64,000 bases of DNA from an uncultured Acidiferrobacteraceae bacterium (GTDB lineage: Bacteria; Pseudomonadota; Gammaproteobacteria; Acidiferrobacterales; SZUA-150), in NCBI GenBank assembly GCA_913009895.1, contig CAJVXY010000001.1:122469-186468 (forward strand). Reading direction: 5' to 3'. A program made the position numbers and the translations under genes. The notes beneath the pieces were generated by a model. It had not been told where the DNA came from. It saw only the letters and a program-made list of their open reading frames with translations, and made no database searches. Shown in pieces: positions 1 through 64,000 of the stretch (the first letter of the stretch is position 1; each line of letters begins with the position of its first letter).

Positions 1-1
1 C

Positions 2-1045
2 ATGTCTGGTCGGGCTTTGATTCGCAACCAGAACAAGCTCGCTGATTTAATGCAACAAATGATCGAGGACGTTCGTTTTGACGAGTCGGACCGAATTCGT
101 GAAGTCATTGCCCAAATGCGGGCACGGTCAGAGCAGAGCGTTACCGGTAGCGGTCATATGTTGGCTATGTCAGCTGCCAGCAGCAAAATGAGTCCTGCGG
201 CCGCACTATCCCATCGCCTGAGGGGCCTGCAAGGCATTCATTCCCTGAAGACGATAGATGATTCCCTTGATGATAAAAATAAACTGGCTGAATTGCAGGA
301 AAAATTTCAGATAATCCACCAGAAAATTTTGCAGTCACCTCGACAATTCCTGGTCATAGGTGAGGCCGCCAGAACAGGTGATGTCATCAATACCCTGGAA
401 AATATGTGGCGTGATCAAAAACCCGGCAGCGAAAAACAGTCTGCCTTTTCGGCAGCCAGGGTGCGGGATCAGGTTAAACAAGGCTGGCTGACCAGTACCC
501 AGGTCAATTTCTGCGCCAAGGCCTATACAACCGTACCATCAAATCATCCCGATGCTGCACCCTTGTCAGTCCTGTCTGGTTTTCTCCGCAATGGCTATTT
601 ACACCGTGTTATTCGTGAGCAGGGCGGTGCTTATGGTGGCGGTGCCGGGCACGATACAGACAATGCATGTTTTCGTTTTTATTCATACCGTGACCCGAGA
701 CTTGCCCAGACCCTGGATGATTTCGATGCCTCCATAAACTGGCTGCTTAACGAAAAACATCAATGGCGCCAGGTGGAAGAGGCAATACTCGGTGTGATTG
801 GTGCAATCGATAAACCTGCATCACCCTCTGGTGAAGCGCGTAAGGCTTTTTATAGTGACTTGTTTGGCCGAACACCTGAACAAAGACGCACATACCGTAG
901 CCAGGTTCTGGATGTAAAGCTGGATGACTTGTTGCGGGTGGGTGAAAAATATTTAAAAGCAGAAAATGCCAGTGTTGCCGTAATTACCAATAGTGCCCAG
1001 ACCGATCGATTGAAGGAATTGGGGCTGGTGGCTTTTACACTTTAG
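2..1045 (+). CDS. PreP-like M16C insulinase-family metalloprotease, C-terminal part
   Basis: This is the C-terminal 347 residues of a gene that begins before the window; the ATG at base 2 is an internal methionine, not a start. The sequence matches the last third of M16C presequence-protease/insulinase-like peptidases, normally about 970 residues. The most telling part is VIREQGGAYGGGAGHD around residue 205, the Arg/Tyr-Gly loop of the C-terminal M16 half that closes over substrate in the peptide-degradation chamber. The zinc-binding HXXEH motif would lie in the missing N-terminal half. Family role: degradation of short unfolded peptides. No clear terminator follows; the next gene is convergent 29 bp away. 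The family is fairly sure; the cellular role is inferred. Confidence 0.85.
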   Translation: MSGRALIRNQNKLADLMQQMIEDVRFDESDRIREVIAQMRARSEQSVTGSGHMLAMSAASSKMSPAAALSHRLRGLQGIHSLKTIDDSLDDKNKLAELQEKFQIIHQKILQSPRQFLVIGEAARTGDVINTLENMWRDQKPGSEKQSAFSAARVRDQVKQGWLTSTQVNFCAKAYTTVPSNHPDAAPLSVLSGFLRNGYLHRVIREQGGAYGGGAGHDTDNACFRFYSYRDPRLAQTLDDFDASINWLLNEKHQWRQVEEAILGVIGAIDKPASPSGEARKAFYSDLFGRTPEQRRTYRSQVLDVKLDDLLRVGEKYLKAENASVAVITNSAQTDRLKELGLVAFTL

Positions 1046-1074
1046 GTTTTTTTAGAGATCGCTGCTTGCAGGTT

Positions 1075-1314
1075 CTAGCCCAAAAGTTTCTCAGAATCGG
1101 CCTCACTGCATTTAATACCATGGACATAGGCATCAAATTCTTCAGACTGGGTGTCATTATAGAAGGTCTCGTCACCCAAATTTTCCAGGTCACCCGTGAT
1201 CACATCTCCGATGTTGGCTTCACAGCTGAATAACTCGGCCACGGTGATTCCGCCCCCGGTTTTTATCGCCGCAAAACCTTTTATTTTATTGAAGGCTATG
1301 ACTGTTCCATTCAT
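1075..1314 (-). CDS. small acidic protein with cold-shock-like N-terminus
   Basis: A 79-residue acidic protein of unknown function. The first 18 residues (MNGTVIAFNKIKGFAAIK) follow the spacing of a cold-shock-domain start (M-x-GTV-x-x-F-N-x-x-KGF), but the aromatic RNP1 and RNP2 residues of true cold-shock proteins are not seen, and the second half is rich in Asp and Glu. It may be a diverged OB-fold protein. No strong Shine-Dalgarno is visible before the ATG. It lies between the convergent PreP-like gene and the DUF1178 gene and could be co-transcribed with the latter, 76 bp or so upstream. The coding call rests on the length, the reasonable composition and the lack of any competing frame. 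Confidence 0.6.
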   Translation of the reverse strand: MNGTVIAFNKIKGFAAIKTGGGITVAELFSCEANIGDVITGDLENLGDETFYNDTQSEEFDAYVHGIKCSEADSEKLLG

Positions 1315-1389
1315 GCCAGATCCAGTTTTCAGGAATTTCTCGATATTTAAAATCAGGATATGATGTATTTTAATTTAAGAGCTTAAAAT

Positions 1390-1827
1390 TTAATTTAATT
1401 TATTTTTATCAACGCTGAAGTCCGGCAGTGGAAAGGCATCAATGCCTTCCTCTGCAAGTGAGCGGATTTCCTCGGTTGTAGCTGTGCCACGAATCTGTTT
1501 TTCATCGCTTTCGCCATAATGCATTTTTCTGGCTTCTTCAGAAAATTGGGCACCTACGTTGACAAAAGTTTCGTCAATTTGGGTGCGTAATCTTTGCATG
1601 GCTTCAGTTAACGAGCTGTCATTGTGAATTTCTAATGATGTATTCACTGATTCCCGGGCTGCGCCGGTTTTGATATGGCTGGCCGTCGGTAGTTTCCTGA
1701 TATTAAGAGAGCCACACACAGGACAACTGAGCAAACTGCTTTCCTGCTGGTCGGTAAAATCATCGGGTTGTTTGAACCAGCCCTCAAATTTGTGTCCATC
1801 GGCACAACTTAAATCGTAAATAACCAT
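1390..1827 (-). CDS. DUF1178 family protein
   Basis: A protein of about 145 residues. It opens with MVIYDLSCADGHKFEGWF and carries the cysteine pair CPVCGSL near residue 37, so the N-terminal part looks like a zinc-ribbon; Cys at residue 8 may be a further ligand. This arrangement, with a central low-complexity stretch and the C-terminal RKMHYGESDEKQIRGTAT segment, is the signature of DUF1178, whose function is not known. I place the start at the ATG at 1827, which has AAGGGG upstream, rather than at the TTG two codons earlier. It faces away from the TRAP operon stop and shows no obvious operon partner except possibly the 79-residue gene downstream. Confidence 0.85.
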   Translation of the reverse strand: MVIYDLSCADGHKFEGWFKQPDDFTDQQESSLLSCPVCGSLNIRKLPTASHIKTGAARESVNTSLEIHNDSSLTEAMQRLRTQIDETFVNVGAQFSEEARKMHYGESDEKQIRGTATTEEIRSLAEEGIDAFPLPDFSVDKNKLN

Positions 1828-1942
1828 TGTCAAACCGCCCCTTAAATATCAATATTTCTACTTTAATATATTGGTGCATTATACCCTGTTTTCAAGGGTG
1901 CAGCGTTATCGAAAATAACAGGGTTGCCATGCCCACGCAGGG

Positions 1943-3214
1943 TTACTTGATTAACACCAACGACAGGGCCGGCACATAAGTAATAATCAAAACGGCAGCC
2001 AGTAACAGGAAGAAAAAGGGTAAAGTCGCTACATATAACTGCAATACCGGCTTATTGAATCTATAACTGGCGATAAACAGGTTCATGCCCACCGGGGGGG
2101 TAATATATCCAATCTGCATATTGGCCAGAAAAATAATCCCCAGGTGCACCGGGTCAACGCCATAAGCCAGTGCCAGCGGAATTAATAATGGCACCATAAT
2201 GACAAGGGCTGAGAATATATCGAGAAAGGCACCGAGTATGAGCAGGAAAACATTGAGCACAAGCAGGAAGGTCAGCTTGCTGGTTATAAATTCCTTAACT
2301 GCATCAAAAACAATGGTTGGTACGTCTGAATCAATCATGTAATTGGTTGAAGCCAACGAAACGCCCAGGATAATTAAAATGGCACCGACCAGGATCATTG
2401 ACTCGCGCACGATACCAGGCAAATTTTTAAGCGTGATGTCCCTTAAAACAAAAACTTCAACTATCAGGACATATAGTGCCGTTACTGCCGCTGCTTCCGA
2501 GATGGCAAATACGCCGCCATAAATACCACCAAGGATAATAACCGGTATTGGCAACTCCCAGGCCGCTGCCCTGGTTGCCTTGACCAGTTCCTGAAATGAA
2601 AAAGATGTCAGCGGTACTCGCGAGCCACGATTTACCCAGAGGCTCCAGCCGGTGAGTATGATAATCATTAGTAGGCCTGGCAAAATACCGGCGAGAAACA
2701 TCTGGTCGATGGTCAGGGGTTGCGGCAAATTCATTTGCTGGGCGATAACCCCGTAGAGAATCAGCGGTAAAGAAGGTGCAAACAACAGGCCCAGGCTGCC
2801 GGAGGTGGTGATTAGTCCCAGGTTAAAGTTATCTGGATAACCGGCCTGTTTGAGGGCGGGATATAACAAGGCACCAAGGGCGACAATTGTAATACCCGTG
2901 GCACCGGTAAAGGCGGTAAAAAATGCGCAGGCCGCTAAGGCCACAAAAGCCATGCCGCCGGGAATCCAGCCCAGCAAGGCATTGGTAAGATTCAGTAACC
3001 GCGTTGGCGCCTGGCTCTCCCCCAATAAATAACCGGCGAAAGTAAATAAGGGTAAGGTTATTAATGCTGGCATTTCGGCAATGCGATAAATTTCAACTGC
3101 AATGACAGCCAAATCTATTTCTGAGTCGTGGAAGCCAATCATGGCGCCTGCAACAATAACGGCAAACAACGGTACCCCAAGTAATGCCAGCAGTATAATG
3201 AAAACCAGGCTCAT
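1943..3214 (-). CDS. TRAP transporter large permease (DctM-type)
   Basis: This 423-residue inner-membrane protein is the DctM/TRAP large subunit, the ion-driven translocation channel of a tripartite ATP-independent periplasmic transporter. It is almost entirely hydrophobic, with about a dozen membrane segments. Family hallmarks are the GATGITIVALGALLYPAL stretch near residue 105, GSLGLLFAPSLPLILYG near 140, and the C-terminal LGIIFLANMQIGYITPPVG segment that mirrors it. The length is normal for the family. Its ATG overlaps the stop of the small permease by 4 bp, so the two are translationally coupled. Together with DctQ, DctP and TatT it forms an operon. The substrate cannot be read from sequence; a TatT gene in the operon usually goes with the TAXI/DctP-associated subgroup of unknown substrate. 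Confidence 0.93.
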   Translation of the reverse strand: MSLVFIILLALLGVPLFAVIVAGAMIGFHDSEIDLAVIAVEIYRIAEMPALITLPLFTFAGYLLGESQAPTRLLNLTNALLGWIPGGMAFVALAACAFFTAFTGATGITIVALGALLYPALKQAGYPDNFNLGLITTSGSLGLLFAPSLPLILYGVIAQQMNLPQPLTIDQMFLAGILPGLLMIIILTGWSLWVNRGSRVPLTSFSFQELVKATRAAAWELPIPVIILGGIYGGVFAISEAAAVTALYVLIVEVFVLRDITLKNLPGIVRESMILVGAILIILGVSLASTNYMIDSDVPTIVFDAVKEFITSKLTFLLVLNVFLLILGAFLDIFSALVIMVPLLIPLALAYGVDPVHLGIIFLANMQIGYITPPVGMNLFIASYRFNKPVLQLYVATLPFFFLLLAAVLIITYVPALSLVLIK

Positions 3215-3735
3215 GGTGCCCGCGTTCCTTCTGATGACTCTTTAATCAGTTGCGACAAACTTTCAATAAAAGAAATGCCATAGCGCAGGGCGATGGCGCC
3301 AAAGGCAAAAGGCAGGATCAATTCCATCACCCAGGAAGGGATGGCGCCAAAGGCAGGAGATTCGGCTTCATAATCCATTAAAACAAAACGTCCTGCATGC
3401 CAGGCAATAATTGCGCAAACACTAGCCACAAACAGGTGGTTGAATGCCAGTACGATCAGTTGGTTTCGTTGTGATAAAAAACGTGTGATCACGTCAATCG
3501 CTATATGTTTATAGACACGGCTGGCAGCCACTGCACCGATAAGACCAATCCACAAGACCATGAGCCTTAGCAGGGGTTCGGTATCGAAAAAACCCCCCTG
3601 GAAAAAATTTCGCAGAATAATTTGCAGGCTGGACAGGCCAATCATGGAAAACAGGAGTAAAGATAAAACAAAACTCTCAATTTTATCGAGAGTATGATTT
3701 ATTCTTTTGAAGAAAGGAGTCTGTTGGTCAGACAC
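3211..3735 (-). CDS. TRAP transporter small permease (DctQ-type)
   Basis: A 174-residue membrane protein with four predicted transmembrane helices, the size and topology of the DctQ small subunit that docks the large permease. Helices fall near residues 20-40, 55-70, 92-112 and 140-158. The segment LMVLWIGLIGAVAASRVYKHIAIDV is the typical DctQ core (W-x-G-x-x-G-A ... KHI-x-DV). It starts 3 bp after the binding-protein stop and overlaps dctM by 4 bp, so expression is coupled. The assignment rests on topology, the DctQ motif and position in the operon. Confidence 0.92.
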   Translation of the reverse strand: MSDQQTPFFKRINHTLDKIESFVLSLLLFSMIGLSSLQIILRNFFQGGFFDTEPLLRLMVLWIGLIGAVAASRVYKHIAIDVITRFLSQRNQLIVLAFNHLFVASVCAIIAWHAGRFVLMDYEAESPAFGAIPSWVMELILPFAFGAIALRYGISFIESLSQLIKESSEGTRAP

Positions 3736-3738
3736 TTG

Positions 3739-4746
3739 TTATCTTTTGGCAGTTGATTTTTTATTTTTTCTGAATTGTGCCAGATTTTCATCCAGTCTCT
3801 TCAGGACCGATGGCGTATAAGCACCCTGTGCCAATAATTTTCTGGCTAAAGTAGCTGTAATATCATTCAGTGCTTTTTCTGCCTCGGCATCGGGTATGAT
3901 AAATTTAATGCCATATTTTTTTAATGCCAGTAATGCTTTTTTATTGTCTTCACGATTTATTTTGTTCAGTTTTATAACGACACTACTGAGCTCCTTACGG
4001 ACAATTTTCTGATCAGCAGGACTAATTTTTTTAAATGCTTTTTTACTAATAATAAAGGCGCCGATTGAATAAAACACGGGATAGTAGGTCAGGTAGTTAA
4101 CCTTGGAATGCCACTGCAGGGCGATTGCAAATGAAGGCGTGGCCGCAACCACGTCGATTAAACCTGTTTGCAGACCTGTCAATACATCCGTTAATGGCAG
4201 TGCAGTGGGGGATAGATCGTAAGTCTCCATCAAGGTGCGTGCTATGGCGTCTCCTTCCGGTGTCCAGACCTTTTTGCCCTTGAGTGCCATAAAGCGCTCA
4301 ACTGGGACTTTTGACATTATATAAGCGAAACCACCTTCAGCCAGGCCGAATGTCACATATCCTTTTTTTTCAATAGCGTCAGTGATTACGTGATCCATTC
4401 TGGCACGGACGTAATCGACCTCATCATAAGTTTTGAACTTAAATGGCAGCCCGTATATCTGGTTTTTAGACGAGATTTTATTGAGCCCACCGCTTGTCAT
4501 GGCGCCGCCCTGTAACTGGCCAAGACGAATTTTCCTGAGGACACTTTTTTCATTGCCCATAATGCCGCCAGGGTAAAACTTGATTTTTACCCTGTTGTTT
4601 GTTTGTTTGGCAATCAGGGCAGCACTTTTGCGAAATTCCTTCATCCATGTCGTGCCATCAGGCGCCAGTGTCGCCAGTTTAAGTGTGGTGGCCTGTGCAG
4701 GTGCGATGGCCGCAACCAGAAAAGCGACTAATAGTAGTTGTTTCAT
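3739..4746 (-). CDS. TRAP transporter periplasmic solute-binding protein (DctP-type)
   Basis: This is the DctP-family periplasmic receptor, about 335 residues. I take the ATG at 4746 (MKQLLLVAFLVAAIAPAQA), which gives a clean Sec signal peptide cleaved after AQA; the longer reading from 4785 would run back into the upstream gene and bury the signal sequence. Mature protein begins TTLKLATLAPDGTTWMKE, the usual DctP N-terminus, and contains GLPFKFKTYDEVDYVRA and the VWTPEGDAIARTLMET region with the conserved arginine that in family members salt-bridges a substrate carboxylate. A GGAA sits about 10 nt before this ATG. It lies 16 bp after the TatT gene. Substrate is probably an organic acid, by family. 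Confidence 0.93.
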   Translation of the reverse strand: MKQLLLVAFLVAAIAPAQATTLKLATLAPDGTTWMKEFRKSAALIAKQTNNRVKIKFYPGGIMGNEKSVLRKIRLGQLQGGAMTSGGLNKISSKNQIYGLPFKFKTYDEVDYVRARMDHVITDAIEKKGYVTFGLAEGGFAYIMSKVPVERFMALKGKKVWTPEGDAIARTLMETYDLSPTALPLTDVLTGLQTGLIDVVAATPSFAIALQWHSKVNYLTYYPVFYSIGAFIISKKAFKKISPADQKIVRKELSSVVIKLNKINREDNKKALLALKKYGIKFIIPDAEAEKALNDITATLARKLLAQGAYTPSVLKRLDENLAQFRKNKKSTAKR

Positions 4747-4762
4747 TATTAAACTATTCCAT

Positions 4763-5644
4763 TTAAAAATATTCGTCAGCTTCACTTAAAAGCTGTTTGG
4801 CTTTTCGTTTGGCCAACGTGTTAAATAATACAAATCCGGGTGATTTGGCATCTGCTTTTAGCACCTCGTTTAACAGGCGGTCGTGCAGCTTTCTGTCAAA
4901 AACGAGTTTGGCGTAAGTCTCGGCATATTGCACTTTAATCATGAGATTTTTGCCCCTGGAAATGACAATCGCATTTTCAAAGTGTTGTTTCCCAATCTGT
5001 GGTCTGCCACCGAGGGTTTTGGGCACCAAAGAATTCATTAAACCAAGATATAGATGGGGGCCACCATTATCATAATTTACATCCATTTGTACTACCTGTT
5101 GCATGCAGGCGTTGACTTTGGGCAGATCAGCGACAGCACTCCAGTCGTCGCGATGGGCCTGGATCCAGCCAGCCCAGGTAGTGGCCAGTGCATACAACAA
5201 GCCGACCTCATCCTTGCTGAACTCGTGCATGCTTTTTTCAAATTCATCTAAAGGCTTATTGATAGACTGGCACACCTTCGGTTTGTCGATACAAACAGCC
5301 TTACGCGCATAAGACCAGGCGCGTGTGCTGAGGCGTTTTGCCCGTTCGTTGTCTTCGACAAAAACTGCGGCATAAGCAGTATAGAGCTTGGCAGCGGCCA
5401 GAAGAATTTTTGGATTTTCCGGATCACCTTCAACCAGTGAGTCCATCAATAACAAATAGGCGGGCGCACCATCTCTGACAGTTTCCGGATCATCCTGGTT
5501 CATGATTGCCAGGCTGAGATTATCAGCCAGGTCCATCACCTGGGACGATATCAGGCTGGCACAACCAGTAATGAACAGGATTGAGGCTACAGTAATGAAG
5601 ATCTGTAATGATCGTTTTATGGTTCGTGGTAAGGTAATTTTCAT
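4763..5644 (-). CDS. TRAP-associated TatT-family lipoprotein
   Basis: A 293-residue lipoprotein: the N-terminus has a basic stretch, a hydrophobic run and the lipobox FITGCASL, putting Cys28 as the lipidated residue. The rest is helical with TPR-like character (APAYLLLMDSLVEGDPENPKI, LLAAAKLYTAYAAVF, ALATTWAGWIQAHRDDW), matching the TatT (T component) family that sits beside TRAP transporters. TatT proteins form trimers and are proposed to help hand ligand to DctP. It is the first gene of the operon TatT-DctP-DctQ-DctM. The identity is well supported by sequence plus context; the mechanism is only a proposal in the literature. Confidence 0.9.
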   Translation of the reverse strand: MKITLPRTIKRSLQIFITVASILFITGCASLISSQVMDLADNLSLAIMNQDDPETVRDGAPAYLLLMDSLVEGDPENPKILLAAAKLYTAYAAVFVEDNERAKRLSTRAWSYARKAVCIDKPKVCQSINKPLDEFEKSMHEFSKDEVGLLYALATTWAGWIQAHRDDWSAVADLPKVNACMQQVVQMDVNYDNGGPHLYLGLMNSLVPKTLGGRPQIGKQHFENAIVISRGKNLMIKVQYAETYAKLVFDRKLHDRLLNEVLKADAKSPGFVLFNTLAKRKAKQLLSEADEYF

Positions 5645-5684
5645 TCAGCGGTAACGCTATCTATTTTTCCAGATCAGTGCAATC

Positions 5685-6341
5685 TTAATTTATTGTTTCA
5701 ACACCCGATTCGGTTCCCAGTATCAGAATATCTGCGCCTCGACGGGCAAATAAACCATTGGTCACAACACCAGTTATTTGATTAAGCGTTGTTTCCAGTT
5801 CAACCGGGTTTAAAATTTTCATATTATGGACATCCAGAATCAGGTTGCCATTATCGGTAGTGAAACCCTCTCTTAATGCCGGTTCTCCGCCCAATTTTAC
5901 GATTTCACGAGCGACGTAACTGCGGGCCATAGGAATGACCTCAACCGGTAATGGAAACTCGCCCAGTACATCCACGAGTTTGGAGCCGTCAGCGACACAG
6001 ACAAATTTTTCACTGGCTGCGGCAACAATTTTTTCCCGGGTGAGGGCGCCACCGCCACCCTTGATCAGGTGCAGGTGTTTGGTGGACTCATCGGCCCCAT
6101 CCACATAAATCGGGATTGAGCCAACAGCATTAAGATCGAACACCTCGATACCATGACCCCGTATCCTGTCAGCACTGGCCTCGGAACTGGCAACAGTGCC
6201 CTCAATTTTGCCTTTGATTTGGGCCAGCGCATCAATAAAATGATTGGCGGTAGAACCGGTGCCGACCCCGACCACGGAGCCTGCTTCAATATAATCAATA
6301 GCGGCCAGTGCGGCAGCCTTTTTCATTTCGTCCTGATTCAT
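5685..6341 (-). CDS. rpiA: ribose-5-phosphate isomerase A
   Basis: RpiA interconverts ribose 5-phosphate and ribulose 5-phosphate in the pentose phosphate and Calvin cycles. The motifs [15 protein letters not shown] (phosphate-binding loop), YVDGADES with the catalytic-region aspartates, and [14 protein letters not shown] are intact. I take the ATG at 6341 ([11 protein letters not shown]), which has AGG nine bases upstream, giving 218 residues, the family norm; the open frame continues 32 codons further upstream but that stretch has no homology feel and would overlap the promoter region. It is divergent from ilvA, as in many gammaproteobacteria. In a CO2-fixing host it would also feed the Rubisco substrate pathway. 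Confidence 0.95.
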
Positions 6342-6464
6342 ACTCATGCCTATTGTGATAAATCCATAATATTTCTTTCCAGGGGGCGAGAGTTTAACCC
6401 GTCTCAAGTTACGAAAGAAGTCTTTCGGGTCGCCCATAGCCTTGGGCTCTGTTAGATTACAGCC

Positions 6465-7976
6465 ATGTCAAAGGATTATTTAAAGAAAATACTGGGTGCC
6501 CGGGTTTACGACGTTGCCCAGGAGACGCCATTGCAACAAGGGCCGGGATTGTCACGGAGACTGGGTAACACTATCTGGTTAAAACGAGAAGATGAGCAGT
6601 CAGTATTTTCTTTTAAACTACGTGGCGCTTATAACAAAATGGCCAGCCTGTCACCAACTGTGCTTAAAAAAGGGGTGATCGCCGCGTCAGCAGGAAATCA
6701 TGCCCAGGGCGTGGCCCTGGCAGCAAAGCGCCTGAAGGCCAGGGCGGTTATTGTCGTGCCCAAGACCACGCCGCATATCAAGGTTGATGCTATTCGTCGC
6801 CTGGGGGGCAAAGTGGTGTTACATGGCGAGAATTATGATGCCGCATATGAACATGCTATGGCCCTGGCAAAAACCCGTGGCCTTACTTTCGTCCATCCTT
6901 ATGATGATCCGGACGTGATTGCCGGACAAGGTACGATTGGCCTGGAGATTCTCAAACAACACCAGGGTGAGATTTACGCCATATTTGTACCTGTGGGTGG
7001 CGGTGGCCTGATATCGGGGATTGCGTTGGCAGTGAAGGCTTTCAAACCCGAGATCAAAATTATTGGCGTTGAGCCAGAAGATGCCGATTCCATGACCCGG
7101 TCCCTGGCAGCAAATCGCCGCATCAAGCTTGACCACGTGGGCATATTTGCCGATGGTGTGGCTGTTCGCCAGGTAGGCAAGGAAACCTATGACCTGGCCA
7201 AAAAGTATGTTGATGACATGGTGGTTGTCAGTAATGATGAAATTTGTGCGGCAATCAAGGATGTTTTTGAAGATACCCGGGCTGTCCTCGAGCCAGCCGG
7301 GGCCTTGTCTGTGGCTGGCCTGAAAAAATACGTCCAAAAAAAGAAAATTCGTAACAAGTCGTTGGTAACCATCGCCTCTGGCGCCAATGTAAACTTTGAT
7401 CGCTTGCGCCATGTTGCCGAGCGTGCCGATCTGGGCGAACGAAAAGAGGCATTACTGGCTGTTACAATTCCGGAAAAACCGGGCAGTTTTCGCAGATTCT
7501 GTTCTGCCATCGGCAAACGTGGCATAACTGAATTTAATTACCGGTATTCAGAATCGGATCTCGCCCATGTTTTCGCTGGTATTCAGATTAATGACGACAA
7601 AGCGCTAAAGATACTGGTAACCAGTTTGCGTAAACGCGGTTACAAGGTTGTCGACCTGACTGATAACGAAATGGCAAAATTACATATCAGGCATCTTGTC
7701 GGTGGCAGGGCGCCGTCTGCCGAGCATGAAATTTTGTACCGATTTGAGTTCCCTGAAAAACCAGGCGCCTTGACTAATTTTTTGAAACAAATGGGCGCAG
7801 GCTGGAATATCAGTTTGTTCCATTACCGAAATCATGGGGCGGATTTTGGTCGTGTACTGGTTGGCATGCAGGTGCCACCCAATGACAAGAAAGTCTTTAA
7901 ACAATTTCTTGATAATTTAGGTTACGAGTTTATCGAAGAAAGTGATAATCCTGCATATAAACTGTTTTTAGGTTGA
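6465..7976 (+). CDS. ilvA: threonine ammonia-lyase, biosynthetic
   Basis: IlvA deaminates threonine to 2-oxobutanoate, the first committed step of isoleucine synthesis. The 503 residues are the normal length of the regulated biosynthetic form. The PLP lysine lies in [14 protein letters not shown] (about residue 50), the phosphate-binding glycine loop is [13 protein letters not shown] (about 180), and the C-terminal third carries two ACT-like regulatory domains starting at [14 protein letters not shown] and [14 protein letters not shown], which bind isoleucine and valine. It starts 123 bp from rpiA on the opposite strand. Single gene, followed by a convergent cyclophilin gene. Confidence 0.97.
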
Positions 7977-8247
7977 GTCAGGATGAATATATTCCTATTC
8001 AATTATTCTTAAAAAAATTAGACAGGATTAACAAGATTTACTGGATAAAAACTTGCTTCTGAATCCAGTCTACAAAATTAAGTAACCCCATTAATCTGAT
8101 GTACAGGATGTACGAATGCCGCGGGCGCAGGACGCGCAAGAGCGGCCTGTCAAGATGTTTTGATCTAATCTTAAACAAAAAACATGGAGTTTGAAACTCA
8201 CTGTTGATTTTATGAATACAGTAAATGCATGACCGACAATACCCGCC
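7977..8247. other. convergent intergenic region with short inverted repeat
   Basis: This 271-bp stretch separates the ends of ilvA and the cyclophilin gene. It holds an inverted repeat ACTGGAT/ATCCAGT at 8040-8069 and a phrase ACAGGATTAACAAGATTTAC at 8021-8040 that resembles a short ACAGGATTAACAGGATT-type motif I remember seeing scattered in other bacterial genomes. A GC-rich patch follows at about 8117-8150. No convincing gene or strong terminator was found. Confidence 0.35.
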
Positions 8248-8913
8248 TTACTTTTTATTCTCCATATTTAGTAACCAGGCCTTTGTGATAATTACTTCTG
8301 TTTTCGGTACATTTTGATAATAACCAATCGTGGTTGTGGCGGCGTTCTCAATTTTACGTACGACATCCATACCTTTTATTACCTTGCCAAATACTGCGTA
8401 ACCCCAGCCCGTGGCAGTTTTGCCCTTGTGGTCAAGATTTGAATTATCATTTGTATTAATAAAGAACTGCGATGAAGCGGTGTGGGGTTGGGGCAGGCGC
8501 GCCATTGCGATGGTCCCGGCTTTATTTTTCAGGCCGTTATCGGCTTCATTTTTTATATTTGCTTTAAGATCTTCCTTTTTATTTTTGATGCCACTGGTAA
8601 ATCCGCCGCCCTGTATCATGAAACCCTTGATGACGCGATGGAAGATTGTGCCTTTGTAAAATCCGTTATCAACATAAGCAAGAAAATTTTTCACCGTCAA
8701 AGGTGATTTAGCCGGGTACAGTTCAATATCTATATTGCCTGCCGTTGTTTGCAAGCGAACCACAGGGTTATTTTTAGTGTCAATATTTTTATCGGCAAAT
8801 GAATAAGCCGGGAAGGCCAGGAGGCCTATAATAACACTGGCAATTACACTGGTTATGATTAATGGATTTGCATGTTGGCGAGTGTGATTATTGTGAATCG
8901 TTTTATCGTTCAT
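8248..8913 (-). CDS. periplasmic cyclophilin-type peptidyl-prolyl isomerase
   Basis: A 221-residue cyclophilin with an N-terminal hydrophobic segment (residues about 18-40, ending PAYSFA) that should export or anchor it to the periplasm. The domain runs from VVRLQTTAGNIDIELYP to the C-terminus and keeps the active-site signature: FHRVIKGFMIQGG with the catalytic arginine, SSQFFINTNDN, and GYAVFGKVIKGMDVV. It is PpiA-like in size. Family role: cis-trans isomerisation of X-Pro bonds during folding of exported proteins. Single gene; convergent with ilvA, and followed upstream by the EVE gene on the same strand. Confidence 0.92.
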   Translation of the reverse strand: MNDKTIHNNHTRQHANPLIITSVIASVIIGLLAFPAYSFADKNIDTKNNPVVRLQTTAGNIDIELYPAKSPLTVKNFLAYVDNGFYKGTIFHRVIKGFMIQGGGFTSGIKNKKEDLKANIKNEADNGLKNKAGTIAMARLPQPHTASSQFFINTNDNSNLDHKGKTATGWGYAVFGKVIKGMDVVRKIENAATTTIGYYQNVPKTEVIITKAWLLNMENKK

Positions 8914-8974
8914 ATTTTTTCCCGGATCGTTTATTAATACTATGTTGTAATTACAAAATTATAATTATCAGGCT

Positions 8975-9433
8975 TCATTCAATTTTCAGGATTGCATCCC
9001 AGTGTTTTTTTTCTATTGGCATTACGGACAATCGATTTCCCCGTTGTACCAGGCGCATGCTCTTAAGTGCAGGCCTTTCCTTTAATTCTTTCAGGCTAAT
9101 GGTGCGTTTTAGTTTTCTTGCCATTTTAACATCCACCATCATCCAGCGCGGTTTACCAGGATCACTCTTGGGGTCAAAATGCTTGTCTTTTTTATCAAAT
9201 GCCGTGTGATCAGGATAAGCCTTGCTGGCAACGGTCACAATCCCGACAATGCCAGGCTCCTCACAATTTGAGTGGTAAAAAAAAGCGCGGTCGCCAATTG
9301 CCATTTCATCGCGCATGAAATTCCTGGCCTGGTAATTTCTAACACCGTCCCAATGTTCTGTTTTGGTACGTTTTTTTGCCAGGTCATCAATGGAAAATTC
9401 CATCGGCTCTGTTTTAAACAACCAGTAATTCAT
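8975..9433 (-). CDS. EVE domain protein
   Basis: A 152-residue EVE-domain (PUA-like) protein. MNYWLFKTEPMEFSIDDL, then HWDGVRNYQARNFMRDEM and IGDRAFFYHSNCEEPGIVG, are the family's highly conserved blocks and line the base-binding pocket. EVE domains are thought to bind modified bases in DNA or RNA; human THYN1 is a relative. I start at the ATG at 9433; the codon before it is GTG. It ends the run DUF427, EVE on the minus strand downstream of the 5-formyl-THF cyclo-ligase, with 3-bp spacing to the DUF427 gene, which suggests a shared transcript. Confidence 0.93.
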   Translation of the reverse strand: MNYWLFKTEPMEFSIDDLAKKRTKTEHWDGVRNYQARNFMRDEMAIGDRAFFYHSNCEEPGIVGIVTVASKAYPDHTAFDKKDKHFDPKSDPGKPRWMMVDVKMARKLKRTISLKELKERPALKSMRLVQRGNRLSVMPIEKKHWDAILKIE

Positions 9434-9436
9434 CAC

Positions 9437-9772
9437 TTATTCGCTCTCGCTATATTCATAAAGTTTATGGTTCCCGTAAAATCCATAACGGCCAGCGATA
9501 TTCGTAAACTCGGGTTTTGTTGTGGGGTATACCCAGGCAATATCATTGAAGTAACCCGTATCCGATTTCATATCTATCCAGTTGCAAATTCCTTTTTTCG
9601 GGCAACTGTAAGTTCGGTCGCTAATTTCCATGAAATCATTTTGGCCGGATTCTGGAATAAAATAATGGTTTCCCTCCAGGTGAATAATTTCATTGGCTGG
9701 CGCGCGCGCTAAAATTGCATGGTTTTTTTTCATTATTATCTGGCCAAACATTCTTTTATCACCTGTTGTCAT
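9437..9772 (-). CDS. DUF427 domain protein
   Basis: A protein of up to 111 residues belonging to DUF427, a small beta-tent-like family. The block HYFIPESGQNDFMEISDRTYSCPKKG (residues about 37-62) followed by WIDMK and DIAWVYPTTKPEF is diagnostic: the family has a conserved YFP ... C-P-x-K-G ... W-Y core. Function is unknown. The ATG at 9772 sits 2 bp after the cyclo-ligase stop; an internal ATG at 9733 (MKKNHAILARAP) would give 98 residues and fits the usual family start better. It lies between 5-formyl-THF cyclo-ligase and the EVE gene, probably in one operon. Confidence 0.87.
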   Translation of the reverse strand: MTTGDKRMFGQIIMKKNHAILARAPANEIIHLEGNHYFIPESGQNDFMEISDRTYSCPKKGICNWIDMKSDTGYFNDIAWVYPTTKPEFTNIAGRYGFYGNHKLYEYSESE

Positions 9773-9774
9773 GG

Positions 9775-10362
9775 TTAAGCAAAATCAATAAAACGTTTAT
9801 CTGTTATAGCGTAGCGAAGTGGTACATCCCATTTTTCGTTGTCGATATTATCAATACACTGAAAATCGTGTGCCAGGCCGGTCAATAGCGGAGACCGCCA
9901 GTATTTGCGCTGCTTTATAAATTGCAGGCTGCGGTCATAATAACCCTGGCCCATGCCAATTCTATTGCCTGCGAGATCAAAAGCAACCAGTGGTAAAAAA
10001 ACAAGATCAAGCCGATGGGCAGTGATTCTTTTGCCAGGAAGAACATCGGGTTCAGCAATACCAAAACGGTTATATAACATATTTGAATCTGGATTAAACG
10101 GCGCAAACCATAATGGCGCCCAGGGCAAATGAGAAATGACAGGCAGGTACACCTGTTTATTTAATGACCACAGGGTTTCTATGATAGGCCAGGTTTCAAT
10201 CTCGCCATCACTGGCAAGGTAACAGGCGATACGTTGATGCCTGCGCAAAAATCGGCTCGCCACCAAATTTGAAGCCAGATTCGCCGCCGCCCGTTGCTGT
10301 TCTTCCAGGTTGAGTTCACGACGTTGTGTCCGAATTTTTTTTCTAAGTGTTGTTTTGTTCAC
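9775..10362 (-). CDS. 5-formyltetrahydrofolate cyclo-ligase
   Basis: 5-FCL (YgfA/Fau family) converts 5-formyl-THF with ATP to 5,10-methenyl-THF. The 195 residues have the expected features: a basic N-terminus KTTLRKKIRTQRREL, the IACYLASDGEIETWPII substrate region, and the signature NRIGMGQGYYDRSL near residue 140. Position directly downstream of zapA and 6S RNA is the classic gammaproteobacterial arrangement, where the RNA and this gene share a primary transcript. Three 12-bp repeats lie just upstream between 6S RNA and the start. Confidence 0.93.
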   Translation of the reverse strand: MNKTTLRKKIRTQRRELNLEEQQRAAANLASNLVASRFLRRHQRIACYLASDGEIETWPIIETLWSLNKQVYLPVISHLPWAPLWFAPFNPDSNMLYNRFGIAEPDVLPGKRITAHRLDLVFLPLVAFDLAGNRIGMGQGYYDRSLQFIKQRKYWRSPLLTGLAHDFQCIDNIDNEKWDVPLRYAITDKRFIDFA

Positions 10363-10428
10363 GAAAATAAAAAATATTAAAAAAAATGAATTTGAATAAA
10401 AAAGTATAACGCAACTAAATTATATATT

Positions 10429-10464
10429 GGGTTATTTCTGGGGTTATATCCGGGGTTATATTTT
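10429..10464. repeat. three tandem 12-bp repeats (GGGTTATATCCG-like)
   Basis: Three consecutive copies of a 12-bp unit, GGGTTATTTCTG, GGGTTATATCCG and GGGTTATATTTT, each beginning GGGTTAT at 10429, 10441 and 10453. They lie between the 6S RNA gene and the cyclo-ligase start. A 12-bp phase is slightly more than one helical turn. They could be a protein-binding site or part of RNA processing; nothing in the sequence decides this. Confidence 0.6.
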
Positions 10465-10554
10465 CATTCTGAGAAAGTATTAACTTTACAGATTATGATA
10501 TTTATAGATTATTGTGGCATTGAGGCCCGGTCACGAAATCAGGAAAAGATGTAG

Positions 10555-10720
10555 ATGAAGGTAAAATCCTCCACTTGTGCCGTGTTGCCCCTCCGCCTTG
10601 AACCAGGCGAAGTAGGAGGGTGCCTGGGGGACACATCAGGCTTCCCACTTCGAGGTGGGCTTGCACAACAGTATCCGCGTTCGGCTCCCGGTCTGTAGCT
10701 TATAGGTTCAAAGATTGTAA
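10555..10720 (-). ncRNA. ssrS: 6S RNA
   Basis: The minus strand here reads like gammaproteobacterial 6S RNA, the RNA that sequesters sigma-70 RNA polymerase. Recognisable parts in order are GGGAGCCGAACGCGGATA, TTGTGCAAGC, the hairpin CCCACCTCGAAGTGGG, AAGCCTGATGTGTCCCCC, and the paired CGCCTGGTTCAAGGCGGAGG stem followed by GGCAACACGGCAC. The region is GC-rich and structured within an AT-rich spacer, and it lies exactly between zapA and the 5-FCL gene, the conserved ssrS location. I could not fix the closing stem, so both ends are approximate (within roughly 20-30 nt). Confidence 0.82.
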
Positions 10721-10853
10721 GGACAACACAAACACAGCAGAGAACTACTCCATTATGGCACTACTGGTAATAATATCCAGAACCCTGAGATAAATTCGGG
10801 AAGTGATAGATGAATCTTTATTTAAAAAACTTTTAGAAAGGGGAACTTCGGTA

Positions 10854-11147
10854 TTAATTATGCAGTACTGCTTCAATTTTTGATTGCAAGTTGCGAATTT
10901 TGTTGGTGGTTTCCGGGGGGATGCCGCCAGTATTTTCAAGTTTTATCAGTTCATCGGCCAAATTTAATGCAGCCATAATGGCGCACCGTTCAGCGCCAAT
11001 CACGCGACCGGAATTCTGGATTTCGCGCATTCTTTTATCAAGCAAGCTGGCCGCCTGGGTTAAAGACTGCCGCTGTTCGTCTGGGCAGGCCACCAGGAAG
11101 TCTTTGCCCAGAATTTTAACATTAATACCTGCCTGGGAACTCTTCAT
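10854..11147 (-). CDS. zapA: cell division protein ZapA
   Basis: A 97-residue ZapA, the cytosolic protein that bundles FtsZ filaments at the division site. VNVKILGK-type N-terminus (INVKILGKDFLVACPDEQRQSL), the LLDKRMREIQNSGRVIGAERCAIMAALNLADELI helix and a C-terminal coiled coil (NKIRNLQSKIEAVL) are typical. It starts 1 bp after the stop of the ZapB-like gene and precedes 6S RNA, the standard gammaproteobacterial order. Function is by family. Confidence 0.93.
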   Translation of the reverse strand: MKSSQAGINVKILGKDFLVACPDEQRQSLTQAASLLDKRMREIQNSGRVIGAERCAIMAALNLADELIKLENTGGIPPETTNKIRNLQSKIEAVLHN

Positions 11148-11354
11148 TTAGCTTCGCTCCAGTGTTTTCAGGCGCGTGATCATGGTTTCAATGCGATCCC
11201 GTGCGGAATGGGTTTTGTCCAGCAGGCGTTCGTGTTCAGTCGTTAATTTTTCCTGCTGACTGCGCAATTCCTTATTCTCGGACTTAAGTTCCTCGACGGC
11301 TGATATCAGCGCATCAATTTTCTGTTCCAGATTTTTCAGGTCTTGATCGGTCAT
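11148..11354 (-). CDS. TIGR02449-type ZapB-like coiled-coil protein
   Basis: A 68-residue protein that is one continuous coiled coil (LEQKIDALISAVEELKSENKELRSQ ... RIETMITRLKTLE). It matches the small TIGR02449 family found immediately upstream of zapA in many gammaproteobacteria and resembles the cell-division factor ZapB in size and heptad pattern. It abuts zapA without a gap, so the two are coexpressed and probably both act at the Z-ring. No direct evidence of function beyond this. Confidence 0.88.
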   Translation of the reverse strand: MTDQDLKNLEQKIDALISAVEELKSENKELRSQQEKLTTEHERLLDKTHSARDRIETMITRLKTLERS

Positions 11355-11480
11355 GGAGTGATCATTTTCTGGCTAAATAGTTGATAAAATTTATTGAATA
11401 TTAGGGCCGCACCGGTCGTGGGTCAATGCCCATGGCAAACTATTGACACAGTAGTGTTAGAATAGAGCGATTATAACTAC

Positions 11481-12113
11481 ATGTTTTTAAAGGACGGAAT
11501 AAGGTCATTGGCAATAGAAACAAAAGCTGAGCGCGAAAAGGTGGACCACGGTACCCTGGCCCAGGCTTTAGAGGCGGTAGACAGTGATACCTCAGCTGCT
11601 GAGGCCCATGGCGTGATATCAGGGGTGTTGTGTGTTTCCAGTGATGATCAGGCGGGCTCAAAATGGGTCCCGATACTCCTGTCTGATGCCGCCCAAATGG
11701 CGCCTGAAGCAGCAAAAAAACTATCCCTTTCCCTGATGCTTATCCATCAAAATACACTCAATGCACTAAAGTCCGGTAATTTTACCTTTGATTTAATGGT
11801 GCCCGCTGACGACAAGCCGGTAGCAGAGCGTACTGAAGCCCTGGCGGACTGGTGTCGGGGTTATTTGCTGGGTCTGTCGGTACACGGCCCGGCAGGCAAA
11901 CAAGACCTGACAGCACAAAAAAAAGAATTTGTTGAGGATTTAATAGAAATCTCCAATGTTCAGTCAGGGCCCGGGGACGAAGAAGACGCTGAAAATAACC
12001 TGATGGAATTACATGAGTTTATCAGGGTTGGTGTCCAGACCGTATTTGACGAAAGTCAGGCTGATTCAGTACTTGATATCACGGCAAAAAAACCGTCAGC
12101 CACAAAACATTAA
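11481..12113 (+). CDS. YgfB/UPF0149 family protein
   Basis: UPF0149 (YgfB/YecA-like) protein of about 200 residues. The hallmarks are AEAHGVISGVLC near residue 40, ALADWCRGYLLGLSVHG near 125 and the acidic segment ENNLMELHEFIRVGVQTVF near the C-terminus. In Pseudomonas a relative (YgfB) modulates an amidase regulator, but that role cannot be assumed here. The ATG at 11481 lacks a clear Shine-Dalgarno; a TTG at 11508, preceded by AAGG at 5-nt spacing, would remove nine residues and is a realistic alternative. It leads the plus-strand run with pepP, ubiH and the second monooxygenase. Confidence 0.88.
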   Translation: MFLKDGIRSLAIETKAEREKVDHGTLAQALEAVDSDTSAAEAHGVISGVLCVSSDDQAGSKWVPILLSDAAQMAPEAAKKLSLSLMLIHQNTLNALKSGNFTFDLMVPADDKPVAERTEALADWCRGYLLGLSVHGPAGKQDLTAQKKEFVEDLIEISNVQSGPGDEEDAENNLMELHEFIRVGVQTVFDESQADSVLDITAKKPSATKH

Positions 12114-12169
12114 CCGGGAATATAACCAGACCAGGTGGTCGCCATAGCAATCAGCTTTCGGGCATAATA

Positions 12170-13492
12170 ATGCTTATGAACACAACTATTGATATGGACC
12201 TGTTTGCAAAACGACGCCAGGAGTTGATGGACCACATGGTGGCGGGTGTTGCCATTATTCCGACGGCGCCGGAACAAACCCGCAATAATGACGTGTTGTT
12301 CCCCTACCGCGCTGACAGTGATTTTTATTACCTGACCCATTTTCCTGAGCCGCAAGCGGTCGCCGTGCTCGTGCCCGGCCGTGAACATGGCGAATTTATT
12401 CTTTTTTGTCGCGAGCGAAATCCTGAAAAGGAAATCTGGGATGGTTACCGTGCCGGCCAGGAGGGCGCCTGCGAACTTTACGGCGCTGATGACTCATTTC
12501 CTATTGAAGACATTGGCGACATTTTGCCGGGCCTGCTGGAAAATCGGGACAAGGTATTTTATAGCATGGGTCGTTACCCGGATTTTGATAAAAGTCTCAT
12601 GAATTGGGTGAACGAGGTTCGCGAAAAAGCACGCAATGGCGTCCATGCGCCCGGTGAATTTGTCAACCTGGACCACATGTTGCACGAAATGCGATTAATT
12701 AAACGTGCCGAAGAAATAAAGTTAATGAAAAAAGCGGCTAAAATTTCGGCCCGGGGCCATAGGCGGGCCATGCAAAGCTGTAAACCAGGCATGATGGAGT
12801 ACGAGGTAGAAGCAGAATTACTTTATGAATTTAAAAAGGGTGGTAGCCCGTCCCCGGCCTATTCGTCTATTGTCGGTGGTGGCGCTAATGCCTGTGTTTT
12901 ACATTATGTCGAAAATCAATCGCAACTAAATGATGGCGACATGCTTTTAATTGACGCGGGCGCCGAAGTAGATGGTTATGCCGCCGACATTACACGCTGT
13001 TTCCCGGTTAACGGAAAATTCACAGGCGAGCAAAAAGCGATTTATGAGCTGGTGCTGGCATCGCAGCTGGCAGCCATTGAAAAAGTGAAACCCGGCAATC
13101 ACTGGAATGACCCCCATGATGCAGCGGTACAGGTATTGGTGGCCGGTTTGCGTGAGCTTAAATTGCTCAATGGCAGTACTGATGAGTTAATTGAAAAAGG
13201 TGAATACAGAAAATTCTATATGCATCGCACCGGCCACTGGCTGGGCATGGATGTGCATGATGTTGGCGACTACAAAATTGAAAACAACTGGCGTGAGCTG
13301 GAGCCCGGTATGGTGTTAACCGTAGAACCCGGTCTTTATATTGCCGGTGGCAACAAGAAGATAAATGAGAAATGGTGGAATATAGGTATTCGCATAGAAG
13401 ACGATGTATTGGTAACGAAAAATGGCTGTGATGTTTTATCGAAAGATATTCCAAAAAGTGTTGCTGAAATCGAAGCGCTAATGGAATCCTAG
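12170..13492 (+). CDS. pepP: Xaa-Pro aminopeptidase
   Basis: PepP, M24B family, removes an N-terminal residue when the next is proline; cytosolic. The 440 residues are the usual length, with the N-terminal domain (FAKRRQELMDHM ... FPYRADSDFYYLTHFPEP) and the pita-bread catalytic domain. The dinuclear-metal ligands are all readable: DAGAEVDGYAADITRCF, HRTGHWLGMDVHDVG, TVEPGLY and GIRIEDDVLVT. It lies 56 bp after the YgfB-like gene and 43 bp before ubiH, the conserved gammaproteobacterial cluster. A second ATG two codons in could be the start. Confidence 0.95.
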   Translation: MLMNTTIDMDLFAKRRQELMDHMVAGVAIIPTAPEQTRNNDVLFPYRADSDFYYLTHFPEPQAVAVLVPGREHGEFILFCRERNPEKEIWDGYRAGQEGACELYGADDSFPIEDIGDILPGLLENRDKVFYSMGRYPDFDKSLMNWVNEVREKARNGVHAPGEFVNLDHMLHEMRLIKRAEEIKLMKKAAKISARGHRRAMQSCKPGMMEYEVEAELLYEFKKGGSPSPAYSSIVGGGANACVLHYVENQSQLNDGDMLLIDAGAEVDGYAADITRCFPVNGKFTGEQKAIYELVLASQLAAIEKVKPGNHWNDPHDAAVQVLVAGLRELKLLNGSTDELIEKGEYRKFYMHRTGHWLGMDVHDVGDYKIENNWRELEPGMVLTVEPGLYIAGGNKKINEKWWNIGIRIEDDVLVTKNGCDVLSKDIPKSVAEIEALMES

Positions 13493-13535
13493 TAAGCAAG
13501 GCTGGCAGGGCTGAAATGAGGCGGGATATATAATA

Positions 13536-14822
13536 GTGGATAGCTTTGATCACGATGTCTTAATTGTTGGTGGTGGCCTGGTGGGTGCCACCCTGGCGTG
13601 CGCGCTGAGTCAATTAGGGGGCCAGGATTTAAAGCTGGCGCTGGTTGAAGCCAAACCACTCGGCGCCAGGGATCAGCCGAGTTACGATGATCGTACTATC
13701 GCAATGGCATTCAGTTCGCGGCGGATATTCGAAGGCATCGGCATCTGGTCTTCCCTGAGCAAGGCTGACACCACGGCAATTGATCATATCCATATAAGTG
13801 ACAAGGGTCGTTTTGGCATGACCCGCCTGTCGGCGACGGATGCCGGTCTTGAGGCCCTGGGTTACGTGGCCGATACCAAGGCGATTGGCACCGTGTTGTT
13901 TGATTACATCAATAGTCAAAAAAATATAAATCTAATGTGTCCTGCCGAAATTCAGTCGATTGAGAATGGGCCAGATGGAGTGTCGTGGCAACTGGCTGAC
14001 GGCGCCAGCAAAAAGAACAACAAGAAAAAATTCAGGGCCCGTATTGCCATCCTGGCCGATGGTGGCCGTTCAGGACTGCGGGAACAATTGGGTTTCCAGG
14101 TGATTAAGCAGGACTACCAGCAAACTGCAATTGTTACCAATGTTAGCCCAACGCGACCACACAACAATACCGCTTATGAGCGTTTTACCAAAACAGGGCC
14201 ACTGGCTTTGTTGCCCATGGGGCAATCAGGATCAAAATCCCGTTGTGCCGTGGTCTGGAGTACCGCGCCGGACCAGGTCGATGAAATTCTTTCCTGGGAA
14301 AACGACAAATTTCTGGCGCAGTTGCAATCCCGTTTTGGCTGGCGACTTGGAAAATTTACCAAAATCGGCAAACGCCAGGCCTATCCCTTGCACCTGACCA
14401 AACCTGTTGACCTGGTGAAACAGCGGGTGATCCTGGCGGGCAATGCTGCCCATACGGTCCATCCCGTTGCCGGCCAGGGTTTTAACATGGGTCTGCGCGA
14501 TGTGGCTTGCCTGGCGCAGGTGCTGGAAGACGCAATTAAGTACAACAATGATATTGGTGACGAAAAAGTTTTGGCACGGTACGCCCAGTGGCGCAAGCGG
14601 GACAATAAAATGGTGCCACTATTTACCGATGGCCTAATCCGGATATTCTCAAATGATTTCCCGCCCCTGGCCCTGGCGCGCAATATTGGATTATTGGCCG
14701 TTGATTTATGCCCGCCCCTGAAACGGGAATTTACCCGCCGCACCAGTGGTTTGGCGGGCACCTTGCCAAGACTGGCCCGTGGGCTACCGTTACGGGAAAA
14801 TAAACAAGGCTTCACAACATAA
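13536..14822 (+). CDS. ubiH: ubiquinone hydroxylase UbiH
   Basis: FAD-dependent aromatic hydroxylase of the UbiH/Coq6 family, acting in ubiquinone ring modification (UbiH hydroxylates C1 of the octaprenyl ring by family). The GTG start gives DVLIVGGGLVGATLACALSQ as the dinucleotide-binding motif at once. Further motifs are ADGGRSGLREQLGF near residue 170 and ILAGNAAHTVHPVAGQGFNMG (about 300-320), the second FAD-binding GD/GN motif; here GN replaces the more usual GD. It is cytosolic and probably part of the Ubi metabolon. It is followed after 2 bp by a paralogue. Confidence 0.92.
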   Translation: MDSFDHDVLIVGGGLVGATLACALSQLGGQDLKLALVEAKPLGARDQPSYDDRTIAMAFSSRRIFEGIGIWSSLSKADTTAIDHIHISDKGRFGMTRLSATDAGLEALGYVADTKAIGTVLFDYINSQKNINLMCPAEIQSIENGPDGVSWQLADGASKKNNKKKFRARIAILADGGRSGLREQLGFQVIKQDYQQTAIVTNVSPTRPHNNTAYERFTKTGPLALLPMGQSGSKSRCAVVWSTAPDQVDEILSWENDKFLAQLQSRFGWRLGKFTKIGKRQAYPLHLTKPVDLVKQRVILAGNAAHTVHPVAGQGFNMGLRDVACLAQVLEDAIKYNNDIGDEKVLARYAQWRKRDNKMVPLFTDGLIRIFSNDFPPLALARNIGLLAVDLCPPLKREFTRRTSGLAGTLPRLARGLPLRENKQGFTT

Positions 14823-14824
14823 CC

Positions 14825-16081
14825 ATGAGTACAGATTGCGACATTATTATTAACGGTGGCGGGATGGTTGGCAGCGCCCTGGCTTGTCTATTGGCTGACT
14901 CGGGTTTGTCTATCGTGATACTTGAGTCGAACTTGCCGCCAGGTGATAAAAAAGCCAGCAAAGATATTCGTGTCAGTGCCCTGACCCTGGCAACAAAAAA
15001 TATTTTTGACTCCATTGATGTTTGGCAGTCAGTCAGTCACGCTAAAAATCCGCCGGCGCCTATCATGGAAATGCAAATATGGGATGCAGGCAGTAGCGGC
15101 CAAATTCATTTTGATAGTGCCGAGATTGGTGAACCTTGCCTGGGTTATATCGCCAGCAATCAGAAGGTGCTGGATAGTTTATACACACGGATTAAACGCA
15201 GTAGTAATATAAAAATAAAATTTGACTGTGTTTTAAAAGATTACAAAATTAGTCAGGACCAGGTGGCTGTATTAACAGAAGCAGGAGCAACGATTACTGC
15301 CAGCCTGTTAATAGGTGCCGATGGTGCTTCTTCAAGGGTACGAACCATTGCCGGTTTGGAAAATCATGGCTGGCCGTATAACCAAACTGCTATTGTCGCG
15401 ACGGTAGAATCAGAAAAACAACATAACAATACCGCCTGGCAACGTTTTTTACCCACAGGTCCGCTGGCGTTCCTGCCATTGGCCGATTTACAGCAAACAT
15501 CAATTGTCTGGTCAGCCGATACCGCCTATGCCAATGAGCTTTTACAATTAAACGATGCTGACTTTAAAGAAACACTGGGCCAGAAATTCGAGAATCGCCT
15601 GGGTGAAATAAAAAACGTCGGACCTCGTAACGGTTTCCCGCTGACATTGGCCCATGCCGAGCTTTATACAGATGAACGACTGGCGTTGATTGGAGACGCC
15701 GCCCACAGGATGCATCCACTGGCTGGCCAGGGGGTTAATATGGGTTTGCTTGATGCCGCCGTGCTGGCCGAGATTATTCAGGGTCATTCAGAGCAGGGTC
15801 GGGACTTTGGTAAAAACTTTCGCCTCAAGGCCTACACCCGTTGGCGCAAACACGACAACCAGTTAATGTTAATGGCCACCGATGGTTTTAAACGTGTATT
15901 TGGTATTAATCAGCCCATGTTAAATAATATACGGGGCCAGGGAATGAATTTCGTTTCAGGCCTGCCGCCCCTGCGCCGATCAATGATGCGACTTGCATCT
16001 GGCATGGCCTCTGGAATAATTACGGGCATGACAGGAAATTTGCCCAGGGCCGCTTTATCTTCCACAAGCAGTCGCTGGTAA
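14825..16081 (+). CDS. UbiH/UbiF/VisC-family FAD monooxygenase (UbiI-like)
   Basis: A second FAD-dependent hydroxylase of the same family, 418 residues, in the place occupied by visC/ubiI in gammaproteobacteria. INGGGMVGSALACLLADSG is the N-terminal FAD motif, LIGADGASSRVRTIAG the middle one, and LIGDAAHRMHPLAGQGVNMG the C-terminal one. UbiI hydroxylates C5 of the ubiquinone precursor, UbiF C6; sequence alone does not safely separate these, so I give no symbol. Spacing of 2 bp after ubiH indicates coupling. Confidence 0.9.
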   Translation: MSTDCDIIINGGGMVGSALACLLADSGLSIVILESNLPPGDKKASKDIRVSALTLATKNIFDSIDVWQSVSHAKNPPAPIMEMQIWDAGSSGQIHFDSAEIGEPCLGYIASNQKVLDSLYTRIKRSSNIKIKFDCVLKDYKISQDQVAVLTEAGATITASLLIGADGASSRVRTIAGLENHGWPYNQTAIVATVESEKQHNNTAWQRFLPTGPLAFLPLADLQQTSIVWSADTAYANELLQLNDADFKETLGQKFENRLGEIKNVGPRNGFPLTLAHAELYTDERLALIGDAAHRMHPLAGQGVNMGLLDAAVLAEIIQGHSEQGRDFGKNFRLKAYTRWRKHDNQLMLMATDGFKRVFGINQPMLNNIRGQGMNFVSGLPPLRRSMMRLASGMASGIITGMTGNLPRAALSSTSSRW

Positions 16082-16106
16082 ACATTAATCAGGCGCGCCA
16101 GTCCCA

Positions 16107-17339
16107 ATGCAACTATTTGATATTTCTGCCGCACTGCTGGCACTGGCAGCCTTGTTTAGCTGGGTAAACGCCAGGTTCATTCACCTGCCGACCACAATCG
16201 GCGTGATGCTCATTGCCCTGGTTTTTTCCCTGTTATTAATTTCATTGTCCTTTTTTGGAGTTGATGCCCAGGTTTATGCCAGCAAACTACTAGCCGGTAT
16301 AGATTTTAATATTACCCTGATGTACGGCATGTTGAGTTTTTTATTATTTGCCGGGGCGTTACATATTAATATTAACGACCTGCGTCAGCAGGCATGGGTC
16401 GTGTTAACCCTGGCTACCCTGGGCGTAATTATTTCTACGTTTATTGTCGCTGTTGCCAGTTGGTTGTTGCTCAATGGGCTGGGCTTTTCAATCTCTTTTA
16501 TTTATTGCCTGTTATTTGGCGCATTAATATCACCCACCGATCCAATTGCTGTTATGGCCATGTTAAAAAGTGTTGGCACGCCAAAGAGCCTGGAAACAAA
16601 AATTGCCGGCGAATCACTTTTTAATGATGGCGTAGCAGTTGTGGTTTTCATTATCATATTAAGACTGGCCACGGGCGGTGAGACCGTGCAGGTCAGTTCT
16701 GTGGTTGGCTTGTTTCTTGTCGAAGCAATCGGTGGCGGCGTGCTAGGGTTCGTGGCCGGTTATGGTGTCTACCGCATGCTCAGGACTATTAATAATTACC
16801 AGGTAGAAGTATTGCTGACACTTGGTTTGGTCATGGGGACCTATTCCCTTGCCCACGCGCTCCATGTTTCGGGCCCCATTGCGATTGTTGTTGCCGGCCT
16901 GTTGATTGGCAACCACGGCAGGACACTGGCCATGTCTGACAAGACCCGTGAGCATCTTGATACGTTCTGGGAGTTAATGGATGAAATTTTAAATGCAGTA
17001 TTATTTGTCCTGATTGGCCTGGAAATTCTGGTGCTTACTTTTAACGGCCAATACTGGCTGGCGGGTTTACTGACCATACCGATTGTTTTGATTGCGCGTT
17101 TTGTCAGCGTTGCAATCCCGATTACATTAATGAAATGGCGCCGCAAATTTACCCCTGGTGTGATCAAGATATTAACCTGGGCTGGTTTGCGCGGCGGTAT
17201 TTCCGTGGCCCTGGCACTGTCAATACCTGCAAGTCCTGAACGTACGCTAATACTGGCGCTGACTTATACGGTGGTTTTATTTTCCATTATTGTCCAGGGG
17301 CTGACGATTAAGAGACTTTTTGCTGGTCTGGAAGAATAA
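16107..17339 (+). CDS. CPA1-type Na+/H+ antiporter
   Basis: A 410-residue polytopic membrane protein of the CPA1 (NhaP-like) family with around twelve membrane segments. Key features are GALISPTDPIAVMAMLKSVG with the TD-P unwound helix motif, and AGESLFNDGVAVVVF with the ND pair implicated in cation binding, then LTWAGLRGGISVALALS, a well-conserved R-G motif. Likely substrate Na+ (or K+) and H+; it handles sodium extrusion or pH control. It is the last gene of the plus-strand run beginning at 11481, 26 bp after the monooxygenase. Confidence 0.92.
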   Translation: MQLFDISAALLALAALFSWVNARFIHLPTTIGVMLIALVFSLLLISLSFFGVDAQVYASKLLAGIDFNITLMYGMLSFLLFAGALHININDLRQQAWVVLTLATLGVIISTFIVAVASWLLLNGLGFSISFIYCLLFGALISPTDPIAVMAMLKSVGTPKSLETKIAGESLFNDGVAVVVFIIILRLATGGETVQVSSVVGLFLVEAIGGGVLGFVAGYGVYRMLRTINNYQVEVLLTLGLVMGTYSLAHALHVSGPIAIVVAGLLIGNHGRTLAMSDKTREHLDTFWELMDEILNAVLFVLIGLEILVLTFNGQYWLAGLLTIPIVLIARFVSVAIPITLMKWRRKFTPGVIKILTWAGLRGGISVALALSIPASPERTLILALTYTVVLFSIIVQGLTIKRLFAGLEE

Positions 17340-17806
17340 AAGACGACACAACTACTGTGTAGGGTGTTATTTCAGGTTGGGCTGAACCTCTACTGCTGCC
17401 AGAAACACAAGGTTTATTCTGATGATCTGGTTAATGTATCCAGCAATCATATTCAAAATATTGATTTATGTTGTCTTGTATGACGGAATATGTGTACTAC
17501 ACTGCATAAATACAGATAGATATGATCTTGACTGTAGTTTTCTTACAGATTATTGATATTTAGCAAGATTTTTATATTTAGCGCTGCTTCAAGGTAAAAA
17601 GTGGGCATGAAATCTGCATTGCTTTTTTACAAAATTAACTATACTGCACTAAATGAAGAGAGCATGGTTAATGGCGTAAGTTACCCTGAGATTGGAATTC
17701 CCCTACGGACACACCTCTACGGACACTAATCATGGAAGATTAATCTTTCAGGGTTAGTGCATCTCATTTTTAAATAAGCATCACGCCTCGTTGTGGAGGG
17801 CACGAT
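17340..17806 (+). other. MCP upstream region with repeated and structured leader
   Basis: This 467-bp gap has no gene I can support. The last 130 bp before the MCP are distinctive: ACCCTGA at 17683-17689 can pair with TCAGGGT at 17748-17754; inside lie GGAATTCC, a duplicated CTACGGACAC at 17703-17712 and 17717-17726, and a small TAATC/GATTA hairpin. A strong GGAGGG ribosome-binding site precedes the MCP ATG. The arrangement looks like a folded 5-prime leader. It does not match a riboswitch class I know. No sigma-28 promoter was convincing. Confidence 0.35.
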
Positions 17807-19570
17807 ATGTTTAATACTATTTTTAGTAATAGAGGTATTGGATTCCGAATCCTAACCGGATTTTTGCTCGTAATAATAATCGGTACTGCTTCTAGTATTT
17901 ACGGTTTATCTGCTATCAACAAAGTCGGCGAAAAACTCAAATCCATTGCCAAAGAAGACATTCCAATGACAGCCATGCTAACGGAAATTACTACCAGACA
18001 GTTAAAACAAGCGATTCTTCTGGAACGTTTCCTGCGTCTCGGCCAATTAAGCTCTGATGATTCAAATATCAAAAGCAGGCTTGATAAAATTGAAGAAGAA
18101 TTTGTACGTCAGGGGCAGGAAATTGAGAAGAAGCTCATGACATTCAACAAACGCTCTGAAAAAATCCTGCAGGGCACTAAAAACGAAGCAACCCGCCAGA
18201 AATACCGCGATTTAGAAGAGGCTACCAGATCAATTGTGGCTGAGTATGAAAGCTACAAAAATAATGCCCAACAACTCTTTATATCCATTAATGAAGGTCA
18301 AACCGAGGAGGAAATGAGACAGATTGATGAACTGCTACTGCTGGCAAAAAAAGAAAAACTGAGTAAGGTAATAGCAAGTTCACTTACAGACCTTGAAGGA
18401 TTTACTAAAAAATCCTCACTCCTGGCTCAACATCATCAAGATAACGCCATCGCAATAATGTCAATTTTAACGCTGATTGGTTTTGTTACCGGCCTGTTGC
18501 TAATCGTATTGATTACTCGTGGCATTGTTGTACCGCTCAAAAGGACACTCGCTGCCATGAATGATATCGCTGAAGGTGAAGGAGACCTGACTCGACGTCT
18601 GGAAGTTTCTGGTAAAGATGAGGTTTCCCAGGTTGCACTTGCCTTCAATAAATTTGCAAACAAGATAGAAATTGTAATCACTAAAGTCCGCTCCGGTGTG
18701 ACTTCTATTAGCAGCGCCTCTCAGGAAATTTCTTTAGGTAATACCGATCTCTCGCAGCGTACGGAAGAACAGGCTTCTTCTCTGGAAGAGACCGCATCAA
18801 GTATGGAAGAAATGACAAGTACAGTGCAACAAAATGCCAATAGTGCAAATGAGGCCCAGAGACTGGCAGAAAGTAACCGTCGACTTGCCATGCAAGGAGC
18901 TGAAGTGGTTGGACGAACCGTTGAGGCCATGAATGAAATCAATTCCTCCAGCTCAAAGATTTCCGAGATCATCAGCACCATAGACGGCATATCCTTTCAA
19001 ACCAACCTGCTGGCGCTGAATGCGGCCGTGGAAGCAGCACGGGCCGGCGAGCAAGGTCGTGGATTTGCTGTCGTTGCCAGTGAAGTGCGAACGCTGGCTC
19101 AACGCAGTGCTGATGCCGCCAAGGAAATTAAAACCTTAATTGAAGACAGCGTCGGTAAGGTCAAGGTTGGCACCACACTGGTTGATGAGTCCGGTAAAAC
19201 GCTGGGAGAAATCACTGAGGGCATTGAAAAAGTAGCTGTAATTGTCCAGGAAATCGCTGCATCAAGCAGTGAACAAGCGTCTGGCATTGAGCAGGTCAAC
19301 ACTGCTATTACCCAGATGGATGATATGACCCAGAAAAATGCAGCGCTTGTGGAAGAAGCTGCTGCAGCCAGTCGCTCTATGCAGGAACAAACCAGCGGCC
19401 TGGCTGAATTGGTGTCATACTTTAAGATAAAGGAAGTAGCAGGCAGTGGTGAAAACTTTGGTGTTTCAAAAAAAGTTGATGATGTTACAACACTGGATGT
19501 CGAGTCCCAAATACTCGCACAGCGACAGAAACGCACAGGCACAAACAATAATGACTGGGAAGATTTCTAA
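17807..19570 (+). CDS. methyl-accepting chemotaxis protein
   Basis: A 587-residue transmembrane chemoreceptor. TM1 is at residues about 13-33, followed by a roughly 170-residue periplasmic helical bundle, TM2 near 215-240 ([20 protein letters not shown]), a HAMP domain ([23 protein letters not shown]) and a long cytoplasmic signalling domain. The hairpin tip [34 protein letters not shown] is the invariant kinase-contact region. Methylation helices contain [17 protein letters not shown]. The extreme C-terminus is NNDWEDF, close to the NWETF-type pentapeptide that tethers CheR/CheB. The ligand is unknown. Single gene with a strong Shine-Dalgarno and a terminator behind it. Confidence 0.96.
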
Positions 19571-19592
19571 TAGCCGCTCCATTTCTGATAAA

Positions 19593-19624
19593 AAAGCCAC
19601 GCCTGACTTAACAGACGTGGCTTT
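19593..19624. terminator. bidirectional terminator between the MCP and the binding protein
   Basis: Perfect 9-bp stem AAAGCCACG/CGTGGCTTT with a 14-nt loop. A T-run follows on the minus strand (TTTTTT) and TTT on the plus strand, so it probably stops both the MCP and the convergent binding-protein gene. Confidence 0.8.
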
Positions 19625-19800
19625 GTGATTGGGAATTAATTTATAAAACTATCGCAAACGGATTGCTGCCAATCCAGTTTTCGCAGGGTTATCACCTCGC
19701 TAAGGCAACAAGACGGTTTCTTGAGCGCCTCGTTGTAGGTCACTCGTTTCCCCGTCGTTAGATCCTTCCTTTGTCTGTCTTTCGCTAGATGTGGTGGATG

Positions 19801-20796
19801 CTATTTATACGCTTCTTCCATCAGGCTGGTATCAACAATATCTGTAGCTTTGAGCCTTGTTTTCAGAATGCCTAGTGTATAGGAATAATCCATTAACCGT
19901 TGAATAAAAGCGATATCTTTTCTCATCAATTCGTGTTCCCAGCCCAGTCTTTTTCTGGCCTCACTAACAATCGAGTTTGCATCATGTGTCTTGCCTTTAT
20001 TATCGGTAATTTTCCTCAGGTTAAATGATTTTGCGATAATCTCGTTGCCAGCAGTTGGTGAAGAGTTTAAGAAATCAACGGCCTTTTTATGGGCCATCAA
20101 TACTTTTATAATCGCCGGGCGTTTTGTATTAATTACATTTTCTGGTGCCATGATGACGTACCAGGGATAGTTAGGGATTTCCTTGTTCATATCAAGGACA
20201 ACTTTGGTATTGCCACGCATTAAAGATCGGGAGGTGAAGGGTTCCCAGATAAATGCCCCAGCAACAATTTTTTCTTCAACAGCAGGATCCATATTAGAAG
20301 AAGAGATGGTTATGATGTCGAGATCTTTTTTTGGGTCCAGTTTGGCAACCTCACCGAGAACATACCCTCTTAACAATACATCCATACCGCTACCATTACG
20401 GACGCCGGCGAAGCGTTTGCCTTTAAAATCTTTCATATTATCGATGCCTGAGTCCTTGCGCGTTATGACCGAGGCCTGGCCATAGTTCACCTTGGCCAAA
20501 ATCCTGCTCTTCAGGCCGTTTGCATACCAGTGGTATACCGGGGGCGCACCGATATACGCCAGGTCCAGTTCTTCCGCAGAGATTGCCTGGCGTATCAGCG
20601 GGCCGCTATTGAATTTAATAATTTTAACATCAAGGCCCTGCTCCCTAAAATATCCCTTTTGTTTGGCAATAAGGATGGGTGCATTTGCCATTGCATAAAC
20701 CCAGCCAATCCTCAGTCGTTCCACGGCCTGGGCGGTACCAGTATAGAAAACTGAAATAAACAGTGGTAAAAAAATTTTGATTAAATTTTTTTTCAC
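19801..20796 (-). CDS. ABC transporter substrate-binding protein, TauA/SsuA-like
   Basis: A 331-residue periplasmic binding protein with signal peptide (IFLPLFISVFYTGTAQA). The mature start VERLRIGWVYAMANAPILIAKQKGYFREQGLDVKI and the AYIGAPPVYHW and FKGKRFAGVRNGSGMDVLLRGYV segments match the nitrate/sulfonate/taurine (TauA, SsuA, NrtA) family. No permease or ATPase lies nearby, so it is an orphan in this window. It sits between the MCP and ntrC; a link to nitrogen control or a partner role for the adjacent chemoreceptor is possible but unproven. Substrate cannot be assigned. Confidence 0.85.
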   Translation of the reverse strand: MKKNLIKIFLPLFISVFYTGTAQAVERLRIGWVYAMANAPILIAKQKGYFREQGLDVKIIKFNSGPLIRQAISAEELDLAYIGAPPVYHWYANGLKSRILAKVNYGQASVITRKDSGIDNMKDFKGKRFAGVRNGSGMDVLLRGYVLGEVAKLDPKKDLDIITISSSNMDPAVEEKIVAGAFIWEPFTSRSLMRGNTKVVLDMNKEIPNYPWYVIMAPENVINTKRPAIIKVLMAHKKAVDFLNSSPTAGNEIIAKSFNLRKITDNKGKTHDANSIVSEARKRLGWEHELMRKDIAFIQRLMDYSYTLGILKTRLKATDIVDTSLMEEAYK

Positions 20797-20912
20797 TTTT
20801 TTCTACTCCTTTCTACTCCAGAATCTATATCCTGGATTATGGCCTGAAACTGATTTATAAACCATAATTATTTAGGTAGATTATAGTGATAAAATTTACA
20901 AGAATCAATTCT

Positions 20913-22301
20913 TTAAAGGTTTAGTTCTTTTAGCTTTCTGGTCAGGGTATTACGACCCCAGCCCAGTTTTTTTGCAGCATCCTGTTTCCGGCCACCGGTA
21001 TGTTTGAGTGTCACCTGGATGAGAATACGTTCAAATTCATTATTCAGGTCATGAAAAATATCTGCATCACCCCGGGCCAGTCGTTGGTCAATATCGGTTT
21101 TTAATGTGTCCTGCCATTGGGCGCTATTGTCATCATTACCTGCCTGCAATTCAGGTGGCAGGTCTTCCAGTTGAATTGATTGTCCCGGCGCCATAACGGT
21201 TAACCAGCGACAGGTGTTTTCCAGTTCTCGGACATTACCCATCCATGGTAAGCGACACAAAAAATCCAGTGTTTTTTTATCCAGGTGCTTGGGGTCAACA
21301 GCCAGTTCCCTGGCAGTTCGATCGAGGAAATAATTGGTCAAGGCCGGGATGTCCTCGCTGCGGTCACGCAGTGGCGGCAGGTGGATACGAATAACATTTA
21401 AACGATGAAATAAATCTTCACGAAATTTCCCTTCTGACACACGCTGTTCCAGGTTCTGGTTTGTTGCCGCAACAATACGCACGTCAGTTGTAATTTGCTG
21501 GTGGCCACCGACCCGGTAGAACTTGCCATCTGATAAAACGCGCAACAACCTGGTTTGCAGGTCTGATGGCATATCACCGATTTCATCCAGAAATAATGTA
21601 CCGCCGTTGGCCTGTTCAAACCGTCCGTTACGTTGACTGTGGGCACCGGTAAAAGCGCCTTTTTCGTGACCAAAAAGTTCGGATTCCAGGAGCTCACTGG
21701 GAATGGCCGCAATGTTGATTGCTATGAAGGCCTTGTCTGTCCTGGGGCTGTTGTTGTGCAGTGCCCGCGCCACTAACTCCTTGCCGGTTCCCGATTCGCC
21801 GTTAATCAAGACACTTAAATTTGATTTGGACAGGCGGCCGATTGCCCGAAAAACTTCCTGCATGGAGGCGGCTTCACCAATAATATCTGTTTGTGGCGAT
21901 TCAGTTATTGGTGGAGTTTCAAACTGACTGCGTTTGTGTTCTATGGCCCGCTTGACCAGTGCAATCGCGTCATCGACATCAAACGGTTTGGGGAGATATT
22001 CAAATGCGCCACCTTTGTACGACGCGACCGCGCTATCCAGGTCAGTATGGGCAGTCATAATAATGACGGGCACTTCAGGGGCTTTGCTTTGAATAATTTC
22101 CAGTAGCTCAAGCCCGCTGGTACCCGGCATACGAATGTCAGAAACAATGGCATGGGGTCTTTTTTTATCAAGCAATTCAGAAATACCTTCTGCTGAAGAA
22201 AACGATTCAACCATTAATCCGGCCTGGTCCAGTGCTTTTTCGAGCACCCACCTGATAGATTTATCATCGTCAATAATCCAGACCCTGTCTTTAGTGTTCA
22301 T
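20913..22301 (-). CDS. ntrC: nitrogen regulation response regulator NtrC
   Basis: NtrC (GlnG), the enhancer-binding activator of sigma-54 promoters under nitrogen limitation. I start at the ATG at 22301 ([18 protein letters not shown]), which gives about 462 residues. Receiver domain with phosphoacceptor Asp55 in [13 protein letters not shown]+ domain with Walker [15 protein letters not shown], the sigma-54 loop [10 protein letters not shown] and Walker [11 protein letters not shown]; Fis-type HTH at the end ([20 protein letters not shown]). The gene overlaps ntrB by 11 bp. Three likely NtrC boxes lie upstream of glnA in this same cluster. Confidence 0.97.
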
Positions 22302-23346
22302 TATTTTGCTCCAGTGGCAGAAATACTGAAAAAATTGTTTGCCCGGGCTGGCTTGTGACTTCAATCAGCCCGTTATGTTTGGCAACAATATCCTGGGCAA
22401 TAGAAAGACCGAGACCTGTTCCTTCCGGCCTGCTGGTTACCATGGGATAAAAAATAGAATCAATCAGGTCTGGTGAAATTCCTGGTCCGCTATCTTCCAC
22501 GTCCAGCCGAATGATCAGTCGATGGTTGATGTTGCCAATGGCAAATTGCCTCTGGACCCGTGTCCTGAATATCAGTTCGCCTTTATTCTTCATGGCTTCG
22601 ATTGAGTTTCTTGCCAGGTTGAGAATGGCCTGTATGAGCTGATCCTTGTCACCCTCCAGTGCCGGCAGGCTTGGGTCATAATCCCGACGAAACGAAATCC
22701 CGTCTTTTGTTTCAGCCAGTAATAATCGGCTCATATGCTCTAAAATTTCATGGATACTGATGGTTTCAAGATCAAGGGGCTGGTTAGGGCCAAACATCCT
22801 GTCGACCAACGCCCGCAGACGGTCAACTTCCTGGATGATGACATCGGTATATTCGTGCAAATTTTGGTCTGGTAATTCTTTTTCCAGTAGCTGGGCTGCG
22901 CCGCGAATACCGCCGAGGGGATTTTTTACTTCATGGGCGAGACCGCGAATGACTGCGCGATTTGTCACCTGGTATTTGAGTATTTTGTCTTCCCTGGCCA
23001 GGCGCATCAGGCGGTCAATTGGGTTGAGCTCAAGCAGCATAATATCTTCCGTTCCTGAGTCATCTATCGGGGTGATCGTATAGTCAACGGTCGACTCATT
23101 TTTGTTAGGCAGGATTAACTGGCAGCTTCGGGATGTAAAGGGATGACCACTCTTGAGCGTCTCACCCAGAGACTCCAGTAATTGCGGTGTATGTATCAAT
23201 GAAGAAATTGGTTGCAGATTAAGCTGGTTACGACTTTGCGCGAATAACATTTCGCATGCCGGATTGGCACTGGTTATTCTGAGCTGATTATCCAGTGTCA
23301 AAATGGCGGTATGTAGATTTTCAAATATCCTTTTATATTGTTCCAT
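22291..23346 (-). CDS. ntrB: nitrogen regulation sensor kinase NtrB
   Basis: NtrB (GlnL), cytosolic histidine kinase/phosphatase that controls NtrC in response to PII. N-terminal PAS domain (FENLHTAILTLDNQLRITSANPACEMLF), then the H-box RGLAHEVKNPLGGIRGAAQLLE with the phosphorylated histidine, the N-box LNLARNSIEAM, G1 DSGPGIS and G2 GTGLGLSIAQDIV. The 351 residues are standard. It follows glnA with a hairpin between them and overlaps ntrC, giving the classic glnA-ntrB-ntrC order. Confidence 0.96.
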   Translation of the reverse strand: MEQYKRIFENLHTAILTLDNQLRITSANPACEMLFAQSRNQLNLQPISSLIHTPQLLESLGETLKSGHPFTSRSCQLILPNKNESTVDYTITPIDDSGTEDIMLLELNPIDRLMRLAREDKILKYQVTNRAVIRGLAHEVKNPLGGIRGAAQLLEKELPDQNLHEYTDVIIQEVDRLRALVDRMFGPNQPLDLETISIHEILEHMSRLLLAETKDGISFRRDYDPSLPALEGDKDQLIQAILNLARNSIEAMKNKGELIFRTRVQRQFAIGNINHRLIIRLDVEDSGPGISPDLIDSIFYPMVTSRPEGTGLGLSIAQDIVAKHNGLIEVTSQPGQTIFSVFLPLEQNNEH

Positions 23347-23448
23347 TTCTTTGTTTACGCAGACAACAAGTTCCTGCTTTTGAGACTTGCAGGCCCTTAA
23401 AAAAAAGGGGCCAGATTCCTGGATTGATTCCAGTATTGATATTGGTGA

Positions 23449-23478
23449 CCGGCAGACTAAAAATTCGGGGTCTGCCGG
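23449..23478. terminator. hairpin between glnA and ntrB
   Basis: Perfect 9-bp inverted repeat CCGGCAGAC/GTCTGCCGG with a 12-nt loop, just downstream of the glnA stop. There is no T-run, so it is more likely an attenuating or mRNA-stabilising hairpin than a full terminator, consistent with glnA being expressed more than ntrBC. A second weaker GGCCC/GGGCC repeat with an A/T loop lies at 23392-23412. Confidence 0.6.
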
Positions 23479-23501
23479 CCAGCCTGCACCATAACTTCTG
23501 T

Positions 23502-24911
23502 TTACACGCTGTAATACATATCAAACTCAACAGGGTGAGTAGCCATACGCAAGCGTGTGACTTCTTCCATCTTCAGCTCAATGTAGGCATCGATGGTGTC
23601 ATCGGTGAATACGTTGCCTGCTTTGAGGAATTCCCTGTCTTCGTTGAGCGCATCAAGGGCCTGGTCCAGGGAATAACAAACCTGTGGAATGGCTGCTTCT
23701 TCTTCTGGCGGCAGGTCATACAGATCTTTATCCATGGCTTCACCGGGATGGATTTTATTCTGAATGCCATCAAGGCCCGCCATTAACATAGATGCGTAGG
23801 TGAAATAAGGATTACCAGCGGCATCCGGGAACCGGACTTCAATTCGTCGACCCTTTGGGTTGGGAACATAAGGAATACGAATTGAGGCTGATCTATTGCG
23901 GGCTGAATAAGCGAGCATGACAGGTGCTTCAAATCCAGGTACCAGTCTTTTGTAACTATTGGTGGAAGCGTTGGTGAAAGCATTCAAGGCCTTGGCATGT
24001 TTGATAATGCCGCCGATGTAGAACAATGCCATTTCAGACAGGCCACCGTATTCGTCACCAGAAAAAAGATTTTTCCCATCCTTGGCTAATGATTGATGCA
24101 CGTGCATACCGTTGCCGTTATCGCCAACCAGTGGCTTGGGCATGAATGTTGCGGTTTTACCATAAGAGTGTGCAATATTATGGATCACGTATTTCATGAT
24201 CTGGTTTTGATCGGCTCTTTTGACCAGTGTATTGAAAGCAGTTCCGATTTCGCACTGACCAGCCGTGGCAACCTCGTGGTGATGAACTTCCACTTCAACA
24301 CCCATTTCTTCAAGTGCCAGGCACATAGATGAACGCATATCCTGCAAACTATCAACAGGGGGTACCGGGAAGTAACCGCCTTTGACTCCGGGACGGTGAC
24401 CAATGTTGCCGCCTTCAAATGTTTTTCCCGAGTTCCAGCCCGCTTCATCAGAATCTACTTTAAAGAACGCGCCGCTCATGTCAGACCCCCAGCGAACATC
24501 ATCGAGAATAAAGAATTCTGGTTCTGGGCCGAAATACGCCGTATCGGCGATACCGGTTGAGTTCATATAAGCTTCAGTACGCTTGGCAATACTACGTGGG
24601 TCACGCTCATAACCTTCGCCTGTGTTTGGCTCGACAATGTTGCATGTAATAATCAGGGTCGGTTCTTCCATAAACGGATCCATCACTGCGGTGCTGGTAT
24701 CCAGCTCCAGGATCATGTCTGACTCATTAATGCCTTTCCAGCCGGCAATACTTGAACCGTCAAACATTTTTCCTTCTTCCATCATTTCTTCTGTTACCTG
24801 ACTGGCGGGCAAGGAAACGTGCTGTTCTTTACCCTTGGTGTCCGTAAAACGCAGATCGACGAAAGTGACGTTATTGTCCTTCATCTTTTTTAATACATCA
24901 GCGGCTGACAT
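23502..24911 (-). CDS. glnA: glutamine synthetase, type I
   Basis: GlnA, the dodecameric type I glutamine synthetase; 469 residues. [18 protein letters not shown] near residue 50 is the GS signature, [17 protein letters not shown] carries metal ligands, [17 protein letters not shown] the ATP-binding region and [11 protein letters not shown]-like [13 protein letters not shown]. The adenylylation tyrosine is present in DLYDLPPEE (about residue 398), so activity is probably regulated by GlnE. Shine-Dalgarno GAGGAGAGAG precedes the ATG. A sigma-54 element and NtrC boxes upstream point to induction by nitrogen limitation. Confidence 0.98.
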
Positions 24912-25025
24912 GTTTCTCTCTCCTCAATTTTCGGTTTTCCAATTTGATTTATTACAATTAAATTTACTAAAGACGGATTTCATGACTACTGGTTCAGGTT
25001 ATGTTTGCTCAAAGCCGTATCCAGT

Positions 25026-25081
25026 GGAGCATCCAGCGCCAGGTGAATCCTGACAACAGACACGTCACCTAAACCTGCTCC
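25026..25081 (-). other. nested hairpin in the glnA leader
   Basis: In the roughly 250-nt leader between the predicted sigma-54 start and the glnA ATG, an outer GGAGC/GCTCC pair (25026-25030 with 25077-25081) encloses AGGTGA/TCACCT (25041-25046 with 25065-25070). This gives a branched structure in the transcript. It does not match a riboswitch class I recognise and could simply stabilise the mRNA. Confidence 0.4.
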
Positions 25082-25156
25082 AGTTTTTTCCCAATCTATT
25101 TTTAGCGGGGATAAAGTTAGTGCCTCCCAAACCAGTCCACTGGCAGGTGTGATTAA

Positions 25157-25171
25157 GCACCAAAGTTGTGC
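25157..25171. promoter_or_regulatory. candidate NtrC box 1 (near the start site)
   Basis: GCACCAAAGTTGTGC fits the NtrC dyad GCAC-N7-GTGC. It lies immediately downstream of the predicted sigma-54 element, so NtrC bound here would act as a repressor or governor rather than an enhancer. Confidence 0.65.
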
Positions 25172-25179
25172 TTTGTACT

Positions 25180-25195
25180 AGCACTAAGCGTGCCA
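25180..25195 (-). promoter_or_regulatory. sigma-54 promoter of glnA
   Basis: On the minus strand, TGGCACGCTTAGTGCT matches the sigma-54 consensus TGGCACG-N4-TTGCW at all but one position (GTGC for TTGC), with the GG and GC doublets correctly spaced for -24/-12. The start would be near 25168, giving a leader of roughly 255 nt to glnA. Confidence 0.75.
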
Positions 25196-25258
25196 GCTTA
25201 TTTATTTTCTTAATTTGTTGTTTTTATTATAATTATTTTGGTTAAGCGCCTATTAGTC

Positions 25259-25273
25259 GCACCATCGGAGTGC
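25259..25273. promoter_or_regulatory. candidate NtrC box 2 (enhancer)
   Basis: GCACCATCGGAGTGC fits GCAC-N7-GTGC exactly and lies about 65 bp upstream of the sigma-54 -24 element. Confidence 0.7.
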
Positions 25274-25286
25274 GATTACCTATTGA

Positions 25287-25303
25287 TGCACATATTTGGT
25301 GCA
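25287..25303. promoter_or_regulatory. candidate NtrC box 3 (enhancer)
   Basis: TGCACATATTTGGTGCA is the best of the three: full TGCAC ... GTGCA arms around GCAC-N7-GTGC. It is 29 bp (nearly three helical turns) from box 2, suited to cooperative binding of two NtrC dimers, and ends only 6 bp from the neighbouring gene's stop. Confidence 0.8.
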
Positions 25304-25309
25304 TGTATT

Positions 25310-26545
25310 TTAGCAAAATAAGACGGATAGATGCGAGACATATTTATCGCTTTTGAGTCTTTCCTGAAATTGCTGCACCAACTGATCCGCATCGTTGTCC
25401 CCAAGCAAGGCCAGGGGCAGGATGATTTCCACATTTAGCTGACCATTCACATAGTGTAGCGTTGTCCGTCGTATGCTGTCAGCCAGCGCCAGCCCCCGGA
25501 ATTTCTCAGTTAAATGATTAACAATTATTTTGCGCTTGGGTAAGGCGAGACTTGCGGCAGCAGCCTGATCGTCTTCAGTGTCCACATGGACCATGACATC
25601 GCTTATGTGGGGAAATTCTTCGATCAGTTTTTTGCGTACCGATTCACCAATGTGATGACCTTCGGAAACACTCAGCAACGGGCTGACCTGAACGTGCACA
25701 TCTACCAATGCATCGCCGCCCATGCCCCGTGTCCGTAACATGTGTAGTGAATCAACCCCGCTGGCAGCAGTAATGCATTGATGGATGGCAGCCACTGTCT
25801 CTTTGTCGAGCGAGGTATCCACGAGCTGGCGCAAACTTTTCCAGCCCAGGTCCCAGCCAATCTTGGCGATGATGACAGCAACGGTTATGGCAGCAATGGC
25901 GTCAAGATAACCCAGGCCGGCCATGGTGCCGAGAATGCCAATCACAACTACGATAGAGGAGATGGCATCGGTGCGACTGTGCCAGGCATTTGCCTTGAGC
26001 ATATCCGAGCGTAATTTTTTTGCTACCGACATGGTGTAGTGGTAGATGGCTTCTTTGATAAAAATTGAAAGCAGGGCTACCGTCAGTGCCAGCCAACCGG
26101 GCTGGAGTAATAAATCGGGCTCGAACAATCTTCTGACGGCGTCATAACTGATACCACCGGCAACAGCTATCAAGGTTGCACCAAGCCCGACTGTTGCTGC
26201 AGTTTCGATTCGGGCATGTCCGTAGGGATGTTCTTCGTCTGCCGCTACGTTCGCGTGTTTGGCCGCATAAATCACCAGTATATCGGTTGCCAGGTCAGAG
26301 AGGGAATGGAGACCGTCGGCAATCAATGCCTGTGAGTGACTGACGATACCGATAGAGATTTTGCTAATTGCCAAAAGCAGATCGGCAACGGAACCGACTA
26401 GCGTTACCGTTAACGTTTGCTGGAATCGACTTTTATTTTTATTATTAATATTGTCCTGGCCAGTTGCGGGTGATTCCCGAGTTGTGCCCTGGCTTGAGCC
26501 CTGGGTTGAATAAGGCGTAGAGTCCGAGGATTTTTTTGAAATCAT
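25310..26545 (-). CDS. cation diffusion facilitator family transporter
   Basis: A 411-residue CDF metal exporter, FieF/ZitB-like. After a polar N-terminal 40 residues there are about six membrane segments. ADGLHSLSDLATD carries the first HxxxD metal site (helix 2) and the second, HSRTDAISSIVVVIG, is in helix 5; EEHPYGHARIET sits between. The C-terminal cytoplasmic domain (VDVHVQVSPLLSVSEGHHIGESV ... VMVHVDTEDD) is the metal-binding dimer module. It probably exports Zn2+ or Fe2+ using proton motive force. Its ATG overlaps the TusA-like stop by 4 bp, so it is in an operon with TusA and the PP-loop gene. Confidence 0.93.
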   Translation of the reverse strand: MISKKSSDSTPYSTQGSSQGTTRESPATGQDNINNKNKSRFQQTLTVTLVGSVADLLLAISKISIGIVSHSQALIADGLHSLSDLATDILVIYAAKHANVAADEEHPYGHARIETAATVGLGATLIAVAGGISYDAVRRLFEPDLLLQPGWLALTVALLSIFIKEAIYHYTMSVAKKLRSDMLKANAWHSRTDAISSIVVVIGILGTMAGLGYLDAIAAITVAVIIAKIGWDLGWKSLRQLVDTSLDKETVAAIHQCITAASGVDSLHMLRTRGMGGDALVDVHVQVSPLLSVSEGHHIGESVRKKLIEEFPHISDVMVHVDTEDDQAAAASLALPKRKIIVNHLTEKFRGLALADSIRRTTLHYVNGQLNVEIILPLALLGDNDADQLVQQFQERLKSDKYVSHLSVLFC

Positions 26546-26766
26546 TGCTCGCCCACCTCGATGGTTATCAGTATCTGCTTGTCACGTTCCTCAGCAGAGA
26601 CCAGGCGATGGCCATTAATACGGCACCAGGCAGGAATATCATGGAGGGCGCCGGGATCGGTGCAGACAATTTCCAGTTGTTCCCCTTGCGCCATCGTCAC
26701 CACTTTATCCTGGGTTCGGATAACAGGCATCGGGCAGAGCAGGTTGGAAACATCAAGCTTTTGCAT
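26542..26766 (-). CDS. TusA-like sulfurtransferase
   Basis: A 74-residue TusA/SirA-fold protein. The conserved active-site region is LLCPMPVIRT, with the reactive cysteine in the CPxP motif (about residue 11), followed by the usual GEQLEIVCTDPGALHDIPAWC two-layer fold. TusA proteins carry persulfide sulfur to tRNA thiolation, to molybdenum cofactor or, in sulfur oxidisers, to the DsrEFH/Hdr pathway. A second cysteine (about residue 36) and a third (about 48) are also present. It is 20 bp downstream of the PP-loop gene and coupled to the CDF gene. Confidence 0.93.
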   Translation of the reverse strand: MQKLDVSNLLCPMPVIRTQDKVVTMAQGEQLEIVCTDPGALHDIPAWCRINGHRLVSAEERDKQILITIEVGEQ

Positions 26767-26786
26767 AATAGTAGCAAGCAGTTAAA

Positions 26787-27854
26787 TTAAATAAACCAGT
26801 CCGCTGGAATATTGTCTTCTGATAATGGCGAAACAGTGAGCTCATGCTGGAGACCACTGGTATCATGAATTTCAAACGTAACTTGTTCGGCGGTCCGTCC
26901 CTTACCGTAACGGGCCGTGAGTTGCGCGGCCAGTTTGAGGTTTGCGATGCTGGTATCGCCATCTATAAGCGCAAGTGGACCAGTATGGCTGCTAGCCTGT
27001 AGACTCGTAAACCGCTTCCGATAACCACTGAGGAAATTGGTTTCTCCTTCGTCACGGGCGATAATAACTTTAGTATTTTCATTGGGGCGAATATGTCTGC
27101 CAACTTTAAGCAGCATTATGTCGTCGAGATCATAATTTTTGTTGCCCCGTGCCTGCCATAAGTCGCCGAGTTTTTTGGCGTAACTGGCGTCCGTTAAAAA
27201 ACAGCAGCCGCCTGCAGGTTGGGCATAGTCTTGAAATCCAAATTCATTTGCCAGTGCCATTTGGGGTTTACGATTACGGCCATTGAATGCCAGCAGTTTC
27301 TCGCGGTTAACCCAGCCATTACGTTCGGGCAAAGTTTCTGGCAGTAACTGCGCGCAAAGTGGTCTTAGTAATAAATCGTTTGCGCCTGACTCCCGGGCAA
27401 TCACCGGCATGGTATCTTTGCGTTGACTCATGGGTCTTTGGCCAATGACTTCACCGGTAATAATAAAATCGAAATTATGTTCAATAATCCACTCATGGGC
27501 CTTGCGCACCATAAACCCTTTACAATCCAGGCATGGATTCAGGTTGGCACCATAACCATGTTTCGGGTTAGTGAGCACATCTTTATACTCATCGATGACA
27601 TCAACTATATGTAATTTGATGCCCAGTTGTTCGGCCACCCACAGGGCATTATTTCTTTTTTGTTTTTTTTTGTCCTGGTTACGGATCGCGTGGGTATGGC
27701 CCTCAACACAAAAACCTGTGTAAAAGTTTATTCCCTCAATATGTATGCCCTGTTCGAGCATTAATTTTGCGGCCAACAGACTGTCCAGTCCGCCAGATAT
27801 CAAGGCGACGGCCTTACGGGGTTGATGCAACTGGTCTGCCTGGTGTTGGGTCAT
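26787..27854 (-). CDS. PP-loop ATP pyrophosphatase related to MnmA/ThiI
   Basis: A 355-residue PP-loop enzyme. The ATP pyrophosphatase motif is ALISGGLDSLLAAKLML at residue 17 on. Cysteine motifs NPCLDCKGFMV (near residue 103) and PAGGCCFLTD (near 220) lie at places where tRNA thiolases and related proteins hold catalytic or Fe-S cysteines. The C-terminal part (KRFTSLQASSHTGPLALIDGD) is less familiar. The family is usually annotated as thiouridylase-related; the substrate may be a tRNA uridine or another thiolated product. Adjacent TusA-like sulfurtransferase supports a sulfur-transfer reaction. The exact product is not known. Confidence 0.78.
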   Translation of the reverse strand: MTQHQADQLHQPRKAVALISGGLDSLLAAKLMLEQGIHIEGINFYTGFCVEGHTHAIRNQDKKKQKRNNALWVAEQLGIKLHIVDVIDEYKDVLTNPKHGYGANLNPCLDCKGFMVRKAHEWIIEHNFDFIITGEVIGQRPMSQRKDTMPVIARESGANDLLLRPLCAQLLPETLPERNGWVNREKLLAFNGRNRKPQMALANEFGFQDYAQPAGGCCFLTDASYAKKLGDLWQARGNKNYDLDDIMLLKVGRHIRPNENTKVIIARDEGETNFLSGYRKRFTSLQASSHTGPLALIDGDTSIANLKLAAQLTARYGKGRTAEQVTFEIHDTSGLQHELTVSPLSEDNIPADWFI

Positions 27855-27907
27855 AATTTTTTACGTTAAACCGGTAATTGAAAAAGAATTCTTAAAAATC
27901 AATGTTA

Positions 27908-28101
27908 TAAAAAAACGGGCCCCGGTTTACATGATCGGGGCCCGTTAGACTATTCTAATTATTTTTTTTGTGCCTTGGAGATCTCCTCCTGCCTTACGAT
28001 CATTCCTTTATGATCTTTTGGGTGATAATTTATCAAGATTTATTATCTCCCCAAATTATCCAGTGCATGACCGTGGATGATTCTGGTCTTTTGCCCAAGG
28101 C
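27908..28101 (-). ncRNA. candidate small RNA with promoter and terminator
   Basis: Between the M48-like gene and the PP-loop gene, the minus strand has TAGACA (28131-28136), a 17-bp spacer and TATCTT (28108-28113), a fair sigma-70 promoter, and ends in a very strong terminator at 27915-27945. The predicted RNA of about 190 nt contains a GATAATTT/AAATTATC stem, the palindrome GGAGATCTCC and a possible 14-codon ORF (MIVRQEEISKAQKK) after GGA. No known RNA family was recognised. It may instead be the 3-prime tail of the M48-like transcript. Confidence 0.4.
27915..27945 (-). terminator. strong rho-independent terminator
   Basis: Perfect 10-bp GC-rich stem ACGGGCCCCG/CGGGGCCCGT with an 11-nt loop, followed on the minus strand by TTTTTTT. 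It lies 267 bp beyond the stop of the M48-like gene, so it ends that transcript or a separate small RNA. Confidence 0.92.
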
Positions 28102-28211
28102 CGGATCAAGATAAACCAATGTGCAGGCCCTGTCTATCCCTTGATTTATGTTCTTGTTTTTGATCTGCCAACTTTATGCCAGACTGGTGCCGAGCTGGTA
28201 AAAAATACACA

Positions 28212-29525
28212 TTATTTGCTTAAAATGCGTTTCTTTTTCCAATTGTAGCGTTGCATATGGGCACCCCTGCCAGGTTCAAATTCACCTTGCTCAATATGGG
28301 TATAAACAATGGGTTTGTTGCAATCAAAGGCATAGCGACTGGCCTCATAATTGAGTTTGATATTGTTAACATCTGCAAGCTCACAGGGATTCCCATTGTT
28401 TTTACCTGTTTTGCCCCTGATTTTTTTGCCAAGTTTTTTCAGGTCGAGATGGATGCGGGCATAGGGACGCTTGTTCTTGGATGTTGATTTAGTGGCAGCA
28501 TTTTTAGTATCGATGTCCAGCTTGCTATTTTTATTTTCGCCAGGCCATCGAGCCTCGATTTGAGTAGCCGTAAAATTTTTTGCAATCGGTGCCCAGTATC
28601 CCGCTACAACCACCCATAAACCTAATATCAGGATTTGTGACAGGAACACCAGTTTTAAAGGCTGGATAAAGGGAAACAGTACCGCCACCAGGTAGGACAT
28701 GGGGTGATAACGGGGAATAAACGCATCACTTTTGGTCGCCAGGGCACGCAGGTTGGCCATTCTTTTTGAGGCCCAGGGTGTGTCAGAAAGTAATTCTGCC
28801 AAAGACATTGTAAAACCGGAAATGGGCGCGTTTTGTTTGTTAAATTCAGGAATATTCAGAGATATCCAGCGCGGGTCACCTGCCACGTTCATGGCCAGTG
28901 CCAGTGCAGCATCCACTTGCGATTTGCATGCTGCCAATGCAACACCATCACAGCGGAATAGTTCCATTCTTTTCCTGGCCGCATTGACCAGGGGAAAAAC
29001 GGTGCTTGGCCACAGTAGCCAACGCCATTTGCTGTGTGGGACAATTAATTTGGCGACTTCAGAACCAATTAAAAAATCTATACTGCCCTGGCGATCTGTC
29101 AGGATACCGACACTGTCGGCTGGCAAAACCACATGTAATTTTTTACCAAGGCGCAGGCTGTTGAATCTGTCAGCCGTGGCCCCGTTGAGCAAGTAGCCAT
29201 GTATTTCATTGTCTATCCCCAAACGTTTACAGACAGACTTAACTCTTTTATATAAATCCGGGTATTGTTTTGGCCCCAGTTCTACGGCAAAACCGCGTAA
29301 ATATGCCAGGCGTTGGATCCTGATAACGGCATTAATAACGATTGTGATTAACAGCACCACCAAAGCCGCCGCCAATACCAGCTGCCAACTCACCTGGTAT
29401 TGCTGCAAGAGCGACCTGAAACTGGCCAGTTCAAAATATATTAAAGTGAACAGGCCAGACCAGAATATAGAGGAAACGGTCAAAGCCGCTAAAAAAAGTT
29501 GTTTTTGTTGGCGGGTCGCTTGCAT
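28212..29525 (-). CDS. degenerate M48-like membrane protein (HExxH lost)
   Basis: A 437-residue membrane protein with two N-terminal helices (about 14-36 and 47-68) and more near 270-310. The middle follows the M48 peptidase plan (HGYLLNGATADRFNSLRLGKKLHVV, then FLIGSEVAKLI, then RKRMELFRCDGVALAAC), but the zinc motif is not HExxH: FLIGSEVAKL stands where family members have FxxGHExGH, so both histidines are gone. The Glu/Asp ELFRCD position is kept. The protein is therefore likely a catalytically dead homologue, perhaps a regulator or chaperone. A Lys-rich linker leads to a small C-terminal domain with two cysteines (NPCELADV, FDCNKP). Confidence 0.7.
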   Translation of the reverse strand: MQATRQQKQLFLAALTVSSIFWSGLFTLIYFELASFRSLLQQYQVSWQLVLAAALVVLLITIVINAVIRIQRLAYLRGFAVELGPKQYPDLYKRVKSVCKRLGIDNEIHGYLLNGATADRFNSLRLGKKLHVVLPADSVGILTDRQGSIDFLIGSEVAKLIVPHSKWRWLLWPSTVFPLVNAARKRMELFRCDGVALAACKSQVDAALALAMNVAGDPRWISLNIPEFNKQNAPISGFTMSLAELLSDTPWASKRMANLRALATKSDAFIPRYHPMSYLVAVLFPFIQPLKLVFLSQILILGLWVVVAGYWAPIAKNFTATQIEARWPGENKNSKLDIDTKNAATKSTSKNKRPYARIHLDLKKLGKKIRGKTGKNNGNPCELADVNNIKLNYEASRYAFDCNKPIVYTHIEQGEFEPGRGAHMQRYNWKKKRILSK

Positions 29526-29680
29526 TAGTATGCAGCTCCTGCTGGAAACATAAGGCTCCGGCTGCCGGCAATAACACCATGTTGATCATTTAGATTTAGG
29601 GCGGCCATAAAAATTGTGCTAAACAAAGGAATGTAGTGTCTATTATTAATTATCAAGTTGTTATCATAACCTTCTAGACG

Positions 29681-30457
29681 ATGTTTTGGCGATTCTCGCA
29701 CTGGCGTTACAAAAAATCGAAGCAGCCGAAAACTGTGAAGGAGCCCCGGCGGCTGCGTTTTCTGTGGCGTGTGCTGGTTTGGGGGTCACGTCTCTTTATA
29801 CTGATTATTATTGTTGATTTGTTTTATGTTGCCAAAATTTGGCCTGACTGGGATAAATTAAGCAAAGGAGCGGTGCCTAAAAGTAATTTTATGCATATTT
29901 ATGCCCGGGAAAGAAAAAAACACAAAAATTGGCCATATCGACACTGGATTCGGGTCCCAATAAGTAAAATACCCGCCCATGTCAGTCGGGCCGTTATCGT
30001 GGGCGAAGATAGTCGTTTTTATGACCATGGTGGTTTTGATTTTCTCGCCTTTCGTGAGGCCATGGGGCGCAACGTGGAGAAAGGCCGCATGCGTTATGGT
30101 GCCAGCACAATTTCTCAACAAACCGTGAAAAACCTGTTTTTAAGCGGTAGTCGTACGCCGTTGCGAAAATGGCACGAATTGCTCATGACGTGGGGCATGG
30201 AGGATCGCTTATCGAAACGACGGATCCTGGAAATCTACCTGAATATCGCCGAATTTGGCCTGGGAGTTTATGGTGTCGAGGCCGCATCCCGCCATTATTG
30301 GGGAAAATCTGTGACCGAGTTGTCGCTTCTTGAGGCGGCGCAACTGGCTGCCAGCCTGCCAAGCCCCCGAAAACATAACCCGGCCACGGCCACTAAAGCC
30401 TTCCAGAACAGAACGGAAAGAGTCTATTACTGGTTAACCAAAATACAGGATCAGTGA
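29681..30457 (+). CDS. mtgA: monofunctional peptidoglycan glycosyltransferase
   Basis: MtgA, GT51 family, polymerises lipid II into glycan strands. One transmembrane helix near residues 32-52, then the catalytic domain: VIVGEDSRFYDHGGFD contains the catalytic ED-F-xxH-x-G motif 1, GASTISQQTVKNLFLS motif 2, RRILEIYLNIAEFGLGVYG motif 4. The 258 residues are the size of the single-domain enzyme without a transpeptidase. Unusually the N-terminus is very basic (RYKKSKQPKTVKEPRRL). Single gene, divergent from the M48-like protein. Confidence 0.95.
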   Translation: MFWRFSHWRYKKSKQPKTVKEPRRLRFLWRVLVWGSRLFILIIIVDLFYVAKIWPDWDKLSKGAVPKSNFMHIYARERKKHKNWPYRHWIRVPISKIPAHVSRAVIVGEDSRFYDHGGFDFLAFREAMGRNVEKGRMRYGASTISQQTVKNLFLSGSRTPLRKWHELLMTWGMEDRLSKRRILEIYLNIAEFGLGVYGVEAASRHYWGKSVTELSLLEAAQLAASLPSPRKHNPATATKAFQNRTERVYYWLTKIQDQ

Positions 30458-30522
30458 TCGCTGAAGCCGTGGTTTGTTACATTTTGAGCGCTTAGGTAGC
30501 TAAAAACACCCTCTACCCCGAA

Positions 30523-30681
30523 TGGCACTGACTTAAGCCTAATATCTGGTTTAAACATGGTTTCCCGCAGGTTGGACTGAGGAACGAAGTCCAACGTAAG
30601 TGTTAAATAAAGCGCCGCTGTTGGACTTCGTTCCTCAGTCCAACCCACAAAAAAAGACTTATTGGGCTTAAGTCAGTGCCA
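30523..30681. mobile_element. MITE-like palindromic element
   Basis: A 159-bp element with perfect 17-bp terminal inverted repeats (TGGCACTGACTTAAGCC at 30523-30539 and its complement at 30665-30681). Inside are two perfect 25-bp copies, inverted relative to each other, at 30571-30595 and 30620-30644, each itself a near-palindrome with GTTGGACT and AGTCCAAC arms. The GTTGGACTTCG...AGTCCAAC phrase is a common REP/MITE motif in bacterial genomes. It encodes no transposase and lies between mtgA and glyQ; no clear target-site duplication is visible. Confidence 0.78.
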
Positions 30682-30806
30682 CTATCCCCAGGCCCGGATA
30701 TTTACTCATTCGCGCTCAATTGAAACCAAACGGGCCAAAGTGAAATACGCCTCGTTTTTCGCATACTTATATATATACGGTGGTACTCCCGGTGTATTAA
30801 ACTCTC

Positions 30807-31730
30807 GTGTTTTGTGGTCACAGTAATCTTAAAAGACGTACTATTTTGAATTTTCAACAACTTATCCTGACACTACAAACATACTGGGCTGAGCAGGGCT
30901 GTGTCCTGTTGCAGCCCATAGACATGGAAGTGGGGGCAGGTACCTTTCATCCGGCGACATTTCTCGGTGCCATTGGCCCGGAACCGGCGGCGGCGGCCTA
31001 TGTCCAGCCCTGTCGGCGGCCCACCGATGGTCGTTATGGCGAGAACCCGAATCGCCTCCAGCACTATTATCAATTCCAGGTAATACTCAAACCATCGCCC
31101 AAAAACATCCAGGAATTGTATCTAAATTCGCTTAAAAAGGTTGGAATTGACGCTAAAATTCACGATATTCGGTTTGTTGAGGATAACTGGGAATCACCCA
31201 CCTTAGGCGCCTGGGGCCTGGGCTGGGAGGTGTGGCTCAATGGTATGGAGGTCACCCAGTTCACCTATTTCCAGCAAGTGGGTGGTCTCGAATGTCGGCC
31301 GGTCACCGGTGAGATTACTTACGGACTCGAGCGCATCGCCATGTACCTGCAAGGGGTGGACAGCGTTTTTGATCTTGCCTGGAATGACCAGGTTAGTTAT
31401 GGCGAAATCTACCATCAGAACGAGGTCGAGTTTTCAGGATTTAATTTTGAGCAAGCCAATACCGAGCTCCTGTTCCGGCAGTTTGATGATTATGAAAGTG
31501 AATGCAAACGTCTCATTGAGGCGGATTTACCTTTGCCCGCCTATGAAATGGTGCTCAAGGCCTCACACAGTTTTAACTTGCTGGATGCCCGTAGCGCCAT
31601 TAGCGTGACCGAACGAGCCAGGTTTATTGGCCGGGTACGGACTCTGGCCCGGTTGATTGCCCAGGCCTATTACGATAGTCGTGAGTCTTTGGGATTTCCC
31701 AGGCTCACAAAAAATAATAAATTTAAATAG
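30807..31730 (+). CDS. glyQ: glycine-tRNA ligase, alpha subunit
   Basis: GlyQ, catalytic alpha subunit of the alpha2-beta2 glycyl-tRNA synthetase; class II aaRS. Sequence [34 protein letters not shown] is nearly invariant in the family, as are [23 protein letters not shown] and [22 protein letters not shown]. The ATG at 30807 gives 307 residues; a TTG at 30846 (LNFQQL) is the other plausible start, as most homologues begin only a few residues before FQxLIL. Followed by glyS after 10 bp. Confidence 0.96.
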
Positions 31731-31740
31731 TTATCCAGAC

Positions 31741-33858
31741 ATGGCCGCAAGAAAAAAATCTAAAACAAAAGGGAAATCTGCTGCAAAAAAAGCAATGGCA
31801 CCATTGCTCGTGGAGATTGGTACTGAAGAATTACCGCCCAAGTCGCTTAATAAGCTGAGCACAGCATTAACACATTTGTTAACTGAACAACTGGTTAAGG
31901 CTGGATTGATTAGTGATGAAACCCCTGTCCCCGATTCCTATGCGACACCACGACGGTTGGCGGTGATATTTCCGAGGGTGCTGAACAAACAACCAGACCA
32001 GGAAAATTTTAAAAAAGGTCCTTCTGTTAAAGCCGCTTTTGATGATGAGGGTCAGCCCACAAAAGCAGCCCAGGGTTTCGCGCGCGGTCTCAAAACTACG
32101 CCAGATAAACTGGAGCAGCGAGATGGTCATGTGGGACTGCTGGTAAAAACCAAGGGCCGATTTGCCAAAGAAATTGTGCCTGAAATTCTTGAGCAATCGT
32201 TAAAACAATTACCCATTCCGAAACGCATGCGCTGGGGCGACCTGAACGTTGAGTTTGTTCGGCCCGTGCACTGGCTGGTTTTGTTGCACGGAAAAAATAT
32301 TATTAAAGCTGAGTTGTTATCGGTTAAGGCCGGGCGCAAGACCTATGGCCATCGATTTCATCACCCCAAATCAATCAGTTTGGCGGACGCTTCAAGCTAT
32401 GAAAAACGTTTGCAAAAACCCGGATTTGTCATTGCCGATTTTACAAAACGAAAAGAGAAAATTGACAAACAAATTAATGGACTGGCTGCCAAACAAAAAG
32501 GCGTGATTGTAAAAAATGAGGCCCTGCTTGATGAAGTGACAAGCCTGGTTGAATGGCCCCAGGCCATACTTGGGAAATTCGATGAGCTGTACCTGGAAGT
32601 GCCCCAGGAAGCGCTAATCACCACCATGCAGGACAACCAGAAGTACTTCCCGGTTGTTACCAAAAAAGGCAGATTGTTACCGTTTTTTATTACGGTCAGT
32701 AATATCCAGAGCAAACAAAAGGCCCGGGTGCGCGAAGGCAATGAAAAGGTGCTCAATGCCAGGTTGGCCGACGCCCGGTTTTTCTGGCAACAGGATAAAA
32801 AATCTCCTTTGGCCAGTCGCACCAGTAAACTTGAGAATCTTGTTTTTCATAACAAGCTGGGGTCGGTTGCCGATAAATGTCGACGGGTCTCTAAATTAAC
32901 AGCTAGCCTAATTAGTGAAACTGGCGCCCGTGCCGAGGATGTTAAGCGGGCATCGGTTTTGGCAAAGGCAGATCTCATGACTGGTATGGTTTTCGAATTT
33001 CCCAAGTTACAAGGCATTATGGGGCGCTATTATGCAGTGCATGATGGTGAAAAAACCGAGGTTGCAGCAGCACTTGAAGAACAGTATTTACCGAGATTTG
33101 CCGGTGATGTGCTGCCCACCACCCAAACCGGTTTGACACTGGCCATTGCTGACCGGTTCGACACCCTCGCGGGCATATTTGGCATTGGTGAATTACCTAC
33201 CGGCGAGAAAGATCCCTTTGCCTTGCGACGTGTTGCATTGGGTTTGTTGAGAATATTAATAGAGAAAAAGATAAATTTAAATCTCATGACCCATTTGCGA
33301 GCAGCCGTGGCAATCTATCCAAATGAATTTGATGCCAGCCGGGTCGCCCTGGATATTTACGATTTTTTAATGGGTCGATTGCGTGCCTATTACCATGATC
33401 AGGGTATTAGCAGTGAGATATTCGAGTCGGTTTTTGCCTGTCGCCCCAATCGACCCTATGATTTTGATCAACGGGTAAAAGCAGTGAAGGCATTTATCCG
33501 GCTCAAGGAAGCGGAGAGCCTGACCGCAGCCAATAAACGCATTAGCAATATATTAAAAAAGGCAGGCAGCGCCCAATCCCGTGAGGTTAATATCGGGCTG
33601 TTAAATGACAGGCATGAAAAAGCATTATTCGGCCGCCTGGTGTTGACTGAAAAGGAAGTACTGCCATTGCTGGCAGCGCTTGAATATACAAAGGCCATGA
33701 AAATTCTCGCTGGATTACGGCCCGATGTAGACCTGTTTTTTGATAAAGTCATGGTCATGGTCGAGGACGAAACCATCAGGGAAAACAGGCTGGCATTATT
33801 GTCTCGTCTCTATAATTTATTTTTACGAATTGCTGATTTGTCAAAATTACAAGGTTGA
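31741..33858 (+). CDS. glyS: glycine-tRNA ligase, beta subunit
   Basis: GlyS, the beta subunit that binds tRNA-Gly. I start at the ATG at 31741 (MAARKKSKTKGKSAAKKAMA) for about 705 residues; the frame extends upstream into glyQ but only the internal start sits just after the glyQ stop. The hallmark LLVEIGTEELPPKSL opens the homologous part, preceded by an unusual Lys/Ala-rich extension of about 20 residues. Further family blocks are YATPRRLAV, RMRWG, DNQKYFPV and the HD-like LAIADRFDTLAGIF. C-terminal anticodon-binding region present. The Lys-rich N-terminus could add nonspecific RNA binding. Confidence 0.96.
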   Translation: MAARKKSKTKGKSAAKKAMAPLLVEIGTEELPPKSLNKLSTALTHLLTEQLVKAGLISDETPVPDSYATPRRLAVIFPRVLNKQPDQENFKKGPSVKAAFDDEGQPTKAAQGFARGLKTTPDKLEQRDGHVGLLVKTKGRFAKEIVPEILEQSLKQLPIPKRMRWGDLNVEFVRPVHWLVLLHGKNIIKAELLSVKAGRKTYGHRFHHPKSISLADASSYEKRLQKPGFVIADFTKRKEKIDKQINGLAAKQKGVIVKNEALLDEVTSLVEWPQAILGKFDELYLEVPQEALITTMQDNQKYFPVVTKKGRLLPFFITVSNIQSKQKARVREGNEKVLNARLADARFFWQQDKKSPLASRTSKLENLVFHNKLGSVADKCRRVSKLTASLISETGARAEDVKRASVLAKADLMTGMVFEFPKLQGIMGRYYAVHDGEKTEVAAALEEQYLPRFAGDVLPTTQTGLTLAIADRFDTLAGIFGIGELPTGEKDPFALRRVALGLLRILIEKKINLNLMTHLRAAVAIYPNEFDASRVALDIYDFLMGRLRAYYHDQGISSEIFESVFACRPNRPYDFDQRVKAVKAFIRLKEAESLTAANKRISNILKKAGSAQSREVNIGLLNDRHEKALFGRLVLTEKEVLPLLAALEYTKAMKILAGLRPDVDLFFDKVMVMVEDETIRENRLALLSRLYNLFLRIADLSKLQG

Positions 33859-33863
33859 GAAAT

Positions 33864-34247
33864 ATGACGAGCTTTTCCTCAAATAACTCATCAAAGAATT
33901 CTTCCCACGACTCCTATAGAGAAATGCTGGCAGTAGTCCAGGCCTTTCACCACAAGCATGATTTTAAAAATACCGGCGGTGAAGAAATGACCTACCGGTT
34001 GGCATTGATGGCTGAGGAGCTGGGTGAAATCTCCGCTTGTGTCACCAAGGGAAAATCAAAGCAGGAACTGGCCGAGGAATGTGCCGACTTGTTTATTCTA
34101 ATCATGGGAACCGCCATTGCCGCAGGGTTTGATCTCAACCAGGCTTTTTGGGATAAAATGAAAGTTCTTGAGAATCGTGACAGCCGCATGGTTAATGGCC
34201 GGATCAGGGTTTCCGAATTCAGGGGTGTTGATGATGACCAGAACTAG
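33864..34247 (+). CDS. MazG-like nucleotide pyrophosphohydrolase
   Basis: A 127-residue MazG-type all-alpha NTP pyrophosphatase. The metal-binding core is AEELGEISACVTKG with the EExxE motif, followed by EECADLFILIMGTAIAAGFDL, with the second acidic pair. The N-terminus is Ser/Asn-rich. Such enzymes hydrolyse non-canonical or excess NTPs. I use the ATG at 33864 with AAGG upstream; the TTG at 33855 overlaps glyS. It lies between glyS and gmhB. Confidence 0.85.
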   Translation: MTSFSSNNSSKNSSHDSYREMLAVVQAFHHKHDFKNTGGEEMTYRLALMAEELGEISACVTKGKSKQELAEECADLFILIMGTAIAAGFDLNQAFWDKMKVLENRDSRMVNGRIRVSEFRGVDDDQN

Positions 34248-34313
34248 CCAAACCAGGATTGATCAGATCGGGACGGATCAGTCCCGGCAAAAATTTCCAG
34301 GATCTGGTTTGTT

Positions 34314-34859
34314 ATGAAACTGATCATTCTCGATCGAGATGGTGTCATAAACGTTGATTCCGATGCCTTTATCAAGTCTCCCAGCGAGTGGGTACCTATT
34401 CCTGGCAGCCTGGAAGCGATTGCCCGGCTGAAGCGGGCGCAATACCGGGTCGTGATTGCCACCAACCAGTCCGGGGTCGCGCGTGGTTTATTTGATATGG
34501 ACACCCTCAATACAATTCACATGAAAATGATTCATGCAATTCGCCAGCGGGGTGCCGAGATTGACGGTATATTCATATGCCCCCACGGGCCCGATGACGG
34601 TTGTGACTGTCGTAAACCAGCGGCCGGTCTTTTTGACCAAATAGCAACGCGTTTCAAGAGGAATCTTAATGGTGTATTTGCAGTAGGTGATTCCGAGCGG
34701 GATATGGTGGCTGCAAGCAAGGTTGGCGCCCGACCGGTTTTGGTGCTGACGGGCAAGGGTTTAAAAACTCAGCAGAGCAGTTCCTGTGTTGCGGGTATAC
34801 CTGTTTTTGATGACCTGGCGGCATTTAGCCGGGCCCTGGTAAACGAAGAAATAAATTAA
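34314..34859 (+). CDS. gmhB: D-glycero-beta-D-manno-heptose 1,7-bisphosphate 7-phosphatase
   Basis: GmhB, a HAD phosphatase of LPS heptose synthesis; 181 residues. LDRDGVINVDSDAFI is the nucleophile motif (DxD), ATNQSGVARGLFD the GmhB-specific segment, CPHGPDDGCDCRKPAAGLF provides the Cys/His zinc site, and VGDSERDMVAASKVGA the last acidic motif. It is in the conserved glyQS-gmhB-plsC arrangement. Soluble and cytosolic. Confidence 0.95.
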   Translation: MKLIILDRDGVINVDSDAFIKSPSEWVPIPGSLEAIARLKRAQYRVVIATNQSGVARGLFDMDTLNTIHMKMIHAIRQRGAEIDGIFICPHGPDDGCDCRKPAAGLFDQIATRFKRNLNGVFAVGDSERDMVAASKVGARPVLVLTGKGLKTQQSSSCVAGIPVFDDLAAFSRALVNEEIN

Positions 34860-34883
34860 ATAACAAAAAAATAGCAATAACTT

Positions 34884-35627
34884 ATGCTCCAGCTTCGATC
34901 AATACTTTTCAGATTGTTAATGTGGACCAGCCTGGTGGTGTATGCGCCGCTGACCTTACTGACCTTCCCTTTTCCCTACATTATTCGTTACCGGGTGGTT
35001 ACTGCCTGGCCCAAGTACCACGTCTGGCTGCTCAAGATATTATGCAATTTGAGATATGAGGTGGAGGGCCTGGAACATTTACCCGGGGGTGCGGCCATTG
35101 TATTGGCCAAACACCAGTCAACCTATGAAACATTTGTCCTGTCTTATTTATTTCCACCGTACACCTGGGTATTGAAACGTGAGTTGATGTGGGTGCCATT
35201 ATTTGGCTGGGGCATGGCCTTGTTGAAACCCATTGCCTTAAACCGCAGTTCGGGTCACAAGGCGATGGAACAATTGATTCAACAGGGCCGGGAACGACTT
35301 GCAAGTGGCTTATGGGTTGTTATTTTCCCCGAGGGTACGCGGATACCCGTTGGTAAAAAAGGCCGTTATCGTTTGGGTGGGCCGATACTGGCCCATGAAA
35401 CCGGGTATCCAGTTGTACCGGTTGCCCATAATGCCGGTACCTATTGGCCTAAACGCGGGCTTATAATTAAACCGGGTGTGGTAAAATTTGTTATAGGGCC
35501 TGTTATTGACAGTAAAATTCATTCGGCGGAACAAATAAAACGAATGACTGAAGACTGGATTGAAAAAACGGTGCAACAACTGGAAGGACGATCCGAAGCG
35601 GCTGAACTCATAAACAGGACCAAATAA
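34884..35627 (+). CDS. plsC: 1-acyl-sn-glycerol-3-phosphate acyltransferase
   Basis: PlsC-type acyltransferase making phosphatidic acid. Two N-terminal hydrophobic stretches (about 10-30 and 48-57) anchor it. Active site KHQSTYETFVL is the HX4E form of the acyltransferase motif I, and VIFPEGTRIPVG is the FPEGTR motif III. 247 residues, normal. It follows gmhB by 24 bp. Confidence 0.94.
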   Translation: MLQLRSILFRLLMWTSLVVYAPLTLLTFPFPYIIRYRVVTAWPKYHVWLLKILCNLRYEVEGLEHLPGGAAIVLAKHQSTYETFVLSYLFPPYTWVLKRELMWVPLFGWGMALLKPIALNRSSGHKAMEQLIQQGRERLASGLWVVIFPEGTRIPVGKKGRYRLGGPILAHETGYPVVPVAHNAGTYWPKRGLIIKPGVVKFVIGPVIDSKIHSAEQIKRMTEDWIEKTVQQLEGRSEAAELINRTK

Positions 35628-35725
35628 ACCCGGAAACAAATTTATGTAAAGTAAATTTTTTCATGTTAAAACATCTCAAATACAAATAACCGGTGCCACC
35701 AAATAATGATCTGGAATCAAAAACC

Positions 35726-36223
35726 ATGAAACCAAATCGGCAACACTCACCATTCTGGCATTATTTTTTCAGGAAACCTGTGGCCTGGCAACAGCAGACC
35801 CGACAACTGTTATCGCAGACACCCTTGTTTAATGACATCCCTTCATCGGTAATAAAACAGTTAATTGAGGGCATGTATTACCGCCAATACCAGGACAAGG
35901 AGTCCGTATTTAATTATGGCGAGCCAGGTTTGGGTATGTATTGTGTACTTTCAGGTTCAGTGGAGATATTTCTCGGCGACCAGGTTTTATCAACCATAAA
36001 ACCGGGTGAATTTTTTGGCGAGGTCGCCCTTTTTGGTGAAGAAACCCGGACGGCTTCTGCTCGTACGGTTGGTGCAACAGACCTGGTTGGTTTTTTTAGA
36101 CCGGCACTGACCGAGTGGATTGAACGATCACCCCGTTATGGTAGTTTGTTTTTGTTACAACTGGGCAGGGTACTCGCCGCGAGATTACGCCAGGCAAACG
36201 AACTTTTAGCTAATTCTTCCTGA
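35726..36223 (+). CDS. cyclic-nucleotide-binding domain protein
   Basis: A 165-residue protein consisting of one cNMP-binding beta-barrel. QLLSQTPLFNDIPSSVIKQLIEG is the usual helical lead-in; GEPGLGMYCVLSGSVEIFLG and KPGEFFGEVALFGEETRTASARTVG contain the FGE-A-L and R-x-A-x phosphate-binding cassette. No HTH domain follows, so it is not a CRP-like factor but a stand-alone sensor. The ATG at 35726 is chosen; a GTG at 35693 would add 11 residues. Its stop overlaps the start of the permease gene by 1 bp (TGATG), implying a functional pair. Confidence 0.87.
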   Translation: MKPNRQHSPFWHYFFRKPVAWQQQTRQLLSQTPLFNDIPSSVIKQLIEGMYYRQYQDKESVFNYGEPGLGMYCVLSGSVEIFLGDQVLSTIKPGEFFGEVALFGEETRTASARTVGATDLVGFFRPALTEWIERSPRYGSLFLLQLGRVLAARLRQANELLANSS

Positions 36224-37296
36224 TGAACCAATGGCTTACGAGACCTGAATCAAGAGCGTCACTGCTATTTGTGATGCTGGTAGTGGTGATTGTCTCTATT
36301 GGCTGGTTACTGCAGGTTATCCTGGTTCCGCTGTTGGTCGCAATCGTATTTTATGTGTTGACTGAGCCCTTGGTCAGTAACCTGCAGCGCCAGGGCTGGA
36401 ATAGATCTTTGATAATCGCTTTACTGCTTATTTCTACGGCTGTGGTTTTTGTCTGGATTATTGTCGTTGTTATTCCACCACTGGCTGATCAGTTTGAAGT
36501 ATTGCGAGCGCGATTGCCCCAGGCCTGGGAAAGGTTGTCTGAGTTGGTGATCAATGCCCAGGCCTGGATCAAGACAAAATTCAAAATTGAATTCGAACAG
36601 GTACAGTTGCTCGGCCAGGTGACCAAAATTTTTCGTGGCCTGAGCACCAGTAGTTTGGCAACTATCTCCGGTTGGCTGGCTAATTTAGCGTTTTGGTTAT
36701 TATTAATTCCAGCTATTTCGTTCTTTTTGTTGCGAGATTATCGAACATTGCGTAATGCGCTGATTGGTTCCCTGCCAAATAACATCTTTGAGCGAGGGCT
36801 GACCATTTATCATCTTGTCAGCAGCCAGTTACAGCGATATGTACGGGGCGTATTACTGCAATCATTGATTATGAGTCTTGTTACAGGCGCCGGTTTTTTT
36901 CTGATTGGACTTCCCATGGCTGCGCCATTGGGGTTAGCGGCCGGGGCATTAAACCTGATTCCATACCTGGGGCCACTAATGGCCTTGATTCCGCCTGTTT
37001 TGGTGGCGTTATCGATTGGTGCGACAGTCGACACCATGATACTAATCGTTTTAGTGATGGTAATTGCCCAGATCAACGATAATTTTGTTGTGATACCAAC
37101 TATTTTGGCCCGTGCGGCAAATTTACATCCTCTGCTTGCCTTGATAGGGGTGATTGTCGGAGGAAATTTTTTTGGTTTTGCCGGAATGATTTTTGCTTTA
37201 CCGGTTTTATCTACCGCTAGAATTGTTTTTAGTGGCTTGGTTGCGGGTTGCAGTCAAAATATAAACACAAATTCAGCTCAAAACTTACAAAATTGA
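36223..37296 (+). CDS. AI-2E family transporter
   Basis: A 357-residue membrane protein of the AI-2E (UPF0118, TqsA/PerM-like) family with about eight transmembrane segments. The C-terminal half has the family pattern: IPYLGPLMALIPPVLVAL near residue 247 and HPLLALIGVIVGGNFFGFAGMIFALPV near 304. Proposed roles in the family include autoinducer export and Na+/H+ antiport; the substrate is unknown here. Overlap with the cNMP-binding gene suggests nucleotide-responsive control. Confidence 0.88.
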   Translation: MNQWLTRPESRASLLFVMLVVVIVSIGWLLQVILVPLLVAIVFYVLTEPLVSNLQRQGWNRSLIIALLLISTAVVFVWIIVVVIPPLADQFEVLRARLPQAWERLSELVINAQAWIKTKFKIEFEQVQLLGQVTKIFRGLSTSSLATISGWLANLAFWLLLIPAISFFLLRDYRTLRNALIGSLPNNIFERGLTIYHLVSSQLQRYVRGVLLQSLIMSLVTGAGFFLIGLPMAAPLGLAAGALNLIPYLGPLMALIPPVLVALSIGATVDTMILIVLVMVIAQINDNFVVIPTILARAANLHPLLALIGVIVGGNFFGFAGMIFALPVLSTARIVFSGLVAGCSQNINTNSAQNLQN

Positions 37297-37298
37297 TT

Positions 37299-37354
37299 AA
37301 AAATTCCAAAATTAATTAAAAAATTAAAAAATTTTAATTAATTTTGGAATTTTT
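37299..37354. terminator. long AT-rich bidirectional hairpin
   Basis: A perfect 23-bp inverted repeat (37299-37321 with 37332-37354), made almost entirely of A and T with a TTCCAAAA core, loop of 10 nt, followed by T-runs on the plus strand. It lies between the convergent AI-2E and rsmA genes and probably terminates both transcripts. Confidence 0.8.
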
Positions 37355-37394
37355 TAGTTTTTTTTTGGCAAAATCATTAAAACTTATTATTATT

Positions 37395-38210
37395 TTACAA
37401 ATTTTTATCAGTAAATGCGTTTGCAAGCCGTGAGAACGTCTCTACGCTTAGTGTTTCTGGTCGTTTGCTCAAGTCTATTTCTGTTTCATCAAGCCAGCTG
37501 AGGTCTTCTGAAAGCGATTTAAGGCTGTTTCTTATTGTTTTTCGTCTTTGTGCGAAAGAAAAACGTACAATTGTTGCAAAATCATCCAAATTTTTTATGT
37601 TCCAGGGTATTTTTTTGTAAGGTTTCATATAAATCACTGATGAAATGACTTTTGGTGGTGGTGAAAATGCATTTGCCGGCACATCAAACAGTTTTTTTGT
37701 TTCACATTGCAATTGAATCATGACAGACAACCTGCCGTAGTCCTTACCACCAGGTTTTGCCGTGATTCTATCGACCACTTCTTTTTGTAACATGAAGGTC
37801 ATGTCCTCAATACAGCTTATCTGGTCCAGTAAATGGAATATCAGGGGAGTAGAAATATTGTAGGGCAGGTTGCCCACAACCCGTAATTTTTTATTACCGG
37901 CCATAATTTGGCAATAATCAAAGGCCAGGGCGTCATGGCTATGAATAACCAGTTTATCCACGCCCTGAAATAGCATATTTAGTTTTTTAATTAAATCACG
38001 GTCAAGCTCGACAACATGTAGCTCGTCGAGATGTGAGAGTAGTGGTTTGGTTAAAATCCCAAGCCCGGGGCCAATCTCCAGCATGGCATTTTCATGGACA
38101 GGATCGATGGCCTTGATAATTTTTTCAATTATAAATTGATCATGCAGGAAATGCTGACCAAAGCGTTTACGCGGCCGGTGTGTTGGTGGGTTATTTGCCT
38201 TCGAGTTCAT
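37395..38210 (-). CDS. rsmA: 16S rRNA dimethyladenosine transferase
   Basis: RsmA (KsgA) dimethylates A1518 and A1519 in 16S rRNA. FGQHFLHDQFIIEKII, SAM-binding LEIGPGLGILTKPLL and the N-L-P-Y catalytic motif VVGNLPYNISTPLIF are intact; 271 residues is standard. The gene overlaps pdxA by 20 bp, as often found in the surA-pdxA-rsmA operon. Confidence 0.96.
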   Translation of the reverse strand: MNSKANNPPTHRPRKRFGQHFLHDQFIIEKIIKAIDPVHENAMLEIGPGLGILTKPLLSHLDELHVVELDRDLIKKLNMLFQGVDKLVIHSHDALAFDYCQIMAGNKKLRVVGNLPYNISTPLIFHLLDQISCIEDMTFMLQKEVVDRITAKPGGKDYGRLSVMIQLQCETKKLFDVPANAFSPPPKVISSVIYMKPYKKIPWNIKNLDDFATIVRFSFAQRRKTIRNSLKSLSEDLSWLDETEIDLSKRPETLSVETFSRLANAFTDKNL

Positions 38211-39192
38211 TTTTTTTGGCCATCCGGGTCGCCATTTTCATTGCCAGCAGTAGGCTATTATTGTCAATTTTATTTTTACCGGCAAGATCCAGGGCGGTGC
38301 CATGATCGACAGAGGTTCGAATAAAGGGCAGGCCCAGGGTGATATTGACGGTTTTGCCGAAACCAGCGTGTTTAATCACTGGCAGGCCCTGGTCATGGTA
38401 CATGACCAGTACGACATCAAAATTGATTAAAGATTTTTCTGTGAAAATAGTGTCCGCCGAGACGGGCCCGGTCAGGTTATAACCCTGCTGGTTTAATTCT
38501 GCCAATACCGGCGCGATTATTTCAATTTCTTCGCGCCCCAGGTGACCGTCTTCACCGGCATGGGGGTTTAGTCCGCAAACTGCAATGCGCGGATTGGCTA
38601 TATCAAAATACTGGCGCAAGTCCTGTTGTAAAACCCGTAATACAGACAACAATCGGGTATGGGTAATATTGCTGGCCACCTCCTTGAGGGGCAGGTGCGT
38701 GGTAACCAATGCGACCCGTAACTTTTCTGTCGCCAGCATCATGACGGGTTGTTTTGTGTGGCTGAGATGAGCCAGGTATTCTGTATGGCCAGTGAAGTTG
38801 ATACCTGCAGAATTAATGACTCCTTTGTGTACTGGCCCGGTAACCATTGCCTGGAATGTTTTATCCAGACATCCCTGGGCAGCGATGCGCAATGTTTCGA
38901 CAACATATGGGCTATTTGCCGGATCCAGTGACCCTGGAACGACGCGGGTGCTTTTTTTTACAGGATAATAATAAATGCCAGGTTGTTTGTTCTTTGGTTG
39001 CCAAATCTGTAAATCAACATAAACACCCAGCTCCTCAGCCCGTTCCTGTATGATTTGCGGGTCGGTTATAACGACATATTGTGTTGCAGATTGCCCTGAA
39101 TGGAATTTTTCTTGTGTCAGACTGACAATTAAATCGGGCCCAATGCCAGCAGGTTCGCCTGTTGTAATCGCGATAATCGCAGGATTGCTCAT
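38191..39192 (-). CDS. pdxA: 4-hydroxythreonine-4-phosphate dehydrogenase
   Basis: PdxA in pyridoxal phosphate synthesis; 333 residues. TTGEPAGIGPDL at the N-terminus, VTGPVHKGVINSAGINFTGHTEYLAH with a metal-ligand histidine, CGLNPHAGEDGHLG and VLVMYHDQGLPVIKHAGF are the conserved blocks that hold the divalent metal and substrate. It lies 34 bp after surA and overlaps rsmA. Confidence 0.96.
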   Translation of the reverse strand: MSNPAIIAITTGEPAGIGPDLIVSLTQEKFHSGQSATQYVVITDPQIIQERAEELGVYVDLQIWQPKNKQPGIYYYPVKKSTRVVPGSLDPANSPYVVETLRIAAQGCLDKTFQAMVTGPVHKGVINSAGINFTGHTEYLAHLSHTKQPVMMLATEKLRVALVTTHLPLKEVASNITHTRLLSVLRVLQQDLRQYFDIANPRIAVCGLNPHAGEDGHLGREEIEIIAPVLAELNQQGYNLTGPVSADTIFTEKSLINFDVVLVMYHDQGLPVIKHAGFGKTVNITLGLPFIRTSVDHGTALDLAGKNKIDNNSLLLAMKMATRMAKKNELEGK

Positions 39193-39226
39193 TGTAACCG
39201 TTTCCAGTCAGGCGGAGAAAACGTCT

Positions 39227-40684
39227 TTATGAGTTGACGTCCTGGTTTACATAACGAACAAAGGCTTCATCACGTAATCTTCTTATCCATTGTTGATATA
39301 GTTCATCGGCCTTTCTTTGGCTAAGCTGGGTTCTGACGTTGCGTCGATCAATTTGCTCGCCAATATCCTTTTCCCGTTTTTCAAGCACTTCGATCAAGTG
39401 AAAACCAAATTTACTTTTTACAGGATCGCTCAATTTATTTATTGGTAATGCGTTCATGGCTTTCTCAAAATTTGGGACTGTCTGCCCCGGACTGAGCCAG
39501 CCCAATTCGCCTCCTTTGGCAGCGGACAAGGAGTCCTCTGAATAGGCTCTGGCCAATGTTGCAAAGGGCTCACCACTTGCAATTCTTTCTTTTAATTCCT
39601 CCAGCTTTGCCAATGTTTCCCGTTCAGATCGTATGGTGCTGGTCTTCAGGAGTATATGTCGGGCACGTGTCTGGGTTATATTTTTACTGGTCTTGGTTAA
39701 TCGTTTTTCATGGACCTTCAAAATATGGAAACCATTAGGGCTGCGAAGAATGCCAGTGATTTGATCAGCTTCGAGACTACTGATTGCAGTAACAAATAAT
39801 TCCGGTAACTGGCCCGCAGATCGCCAGCCGAGCCGACCACCGTTTAGCGCTTCTTTGCTTTTTGAATACCCGGTGGCCATAGATGAAAAATTTGCGCCAT
39901 TGTTGAGTTTATCCAGGACTTGTTGGGCAAGTTTTCTTGATTTGGCAATCGCATCTGATGATGCATTTTCAGGTATTGGAATCATAATTTGGGAAAGATT
40001 AAAAGCATCGGAGCCTCCCAACTGCCGATTACGATTTTCAATAAACAAATCAATTTCGATTTCTGATACCCTGACTCTGCGGCTGACTTCCCTTTCTGAA
40101 AGCTTTTGTATGATAATCTGACGACCCAGTTTCTCCCGGTAAAACACCAGGTCAATTTTCTCCTTTTGTAATTTCTTTAACAATGTTTCGTGGCTAATGT
40201 TATTTTTTTTAGCAATGGAATTTATAGCACGTTCTATATCCTGGTCATTTGAATTAAGCCCGATTTTTTTAGCAGTTTGTAACTGGATCCGTTCCAGGAT
40301 AAAACGTTCCAGAACCTGTTTGCGCAAGAGTTTTTCAGCGGGCGGTGTGATGCCCCTCTTGGCTAATTGTTCCCTGGTTTTTTTAAGTCGAAATTCAAGT
40401 TCGGACACAGTTATTACATCGTTATTAACAATGGTCATGATGCTGTCCAGTTTTACCCCGGTTTGTTGGTCAGCATTTTCCACGACCTTGCCATCGACAA
40501 TGGTTAGAATGGTGTCCGGGGTTTTTTTAGTCAGCTGGTTTTTCGCTGCCATGACCTGTGATGAAAAGGTGAGGAACAGGGTAATAATTAGCAATAACTG
40601 CGCGCCAGGGTGTAACGTCCGTGCTTTATGGATTTGGCGCCTGGATCCGGGAGTCGCAAGCTTTAGGTATTTTCTGGTGTTCAT
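39227..40684 (-). CDS. surA: periplasmic chaperone SurA
   Basis: SurA escorts outer-membrane beta-barrel proteins to the BAM complex. I start at the ATG at 40684, about 485 residues. There is an unusually long basic N-terminal leader before the hydrophobic signal (LLLIITLFLTFSSQVMA). SurA N-terminal domain follows (LDSIMTIVNNDVITVSELEFRL), then two parvulin domains (FNLSQIMIPIPENA ... and TRARHILLKTSTIRS ... GGELGWLSPGQTVPNFEKAM). The protein is larger than the E. coli version (about 430), mainly from the N-terminal extension. Operon with pdxA, rsmA, downstream of lptD. Confidence 0.94.
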   Translation of the reverse strand: MNTRKYLKLATPGSRRQIHKARTLHPGAQLLLIITLFLTFSSQVMAAKNQLTKKTPDTILTIVDGKVVENADQQTGVKLDSIMTIVNNDVITVSELEFRLKKTREQLAKRGITPPAEKLLRKQVLERFILERIQLQTAKKIGLNSNDQDIERAINSIAKKNNISHETLLKKLQKEKIDLVFYREKLGRQIIIQKLSEREVSRRVRVSEIEIDLFIENRNRQLGGSDAFNLSQIMIPIPENASSDAIAKSRKLAQQVLDKLNNGANFSSMATGYSKSKEALNGGRLGWRSAGQLPELFVTAISSLEADQITGILRSPNGFHILKVHEKRLTKTSKNITQTRARHILLKTSTIRSERETLAKLEELKERIASGEPFATLARAYSEDSLSAAKGGELGWLSPGQTVPNFEKAMNALPINKLSDPVKSKFGFHLIEVLEKREKDIGEQIDRRNVRTQLSQRKADELYQQWIRRLRDEAFVRYVNQDVNS

Positions 40685-40802
40685 GGCATTTATTATAAAT
40701 TTGGTAAAAATGGTCGATTTCAACAAGAATTTTGGGTGACCGATCATACCATAGGCGCTGCCCGAAGTGCGTCGCCAGATATATGCACCAGTAACGGAAG
40801 GC

Positions 40803-42992
40803 TTAATCTTCGTAAAACATGCTCTGTTTTAGCGGGTTAAATGCGGTGCTACCTGTTTTCCCCAGGGATGTTAGCTCAAGTTGTACCAATATTGACGTAG
40901 CCTGGTTGCCATCGCTTTTTAACCTGCGATTACCAAATAACCTGAATGCCCAGCAGCAGGGTTTGCGATATTCAATGCCAAGGTTTGTTTCCAGGTTTGT
41001 ATTGGCGGTCAGGGAGTGGTTCCATCTGCCCTGGAATGTCCAGCGGTCAAAAGCAGGCCACATAAATGAAATATCCACTTGTTCGTCGGCAAAAGTTTGT
41101 TCGTTAGGCTGGAGGCGATAACCCATGCTGAGGATGCTGCGCTGACCTGGCTGATATTGTAAAAATGTATTACCACGCCTGGTTTTATTGTTTTCATGGT
41201 CCCATTGTATTGCGCTGCGCCAGTACCAGTTGCCTGGTAATCTTAAGGTCGCTTCACCGGCCAGGTCTGAATAAGGTTTTTTATTAATTTCTTCTGACAA
41301 AGTAACGCGTTGCCCCTCAAAATAATTAATAATACCTGCGCTTAGTGACAGGTATTCAGAACCAGACTCGTTATCCATAAACCTGGATGTGAGGGCAACA
41401 GTCAGCTGGTTAGCGTCCCCCACCCTGTCTTTGCCAACAAAGCGGTTTTCACGAAAGAGACTGGCAAACCAAAAATCAGGCAGGGTGGTATCAAAAAGTG
41501 GCAAGTTATCCTGTTCACGATAAGGTACGTACAAATAAAACAAACGCGGTTCCAGTGTTTGGGTAGATTTTCCGCTACTGAATGTCTTGTCAAATAACAG
41601 CCCGCTATCCAGGCTTGCGTAACCAAGTGCCCGTGAGTCTTGTTCCACGAAGTTTGCATCTCGATTAAGCGTACCAGTGTCACTAAGATCATAACTCCAG
41701 TAGTAAAAACCTAATTTTGGTTTGATATATCCGTATGAGCTGCGCAGTGGGTAGCTGGTGTCAGCCTGGAAATACCCGCGCCTGCCATTGACACTGTCTT
41801 TTCTCTGGAAATTGGAAACATCCCCCACAAAACTGTAATTAATGCCATTGGATTTAAACATGGGCACAGTTCGTAAATTTATTTGCGGCAGCATGCTATA
41901 GGGCGTCTCAGCGGTGGTGGCTGCATCATCAATTGTCTGGTAGCCAAAAACCTGGGTAAAAAACTGAAATAGTTCACCTTCATATCCTAATGCAATACGT
42001 TCCGGTAGATGTGTCTGGCTTGAGATGGCAAGGTTATTTTTAAAATCATCCAGGTATTGACCATCGGAGATCCAGTTGAGATCTACATTTACTTTCCAGT
42101 TACTCCCCAGGTCCTGCTGGTGTCGGAATTTGGCCGCTGATCGATCACTGCCAGCTTGCGTATCGTTTGGTAAATATTCCAGATCAAAATTACCCGAACT
42201 GCGTTCAGACATATAACGAAATTCATTGAGAACCTGCAGGCCACGTCTACTCAGCCACATAGGTGTCAGTGTGTTGTCCATGTTGGGGGCAATGTTGAAG
42301 TAGTAGGGCACGCCAAAAGTTGTGCCCACCCTGTCGGATGCACCGATAACCGGCGCCAGTACACCAGATTTTCTTTTGCCGGACAATGGAAAATCAAAGT
42401 AGGGCCAGTAAAAAATAGGGACGCCCTGGAAGCGCATAACGGCATGTCTGGCGATGCCCAGGTCCTTCTCATAATCAATATTCAATTCAGATGCTGATAT
42501 ATACCAGTCATTCTGACCTTCAGGGCAACCGGTGTACTGAATATCAAACATGGTGCCCACTTTTTTATTTTCAATTGTTATCAATCCCGCCTTGCCATGG
42601 CCCAGATTCGGTAACGTGAAGCGGGCATTTTTGGTTGAACCGGTGTTTGCATCTGGCTGCAACGAGATTGCTTCTGTCTCAATTTTTGCACCATCGCTTG
42701 TGAAGTATTTCACCTTGCCGCTCACTTCCAGTTCATCTCGAGACTTGAAATATTTCGCCTGATCTGCCTGGATGAATGAGTTGTCCTGTGTAACCTCTAC
42801 ATTGCCGTAGAAACTGGCCGATCTGCCGGGTTTTAGTTCGGCCCGGTCCGCCTTGAACTTGACGGCCGAATCTGATTGTTGGGGACTGGTGATTTGTGGA
42901 GGATTACGACAGACACCGGGTTCGATTGACCAGACAGGCTCAGCTGTCGTGGCAAGAAGGGCTATAAGTAACAGGCCTGTTGTGCGTTGCAT
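40803..42992 (-). CDS. lptD: LPS-assembly protein LptD
   Basis: LptD, the outer-membrane beta-barrel that with LptE inserts LPS. Signal peptide LLLIALLATTAEPVWS, then the OstA/LptA-like jellyroll domain (FKADRAELKPGRSASFYGNVEVTQ) and a barrel of alternating aromatic strands to the C-terminus. Cysteines near the N-terminus (GVCRNPP) and near the C-terminus (KPCCWAF) are placed for the characteristic inter-domain disulfides. 729 residues is typical. It leads the lptD-surA-pdxA-rsmA run. Confidence 0.95.
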   Translation of the reverse strand: MQRTTGLLLIALLATTAEPVWSIEPGVCRNPPQITSPQQSDSAVKFKADRAELKPGRSASFYGNVEVTQDNSFIQADQAKYFKSRDELEVSGKVKYFTSDGAKIETEAISLQPDANTGSTKNARFTLPNLGHGKAGLITIENKKVGTMFDIQYTGCPEGQNDWYISASELNIDYEKDLGIARHAVMRFQGVPIFYWPYFDFPLSGKRKSGVLAPVIGASDRVGTTFGVPYYFNIAPNMDNTLTPMWLSRRGLQVLNEFRYMSERSSGNFDLEYLPNDTQAGSDRSAAKFRHQQDLGSNWKVNVDLNWISDGQYLDDFKNNLAISSQTHLPERIALGYEGELFQFFTQVFGYQTIDDAATTAETPYSMLPQINLRTVPMFKSNGINYSFVGDVSNFQRKDSVNGRRGYFQADTSYPLRSSYGYIKPKLGFYYWSYDLSDTGTLNRDANFVEQDSRALGYASLDSGLLFDKTFSSGKSTQTLEPRLFYLYVPYREQDNLPLFDTTLPDFWFASLFRENRFVGKDRVGDANQLTVALTSRFMDNESGSEYLSLSAGIINYFEGQRVTLSEEINKKPYSDLAGEATLRLPGNWYWRSAIQWDHENNKTRRGNTFLQYQPGQRSILSMGYRLQPNEQTFADEQVDISFMWPAFDRWTFQGRWNHSLTANTNLETNLGIEYRKPCCWAFRLFGNRRLKSDGNQATSILVQLELTSLGKTGSTAFNPLKQSMFYED

Positions 42993-43144
42993 ATTTTATT
43001 AAGATACTGTTGCGGCCAAAGATATTGCAAGTGCTATTTTAGTTTTTGGGTTGTTTATATTTTACGAGATTGCATAAAATAGTGATTCATATAATGTGGC
43101 ACAGTCGTCACTGATTCAAGACTGATTTAAGTATTAGGGCAAGT

Positions 43145-44128
43145 ATGGACATAAGACTAGAGAAGCTACATCGTTGGTTAGAACAAGTTCTGGATGTTAG
43201 TGAGTATGAACTTAAGCCGGCTTCTGCTGATGCCAGCTTTCGTCGCTATTTCCGTCTTTTTCTTGGTCCACAAACCCTGATTGTAATGGATGCGCCTCCT
43301 GACCGCGAATCATTGATATCTTTTACAGATATTGCAAAAAAGTTTTTTGATTTGGGCCTTAATGTGCCTGAAATAATTGACCTGGATCATGAACAGGGGT
43401 TTATGCTGTTATCAGACCTGGGCGGCACACTCTATCTCGACAGGCTAAATACTCAAACTGTTGACAGGTTATACGGGGATGCGATGGGGGCACTGGTTGT
43501 TTTGCAGGCGGGCACCCAAAGTTCTCCCGATTTTTTACCAGATTATAATAAAAAGTTACTCATCCAGGAAATGCGCTTATTTACCGACTGGTACCTGGCA
43601 CGTGAATTGGGGGTCGCTATTTCAGGCAAGCAACAACAGGTTTTCGACCGCATTTTTGAAAAGCTGGCTCAGAATGCGCTGGCACAGCCCCAGGTCTGGG
43701 TGCACCGTGATTATCATTCACGAAATCTCATGGTCACAAACAAACATAATCCCGGGATCCTGGATTTTCAAGATGCGGTCAGGGGTGCGGTTACTTACGA
43801 TCTCGTTTCCCTGCTCAGGGATTGTTATGTCAGCTGGCCCCGGGAACAAGTCCTGGACTGGGTAGAAGGTTATCATCAGCTGGCCCAGGAATCGGGCATA
43901 CCCGTGTGTGATAGCGCTGAACAATTTCAGGCCTGGTTCGATCGAATGGGTGTACAACGGCACCTCAAGGCAGTCGGTATTTTTTCGCGACTCTGTCATC
44001 GTGATGGGAAAATTGCGTATTTGAACGATATTCCCAGAACCATGAAATACATTTGGCAGGTTTGTGAGCACGACAGGGAACTGGCGCAACTCATCGCTGT
44101 GCTAACAGAGCTTGGTGTGGCCAAATGA
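43145..44128 (+). CDS. amgK: aminoglycoside-phosphotransferase-fold sugar kinase, AmgK-like
   Basis: A 327-residue APH-fold kinase. The N-terminal DASFRRYFRLFLGPQTLIVMDAPP holds the ATP loop; VWVHRDYHSRNLMV is the catalytic Brenner HxDxxxxN motif and ILDFQDAVRGAVTYDLVSLLRD the metal-binding DxD-like segment. Together with the nucleotidyltransferase immediately downstream, and position divergent from lptD, this fits AmgK, the anomeric kinase for MurNAc and GlcNAc in the recycling route described in Pseudomonas. Overlap with murU is 4 bp. Confidence 0.88.
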   Translation: MDIRLEKLHRWLEQVLDVSEYELKPASADASFRRYFRLFLGPQTLIVMDAPPDRESLISFTDIAKKFFDLGLNVPEIIDLDHEQGFMLLSDLGGTLYLDRLNTQTVDRLYGDAMGALVVLQAGTQSSPDFLPDYNKKLLIQEMRLFTDWYLARELGVAISGKQQQVFDRIFEKLAQNALAQPQVWVHRDYHSRNLMVTNKHNPGILDFQDAVRGAVTYDLVSLLRDCYVSWPREQVLDWVEGYHQLAQESGIPVCDSAEQFQAWFDRMGVQRHLKAVGIFSRLCHRDGKIAYLNDIPRTMKYIWQVCEHDRELAQLIAVLTELGVAK

Positions 44129-44841
44129 ATAGTCCTGAAGTGAACATGGCTGAATCCGATATGCAGGTGATGATCCTGGCAGCGGGTCGCGGTGAACGGA
44201 TGCGACCCCTGACCGATAACACGCCCAAGCCGCTCTTAAAAATAAAAAACAAGGCCATTATTGTTTATCTAATCGAGTCATTGGCCAGGGCCGGGTTCAC
44301 AAATCTGGTAATTAACCATGCCCACCTGGGTGACCAGATTGTGCAGTTACTGGGCGATGGTAAAAAATGGGGTGTTCAAATTGAATATTCGCCAGAAACA
44401 AGTGGCGGGCTCGAAACTGGCGGCGGTATTTTTAAGGCACTGCCATTGCTCAAAAGCGATCCATTTATTGTCGTGAATGCTGATATCAGGACAGATTTTT
44501 CTTTTAGCCGGCTGCGGCGTGATGCTTGTCGCAACATCAGTGGTCAGGCCCACCTGGTGCTGGTGGATAATCCCGACCATCATCCAGAAGGGGATTTTTG
44601 TTTGCAGGGTAATACCGTGCGGGAAAATGGACCCCACAAGCTTACCTATAGCGGCATTGCTATTTTGCGACACGATTTATTTTCAAACAATAATGGCGGC
44701 GTGTTTCCCCTTGCGCCCTTACTTCGGGATGCAATGACGACAGGATTGGTTAGCGGGGAACACTATCAGGGTGCCTGGGAGGACATTGGTACACCTGAAC
44801 GTTTACAGGCGCTCAATAATAATTTCTCAGCAACAGACTAA
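44125..44841 (+). CDS. murU: N-acetylmuramate alpha-1-phosphate uridylyltransferase
   Basis: A 238-residue nucleotidyltransferase. MILAAGRGERMRPLTDNTPKPLL is the NTP-binding signature; the magnesium-binding FIVVNADIRTD and the sugar-binding TSGGLETGGGIF follow. Coupled to the AmgK gene it would form UDP-MurNAc from MurNAc 1-phosphate, bypassing de novo synthesis (a fosfomycin-insensitive recycling pathway). Start could be the ATG at 44125, 44146 or 44161; the last just precedes the motif. It resembles other hexose 1-phosphate nucleotidyltransferases and its exact sugar is inferred from the neighbour. Confidence 0.87.
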   Translation: MNSPEVNMAESDMQVMILAAGRGERMRPLTDNTPKPLLKIKNKAIIVYLIESLARAGFTNLVINHAHLGDQIVQLLGDGKKWGVQIEYSPETSGGLETGGGIFKALPLLKSDPFIVVNADIRTDFSFSRLRRDACRNISGQAHLVLVDNPDHHPEGDFCLQGNTVRENGPHKLTYSGIAILRHDLFSNNNGGVFPLAPLLRDAMTTGLVSGEHYQGAWEDIGTPERLQALNNNFSATD

Positions 44842-44931
44842 ATTGGCAATGTGTATGAATTCAAACTATTTATAGCACATAAATTATTTTTATCTGTATC
44901 TATGATTATAATGAAGGCGCGGGCATAAAAA

Positions 44932-44975
44932 AAACCGGTGAACGAATTATTGTTGCCAATTCGTAACACCGGTTT
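44932..44975 (-). terminator. terminator of the histone-like gene
   Basis: Stem AAACCGGTG/CACCGGTTT extended by ACGAATT/AATTCGT with a small bulge; followed on the minus strand by TTTTTTTT. It lies 85 bp downstream of the lysine-rich gene and convergent to murU, so may serve both. Confidence 0.85.
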
Positions 44976-45060
44976 ATCGCGGTAACACTTGTGTAAGCTT
45001 TAGTGGTTTCCCAACCTGGTTTACGTTTACACGCCGCTTTTAATCAGGACTTACCTGATT

Positions 45061-45330
45061 TTACTTCTTTTTCCTTCTGGCCTTTTTCTTAGCCTTTTTC
45101 TTAGCTTTCTTTTTAGCCTTCTTCTTGGCTTTTTTCTTAGCTTTCTTTTTAGCCTTCTTCTTGGCTTTTTTCTTAGCTTTCTTTTTAGCCTTCTTCTTGG
45201 CTTTTTTCTTAGCTTTCTTTTTAGCCTTTTTCTTAGTGGCCTTTTTCTTCGTTTTTCTCTTAGCTGCCTTTTTCTTGGTCGTCTTGCGCTTGGCAGCCTT
45301 TCTCTTCGTGGCTTTTTTCTTAGTTGCCAT
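45061..45330 (-). CDS. lysine/alanine-repeat histone-H1-like protein
   Basis: An 89-residue protein composed almost entirely of Lys, Ala and Thr with KKAKKKAK repeats and an N-terminal MATKKKATKRKAAKRKT stretch; the C-terminus is KKARRKKK. It has the composition of bacterial histone-H1-like/AlgP-type DNA-binding proteins, which compact DNA without a folded domain. A good Shine-Dalgarno (AAGGAG) is 8 nt upstream. The DNA coding it is a tandem 36-bp repeat, so the copy number is expected to vary. Distinct codon pattern from its neighbours. A long leader with a clear sigma-70 promoter lies upstream. Confidence 0.85.
   Translation of the reverse strand: MATKKKATKRKAAKRKTTKKKAAKRKTKKKATKKKAKKKAKKKAKKKAKKKAKKKAKKKAKKKAKKKAKKKAKKKAKKKAKKKARRKKK
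45100..45226. repeat. 36-bp tandem repeat inside the histone-like gene
   Basis: Three exact 36-bp copies at 45100-45135, 45136-45171 and 45172-45207, then a partial fourth up to about 45226. Each unit encodes twelve residues of the KKAKKKAKKKAK pattern, so slippage or recombination would change the protein by whole 12-residue blocks. Confidence 0.93.
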
Positions 45331-45700
45331 TACAGCACTCCTTGGGTTGTGGTTAGAGGATATTAACCTTAAAACTAGGATAAGCTGACGCCGGATCTAC
45401 GTTATCCAGACACGAGAAAAGACAGCCACGCTGGCTGTCTTTAAAGACTTCCGTCAGATTATCCCAGTTTTCCCCCTTTCGGGGTTTCGTCTCGCCTGAA
45501 TTAGTGAAACATCCAGGGCGTCGACAAAATCTTAATCGATCCAAAACAATAGCCTTGCTCCAATTTGTTTGGTTACAACACTGGTAAAATACTTCTTTTA
45601 CCAGCAATGGCCCACGCAAATTCTTTTGAGCCTGAATTACTTTTCCAAACTTTCTAACTTAATTAAAGCTTGATTAAAATAAAGTAAGCTTGATTAATCC
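45331..45700 (-). other. long leader of the histone-like gene
   Basis: About 365 nt lie between the predicted promoter and the histone-like ATG. The strand carries a hairpin GACAGCC/GGCTGTC flanked by AAA and TTT at 45418-45442 and a CCCC-TTTC-GGGG mini-hairpin near 45475. There is also an 88-codon open frame (45353-45619) with no protein-like character. Possible explanations are a regulatory leader, a small RNA ending at the hairpin, or an attenuator. No known RNA family was recognised. Confidence 0.4.
45418..45442. terminator. terminator-like hairpin in the leader
   Basis: AAAGACAGCC and GGCTGTCTTT arms around a 5-nt loop; T's follow on both strands. It sits 88 bp upstream of the histone-like start and could end a short RNA from the promoter at 45701-45728 or attenuate the gene. 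Confidence 0.6.
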
Positions 45701-45728
45701 TATCTAGCACAGTGGTTAACTGTGTCAA
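45701..45728 (-). promoter_or_regulatory. sigma-70 promoter with overlapping operator-like palindrome
   Basis: Minus strand: TTGACA (45723-45728), 16-bp spacer, TAGATA (45701-45706). The -35 hexamer is the consensus. The spacer contains CACAGT-N5-ACTGTG, a perfect dyad that could be an operator. Just downstream, AAGCTTGATTAA occurs twice with a 21-bp period (about 45667 and 45688). Confidence 0.7.
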
Positions 45729-45847
45729 GGCGTAAATGTAATAACAACAAATCAAAAATGCAAATTTATTTTATAAAAAAATCTGTTTTTAAGAAATTGT
45801 TTCGTTCAGTTTTGAATAAAAATTAATTTTTTTTAGATTTTGTCGTC

Positions 45848-46531
45848 CTAACCACATTTTGAATCACCACATCCTAAACAAGTCATGCAGCCATCCATTT
45901 TGATCACGGCTTTTGCCATACACTTGTTGCAAAGTTGTGATTCAGGTGGAAAATCACTCGCTTCATTACTGTTTTCATCGCCTTTTTCCCCTTGTTTCCT
46001 GTTATTTTCGAATTCAGTACGTTTTTTTTCTATAAACGCTTTCGTATGCTCATCTACCTCTTCGGTTGCTATTAAGCCAATTATTTTCATGTGACGTTCG
46101 ATTATGTCGCCAATTTCAGCCACCAATGATGGTGTATATTTACCTTTTTTGAAGTATCCCCCGCGTGGATCAAAAACACTGTGTAATTCTTCCACAAGAA
46201 ACGTTACATCGCCTCCTTTTCGGAATACCGCAGAGATAATTCGTGTTAATGCCACAATCCACTGAAAGTGCTCCATGCTCTTTGAATTGATGAAAATCTC
46301 AAATGGACGTCGTTTTTCGTGTTCCGTGCCCGGGTTGAGCACAAGATCGTTGATAGTCACGTAGAGCGCGTGTTCTGTGAGCGGTGTTTTTAGTTTATAG
46401 GTACTACCCAGCAATGATTCTGGTCGTTCCAGTTTTTCGTGCATATGGACGACATTGCTTTCTTTTTCCGGTTCCTGTTCCTTTTTTGCAACTTCAAAGC
46501 CAGTGATTTGTTGATTAATTTTAATTGCCAT
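45848..46531 (-). CDS. nrdJ: class II ribonucleotide reductase, NrdJb subunit
   Basis: A 227-residue protein matching the NrdJb fragment of the split class II ribonucleotide reductase known from Pseudomonas. The middle (HALYVTINDLVLNPGTEHEKRRPFEIFINSK, then MEHFQWIVALTRIISAVFRKGGD) is the TSCPD domain. The C-terminus ends in a cysteine-rich stretch CNKCMAKAVIKMDGCMTCLG, the place where the large enzymes keep redox-active and zinc-ribbon cysteines. A strong GAGGAGA precedes the ATG. It follows nrdJa by 77 bp. Required with NrdJa for full activity in the Pseudomonas system. Confidence 0.87.
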   Translation of the reverse strand: MAIKINQQITGFEVAKKEQEPEKESNVVHMHEKLERPESLLGSTYKLKTPLTEHALYVTINDLVLNPGTEHEKRRPFEIFINSKSMEHFQWIVALTRIISAVFRKGGDVTFLVEELHSVFDPRGGYFKKGKYTPSLVAEIGDIIERHMKIIGLIATEEVDEHTKAFIEKKRTEFENNRKQGEKGDENSNEASDFPPESQLCNKCMAKAVIKMDGCMTCLGCGDSKCG

Positions 46532-46608
46532 TTTGTCTTTCTCCTCGAATTCTTTCCTGAAATACGTTCCTGATCTGACTATTTTTCATTGAATCCTGGT
46601 TGCTGCCG

Positions 46609-48759
46609 CTAAAAACGACCGTAGTAACCTTCTTTCAGGGCATCATAGAGATTGGCGGCGGTGTGGGTTTCACCATCGTATTCCACTTCTTCATTGCCCT
46701 TGATCTCTACAATTTCTCCGTTATCCAGTTCAAAGCGGTACATGGTATTTGCCAAATCTTCTTCTTTGACCAATACGCCCTGGAAGGCCTCCGGGTTAAA
46801 TCTGAATGTGGTGCAGCCTTTCAGTCCTTTTTCGTAGGCATACATGTAAATATCCTTGAATTCTTCAAACGGGAAATCCGTTGGTACATTGGCAGTTTTT
46901 GAAATAGAAGAATCTACCCATTTTTGGGCTGCCGCCTGGATATCAACGTGTTGTTTTGGTGTGACTTCATCGGCACAAATAAAGTAATCAGGTAGCTTAT
47001 TTTCCTGTTCCTCAGAATTTGGCTGCGCGTTTTTATTGATTAGTTCGCGATAAGCCAGTAACTCGTAAGAATAGACCGCTACTTTTTCTTTTGTCTTGCG
47101 ACCTTCACGGATGACATTGCGGCTGTAATGGTGCGCAAAAGAGGGTTCGATGCCATTGCTGGCATTATTTGCCAGGGACAGGCTGATTGTGCCGGTGGGT
47201 GCAATTGAGGTGTGGTGTGTGAAGCGTGCACCTTTCTCGGCAATTTTATCGGTGAGCGATTTGTCAAACTGTTGCATGTAACGACTGTATTTTGCCAACA
47301 GCACCTTGCCTGGAATTTCATCACCTGCTTTTAAACCGTCGCTTACCATTTCAGGTCTTTTTGCCAGCATTTTGCCGGTGACTTTAAACATTTCTTCCAT
47401 AATGGGTGCCGGGCCTTTTTCATCGGCAAGCTCAAGACCAACTTGCCAGCCAACTTCTGCCATTTCCCGGGCAACCCGTTCGGTAAACTCAAGCGATTGC
47501 GCGTCACCATATTTATGCTGCAACATGGTGAGCGTGGAGCCAAGACCGAGGAAACCCATGCCGTGGCGTCGTTTGTGAGTGATGGCATGACGTTGTTCAG
47601 CCAGGGGCAGACCATTAATCTCAACAACGTTATCAAGCATGCGGGTAAATATCGCGACCACCTTGCGAAATGCTGGCCAGTCAAAAACGGCCTGATCCGT
47701 AAAAGGCCGGTTGACAAATTTTGTCAGGTTGACTGATCCCAGCAGGCACGAACCATAAGGGGGCAAGGGCTGTTCGCCACAGGGATTGGTTGCCCTGATA
47801 TTTTCGCAAAACCAGTTGTTGTTCATTTCATTAATGCGATCAATGAGTATAAATCCTGGTTCGGCAAAGTCGTAGGTCGAGGTCATGATTAGATTCCAGA
47901 GACGACTGGCAGGCATGGTTTTGTAAACCCGACAGGCCACCTGTCCAACATCATTGGTCGTGTAACCCTCATCGATTGGCCAATAACGCCAAACGATTTT
48001 TGCATCACCGTCAGACAGGTCCCGCTCATTTGCTGGAAATGCCAGTTCCCATTCCTGGTCATCTTTAACCGCCTTCATAAATTCGTCGGTAATAAGACAA
48101 GACAAATTAAATTGACGTAAGCGCCCATCTTCACGTTTGGCACGAATGAAATCCATAATATCGGGGTGGGTTATTTCAAAGGTTCCCATTTGGGCGCCAC
48201 GACGGCCACCGGCCGATGAAATCGTAAAACACATGGCGTCAAAAATATCCATAAAGGATAGAGGGCCTGAGGTGCGAGCCCCGGCACCAGAGACAAAACC
48301 ACCCTTGGGCCGCAAGGTCGAAAATTCATAACCAATGCCGCAGCCTGCCTTTAATGTCAGGCCGGCTTCATGGACGTTGCTTAAAATGCCGTCCATGGAA
48401 TCCGGGATAATCCCGGAAACCGTGCAATTAATTGTGCTGGTAGCGGGTTTGTATTTCTGGGCACCGGCATTCGAGGTAATGCGGCCAGCCGGGATAGCGC
48501 CATGCTGTAATGCCCAGAGGAATTCCTTGTGCCATTTATTTTTTTTCTTTTGTGTGGTTTCAACATCGGCCAAAGCCCGGGCAACACGTTTATATGTGTC
48601 GTCGACTGTTTGATCAACAACCATTCCGGCCTGATCCTTTAGTCGATATTTCTTGTCCCAGATGTCTTGCGACGTCGATTGTAGTGGGATCTCGGCAGTC
48701 TGTGGCTGCGGGTTTTTTGATGAAACCTGGGTGTTTTGGGCGAGTTCGGCTGCCTTCAT
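46609..48759 (-). CDS. nrdJ: class II (B12-dependent) ribonucleotide reductase, NrdJa subunit
   Basis: A 716-residue catalytic subunit of an adenosylcobalamin-dependent ribonucleotide reductase, making dNTPs without oxygen requirement. Landmarks: STINCTVSGIIPDSMDGIL, LKAGCGIGYEFSTLRPKGG, ATNPCGEQPLPPYGSCLLGSVNLTKF (active-site Asn, Cys and Glu) and APTGTISLSLANNASNGIEPSFA. It stops before the C-terminal cysteine domain supplied by NrdJb. A likely NrdR site lies upstream. No B12 riboswitch was found. Confidence 0.93.
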   Translation of the reverse strand: MKAAELAQNTQVSSKNPQPQTAEIPLQSTSQDIWDKKYRLKDQAGMVVDQTVDDTYKRVARALADVETTQKKKNKWHKEFLWALQHGAIPAGRITSNAGAQKYKPATSTINCTVSGIIPDSMDGILSNVHEAGLTLKAGCGIGYEFSTLRPKGGFVSGAGARTSGPLSFMDIFDAMCFTISSAGGRRGAQMGTFEITHPDIMDFIRAKREDGRLRQFNLSCLITDEFMKAVKDDQEWELAFPANERDLSDGDAKIVWRYWPIDEGYTTNDVGQVACRVYKTMPASRLWNLIMTSTYDFAEPGFILIDRINEMNNNWFCENIRATNPCGEQPLPPYGSCLLGSVNLTKFVNRPFTDQAVFDWPAFRKVVAIFTRMLDNVVEINGLPLAEQRHAITHKRRHGMGFLGLGSTLTMLQHKYGDAQSLEFTERVAREMAEVGWQVGLELADEKGPAPIMEEMFKVTGKMLAKRPEMVSDGLKAGDEIPGKVLLAKYSRYMQQFDKSLTDKIAEKGARFTHHTSIAPTGTISLSLANNASNGIEPSFAHHYSRNVIREGRKTKEKVAVYSYELLAYRELINKNAQPNSEEQENKLPDYFICADEVTPKQHVDIQAAAQKWVDSSISKTANVPTDFPFEEFKDIYMYAYEKGLKGCTTFRFNPEAFQGVLVKEEDLANTMYRFELDNGEIVEIKGNEEVEYDGETHTAANLYDALKEGYYGRF

Positions 48760-48792
48760 TGGGATGTATTTCTCCTGTAAAACCGGGTGGTT

Positions 48793-48808
48793 GTTCTAGT
48801 TATAGTGT
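48793..48808. promoter_or_regulatory. weaker second NrdR-like box
   Basis: The minus strand reads ACACTATAACTAGAAC; the first half matches the NrdR pattern and the second half is degenerate. Its centre is 41 bp (about four turns) from the strong box at 48834-48849, a spacing compatible with paired NrdR sites. Confidence 0.4.
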
Positions 48809-48833
48809 TTTTTTTTCTGCGAACCACAACATG

Positions 48834-48849
48834 TTGTGGTTATGGAAAA
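48834..48849. promoter_or_regulatory. candidate NrdR box upstream of nrdJ
   Basis: CCACAACATGTTGTGG is a perfect 16-bp palindrome 75 bp upstream of the nrdJa start. Its core fits the gammaproteobacterial NrdR pattern CMCWAYATRTWGKG at all positions. NrdR represses ribonucleotide reductase genes. Confidence 0.65.
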
Positions 48850-49068
48850 TAACTCTCATGTCATGGTGCTGTCAAGGATTTCTGATGGCGGGGAAAAGAT
48901 TTTATATGACCCTTAATTTACAGCCTGAAATGCGAAAATATAGTTTCCGCTGGTCATACATATATAAGGTATAAACTCGGGACGGGGTTAATACTATAAA
49001 AATATACTGGAAATTACTGACCAGACCACAGATCAACAACCCCTTGTTTTCGATCTTGTTGGCTGGTT

Positions 49069-50001
49069 TTAAATCTCTCGCCCAAAATGCTCCCGGAATT
49101 GGCCTTTGAATTCGTCTGCCGTGAAGCTGTGATTCTGGGTACCATGATGGGCGATTTTGATGGCGCCCGCCAGGGTCGCAATTTGCCCTGTTGTTTCCCA
49201 GTCCAGTTCGTTCATTAATCCATATAACAGGCCAGCTCGATAGGCGTCACCACAACCGGTGGGGTCGTTAATGAATTTCGCCGGCACGGCAGGAATGGTA
49301 ATCATTTTATCATCGGTATAAATGAGAGAGCCTTCAGCGCCACGGGTGACGACCAGTGCCTTTACCTGTTTGGCCATGGTATCAATGGATTCACCGGTTT
49401 TTTCCTGTAACAGTTTTGCCTCATAATCATTGAGCGTGACCCAGGTGGCCTGTTGGATAAAATTCTTTAACTGGTCAGCAGAAAACATGGGCATGCCCTG
49501 GCCTGGATCAAATAGAAAGGGTATACCGGCTGCGACAAACTGTTCTGCATGATCAACCATGCCCTGGGCACCGTCAGGCGAAATAATGCCGATGGTTACA
49601 CCTGTTGCATCACTGATTTTATTTTCATGGGACAGGCTCATGGCACCGGGATGAAAGGCAGTAATCTGGTTGGCATCCATGTCAGTTGTGATAAAGGCCT
49701 GGCCGGTATAGAGACCGGGTAATTCCTTAATGTGTAGTCGGGAAATGCCACACTTGTCCATCCAGTCTGCGTAGGGTTTAAAGTCAGTACCAACGGTCCC
49801 CATGGGCAAGGGTTCACCACCAAGCAGTTTCAGGGTGTAGGCGATATTGCCAGCGCAGCCGCCAAATTCACGGCGCATATCAGGGACTAAAAAAGAAACA
49901 TTCAGGATATGTACCTGGTCGGGCAATATATGATTTTTAAACTGATCACGAAAAACCATGATGGTGTCAAAGGCAAATGAGCCACAAATGAGAGCAGACA
50001 T
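49069..50001 (-). CDS. PfkB-family carbohydrate/nucleoside kinase
   Basis: A 310-residue ribokinase-fold enzyme. The N-terminus FGGCAGNIAYTLKLLGGEP and the C-terminal catalytic DPTGCGDAYRAGLLYGL (anion hole plus catalytic Asp) are the PfkB signatures. VTLNDYEAKLLQEKTG and VTRGAEGSLIY are conserved spacer motifs. The sequence is closest in feel to adenosine-kinase-like members; the substrate cannot be decided. Single gene, 310 bp from nrdJa. Confidence 0.87.
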   Translation of the reverse strand: MSALICGSFAFDTIMVFRDQFKNHILPDQVHILNVSFLVPDMRREFGGCAGNIAYTLKLLGGEPLPMGTVGTDFKPYADWMDKCGISRLHIKELPGLYTGQAFITTDMDANQITAFHPGAMSLSHENKISDATGVTIGIISPDGAQGMVDHAEQFVAAGIPFLFDPGQGMPMFSADQLKNFIQQATWVTLNDYEAKLLQEKTGESIDTMAKQVKALVVTRGAEGSLIYTDDKMITIPAVPAKFINDPTGCGDAYRAGLLYGLMNELDWETTGQIATLAGAIKIAHHGTQNHSFTADEFKGQFREHFGREI

Positions 50002-50082
50002 AATTATTCCCGATTTTAATTGGTGGTCTTGATTTTGGCAGAAAATTAACGAGCTGTCGAAATCTTAATCGGGGTCTGCGGT

Positions 50083-52302
50083 TTATTCGTCAATTTTCTG
50101 TTCGTGCAGGTTCCATGGGGCGATAGATATCCACTGGTTGAATTCACTGACTGGTAACGGGTGGCTGATAAAATATCCCTGGGCACCATCACATCCAAGT
50201 ATGGATAATAATTCCCAGGTCTCTTTGTCTTCTATGCCTTCGGCGACAACCCGTCGGCCCAGATTGTGTGCCAAATCAATAATTGAACGAACAATAACCG
50301 CATCACTCTCATCATTAGCCATATCCATAACAAAAGATTTGTCGATCTTTAATGTATTTAGGGGTAATTTTTTTAGATAGGACAGGGATGAATAACCAGT
50401 GCCAAAGTCATCAATTGCAATTGATATACCCAACTTACTGAGTGCGCGCAATGTTTTGGAGGCATCCTCGATATCATTCATGAGTTCATTTTCAGTCACC
50501 TCAATTTCAAAAAATTGAGCCGGAACATTGATATCGTTGAGTTTGTTTTCAATTCTGCGCGCCAGTCGTGGATCCTGAAAAACCCTGCCGGACAGATTTA
50601 CCGCAACCTTGAGACGATACCCGGATTGATACCAGACTGCTGTTTGCTGGACGGCTTCGGTAATGACCCAGTCGGTAATGGTATTCATGTATCCCGCCGA
50701 TTCGGCAATGGGTAAAAATTGTTCTGGCAATATAATACCTTTTGTTGGATGCAACCAGCGTATTAGTGCCTCAACACCTTCAATACGACCCGTGGCCATA
50801 TTTATTTTAGGTTGGTAATGTAACTGTAATTGTTGCCTGCTGATTGCATCATGCAATTCATTGGCCATTTGTAATTTCAAATGACTGTAGGGGTCATCTT
50901 CAGCGCTATAGAAGCGATATACGCCTTCATATCGCTTGCTTGAATACATTGCAACGTCAGCGCAGCGAAGTAATGACTCAACACTGTCGCCATGTTCAGG
51001 GAAAATGGAAATTCCAATACTGGCATTTAAATAGAGCTCGTTGTCGTTATAATTAAACGGGTGCGAGAAACATGCCTCGATCTTGCTGATCAGTTGTCTG
51101 GCGTTTTCTTCTATATCAACGCCAATCATGAACAGGGCGAATTCATCCCCACCCAGTCTTGCCAGAAAAGCACCATTTTTTAGAGCAGACAGCCGTTGGG
51201 CAGTTGTGGTCAACAAGGCATCACCTGCCTGGTGGCCAAGGGTGTTGTTGATTTCCTTGAACCTGTCGATATCAACGAGTATTACAGCAACTTTATTAGT
51301 TTGCGATTTTTTGGCCTGTTTAATTGCCTGGGTCAACTGGTCGGAAAATAAAGTACGATTTGCCAGCCCGGTTAACACGTCTTTGGTGGCCAGTGACTGA
51401 AGTTCTACCAGGGTATTTCGTTTTGTTGTGATGTCCTCTGAAACACCATCAATGCGTGCAACTTTGCCATGGTTGTCAATGTGGGGAGTGAAAATATGGC
51501 GAAACCATTTTTTATAAATACCGCCATCAGATACTTCACATTCTACTTCGGTTGCCCGTCCGAGCAAACATTTGTCCCAGGCTTGCAGTAGCAGTTTTTT
51601 GTCATCATCGCTGATTTTGTCGAAGTAAGGTATTGGCGAGTGCGTCACGATCGAATAACAATTCTTCGGGTGCGGACTACGAAAAATTATTTTTTTATTA
51701 ACTGGATCCACAGACCACAGGAGATGGGGGATATTTTCAAGGGTATGGACTATTTTATCGTGAGCCAGTGTTGATTTGTTGTCGCGATGTTGCCATTCCT
51801 GGAACAGCTGTATACCCATGTCGCGAAACAAGATTTTTGTTAGTGCTGAAAATAAGCCCAATTTTTCAGTAGCGAGGATGTACTTGTCCTGGTATATATT
51901 TTGCTGGGTGAATTGCAGAAATAAAGAGTAGATACCCAGTAATGCCGGGGTCTCGATAGATACTGCCTTAAACAAACTGGCAATGGAGGCGGCCCAGCGA
52001 GAGTAATTTTTATTTTCCTGGGGTTTTAGCGCGTCATTCATGTAACCTGAGAATTCAACTGCCAGGGCATTGGCATCAATACATTGTTGTTCGAGACTGG
52101 CGTTAATGTCGGGGGAATGCTTAAGGTGTTTTTCCAGGATCGGGACAAATGCAGTAACTATTTTTTCCAGTTGCCTGGCATGTCGTTGAATCAGGCTTAT
52201 ATCGCGGGGTCGGATTTCCAGTTGTTTATCCAGAGAATGGATAAATCTACCTGAGCGCTGGTCGCTATTTTCTTTTGTAATGTGCTTCTGGTATTGGGTC
52301 AC
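50083..52302 (-). CDS. PAS-GGDEF-EAL cyclic-di-GMP enzyme with globin-like N-terminus
   Basis: A 739-residue soluble bifunctional c-di-GMP protein. Residues about 30-185 are all-helical and resemble a globin-coupled sensor, but where those have a proximal histidine this protein reads SLFKAVSIETPALLG with phenylalanine, so haem may not bind. A PAS fold follows (LENIPHLLWSVDPVNKKI ... RIDGVSEDIT), then GGDEF with LARLGGDEFALFM intact, and EAL with GVEALIRWLHP intact plus DDFGTGYSSLSYLKKLPLNTLKID. Both catalytic motifs are complete, so it could make and break c-di-GMP; which dominates is unknown. Confidence 0.92.
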   Translation of the reverse strand: MTQYQKHITKENSDQRSGRFIHSLDKQLEIRPRDISLIQRHARQLEKIVTAFVPILEKHLKHSPDINASLEQQCIDANALAVEFSGYMNDALKPQENKNYSRWAASIASLFKAVSIETPALLGIYSLFLQFTQQNIYQDKYILATEKLGLFSALTKILFRDMGIQLFQEWQHRDNKSTLAHDKIVHTLENIPHLLWSVDPVNKKIIFRSPHPKNCYSIVTHSPIPYFDKISDDDKKLLLQAWDKCLLGRATEVECEVSDGGIYKKWFRHIFTPHIDNHGKVARIDGVSEDITTKRNTLVELQSLATKDVLTGLANRTLFSDQLTQAIKQAKKSQTNKVAVILVDIDRFKEINNTLGHQAGDALLTTTAQRLSALKNGAFLARLGGDEFALFMIGVDIEENARQLISKIEACFSHPFNYNDNELYLNASIGISIFPEHGDSVESLLRCADVAMYSSKRYEGVYRFYSAEDDPYSHLKLQMANELHDAISRQQLQLHYQPKINMATGRIEGVEALIRWLHPTKGIILPEQFLPIAESAGYMNTITDWVITEAVQQTAVWYQSGYRLKVAVNLSGRVFQDPRLARRIENKLNDINVPAQFFEIEVTENELMNDIEDASKTLRALSKLGISIAIDDFGTGYSSLSYLKKLPLNTLKIDKSFVMDMANDESDAVIVRSIIDLAHNLGRRVVAEGIEDKETWELLSILGCDGAQGYFISHPLPVSEFNQWISIAPWNLHEQKIDE

Positions 52303-52472
52303 ATTTTATATCCCAACCTTGCTGGATGAGTGCAATGGCTGGGGGGGAACAATACCCTATACGGGTAAAAAGTAAAAGCATATAAATCATCAATTTATAA
52401 GATGAATCTGAGATAAAATCTAGTGGCGAGTTTTGGTAACAGGTAAAACGGAAATTGTGATTACTGTCACTG
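52303..52472. other. spacer between the c-di-GMP gene and cbbO
   Basis: 170 bp with an inverted TACCC/GGGTA at about 52347-52361; no gene or clear terminator. It would hold the promoter of the c-di-GMP gene. Confidence 0.3.
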
Positions 52473-54581
52473 TTAGTGCGTCAATTGACGATAGATGTCA
52501 GCAATTTTCAGTGGCAGTTTTTTGACGTCATTCAGTAAAACATAATTTACCGGTCCATACATATGTGGCAGGTATTCATGGGCCTCGTTATCGATGGTGA
52601 TGCAAAACGGGTGAATGCCCAGGTGTTTGGCCTCAATCAATGCCTGTCGTGTATCCTCAATACCATATTCGCCACGATAACCATCGAAGTCATCGGGTTT
52701 GCCGTCTGACAGGGTAATCAGTAATTTTGTCCGTGCCTCTACTTCATTAAGCAGTTTACTCAAGTGTCGAATAGTAACACCCATACGCGTGTAATCTTTT
52801 GGTGATATACCGGTTATCCGGCTGCGCACATCACTTGAATAGGGCTCATCAAATTTTTTAACACGATAGATTTCACAACGGTTTCGTGTCAGGCCTGAAA
52901 ATCCATAAATTGCATAACGGTCACCTAATACCTCCAGGGCTTCACATAACAATACCAGTGCCTCGCGTTCGGCATCATTAATCCAGCCCTTGGTTGAGCC
53001 ACTCATATCAACCATAAACATGACGGCAATATTTCTTTCCAGGCGACTGGGTCGTGTGAATAACCTGTCTGACATTTCCATGCCGTGGAGCATGTCAGCA
53101 TGGGCCTCAACCACGGCATTGAGATCTATATCATCACCATTGGTTTGTCTTTTAAGCAGCCTGTCTTCACCACGCAAGGCTTCAAAGGTTTTGCGTATAT
53201 TCATAATCAGCCCGTAATGTTTCTTGATAGTTTGTTCAACAAAAGGTTCGTGGTTGGGATGGACATCTTTTTCCTTTAACCAGCACCAGTTTTTTCGATA
53301 CTGCTGTCTGCGGTAGTCCCATTCATTGTAATAAATGACGTCGGCATCTCCCGGCTTGCAATAATTATTTAATTCAATACCGCCTGGCCGGTAGCCACCA
53401 TCACCGGCCGCCACGAGATATTCAGGTGGTATCTCACCCAGGTCCTGAAAAATTGATTCCAGCAAATTTTTTACATCAATCGGTGGTGACACTGGTTCAT
53501 CGTCGGCAGTTAGCTCATAACGAAAACCACTGGCTTCATTTTCGTCATCGTGTCGTTCAACTTTGAATTCAAGTTCTTCTGGCTCATCATCTTTATCTTT
53601 TGCTGACCTGAATTCCCCGGACATGTCATTGAGGGCACGTTGCAGTGCGTTTTTTTCTTCGTTTATTCTTTCGGCCATCACGGCGACCACGGCTTCAGGA
53701 TTTAACAAGGGTTGATAATAAAAACTCGCTGGAATTTTTTTATCAAGTTCGTATAGCGCTGTTACGGCGTGGTAGGTATCAACCACAGTTGTTTTACCTG
53801 CCTGGAGTTTGTTTATCCAGATTAACCAGTCGGTGTCTAATTCGGGTGTTTCAGACTGATTTTGCAAGGCCGACATTTCACGGTAGAGACCAGGTAAATC
53901 TCTTTTAATACAATGAGTTAATCGTATAGTTTCGAGATAACAAAACAGCTGCAGGGCCCGATCCCGATGCTCAAACTGCTCCAGTTTTGTCACTGGATTA
54001 ATGAGGAATGTGCCATACCAGGTTTGGGCCCAAAGCTGGGTCGCCATGGATTTGAAGAGGCTGTAATTATCAGATTGTTTTTTAAACCGGGTTATAACTC
54101 GTGGCAGGAAAAGTCGTTTTGTGTCGGTAAAAAAAATATCGCCAGGCTCCAGCTTTAAATCACGACCCGAAAGCCCGCAAATAAATTTTTCCAGGACACC
54201 CGCAACTTCTTCAAAAGATATGCTATTCGTTTTTTCCCGGGCTACCAGGGCAAACTCATCAACCTTGCGAAGTACGGTGGCAGCCTGGTAAAGCCCTTGC
54301 TTGTCATAAACATCCATTGCCTGGATTAACCAGTTATGGACATCGTCCATGGTCATTTGCCTGAATGCCGATGCAGAATTTTCGACAAACTGGTAGGCGA
54401 GTTCGGCGTTACTCCTTGAAGATACAATCGACCACTTGATAACAAACTCCTGTTGTTCACGGCTCAGGTCTTTCAGTGCATTTGCAATGTCGCTGGTTGT
54501 GCGATCCGTGGACAATACCAGTTCCAGTGTATTATTTAACTGCGTCTCAAGTTCAGAGAAGGTAAATGGTAAGTTAGACAT
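52473..54581 (-). CDS. cbbO: CbbO/NorD-type VWA protein
   Basis: A 702-residue cytosolic protein with a C-terminal von Willebrand A domain: the MIDAS motif FMVDMSGSTKGW lies near residue 525 and the second ligand region SDGKPDDFDGY near 640. Its partner immediately upstream is a CbbQ/NorQ MoxR-type ATPase. CbbO uses the VWA domain to bind Rubisco and CbbQ to remove inhibitory sugar phosphates; the homologous NorD/NorQ pair serves nitric oxide reductase. Length and the central Glu-rich linker fit CbbO. No cbbL, cbbM or nor gene is in this window, so the target is inferred. Confidence 0.8.
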   Translation of the reverse strand: MSNLPFTFSELETQLNNTLELVLSTDRTTSDIANALKDLSREQQEFVIKWSIVSSRSNAELAYQFVENSASAFRQMTMDDVHNWLIQAMDVYDKQGLYQAATVLRKVDEFALVAREKTNSISFEEVAGVLEKFICGLSGRDLKLEPGDIFFTDTKRLFLPRVITRFKKQSDNYSLFKSMATQLWAQTWYGTFLINPVTKLEQFEHRDRALQLFCYLETIRLTHCIKRDLPGLYREMSALQNQSETPELDTDWLIWINKLQAGKTTVVDTYHAVTALYELDKKIPASFYYQPLLNPEAVVAVMAERINEEKNALQRALNDMSGEFRSAKDKDDEPEELEFKVERHDDENEASGFRYELTADDEPVSPPIDVKNLLESIFQDLGEIPPEYLVAAGDGGYRPGGIELNNYCKPGDADVIYYNEWDYRRQQYRKNWCWLKEKDVHPNHEPFVEQTIKKHYGLIMNIRKTFEALRGEDRLLKRQTNGDDIDLNAVVEAHADMLHGMEMSDRLFTRPSRLERNIAVMFMVDMSGSTKGWINDAEREALVLLCEALEVLGDRYAIYGFSGLTRNRCEIYRVKKFDEPYSSDVRSRITGISPKDYTRMGVTIRHLSKLLNEVEARTKLLITLSDGKPDDFDGYRGEYGIEDTRQALIEAKHLGIHPFCITIDNEAHEYLPHMYGPVNYVLLNDVKKLPLKIADIYRQLTH

Positions 54582-54645
54582 TTTGGTATGATATTGAAAA
54601 TTTTTTTTTAATTAAATTAAGTTAAATTAGGTTAAATTATTTTTC

Positions 54646-55458
54646 TCAAAATAAACTCGCACTTAATTCGTTGACCGCGTTTAACATTTCGGGATCATCT
54701 GTTAATGCCTCGGCACAGGCGGCGCGACAGGCATGGCGCGGTTCGATTCCGGCAGATATTAATTTCCCTGCATGTACCAGTAACCGGGTGCTGGCCCCTT
54801 CTTCAAGTCCACTGCCACGCAGGTTACGTGTCATGCCGGCGAATTTGACCAGCTTGCCTGCTAACGATTCGTCCAGTTGTGATTCGCGCATGACGATTTT
54901 CTTTTCCAGCTCGGCATTGGGATAGTCAAACTCAATGGCAACAAAACGTTGGCGGGTACTTTGCTTGAGATCTTTTAATACACTCTGGTACCCGGGGTTA
55001 TAAGATATGGTCAAACAGAACTCAGGCCCCGCCCGTAACAGCTCGCCGGTTTTTTCAATGGGCAATACCCGCCGGTCATCAGCAAGCGGGTGAATAACCA
55101 CCGTGGTATCTTTTCTGGCCTCGACCACTTCATCAAGATAGCAAATGGCACCAGTGCGAACAGACCGCGCCAGGGGACCATCAATCCAGACCGTGTTGCC
55201 GGCGGTAATGAGATATCGACCCACCAGGTCAGAGGCAGTTAAATCATCGTGGCAAGAGACCGTGACCAGGGGCCGCTTCAGTCGCCAGGCCATATATTCC
55301 ATAAAGCGAGTTTTGCCACAACCAGTGGGGCCTTTTAAGAGAACGGGCAGCCCATTTTGATAAGCAGCGTCAAATATCTTTATTTCTGCGCCAACCGGCT
55401 CATAGTAAGGCTCATCTTTAATGAAGAGCGCTTCTGCCTGTAATACATTTGTTTCCAT
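54646..55458 (-). CDS. cbbQ: CbbQ/NorQ-type MoxR AAA+ ATPase
   Basis: A 270-residue hexameric AAA+ ATPase. Start ATG at 55458 ([19 protein letters not shown]), after which the sequence follows CbbQ/NirQ closely: [20 protein letters not shown] is Walker [17 protein letters not shown] Walker B, and [22 protein letters not shown] the sensor region. The frame extends 37 codons upstream without homology. It is 64 bp upstream of cbbO. Together they restore activity of Rubisco (CbbQO) or assemble NorCB; the former fits a CO2-fixing sulfur oxidiser. Confidence 0.85.
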
Positions 55459-55700
55459 TTCCTTAGGAGCTCCCATTGTGTCTGGACATTGAGTATGCCA
55501 AGTCTTGAAATTTTGCCCAACAGCAAGCTGATCCAGCTTATAGTGATTATCGGACAAAACAAGCATCAATGAACCTGACTAACCTCCTGAGAAATCATTC
55601 ATATTTCGCAACTGATTTTCCAGGTCCGGGACAGCAACTATACGATATATTCGATATAATCCCTTGATATAAAAAACATTTAATTGATGAGGACAAACTC

Positions 55701-56117
55701 TTGGCAGCTAATGAAGGAAGAGCTTTTTTTGCACTTAGTGGATACCACTTCAACCCTGATGATATTACTCGAGCGCTTGGTATAAAACCCACTTCTGTCA
55801 ATGCTGCAGGTATGGGCAGTAATCTGGACAAGCCTGTGATCAGTTCATGGGAAATATCGACGGATACGGCAACTGAAGATGTGGATGTCTATAAGCTAAC
55901 GGAAATTATCCTTAAGCAATTGGAGCCAGTTAAGGAGAAGATTTTGCAAGTGTGTAAAAGTCACAATTTATCGCCAAGAATGGGAGTCGTGCTGAGTTTG
56001 TCAGTTGATCAAGATGAAACCTGTCCGGATGTCGGTTTTGGTGCGAGAACGGTTCGTCTACTCGCCGATCTGGGTGCATTTATCAATATTGATTACAAAC
56101 TTTCCGAACGACTCTAG
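55701..56117 (+). CDS. DUF4279 protein
   Basis: A 138-residue protein of DUF4279. GRAFFALSGYHFNPDDITRALGIKPT near the start is the family motif (F-x-L-x-G ... D-I-T-x-x-L-G-I-x-P-T), then SSWEIST and the C-terminal VGFGARTVRLLADLGAFINIDY. Function is unknown. The start is a TTG at 55701 preceded by GAGG eight bases upstream; there is no in-frame ATG. It is divergent from cbbQ. Confidence 0.85.
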   Translation: MAANEGRAFFALSGYHFNPDDITRALGIKPTSVNAAGMGSNLDKPVISSWEISTDTATEDVDVYKLTEIILKQLEPVKEKILQVCKSHNLSPRMGVVLSLSVDQDETCPDVGFGARTVRLLADLGAFINIDYKLSERL

Positions 56118-56145
56118 ACTATAATTATTTTCTAAATATATCTAA

Positions 56146-56691
56146 CTAGGAATTTGCCAGCGTATCTGCAAACTCATCGGCGAAGTGGCCAACCGCATCC
56201 CAGTCGGTGAATTCATGGTTTCTGGAAGTATCAGTTGGCAGCCCGCTCTTTTGAGAAATCTTTTTCATCGTGAAGCGAATAAAGAAGTTGTATTTGCGAT
56301 ACATAAGTGCGCCGGCAAAGCTGGCAAAGTGTGCCGGATTCCAGCCAGTTTTAGTAATAAATTGATCCAGCCATACCTTCAGGATACCGCTCTTCGGATC
56401 ACTGCTACGTGCCGCAGCCATGGATACCGAAACGAAAGCCGAGGGTACTGAGTCCAGTCGAGCGCGATACTTTTTAGCGAAATTCACGATATAACGCTGG
56501 TACTTCTGTTTTCGCACCGAGGCGGCAACAATAATGGCGGCGTACTGCTCAACATCAAATCCCCGCGGAATAGACTTGCCATTGAAAACATCCACATCAT
56601 GTCCACGCCCACGAATACGTTTGCCGATGGTTTCGGCCACCTTCGCGGTCTGTCCCTCGCCACTGCCAAATATTATTAGTATTTTTGCCAT
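56146..56691 (-). CDS. flavodoxin-fold HemG-like oxidoreductase
   Basis: A 181-residue flavodoxin-like protein. FGSGEGQTAKVAETIGKRI is the FMN phosphate loop, and AAIIVAASVRKQKYQRYIVNFAKKY and MYRKYNFFIRFTMKKISQKSG are typical of HemG, the menaquinone-dependent protoporphyrinogen oxidase. It could serve haem synthesis or another FMN-dependent step. AAGGAG lies 6 nt before the ATG. It is downstream of a terminator and the 55-residue gene, on the aprMBA strand. Confidence 0.85.
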   Translation of the reverse strand: MAKILIIFGSGEGQTAKVAETIGKRIRGRGHDVDVFNGKSIPRGFDVEQYAAIIVAASVRKQKYQRYIVNFAKKYRARLDSVPSAFVSVSMAAARSSDPKSGILKVWLDQFITKTGWNPAHFASFAGALMYRKYNFFIRFTMKKISQKSGLPTDTSRNHEFTDWDAVGHFADEFADTLANS

Positions 56692-56816
56692 AGTATTTCT
56701 CCTTCCCGAAATTGGCCACTAATGACTCAATCAGATCCTCCGGCAGGTCGTATTTATTCTGAAACTGGTCAATATGGTAGTCGGCCAATGGATGGGCCGG
56801 CGGAATGATATAAATG

Positions 56817-56854
56817 AAAATGCCGCGCGACCCATCTGGCTCGCGCGGCATTTT
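56817..56854. terminator. terminator after the 55-residue gene
   Basis: A 14-bp GC-rich stem, arms 56817-56830 and 56841-56854 (core TGCCGCGCGA/TCGCGCGGCA with flanking A/T tracts), followed by T's on the minus strand. Confidence 0.9.
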
Positions 56855-56881
56855 AGCCTAATTCTTCCTTTAAGGATTACC

Positions 56882-57049
56882 TTAAGGCTTCTTAGGAGTG
56901 CTGTAAGGTGCTTCTTTCTGGAACGATTTCCAGGTGGTGTGATAACCACAGAAAAAAGCGCCTTCTGTAATCTTACCTTGCGTGGTTGTTACGTATTCTG
57001 TTACACCCTCTGGAACCTGAGGTCTGGTTTTAGGTCCGGCATCGCTCAT
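56882..57049 (-). CDS. 55-residue protein of unknown function
   Basis: A small gene not usually captured: ATG at 57049, 55 codons, TAA at 56882. TAGGAG sits eight bases upstream, and a strong terminator follows within 30 bp, so it looks like a genuine stand-alone or operon-ending gene. The product begins MSDAGPKTRPQVPEGVTEYV, then TTTQGKITEGAFFCGYHTTW and a Lys/Pro-rich tail ending TPKKP. One cysteine and one histidine (FFCGYH) lie together near the middle. No family is recognised. Possible roles include a sulfur-metabolism accessory, given the neighbouring aprMBA and HIT genes. Confidence 0.85.
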   Translation of the reverse strand: MSDAGPKTRPQVPEGVTEYVTTTQGKITEGAFFCGYHTTWKSFQKEAPYSTPKKP

Positions 57050-57138
57050 AATTTTAACTCCTAAATTCTATTAATAAATACGGGAGGAATTTCAACAAAA
57101 CTGCCAGCCCCTCCCACTCAAACTGGCGAAATTATACC

Positions 57139-57555
57139 TTATTTGCGCTTGTAATGCGCCTTGCTCGGTAGCACATGTCGGACGCCTCCCTGAGGATTCG
57201 CCACGTCACCCTTGTAGCGAGGAATGATGTGAATATGGACATGTAAGATGCTCTGCCCGGCTGCTGGCCCTATGTTAGCGCCGATGTTATAGCCATCTGG
57301 GCTGAACTCCTCATCAATAAGTTTTTTCTCCTCATTAATAAGATCCATGCAGGCAGTCAATTCTTCAGATGTCAGATCAAAAAACTCAGCGACATGACGT
57401 TTCGGAATTACCACCGTATGGCCCGGACTCACCGGGTAGCTATCTCGGCCACTGTATGCAAGTTCATTCTGCAGTGTCGTCCCTTCGGGATCAGTGCAAA
57501 ACAGGCACGGATCATTTGGGTCGCGTTTTTTTTCTTGTTTTACTTCAGACGACAA
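57139..57555 (-). CDS. HIT family nucleotide hydrolase
   Basis: A 138-residue histidine-triad protein. The active site is ILHVHIHIIPRYKGD (H-phi-H-phi-H-phi-phi), with the adjacent SPGHTVVIPKRHVAEFFDLTSEE. The N-terminus DPCLFCTDPEG carries a CxxC pair, as in zinc-binding HIT proteins. HINT/FHIT-type enzymes cleave AMP from phosphoramidates and related nucleotides, and some cleave APS. Since it sits among genes downstream of aprMBA on the same strand, a role with APS or AMP is an inference worth testing. Spacing to the TPR gene is 40 bp. Confidence 0.92.
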   Translation of the reverse strand: MSSEVKQEKKRDPNDPCLFCTDPEGTTLQNELAYSGRDSYPVSPGHTVVIPKRHVAEFFDLTSEELTACMDLINEEKKLIDEEFSPDGYNIGANIGPAAGQSILHVHIHIIPRYKGDVANPQGGVRHVLPSKAHYKRK

Positions 57556-57595
57556 ACTTGAAAATCCTCAATCTAATCACAACGGGTTGAAACTT

Positions 57596-58624
57596 TTATG
57601 CTAAAGCAGCTTTTGCCATTTTCCGCATCTTGCTCATGTGTTCTTCGCAATGCTTTGCGCACAGTGGTTGCAGGGCGTGTGGGAAAACTTCCAGGATCAC
57701 TTCAAACTCATCAGCCACTTCGTCGGCAAGTCTTGCATCTTTTGTTAACTCAGCCAGCACACCTTGTGCCGTAGTCTTATTGACCTTGCACAGCGCTAAC
57801 AGATGAACAGGGAGCTGCTGCTCCAGGCATACGGTCGTTGCTGTTTCATACGATCGGATTGCTTCTTGCAGGAGTTCGGAATTATCTTCTGATTCCGCCA
57901 AATCGTGCCTTACTGCACCGCAATTATTGTGTGTCGCGACTAACTCGAAGGCATGATTATCCGCATCGAGTTCGGCCAGTGCGTTTCTGTAGGCAACAAC
58001 GGACTTTTCAAGATTTCGATCACCCTTGAGGATCTTGCCATTGGCATGCAAGGTCGCGCCCAGTTGATGCATGGTGAATGCCCATTCTTCTGGTGTCTCT
58101 TTTCGAGAATATACCAGCGTGGCATTCGTATACGCGTCGACGGATTTACTCAATAACTTTGCGCTTTCCTGTTGTCGACCTAGCGCTTGCAGCGCGGTGC
58201 CGAGGTTGTTTTGAGTTTCGGCCCAATCGAGTGGGGACTTTTCCTGGCTGAATTCTTCCAGTGCATGGTTAAAGCATTCAATCGCTTTTTCATACAATTC
58301 GGCATCTTTCTGCTGTTGCCCCATTGCAGCAAGAATATTTCCCAGCCTGTTCTGAGTCTCAGCCCAGGCTAATGGCTCCTGGTTGCGATATTCATCGGTA
58401 AGAGTCGCTTCAAGTGCTTCGTGCAGGGGCTCAAGAATAGAAGAGCTGTAACGGTGCTGTTCATAGTTCCCCCGCGTATGAAGAAAATTATCAGCCACGG
58501 TTACCTTGTTATCCGGGGTAGCCATTTCGGCTGACTCTTCACTCAGCATGTCAATAGAGTTCGCTATTGCACGTTCCAGGGTCCTGTTATATGGGTAGAG
58601 TATATATTTAGTTGAGTAGTTCAT
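57596..58624 (-). CDS. TPR repeat protein
   Basis: A 342-residue helical protein with about four degenerate tetratricopeptide-like repeats: AWAETQNRLGNILAAMGQQQ, WAETQNNLGTALQALGRQQ, EWAFTMHQLGATLHANGK and FELVATHNNCGAVRHDLAE, each followed by a YxxAixxf-type helix. No signal peptide, so cytosolic. TPRs mediate protein-protein contacts. Its ATG overlaps the FKBP gene by 4 bp, so the two are translationally coupled. Partner proteins are unknown. Confidence 0.88.
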   Translation of the reverse strand: MNYSTKYILYPYNRTLERAIANSIDMLSEESAEMATPDNKVTVADNFLHTRGNYEQHRYSSSILEPLHEALEATLTDEYRNQEPLAWAETQNRLGNILAAMGQQQKDAELYEKAIECFNHALEEFSQEKSPLDWAETQNNLGTALQALGRQQESAKLLSKSVDAYTNATLVYSRKETPEEWAFTMHQLGATLHANGKILKGDRNLEKSVVAYRNALAELDADNHAFELVATHNNCGAVRHDLAESEDNSELLQEAIRSYETATTVCLEQQLPVHLLALCKVNKTTAQGVLAELTKDARLADEVADEFEVILEVFPHALQPLCAKHCEEHMSKMRKMAKAALA

Positions 58625-59130
58625 TTTGCACGGTCGAGTATTTCATTTATTTCCGGGTTGGCACCAACAGCGCCGCCGAGTTCTATTTCTTCATCGGTCG
58701 CTTCGCGTATGGTCAATACTTCCAACTTGAAAACGACATCTCTGCCGCACAGGGGATTATTTCCATCGACAGTTAAAGTTTCATCATCGAACCGGGTAAC
58801 GATAAAACTTTTAGGCTCACCTTTTTCGTTTTCCATGGTGATGGTCATACCGATTTCCCGATATTTCTCTGGCACATTTTCGATGCGATCGGTAAACACC
58901 AGTGACTCATCTCTCTCGCCATATAACAGTTTAGTGTCAATTGGCACTTCGATGATATCACCCACTTTTTTACCATCCAGGTGCTTGGTCACTTCTTCCG
59001 ACAAAGTGTCATTAACGCCATGAACATAACCAAGCGGATAATCAATGGTAACCAATACGTCGCCGGTTTTTTCATCGATGACCTTATAGTTTAGTTCAAC
59101 GAATTTTCCGTTTTCTATTGTATCTGACAT
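58621..59130 (-). CDS. FKBP-type peptidyl-prolyl isomerase, SlyD-like
   Basis: A 169-residue FKBP of the SlyD group. DYPLGYVHGVNDTLSEEVTKHLDGKKVGDIIEV is the FKBP/IF-domain layout and DGNNPLCGRDVVFKLEVLTIREAT the C-terminal family signature; the usual His-rich metal tail of SlyD is missing. Probably a cytosolic folding helper. It is directly upstream of the TPR gene (4-bp overlap), perhaps for assembling a metalloprotein in this cluster. Confidence 0.9.
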   Translation of the reverse strand: MSDTIENGKFVELNYKVIDEKTGDVLVTIDYPLGYVHGVNDTLSEEVTKHLDGKKVGDIIEVPIDTKLLYGERDESLVFTDRIENVPEKYREIGMTITMENEKGEPKSFIVTRFDDETLTVDGNNPLCGRDVVFKLEVLTIREATDEEIELGGAVGANPEINEILDRAK

Positions 59131-59173
59131 AATTTGAAGAGCCTTTTTTTAGAGAGTACTATCCCAATGTATC

Positions 59174-59524
59174 CTAGAATAATGTACAACCAAAAATTTT
59201 CACCTTGTCGTTTTCATAACCCAGCACGAGTCTGCCCAGCCATTCACCCTTGTCTTTTTTATTAATCACTTTATAAAGAACGGTGACATGCTCACCACGA
59301 CGTATCACGCCAAGAAATTCATAGTCTTCTGACAGGTTTTTTGCCAGGTCACTTCTGGCAAACTGCTTTCCCATCTCAACTTCATTCGCACCCTTAACTA
59401 AAGTGCTTGAAAATTTTCGGGTGAAAGCACCATAGTTCCCTTCATTCGAGTATTTGACGAGATCAGCCCACATGGGGTGCGCCAGCTCCAGAATCTCTTC
59501 ATCTGTTTTTTCGATAATATTCAC
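59174..59524 (-). CDS. conserved-looking protein of unknown function
   Basis: A protein of about 117 residues. I favour the GTG at 59524, preceded by GGAG at 8-nt spacing, over the ATG at 59548, which lacks a Shine-Dalgarno. It reads EKTDEEILELAHPMWADLVKYSNEGNYGAFTRKFS, then ARSDLAKNLSEDYEFLGVIRRGEHVTVLYKVI and ends LGYENDKVKIFGCTLF. The alpha+beta pattern with ANxxDYxxFxxxF-like flow resembles NTF2/SnoaL-like folds, but I do not assign a family. It is the first gene after the aprA terminator and on the same strand as the FKBP gene, 43 bp away. Confidence 0.8.
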   Translation of the reverse strand: MNIIEKTDEEILELAHPMWADLVKYSNEGNYGAFTRKFSSTLVKGANEVEMGKQFARSDLAKNLSEDYEFLGVIRRGEHVTVLYKVINKKDKGEWLGRLVLGYENDKVKIFGCTLF

Positions 59525-59606
59525 CAAACCAACTCCACTAAAAAACAATGTTGTTTTTAAACGCTACCCAGAGTGTACTCACACCTCTCTCTAAGATAGA
59601 TAAAAA

Positions 59607-59635
59607 AAGGACCAACAGTAAACATGTCGGTCCTT
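59607..59635 (-). terminator. terminator of the aprMBA operon
   Basis: AAGGACC/GGTCCTT stem with a partly paired inner ACA/TGT, followed on the minus strand by TTTTTTTA. It lies about 67 bp downstream of the aprA stop. Confidence 0.88.
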
Positions 59636-59702
59636 CTTCTAAAGCAAATGTGATATTCGGCTTTTAAAATCAAGGCCTTATTTGCTTTGTTCTCTTCATC
59701 AC

Positions 59703-61577
59703 CTACCAGCCGGTTTTATCACCTGTCAGATGGTAAAGAGGCGCTTTTTCCATCGTGTACTCACCAGTCTCAGGATCACGACGAGAAACTGTCAGTACGT
59801 GCCAGTTCTCATCATCAAGCTTCATGGCATCACCACGGTAGTAGTAACCAGGCCAACGTGTCTCCTTACGGAATAATGTATGCTGGAATACACTCTCAGA
59901 AGTAAGGAAACGGTGTTTCAATTCCCATGCACGTAGAAGTTCATGGATATCTTCAGCAGCGATTTTTTCCAGATCTTCGCCAAAGATTTTCATCTTCTTA
60001 AGACCGATGCTCAGAAGCTTGTCGTTGGTCATGTAGTTAACACCAAAACCACCACAGTACTCATCCATCAGCTTCTGCAGACGATCCAGACCCTGACGTG
60101 GGTTGATGTAGTTCGGGTTAACAGAACCCGCAACAATTTCGTTACGGCCTACAGTGTAGGTTTCCATTGGCTTGTAGATATCTTTCTTACGACGTGCGAT
60201 CTGAGCGTCAGAAACATTGATGCCTTCTGCTTTACCATCGTCAATGTACTTACAAGCAGCCTTGGCAGCCAGACGACCTTCAGTGAAAGAACCGGAAGAG
60301 AATGCGTGAGGTGTACCACCTACCGCATCACCTGCGCCAAACAGACCTTCAACGGTGGTCATACGGTTGTAGCCCCAGAAATATTCTTTAGGAGACAGAT
60401 CTTCAGGACCCGAACACCATGCACCACAACCCGTTGCGTGTGAACCCATTACGTATGGCTCAGAAGTTGTTAGTTCAGGGTTTTCGTACTTCGGATCAAC
60501 GTCAGTAGAAGCCCAGAGAACCGCTTGACCAACCGTCATACCCAGGAAGTTGTGCCAGCCAATCTCTTCAAGATGAGGATCCTGGAAGGCTTCCATGGTG
60601 ACCATATAGATTGGACCACGACCCGCATTCACCTCATTGATGATTGCGTGGTTTCGCAGACAGGTCGGAATAGGACGATGGGTTGCGTGCGAAGCTTCTG
60701 GGTCCAGATATTCCTTACCTACCATTTCCTGTAGTGCGGGGAACCATTTAGATTCGTACTCTTCACCATTACAGTTTTGCGTATAAGTCTTAAGATGTAA
60801 GAAGTAAGCGCCTACAGGACCGTAACCATCCTTGAATCGAGCCAGTACGATACGGTTTTCCATTTGCGTCATTTTCGCGCCGGCATCGATCATAAGACCA
60901 TACGCAGAACCTGAAGACCATGGTGCGTACCATACGCGACCCGCGCCTTCACCAACTGAACGTGGCTTAAAGATGTTAGAAGCACCACCAGCACCACAGA
61001 TAACAGTTTTGGACTTGAATACGTGGTAGTTACCAGTACGTACATTGAAACCAACGGCACCACCAACGCGGTTCTCTTTGGAATCATCCATCAGCAGATG
61101 GGTTACACAGACACGGTTAAATACCTTGTCCGCAGACTTCTTGGCAGCTTCAGCAACGATTGGCTTGTACGATTCACCGTGAATCATGATCTGCCAACGA
61201 CCTTCACGCAGGTAGTTGCCCTTCTTTTCATCTTTCATGATCGGCAGACCCCAATCTTCAAACAGGTGTACAGAGGAGTCAACGTGACGTGCCATATCAA
61301 AAGCCAGATCTTCGCGCACCATACCCATGAGGTCGATACGTGCATAGTGTACGTGTTCTTCCGGTTTGTTCTCGCCGAAACGGGTACCCATGTAGCAGTT
61401 GATCGCATAAAGACCCTGGGCTACCGCACCAGAACGATCGATGTTTGCTTTTTCTGCAATGACAATTTTCTTGTCCTTGCCCCAATATCTAGCTTCAAAT
61501 GCTGCGCCGGTACCACCGAGGCCTGCACCTACAACCAGGATGTCGATATCGTCTTCAATAATTGTCTTGTAGCCCAT
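59703..61577 (-). CDS. aprA: dissimilatory adenylylsulfate reductase, alpha subunit
   Basis: AprA, the FAD subunit of APS reductase; in sulfur oxidisers it works in reverse, turning sulfite plus AMP into APS. 624 residues. DILVVGAGLGGTGAAFEARYWG binds FAD; further conserved AprA blocks are RSGAVAQGLYAINCYMG, GGASNIFKPRSVGEGAGRVWY, ASHATHRPIPTCLRNHAI and GSHATGCGAWCSGPEDL, which line the active site. Codon use is that of a highly expressed gene. It begins one base into the end of aprB (TAATG), so translation is coupled. Confidence 0.98.
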   Translation of the reverse strand: MGYKTIIEDDIDILVVGAGLGGTGAAFEARYWGKDKKIVIAEKANIDRSGAVAQGLYAINCYMGTRFGENKPEEHVHYARIDLMGMVREDLAFDMARHVDSSVHLFEDWGLPIMKDEKKGNYLREGRWQIMIHGESYKPIVAEAAKKSADKVFNRVCVTHLLMDDSKENRVGGAVGFNVRTGNYHVFKSKTVICGAGGASNIFKPRSVGEGAGRVWYAPWSSGSAYGLMIDAGAKMTQMENRIVLARFKDGYGPVGAYFLHLKTYTQNCNGEEYESKWFPALQEMVGKEYLDPEASHATHRPIPTCLRNHAIINEVNAGRGPIYMVTMEAFQDPHLEEIGWHNFLGMTVGQAVLWASTDVDPKYENPELTTSEPYVMGSHATGCGAWCSGPEDLSPKEYFWGYNRMTTVEGLFGAGDAVGGTPHAFSSGSFTEGRLAAKAACKYIDDGKAEGINVSDAQIARRKKDIYKPMETYTVGRNEIVAGSVNPNYINPRQGLDRLQKLMDEYCGGFGVNYMTNDKLLSIGLKKMKIFGEDLEKIAAEDIHELLRAWELKHRFLTSESVFQHTLFRKETRWPGYYYRGDAMKLDDENWHVLTVSRRDPETGEYTMEKAPLYHLTGDKTGW

Positions 61578-62059
61578 TAGTAGTAAACCCCTTCTTTAAT
61601 TTCCAAGCCATTTGTTTCCAGCGTATGCAAACCCTCTTCATCCATTCGGATATACTTCGGCTCGTTATACAATAGCTCGCTGTTGACCATTTCTTTGCTT
61701 GGTGCTGCTTCGTTAGCTAACTCAGGATATCCTGTGCCCCAAGGCTTGGTCGTAATAGGCGCCAGCAGTTCCATGTCTTTTTTACCGTTACGGAACTTGA
61801 TGCGCCATGCAATGGTGCCTTTTTCTTCATCACGATGTACACGTACAGAAGAACCCAATGGAGCGAAATCAGCGTAGCCACGTACGTCAATTGCGTGATG
61901 TGGGCAAGCTTTTACGCATGAGTAACATTCCCAACACATGTTAGGTTCAATGTTGTAAGCACGGCGAAGTGTTTTATCAATGTGCATGATGTCTGAAGGG
62001 CAGATGTCAACGCACTGTCCGCAACCATCACAACGAGTCATATATACAAAAGTAGGCAT
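61577..62059 (-). CDS. aprB: dissimilatory adenylylsulfate reductase, beta subunit
   Basis: AprB, 160 residues, carries two [4Fe-4S] clusters that pass electrons between AprA and the membrane. CDGCGQCVDICPSDIMHID and NMCWECYSCVKACPHHAIDV are the two ferredoxin motifs. The C-terminal tail (MRMDEEGLHTLETNGLEIKEG-type region) wraps around AprA in known structures. Operon aprM-aprB-aprA. Confidence 0.98.
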   Translation of the reverse strand: MPTFVYMTRCDGCGQCVDICPSDIMHIDKTLRRAYNIEPNMCWECYSCVKACPHHAIDVRGYADFAPLGSSVRVHRDEEKGTIAWRIKFRNGKKDMELLAPITTKPWGTGYPELANEAAPSKEMVNSELLYNEPKYIRMDEEGLHTLETNGLEIKEGVYY

Positions 62060-62100
62060 AATATTCTCTCTTTCTTAAATAATTGTTGTTAAATTAATGA

Positions 62101-62955
62101 TTAGTAATGTTTTGGTGACTCACGTCTAATACCGCGACCCATATATTCTGGGTTTTTACCCATATATTGTGGGATATCCGGGAATTTTGCTTGTACTTCA
62201 GGTGAAGATAAATCGAAATCACCAGGCAAGTTTTCTCTTGAGCCATCAGCTACGGTAGTACGTTTCTGGAATGCTGCAGCAGGTTTAAAGAACATGTGTG
62301 CAAACTTGGACCATAGTACGGTGCTAAAAAGCGTTGTGTTTGAAATGATGAATAAAACGAAGAACAAGCTTGTCCAGCCCATATCGCCTACTGCACCTGT
62401 CGCGCCTTTAGATTGCAAGTAAGACCAGATTAATGCGAATGTTGCTGTTGTGAAAAGTGAAACAATAAAGATGTCTGCGTGTACTAATTTATACCACTTA
62501 GCACCTTCCGCAGACACGTCAACGCGGATAGAGAACCAGAACCAGTAACCACCAAGACAAAGCATGATTGCACCAATATGCCAAAGCTGTGCCACGATAA
62601 CCTCTGAAGAAAGGCCAAAAATCATGACTGCTGTTGTTGCAGCAAAGATAATGAAGCCATACATCGTCAAAAGATGAGAAATTCTACGTTTCATGTTGCA
62701 GAATTCGCCAGAAGTTAATACTTCATTGGCGACTGTTGCAATTGCCATCCCAACCTTTTCTCCAGCACCGACAGAACGCTTCGCGCTCGCTTTTGCTTTT
62801 GCTGCATTTTCGAAAAAGTACCGAGCACTTTTCTTGTGCATCATATCGAGAATTGTGCCGCCAGCGACAAGTATAGCCATCAAAATAAGATATCCCTGCA
62901 TTATTTCAGGTGATATTAAAGTTGAAAGCTCGGAAAAGGGATTTATTGTGAACAT
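62101..62955 (-). CDS. aprM: membrane protein of APS reductase, AprM
   Basis: A 284-residue membrane protein with five or six helices (for example ILMAILVAGGTIL near 24, LLTMYGFIIFAATTAVMIFGL near 92 and LFFVLFIISNTTLFSTVLWS near 210). It resembles the membrane part of QmoC/HdrE-like proteins and, by its place first in aprM-aprB-aprA, fits AprM, the proposed membrane anchor and electron acceptor partner of one lineage of sulfur oxidisers. GAGGAGAA precedes the ATG. The presence of aprM rather than qmoABC is informative about lineage. Confidence 0.9.
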   Translation of the reverse strand: MFTINPFSELSTLISPEIMQGYLILMAILVAGGTILDMMHKKSARYFFENAAKAKASAKRSVGAGEKVGMAIATVANEVLTSGEFCNMKRRISHLLTMYGFIIFAATTAVMIFGLSSEVIVAQLWHIGAIMLCLGGYWFWFSIRVDVSAEGAKWYKLVHADIFIVSLFTTATFALIWSYLQSKGATGAVGDMGWTSLFFVLFIISNTTLFSTVLWSKFAHMFFKPAAAFQKRTTVADGSRENLPGDFDLSSPEVQAKFPDIPQYMGKNPEYMGRGIRRESPKHY

Positions 62956-63465
62956 TCTAGGTTCTCCTCAAAAATTAGGCGGCAAGATTATACTTAAATT
63001 AGTCTTTCGTCGAGCATAGAAAAAATTATCCCCTATACAAAAAATCTATACCCCGATCCCGAACCGGCCTTTTTATCATTTAGTTTTTTTAGTTAATGTA
63101 TGTTTTTTTGAAATAAAGTAGTTGGCTTGATGAATAAAATTATATTTTACCTATATAAAAAATAATGATGTAAAGAGGATGCAACTACCAGGTTGTTGAC
63201 GTTCACTATATATAAGGTATGTGGGTACAAGCTGAAAAGTCAGCAGTGCGCCTTACACCTGGTCGGTTTTAGCCAATTAATCAGTCAAAACAGTCAAGCG
63301 GTGCCCTACTGATAATTGATAATTATGATCATTATTTCAAGGGCGGGCAAGCACGTTAGCCTGATGTGCTTAAAAATTAGGTATAAATATTCAAGGATTG
63401 CAGGGAACCCTTCTTACCATGTGCTAAAGTAGTTTGTAAATAACAAGTTGCAAAGGCTTGATCGG
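62956..63465. other. intergenic region between aprM and the CHASE2 gene
   Basis: 510 bp, AT-rich near aprM. Besides the aprMBA promoter it holds a repeated CTATAC around 63034-63055 and the 13-mer ATATATAAGGTAT at 63208-63220, which also occurs at 48960-48972. No gene could be supported in it. Confidence 0.35.
62987..63013 (-). promoter_or_regulatory. likely promoter of aprMBA
   Basis: Minus strand: TATAAT at 62987-62992 is a perfect -10; a weak -35 (TCGACG, 63008-63013) lies 15 bp upstream. The start would be about 25 nt before the aprM ATG. The near-consensus -10 suits strong expression; an activator may replace the weak -35. Confidence 0.55.
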
Positions 63466-64000
63466 GTGATTTCTAAATTGAAAATAACAACATTACCCAG
63501 AAAAAAATTAATACGCAGCCTGGTGATTACGCTGGCAGTCGCTATTGTGGTCAACCTGTTATTTGTATCAGGTATTCTCACCAGGCTCGAGTGGATCAGC
63601 TTTGATCAGCGGGCAAAGATTTTCAGGGCCGACAAATCTGCCCCTGAAGATGTGGTCATTGTCATGATAGACCAGTCTTCACTAAACATGATGAATGACA
63701 GCCTTGGCCGGTTCCCCTGGCCGCGGGCAATATATGGCGACTTGCTGGATTTCCTGGCCCTGGGTAAACCACGTGCGGTTATTTTCGATATCCTTTTTGT
63801 CGAGAATCAGAAAGAAACGGGTTTAAATAAAGGCCGACGCAGTGTGCGTCTGGATCCCAATGATCAACGTCTTGTTAATGCCTCAAAAAAATACCCATTT
63901 GTTTACCATGCCATGGAAATGCTGGAAGATGTGGCTGATGAGGATGGTGTTGCACTTAAGGCCAGGCCATTACCCAACGATTTTGTCAGACGATTTGGTC
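63466..64000 (+). CDS. CHASE2-domain sensor protein, N-terminal part
   Basis: The window ends inside this gene; 178 codons are visible from the GTG at 63466, with AAAGG upstream. After a basic N-terminus there is one membrane helix (LVITLAVAIVVNLLFVSGIL), then an extracytoplasmic CHASE2 domain: WISFDQRAKIF, DVVIVMIDQSSL, RFPWPRAIYGDLLDFL and RAVIFDILFVE are the hallmarks. CHASE2 proteins usually continue into adenylate/guanylate cyclase, kinase or GGDEF domains, which lie outside the window. The stimulus is unknown. Confidence 0.88.
   Translation, partial: MISKLKITTLPRKKLIRSLVITLAVAIVVNLLFVSGILTRLEWISFDQRAKIFRADKSAPEDVVIVMIDQSSLNMMNDSLGRFPWPRAIYGDLLDFLALGKPRAVIFDILFVENQKETGLNKGRRSVRLDPNDQRLVNASKKYPFVYHAMEMLEDVADEDGVALKARPLPNDFVRRFG

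Follow-up and report, generated by a model that had tools for sequence, protein, structure and literature searches.

The locus considered here lies in a window of 64,000 nucleotides, the whole stretch of DNA that was analysed, from an uncultured Acidiferrobacteraceae bacterium. One of its reading frames encodes a protein, P0001, in which the sequence SEVAK stands where a peptidase of the M48 family would carry its zinc-binding HExxH. This raises the question whether P0001 is M48 by descent, whether the loss of the zinc site is shared and selected, and for which purpose such a protein is kept. The reading frame is intact, starts with ATG and includes the stretch FLIGSEVAKLI, as seen from the open reading frame listing and its translation. 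The gene and the segments of its product are the following:

28212..29525, minus strand: gene of the M48-derived pseudopeptidase P0001, 437 aa (open reading frame call and homology)
29439..29495, minus strand: predicted TM1, residues 11-29, first hydrophobic segment (Kyte-Doolittle scan)
29322..29378, minus strand: predicted TM2, residues 50-68, second hydrophobic segment (Kyte-Doolittle scan)
28665..29312, minus strand: M48-derived core, residues 72-287 (profile comparisons)
29049..29063, minus strand: dead zinc motif SEVAK, residues 155-159, at the HExxH columns (alignments)
28959..28961, minus strand: Leu189, column of the third zinc ligand, Glu in intact relatives (alignment counts)
28596..28652, minus strand: predicted TM3, residues 292-310, third hydrophobic segment (Kyte-Doolittle scan and alignment)
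28215..28469, minus strand: C-terminal domain, residues 353-437, with GEFE.G and the invariant Cys 381 and 402 (alignments and searches)

In the alignment, TM3 of P0001 lies near where intact relatives have their pilin-like helix, and a weaker hydrophobic segment (residues 282-300) overlaps it in the Kyte-Doolittle scan. The orthologues have a hydropathy pattern like that of P0001, with an extra weak segment in several of them and with the second segment below threshold in one (L016). Scans for promoters (5 sites vs. 3.7 expected, sd 2.1) and terminators (0 vs. 2.1 expected) were uninformative.

On its own, P0001 gave no match in Pfam or in NCBIfam with a limit as loose as E≤10, so that its M48 resemblance is invisible to these two libraries. 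A protein search with P0001 retrieves relatives carrying FYIGHE(L/M)GH exactly opposite FLIGSEVAKL, and therefore the resemblance of the SEVAK region to M48 is not due to chance. These intact relatives align with P0001 along the N-terminal half, with HE[LM]GH falling exactly on SEVAK, which confirmed the original prediction that SEVAK replaces HExxH within FLIGSEVAKLI. At the level of profiles, the 11 full-length orthologues without HExxH, here called the dead form, matched four intact relatives (100%, E 7.9e-51) as well as seven HtpX-type proteins (97.1%, E 5.6e-11; SEVAK pairs with AHELAH); the latter comparison is not independent, since the profile of the dead proteins had itself recruited these seven as earlier matches (E 7e-5 to 1e-3). 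A core profile of the 11 dead proteins matched 43 of 1412 open reading frames, 23 with and 20 without HExxH, a count which includes duplicates; many of the loci had entered the set through searches of a related kind. None of 1412 shuffled and none of 1412 reversed reading frames was matched. Furthermore, PF01435 was found at E≤1 in five of nine dead orthologues scanned, and orthologue L015 passes the curated cut-off of this model (30.4 vs. 20.3 bits). Where single orthologues weakly matched other Pfam models (E 0.0049 to 0.52), we attributed this to chance.

Searched against solved structures, a 15-row profile had three matches at E≤1 (E 0.28-0.53), none of them an M48 protein. A 22-row profile, which includes intact M48 and HtpX rows, matched by sequence the HtpX homologue 3cqb (E 6e-6) and Ste24p 4il3 (E 3.6e-6), and it tells little about the dead members because of these intact rows and because it also matches pilins. 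A structure prediction from two sequences only (P0001 and its relative L026) reached a mean pLDDT of 35 and a pTM of 0.22, too low for a usable model. Judged by the sequence comparisons, P0001 is M48 by descent, and the ancestor was most likely a membrane M48 peptidase with a type IV pilin-like tail.

HExxH is absent at any position from all 11 full-length dead reading frames; an intact motif elsewhere in the orthologues was looked for specifically. The second zinc His is found in none of the 11 members (Arg in six, Lys in two, Trp in two, Leu in one), and the same holds for the third-ligand Glu (Ile in four, Leu in three, Val in three, Thr in one), the column of which lies four residues before a conserved Asp. 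The first zinc His is still present in three members. The catalytic Glu, in the column of E156, is kept in ten of the 11 and replaced by Gln in L012, and the conserved Asp (D193) is present in all of them. Within the intact comparison set of 12 pilin-type proteins, from which the more distant L031, L073 and L074, the fragment L075 and the HtpX-type rows were left out, both His, the catalytic Glu, the third-ligand Glu and the Asp occur in 12 of 12. The loss is conserved among these 11 orthologues, with the second His and the third-ligand Glu gone throughout. The retention of flanking M48 features, also part of the original prediction, holds for the catalytic Glu, for D193 and for a number of structural positions, whereas the NAFA motif of the intact relatives and the third zinc ligand have been lost in the dead group.

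Along the whole aligned protein, no His is conserved in at least ten of the 11 dead members. Cys, Asp or Glu are conserved to this extent at 13 positions, and an unusual metal site formed by such residues is therefore conceivable. The dead group has also fixed residues of its own: T143, R145, Q146, G147 and D150, directly before SEVAK, as well as K201, V204 and R260 occur in at most two of the 12 intact relatives.

In a 31-row tree, built without columns 155, 156, 159 and 189, with four of the seven HtpX-type rows and with L075 excluded, the 11 dead proteins form one branch with a support of 100/100. Support drops to 85/50 where this branch joins the 12 pilin-type proteins. By parsimony, a single loss of the second His and the third-ligand Glu would have preceded the spread of the group, with erosion of the first His under way ever since; the presence of this His in three members fits such an erosion.

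The two closest copies, P0001 and L026, were compared by the Nei-Gojobori method, which gave a dN/dS of 0.111 overall, 0.227 for residues 1-85, 0.105 for residues 86-285 and 0.028 for residues 356-437. The C-terminal domain is 95% identical between the two species, with synonymous sites there differing by about 47%. All 11 full-length frames are open, and a TAG in genome G002 falls, by its coordinates, at the end of its frame. As judged by these ratios, the dead protein is under strong purifying selection, with the strongest figure in the C-terminal domain. The idea of a selected pseudo-enzyme is hence supported by the loss in all 11 full-length orthologues, their single branch and the dN/dS of 0.11. 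On the grounds of the common loss and of purifying selection, P0001 is a conserved pseudopeptidase, for which the absence of peptidase activity is predicted.

A single-protein scan of genome contigs returned one relative, L026 of the sister species, with 85% identity. When 60 related genomes were searched with P0001, matches were found in 17, comprising 11 full-length proteins without HExxH (that of the window included), four full-length proteins with HE[LM]GH and two contig-end pieces, which are all that G003 and G005 contain of the protein. The ten full-length dead orthologues besides P0001 all belong to the order of the host. Within this order, the dead form is present in 13 of 57 genomes (11 full, two pieces) and missing from 44, some of these absences possibly being gaps since assembly completeness varies. 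This suggests that the gene is dispensable and not essential in general. Samples taken more widely gave seven matching genomes out of 369 for the class (the host, five with intact HExxH and genome G181) and 16 out of 398 for the phylum (the host and 15 with HExxH).

The match in G181 is another M48-like protein without a zinc site (L032:1414-2406, minus strand), with RFLGR at HExxH and Ala at the third ligand. In the tree it forms a long branch outside the dead group, and a search against 55 other genomes gave one weak match (E 5.9e-4), to an HEMGH protein. The gene beside it looks TIR-like by eye.

The place of the dead gene is described by three further features of the window:

29681..30457, plus strand: mtgA-like gene, peptidoglycan transglycosylase, divergent neighbour (PF00912)
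29526..29680, no strand: divergent intergenic region between the dead gene and mtgA (conserved in the sister species)
26787..27854, minus strand: ThiI/MnmA-like gene with NFACT-R_2 domain, neighbour on the other side (domain scan)

A divergent mtgA lies beside the dead gene in all 11 full-length genomes, in ten according to gene tables and in G034 according to coordinates, where an antisense open reading frame had masked the gene in its table; mtgA also adjoins the contig-end fragment in G005. The ThiI-like gene with NFACT-R_2 is found on the other side in nine of the 11, and the contig ends there in G022 and G052. The conserved block around the dead gene comprises glyQ, glyS, the ThiI-like gene, a cation efflux gene, glnA, ntrB and ntrC. 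Across the order, mtgA is present in 44 of 57 genomes at E≤1e-40 and the ThiI/MnmA-like NFACT-R_2 gene in 54 of 57.

Some observations concern the same neighborhood. In genome G022, another contig ends in a further C-terminal piece of this protein (L128:1-150), adjoining the ThiI-like gene, and this perhaps reflects a second strain in the assembly. In the window (26542-27854), a TusA gene adjoins the ThiI/MnmA-like protein with its C-terminal NFACT-R_2 domain; the two are possibly a sulfur-transfer or tRNA-thiolation pair. Between mtgA and glyQ (30520-30680), nested inverted repeats with the arms GTTGGACT...AGTCCAAC were noticed by eye, which resemble a small REP- or MITE-like element.

The spacing between the flanking genes was measured in 41 genomes in which both were matched on one contig. 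With the dead gene (nine genomes), 1627-1941 bases lie between the flanking matches. Without it (32 genomes), the distance is 86-729 bases in 30 and 2534 and 8000 bases in the other two. By eye, the insert of about 8 kb at this spot in L113 (G036) seems to include a two-component system, and the 2.5 kb insert in L114 (G027) resembles a transposase. In 19 loci without the dead gene, a search of open stretches of at least 20 residues found no remnant at E≤0.01, one match having an E of 0.92. A tree of the two flanking proteins from 32 genomes (all 13 that have the gene and 19 of the 44 that lack it), rooted on family f3, needs six changes of presence (5-7 in bootstraps), of which well-supported branches force only one. 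Our own reading of this pattern, offered as not proven, is that the dead gene may have been ancestrally present and then cleanly lost several times.

The C-terminal domain of the dead group comprises about 85 residues, with C381, C402, G414, E415, F416, E417, G419 and W429 invariant. Among the 398 sampled phylum genomes it was found in the host only, and up to now it is confined to the dead group. The pilin model PF00114 matches four of the 15 A2 proteins, L019 among them, and is absent from P0001 and from the nine dead orthologues scanned with Pfam. That the C-terminal domain might be a worn pilin head was considered and is unsupported, as the C-terminal profiles mismatch (hhalign probability 0.1%).

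Most of the related proteins that keep HE[ILM]GH in the SEVAK columns end in a type IV pilin-like domain. These pilin-tailed membrane peptidases are themselves a group of note, comprising L019-L022, L029, L030 and L068-L072. They occur in Gammaproteobacteria, with L069 lying outside the class. Pilin models match L019, L029, L030 and L070, and the remaining members were judged by eye. A literature search on titles and the first part of abstracts found no paper combining the M48 family with a pilin domain.

With regard to function, the reading we prefer, and hold to be rather probable, is that the dead protein is a non-catalytic, two-sided membrane adaptor or scaffold descended from a membrane M48 peptidase. 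Two N-terminal helices would anchor the protein with the M48-like core on the cytoplasmic side, the third helix would cross the membrane, and the C-terminal domain would be periplasmic, with its two invariant cysteines perhaps forming a disulfide. This topology is proposed from the hydropathy together with the pilin architecture of the relatives; a cytoplasmic core and a periplasmic C-terminus would be analogous to pilins and HtpX. Core and C-terminal domain would each bind partners, and the protein, without cutting, would hold these partners together or pass a state across the membrane. Contacts would likely be made by the C-terminal domain and by the T[DE]RQGAIDF stretch that directly precedes SEVAK, the fixed residues of which are seldom found in intact relatives. 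The setting would most likely be the upkeep of the inner membrane or the cell wall, and an envelope role is plausible from the hydrophobic segments and the divergent mtgA. The catalytic Glu retained in ten of 11 members counts against a pure scaffold, unless this Glu is structural.

An alternative we regard as unlikely is that the dead protein controls an active M48 protease, acting for instance as a dominant-negative subunit or as a decoy for another M48 protein of the host. In a review (PMC11266112), pseudoenzymes are credited with such regulation of active cousins. The host genome has seven PF01435 matches, every one with HExxH, and each of the 13 genomes that contain the dead form has three to ten, while most genomes of family f3, which lack it, have one and those of family f5 two to five. 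Against this stand the genomes of family f7, which lack the dead form and yet have many matches (eight in G010 and nine in G015, but three in G044 and G056), so that the number of M48 proteins tracks lineage as much as the dead gene. The regulation of "the real protease" put forward in the original prediction finds no support in its most direct form: the intact pilin-type M48 is present in four and the dead form in 13 of the 57 order genomes, and they never occur together (0/57), which makes regulation of its own sister type unlikely. An active paralogue exists insofar as the host has its seven intact M48 proteins; all of these are distant, and the 15-row A2 profile matched none of them.

Comparably doubtful is the possibility that the dead protein is a partner of the peptidoglycan glycosyltransferase MtgA, which it would control or anchor. 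The divergent mtgA in 11 of 11 full-length genomes and beside the G005 fragment, as well as the intergenic region conserved in the sister species, speak for it. Since the whole gene block is conserved, however, this adjacency is weak evidence, and with mtgA in 44 and the dead gene in 13 of 57 order genomes, MtgA generally does without the dead protein. Therefore, MtgA as a partner would be only a weak lead. The composite picture remains equally speculative, namely an undescribed, order-specific M48 pseudopeptidase family derived from a pilin-tailed membrane protease, which would have lost its zinc, acquired a new domain in the periplasm in place of its pilin-like head and come to link, as an adaptor across the membrane, a cytoplasmic binding site to the cell-wall synthesis carried out by the neighbouring MtgA.

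It is very improbable that the dead protein still catalyses via Glu156 and Asp193, either zinc-free or with a metal on other residues. The near-constant E156 and the invariant D193 speak for it, but no His is conserved to the same degree, E156 gives way to Gln in L012 and the NAFA motif has gone. A decaying gene without a present role, which its absence from many relatives with a mostly short gap between the flanking genes might suggest, is rejected as scarcely credible, being largely refuted by the selection result (open frames throughout, dN/dS of 0.11, and a C-terminal domain conserved despite its synonymous divergence) and further opposed by the lack of remnants in the 19 loci.

Returning to the adaptor or scaffold, pseudopeptidases are a known kind of protein, and pseudoproteases are best known from eukaryotes. 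Within the open-licence literature searched by title or start of abstract, no description of a bacterial M48 pseudopeptidase was found, and within those limits an M48 example from bacteria appears to be new. In the main text of the review on inactive metallopeptidases (PMC11266112), as covered by a term search, M48, HtpX and Ste24 are absent. For piroplasms, M41, M48 and M79 proteinases and non-proteinase homologues are grouped together in a passage of one paper (PMC9965338), and thus inactive M48 homologues in protists may already be in print. The bacterial case offers a clear before and after, with intact relatives, one dead branch and a last zinc ligand that is partly eroded, to which a different C-terminal domain, strong selection and a fixed genomic place are added. 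It makes testable which role a membrane M48 protein can have once its ability to cut is gone.

Among known systems, the pilin-tailed M48 proteins (e.g., L019 with PF01435 and PF00114) resemble the dead group most directly, sharing the N-terminal half with its hydrophobic segments and core as well as the later hydrophobic segment. They differ from the dead group by their pilin-like C-terminus and by an intact zinc site, with HE[ILM]GH and the Glu of the third ligand present in 12 of 12 proteins compared. The zinc metalloprotease HtpX (M48B) matches the dead group by profile along 198 columns including the active-site stretch, whereas zinc ligands are missing in the dead group and its C-terminal domain is peculiar to it. 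In their way of working only, the iRhoms of the rhomboid family are comparable, being membrane protease relatives kept after catalysis was lost. The derlins, also of the rhomboid family (PMC9965338), and plant FtsHi (PMC8197885) are further examples. These families are unrelated to the dead protein, which is M48.
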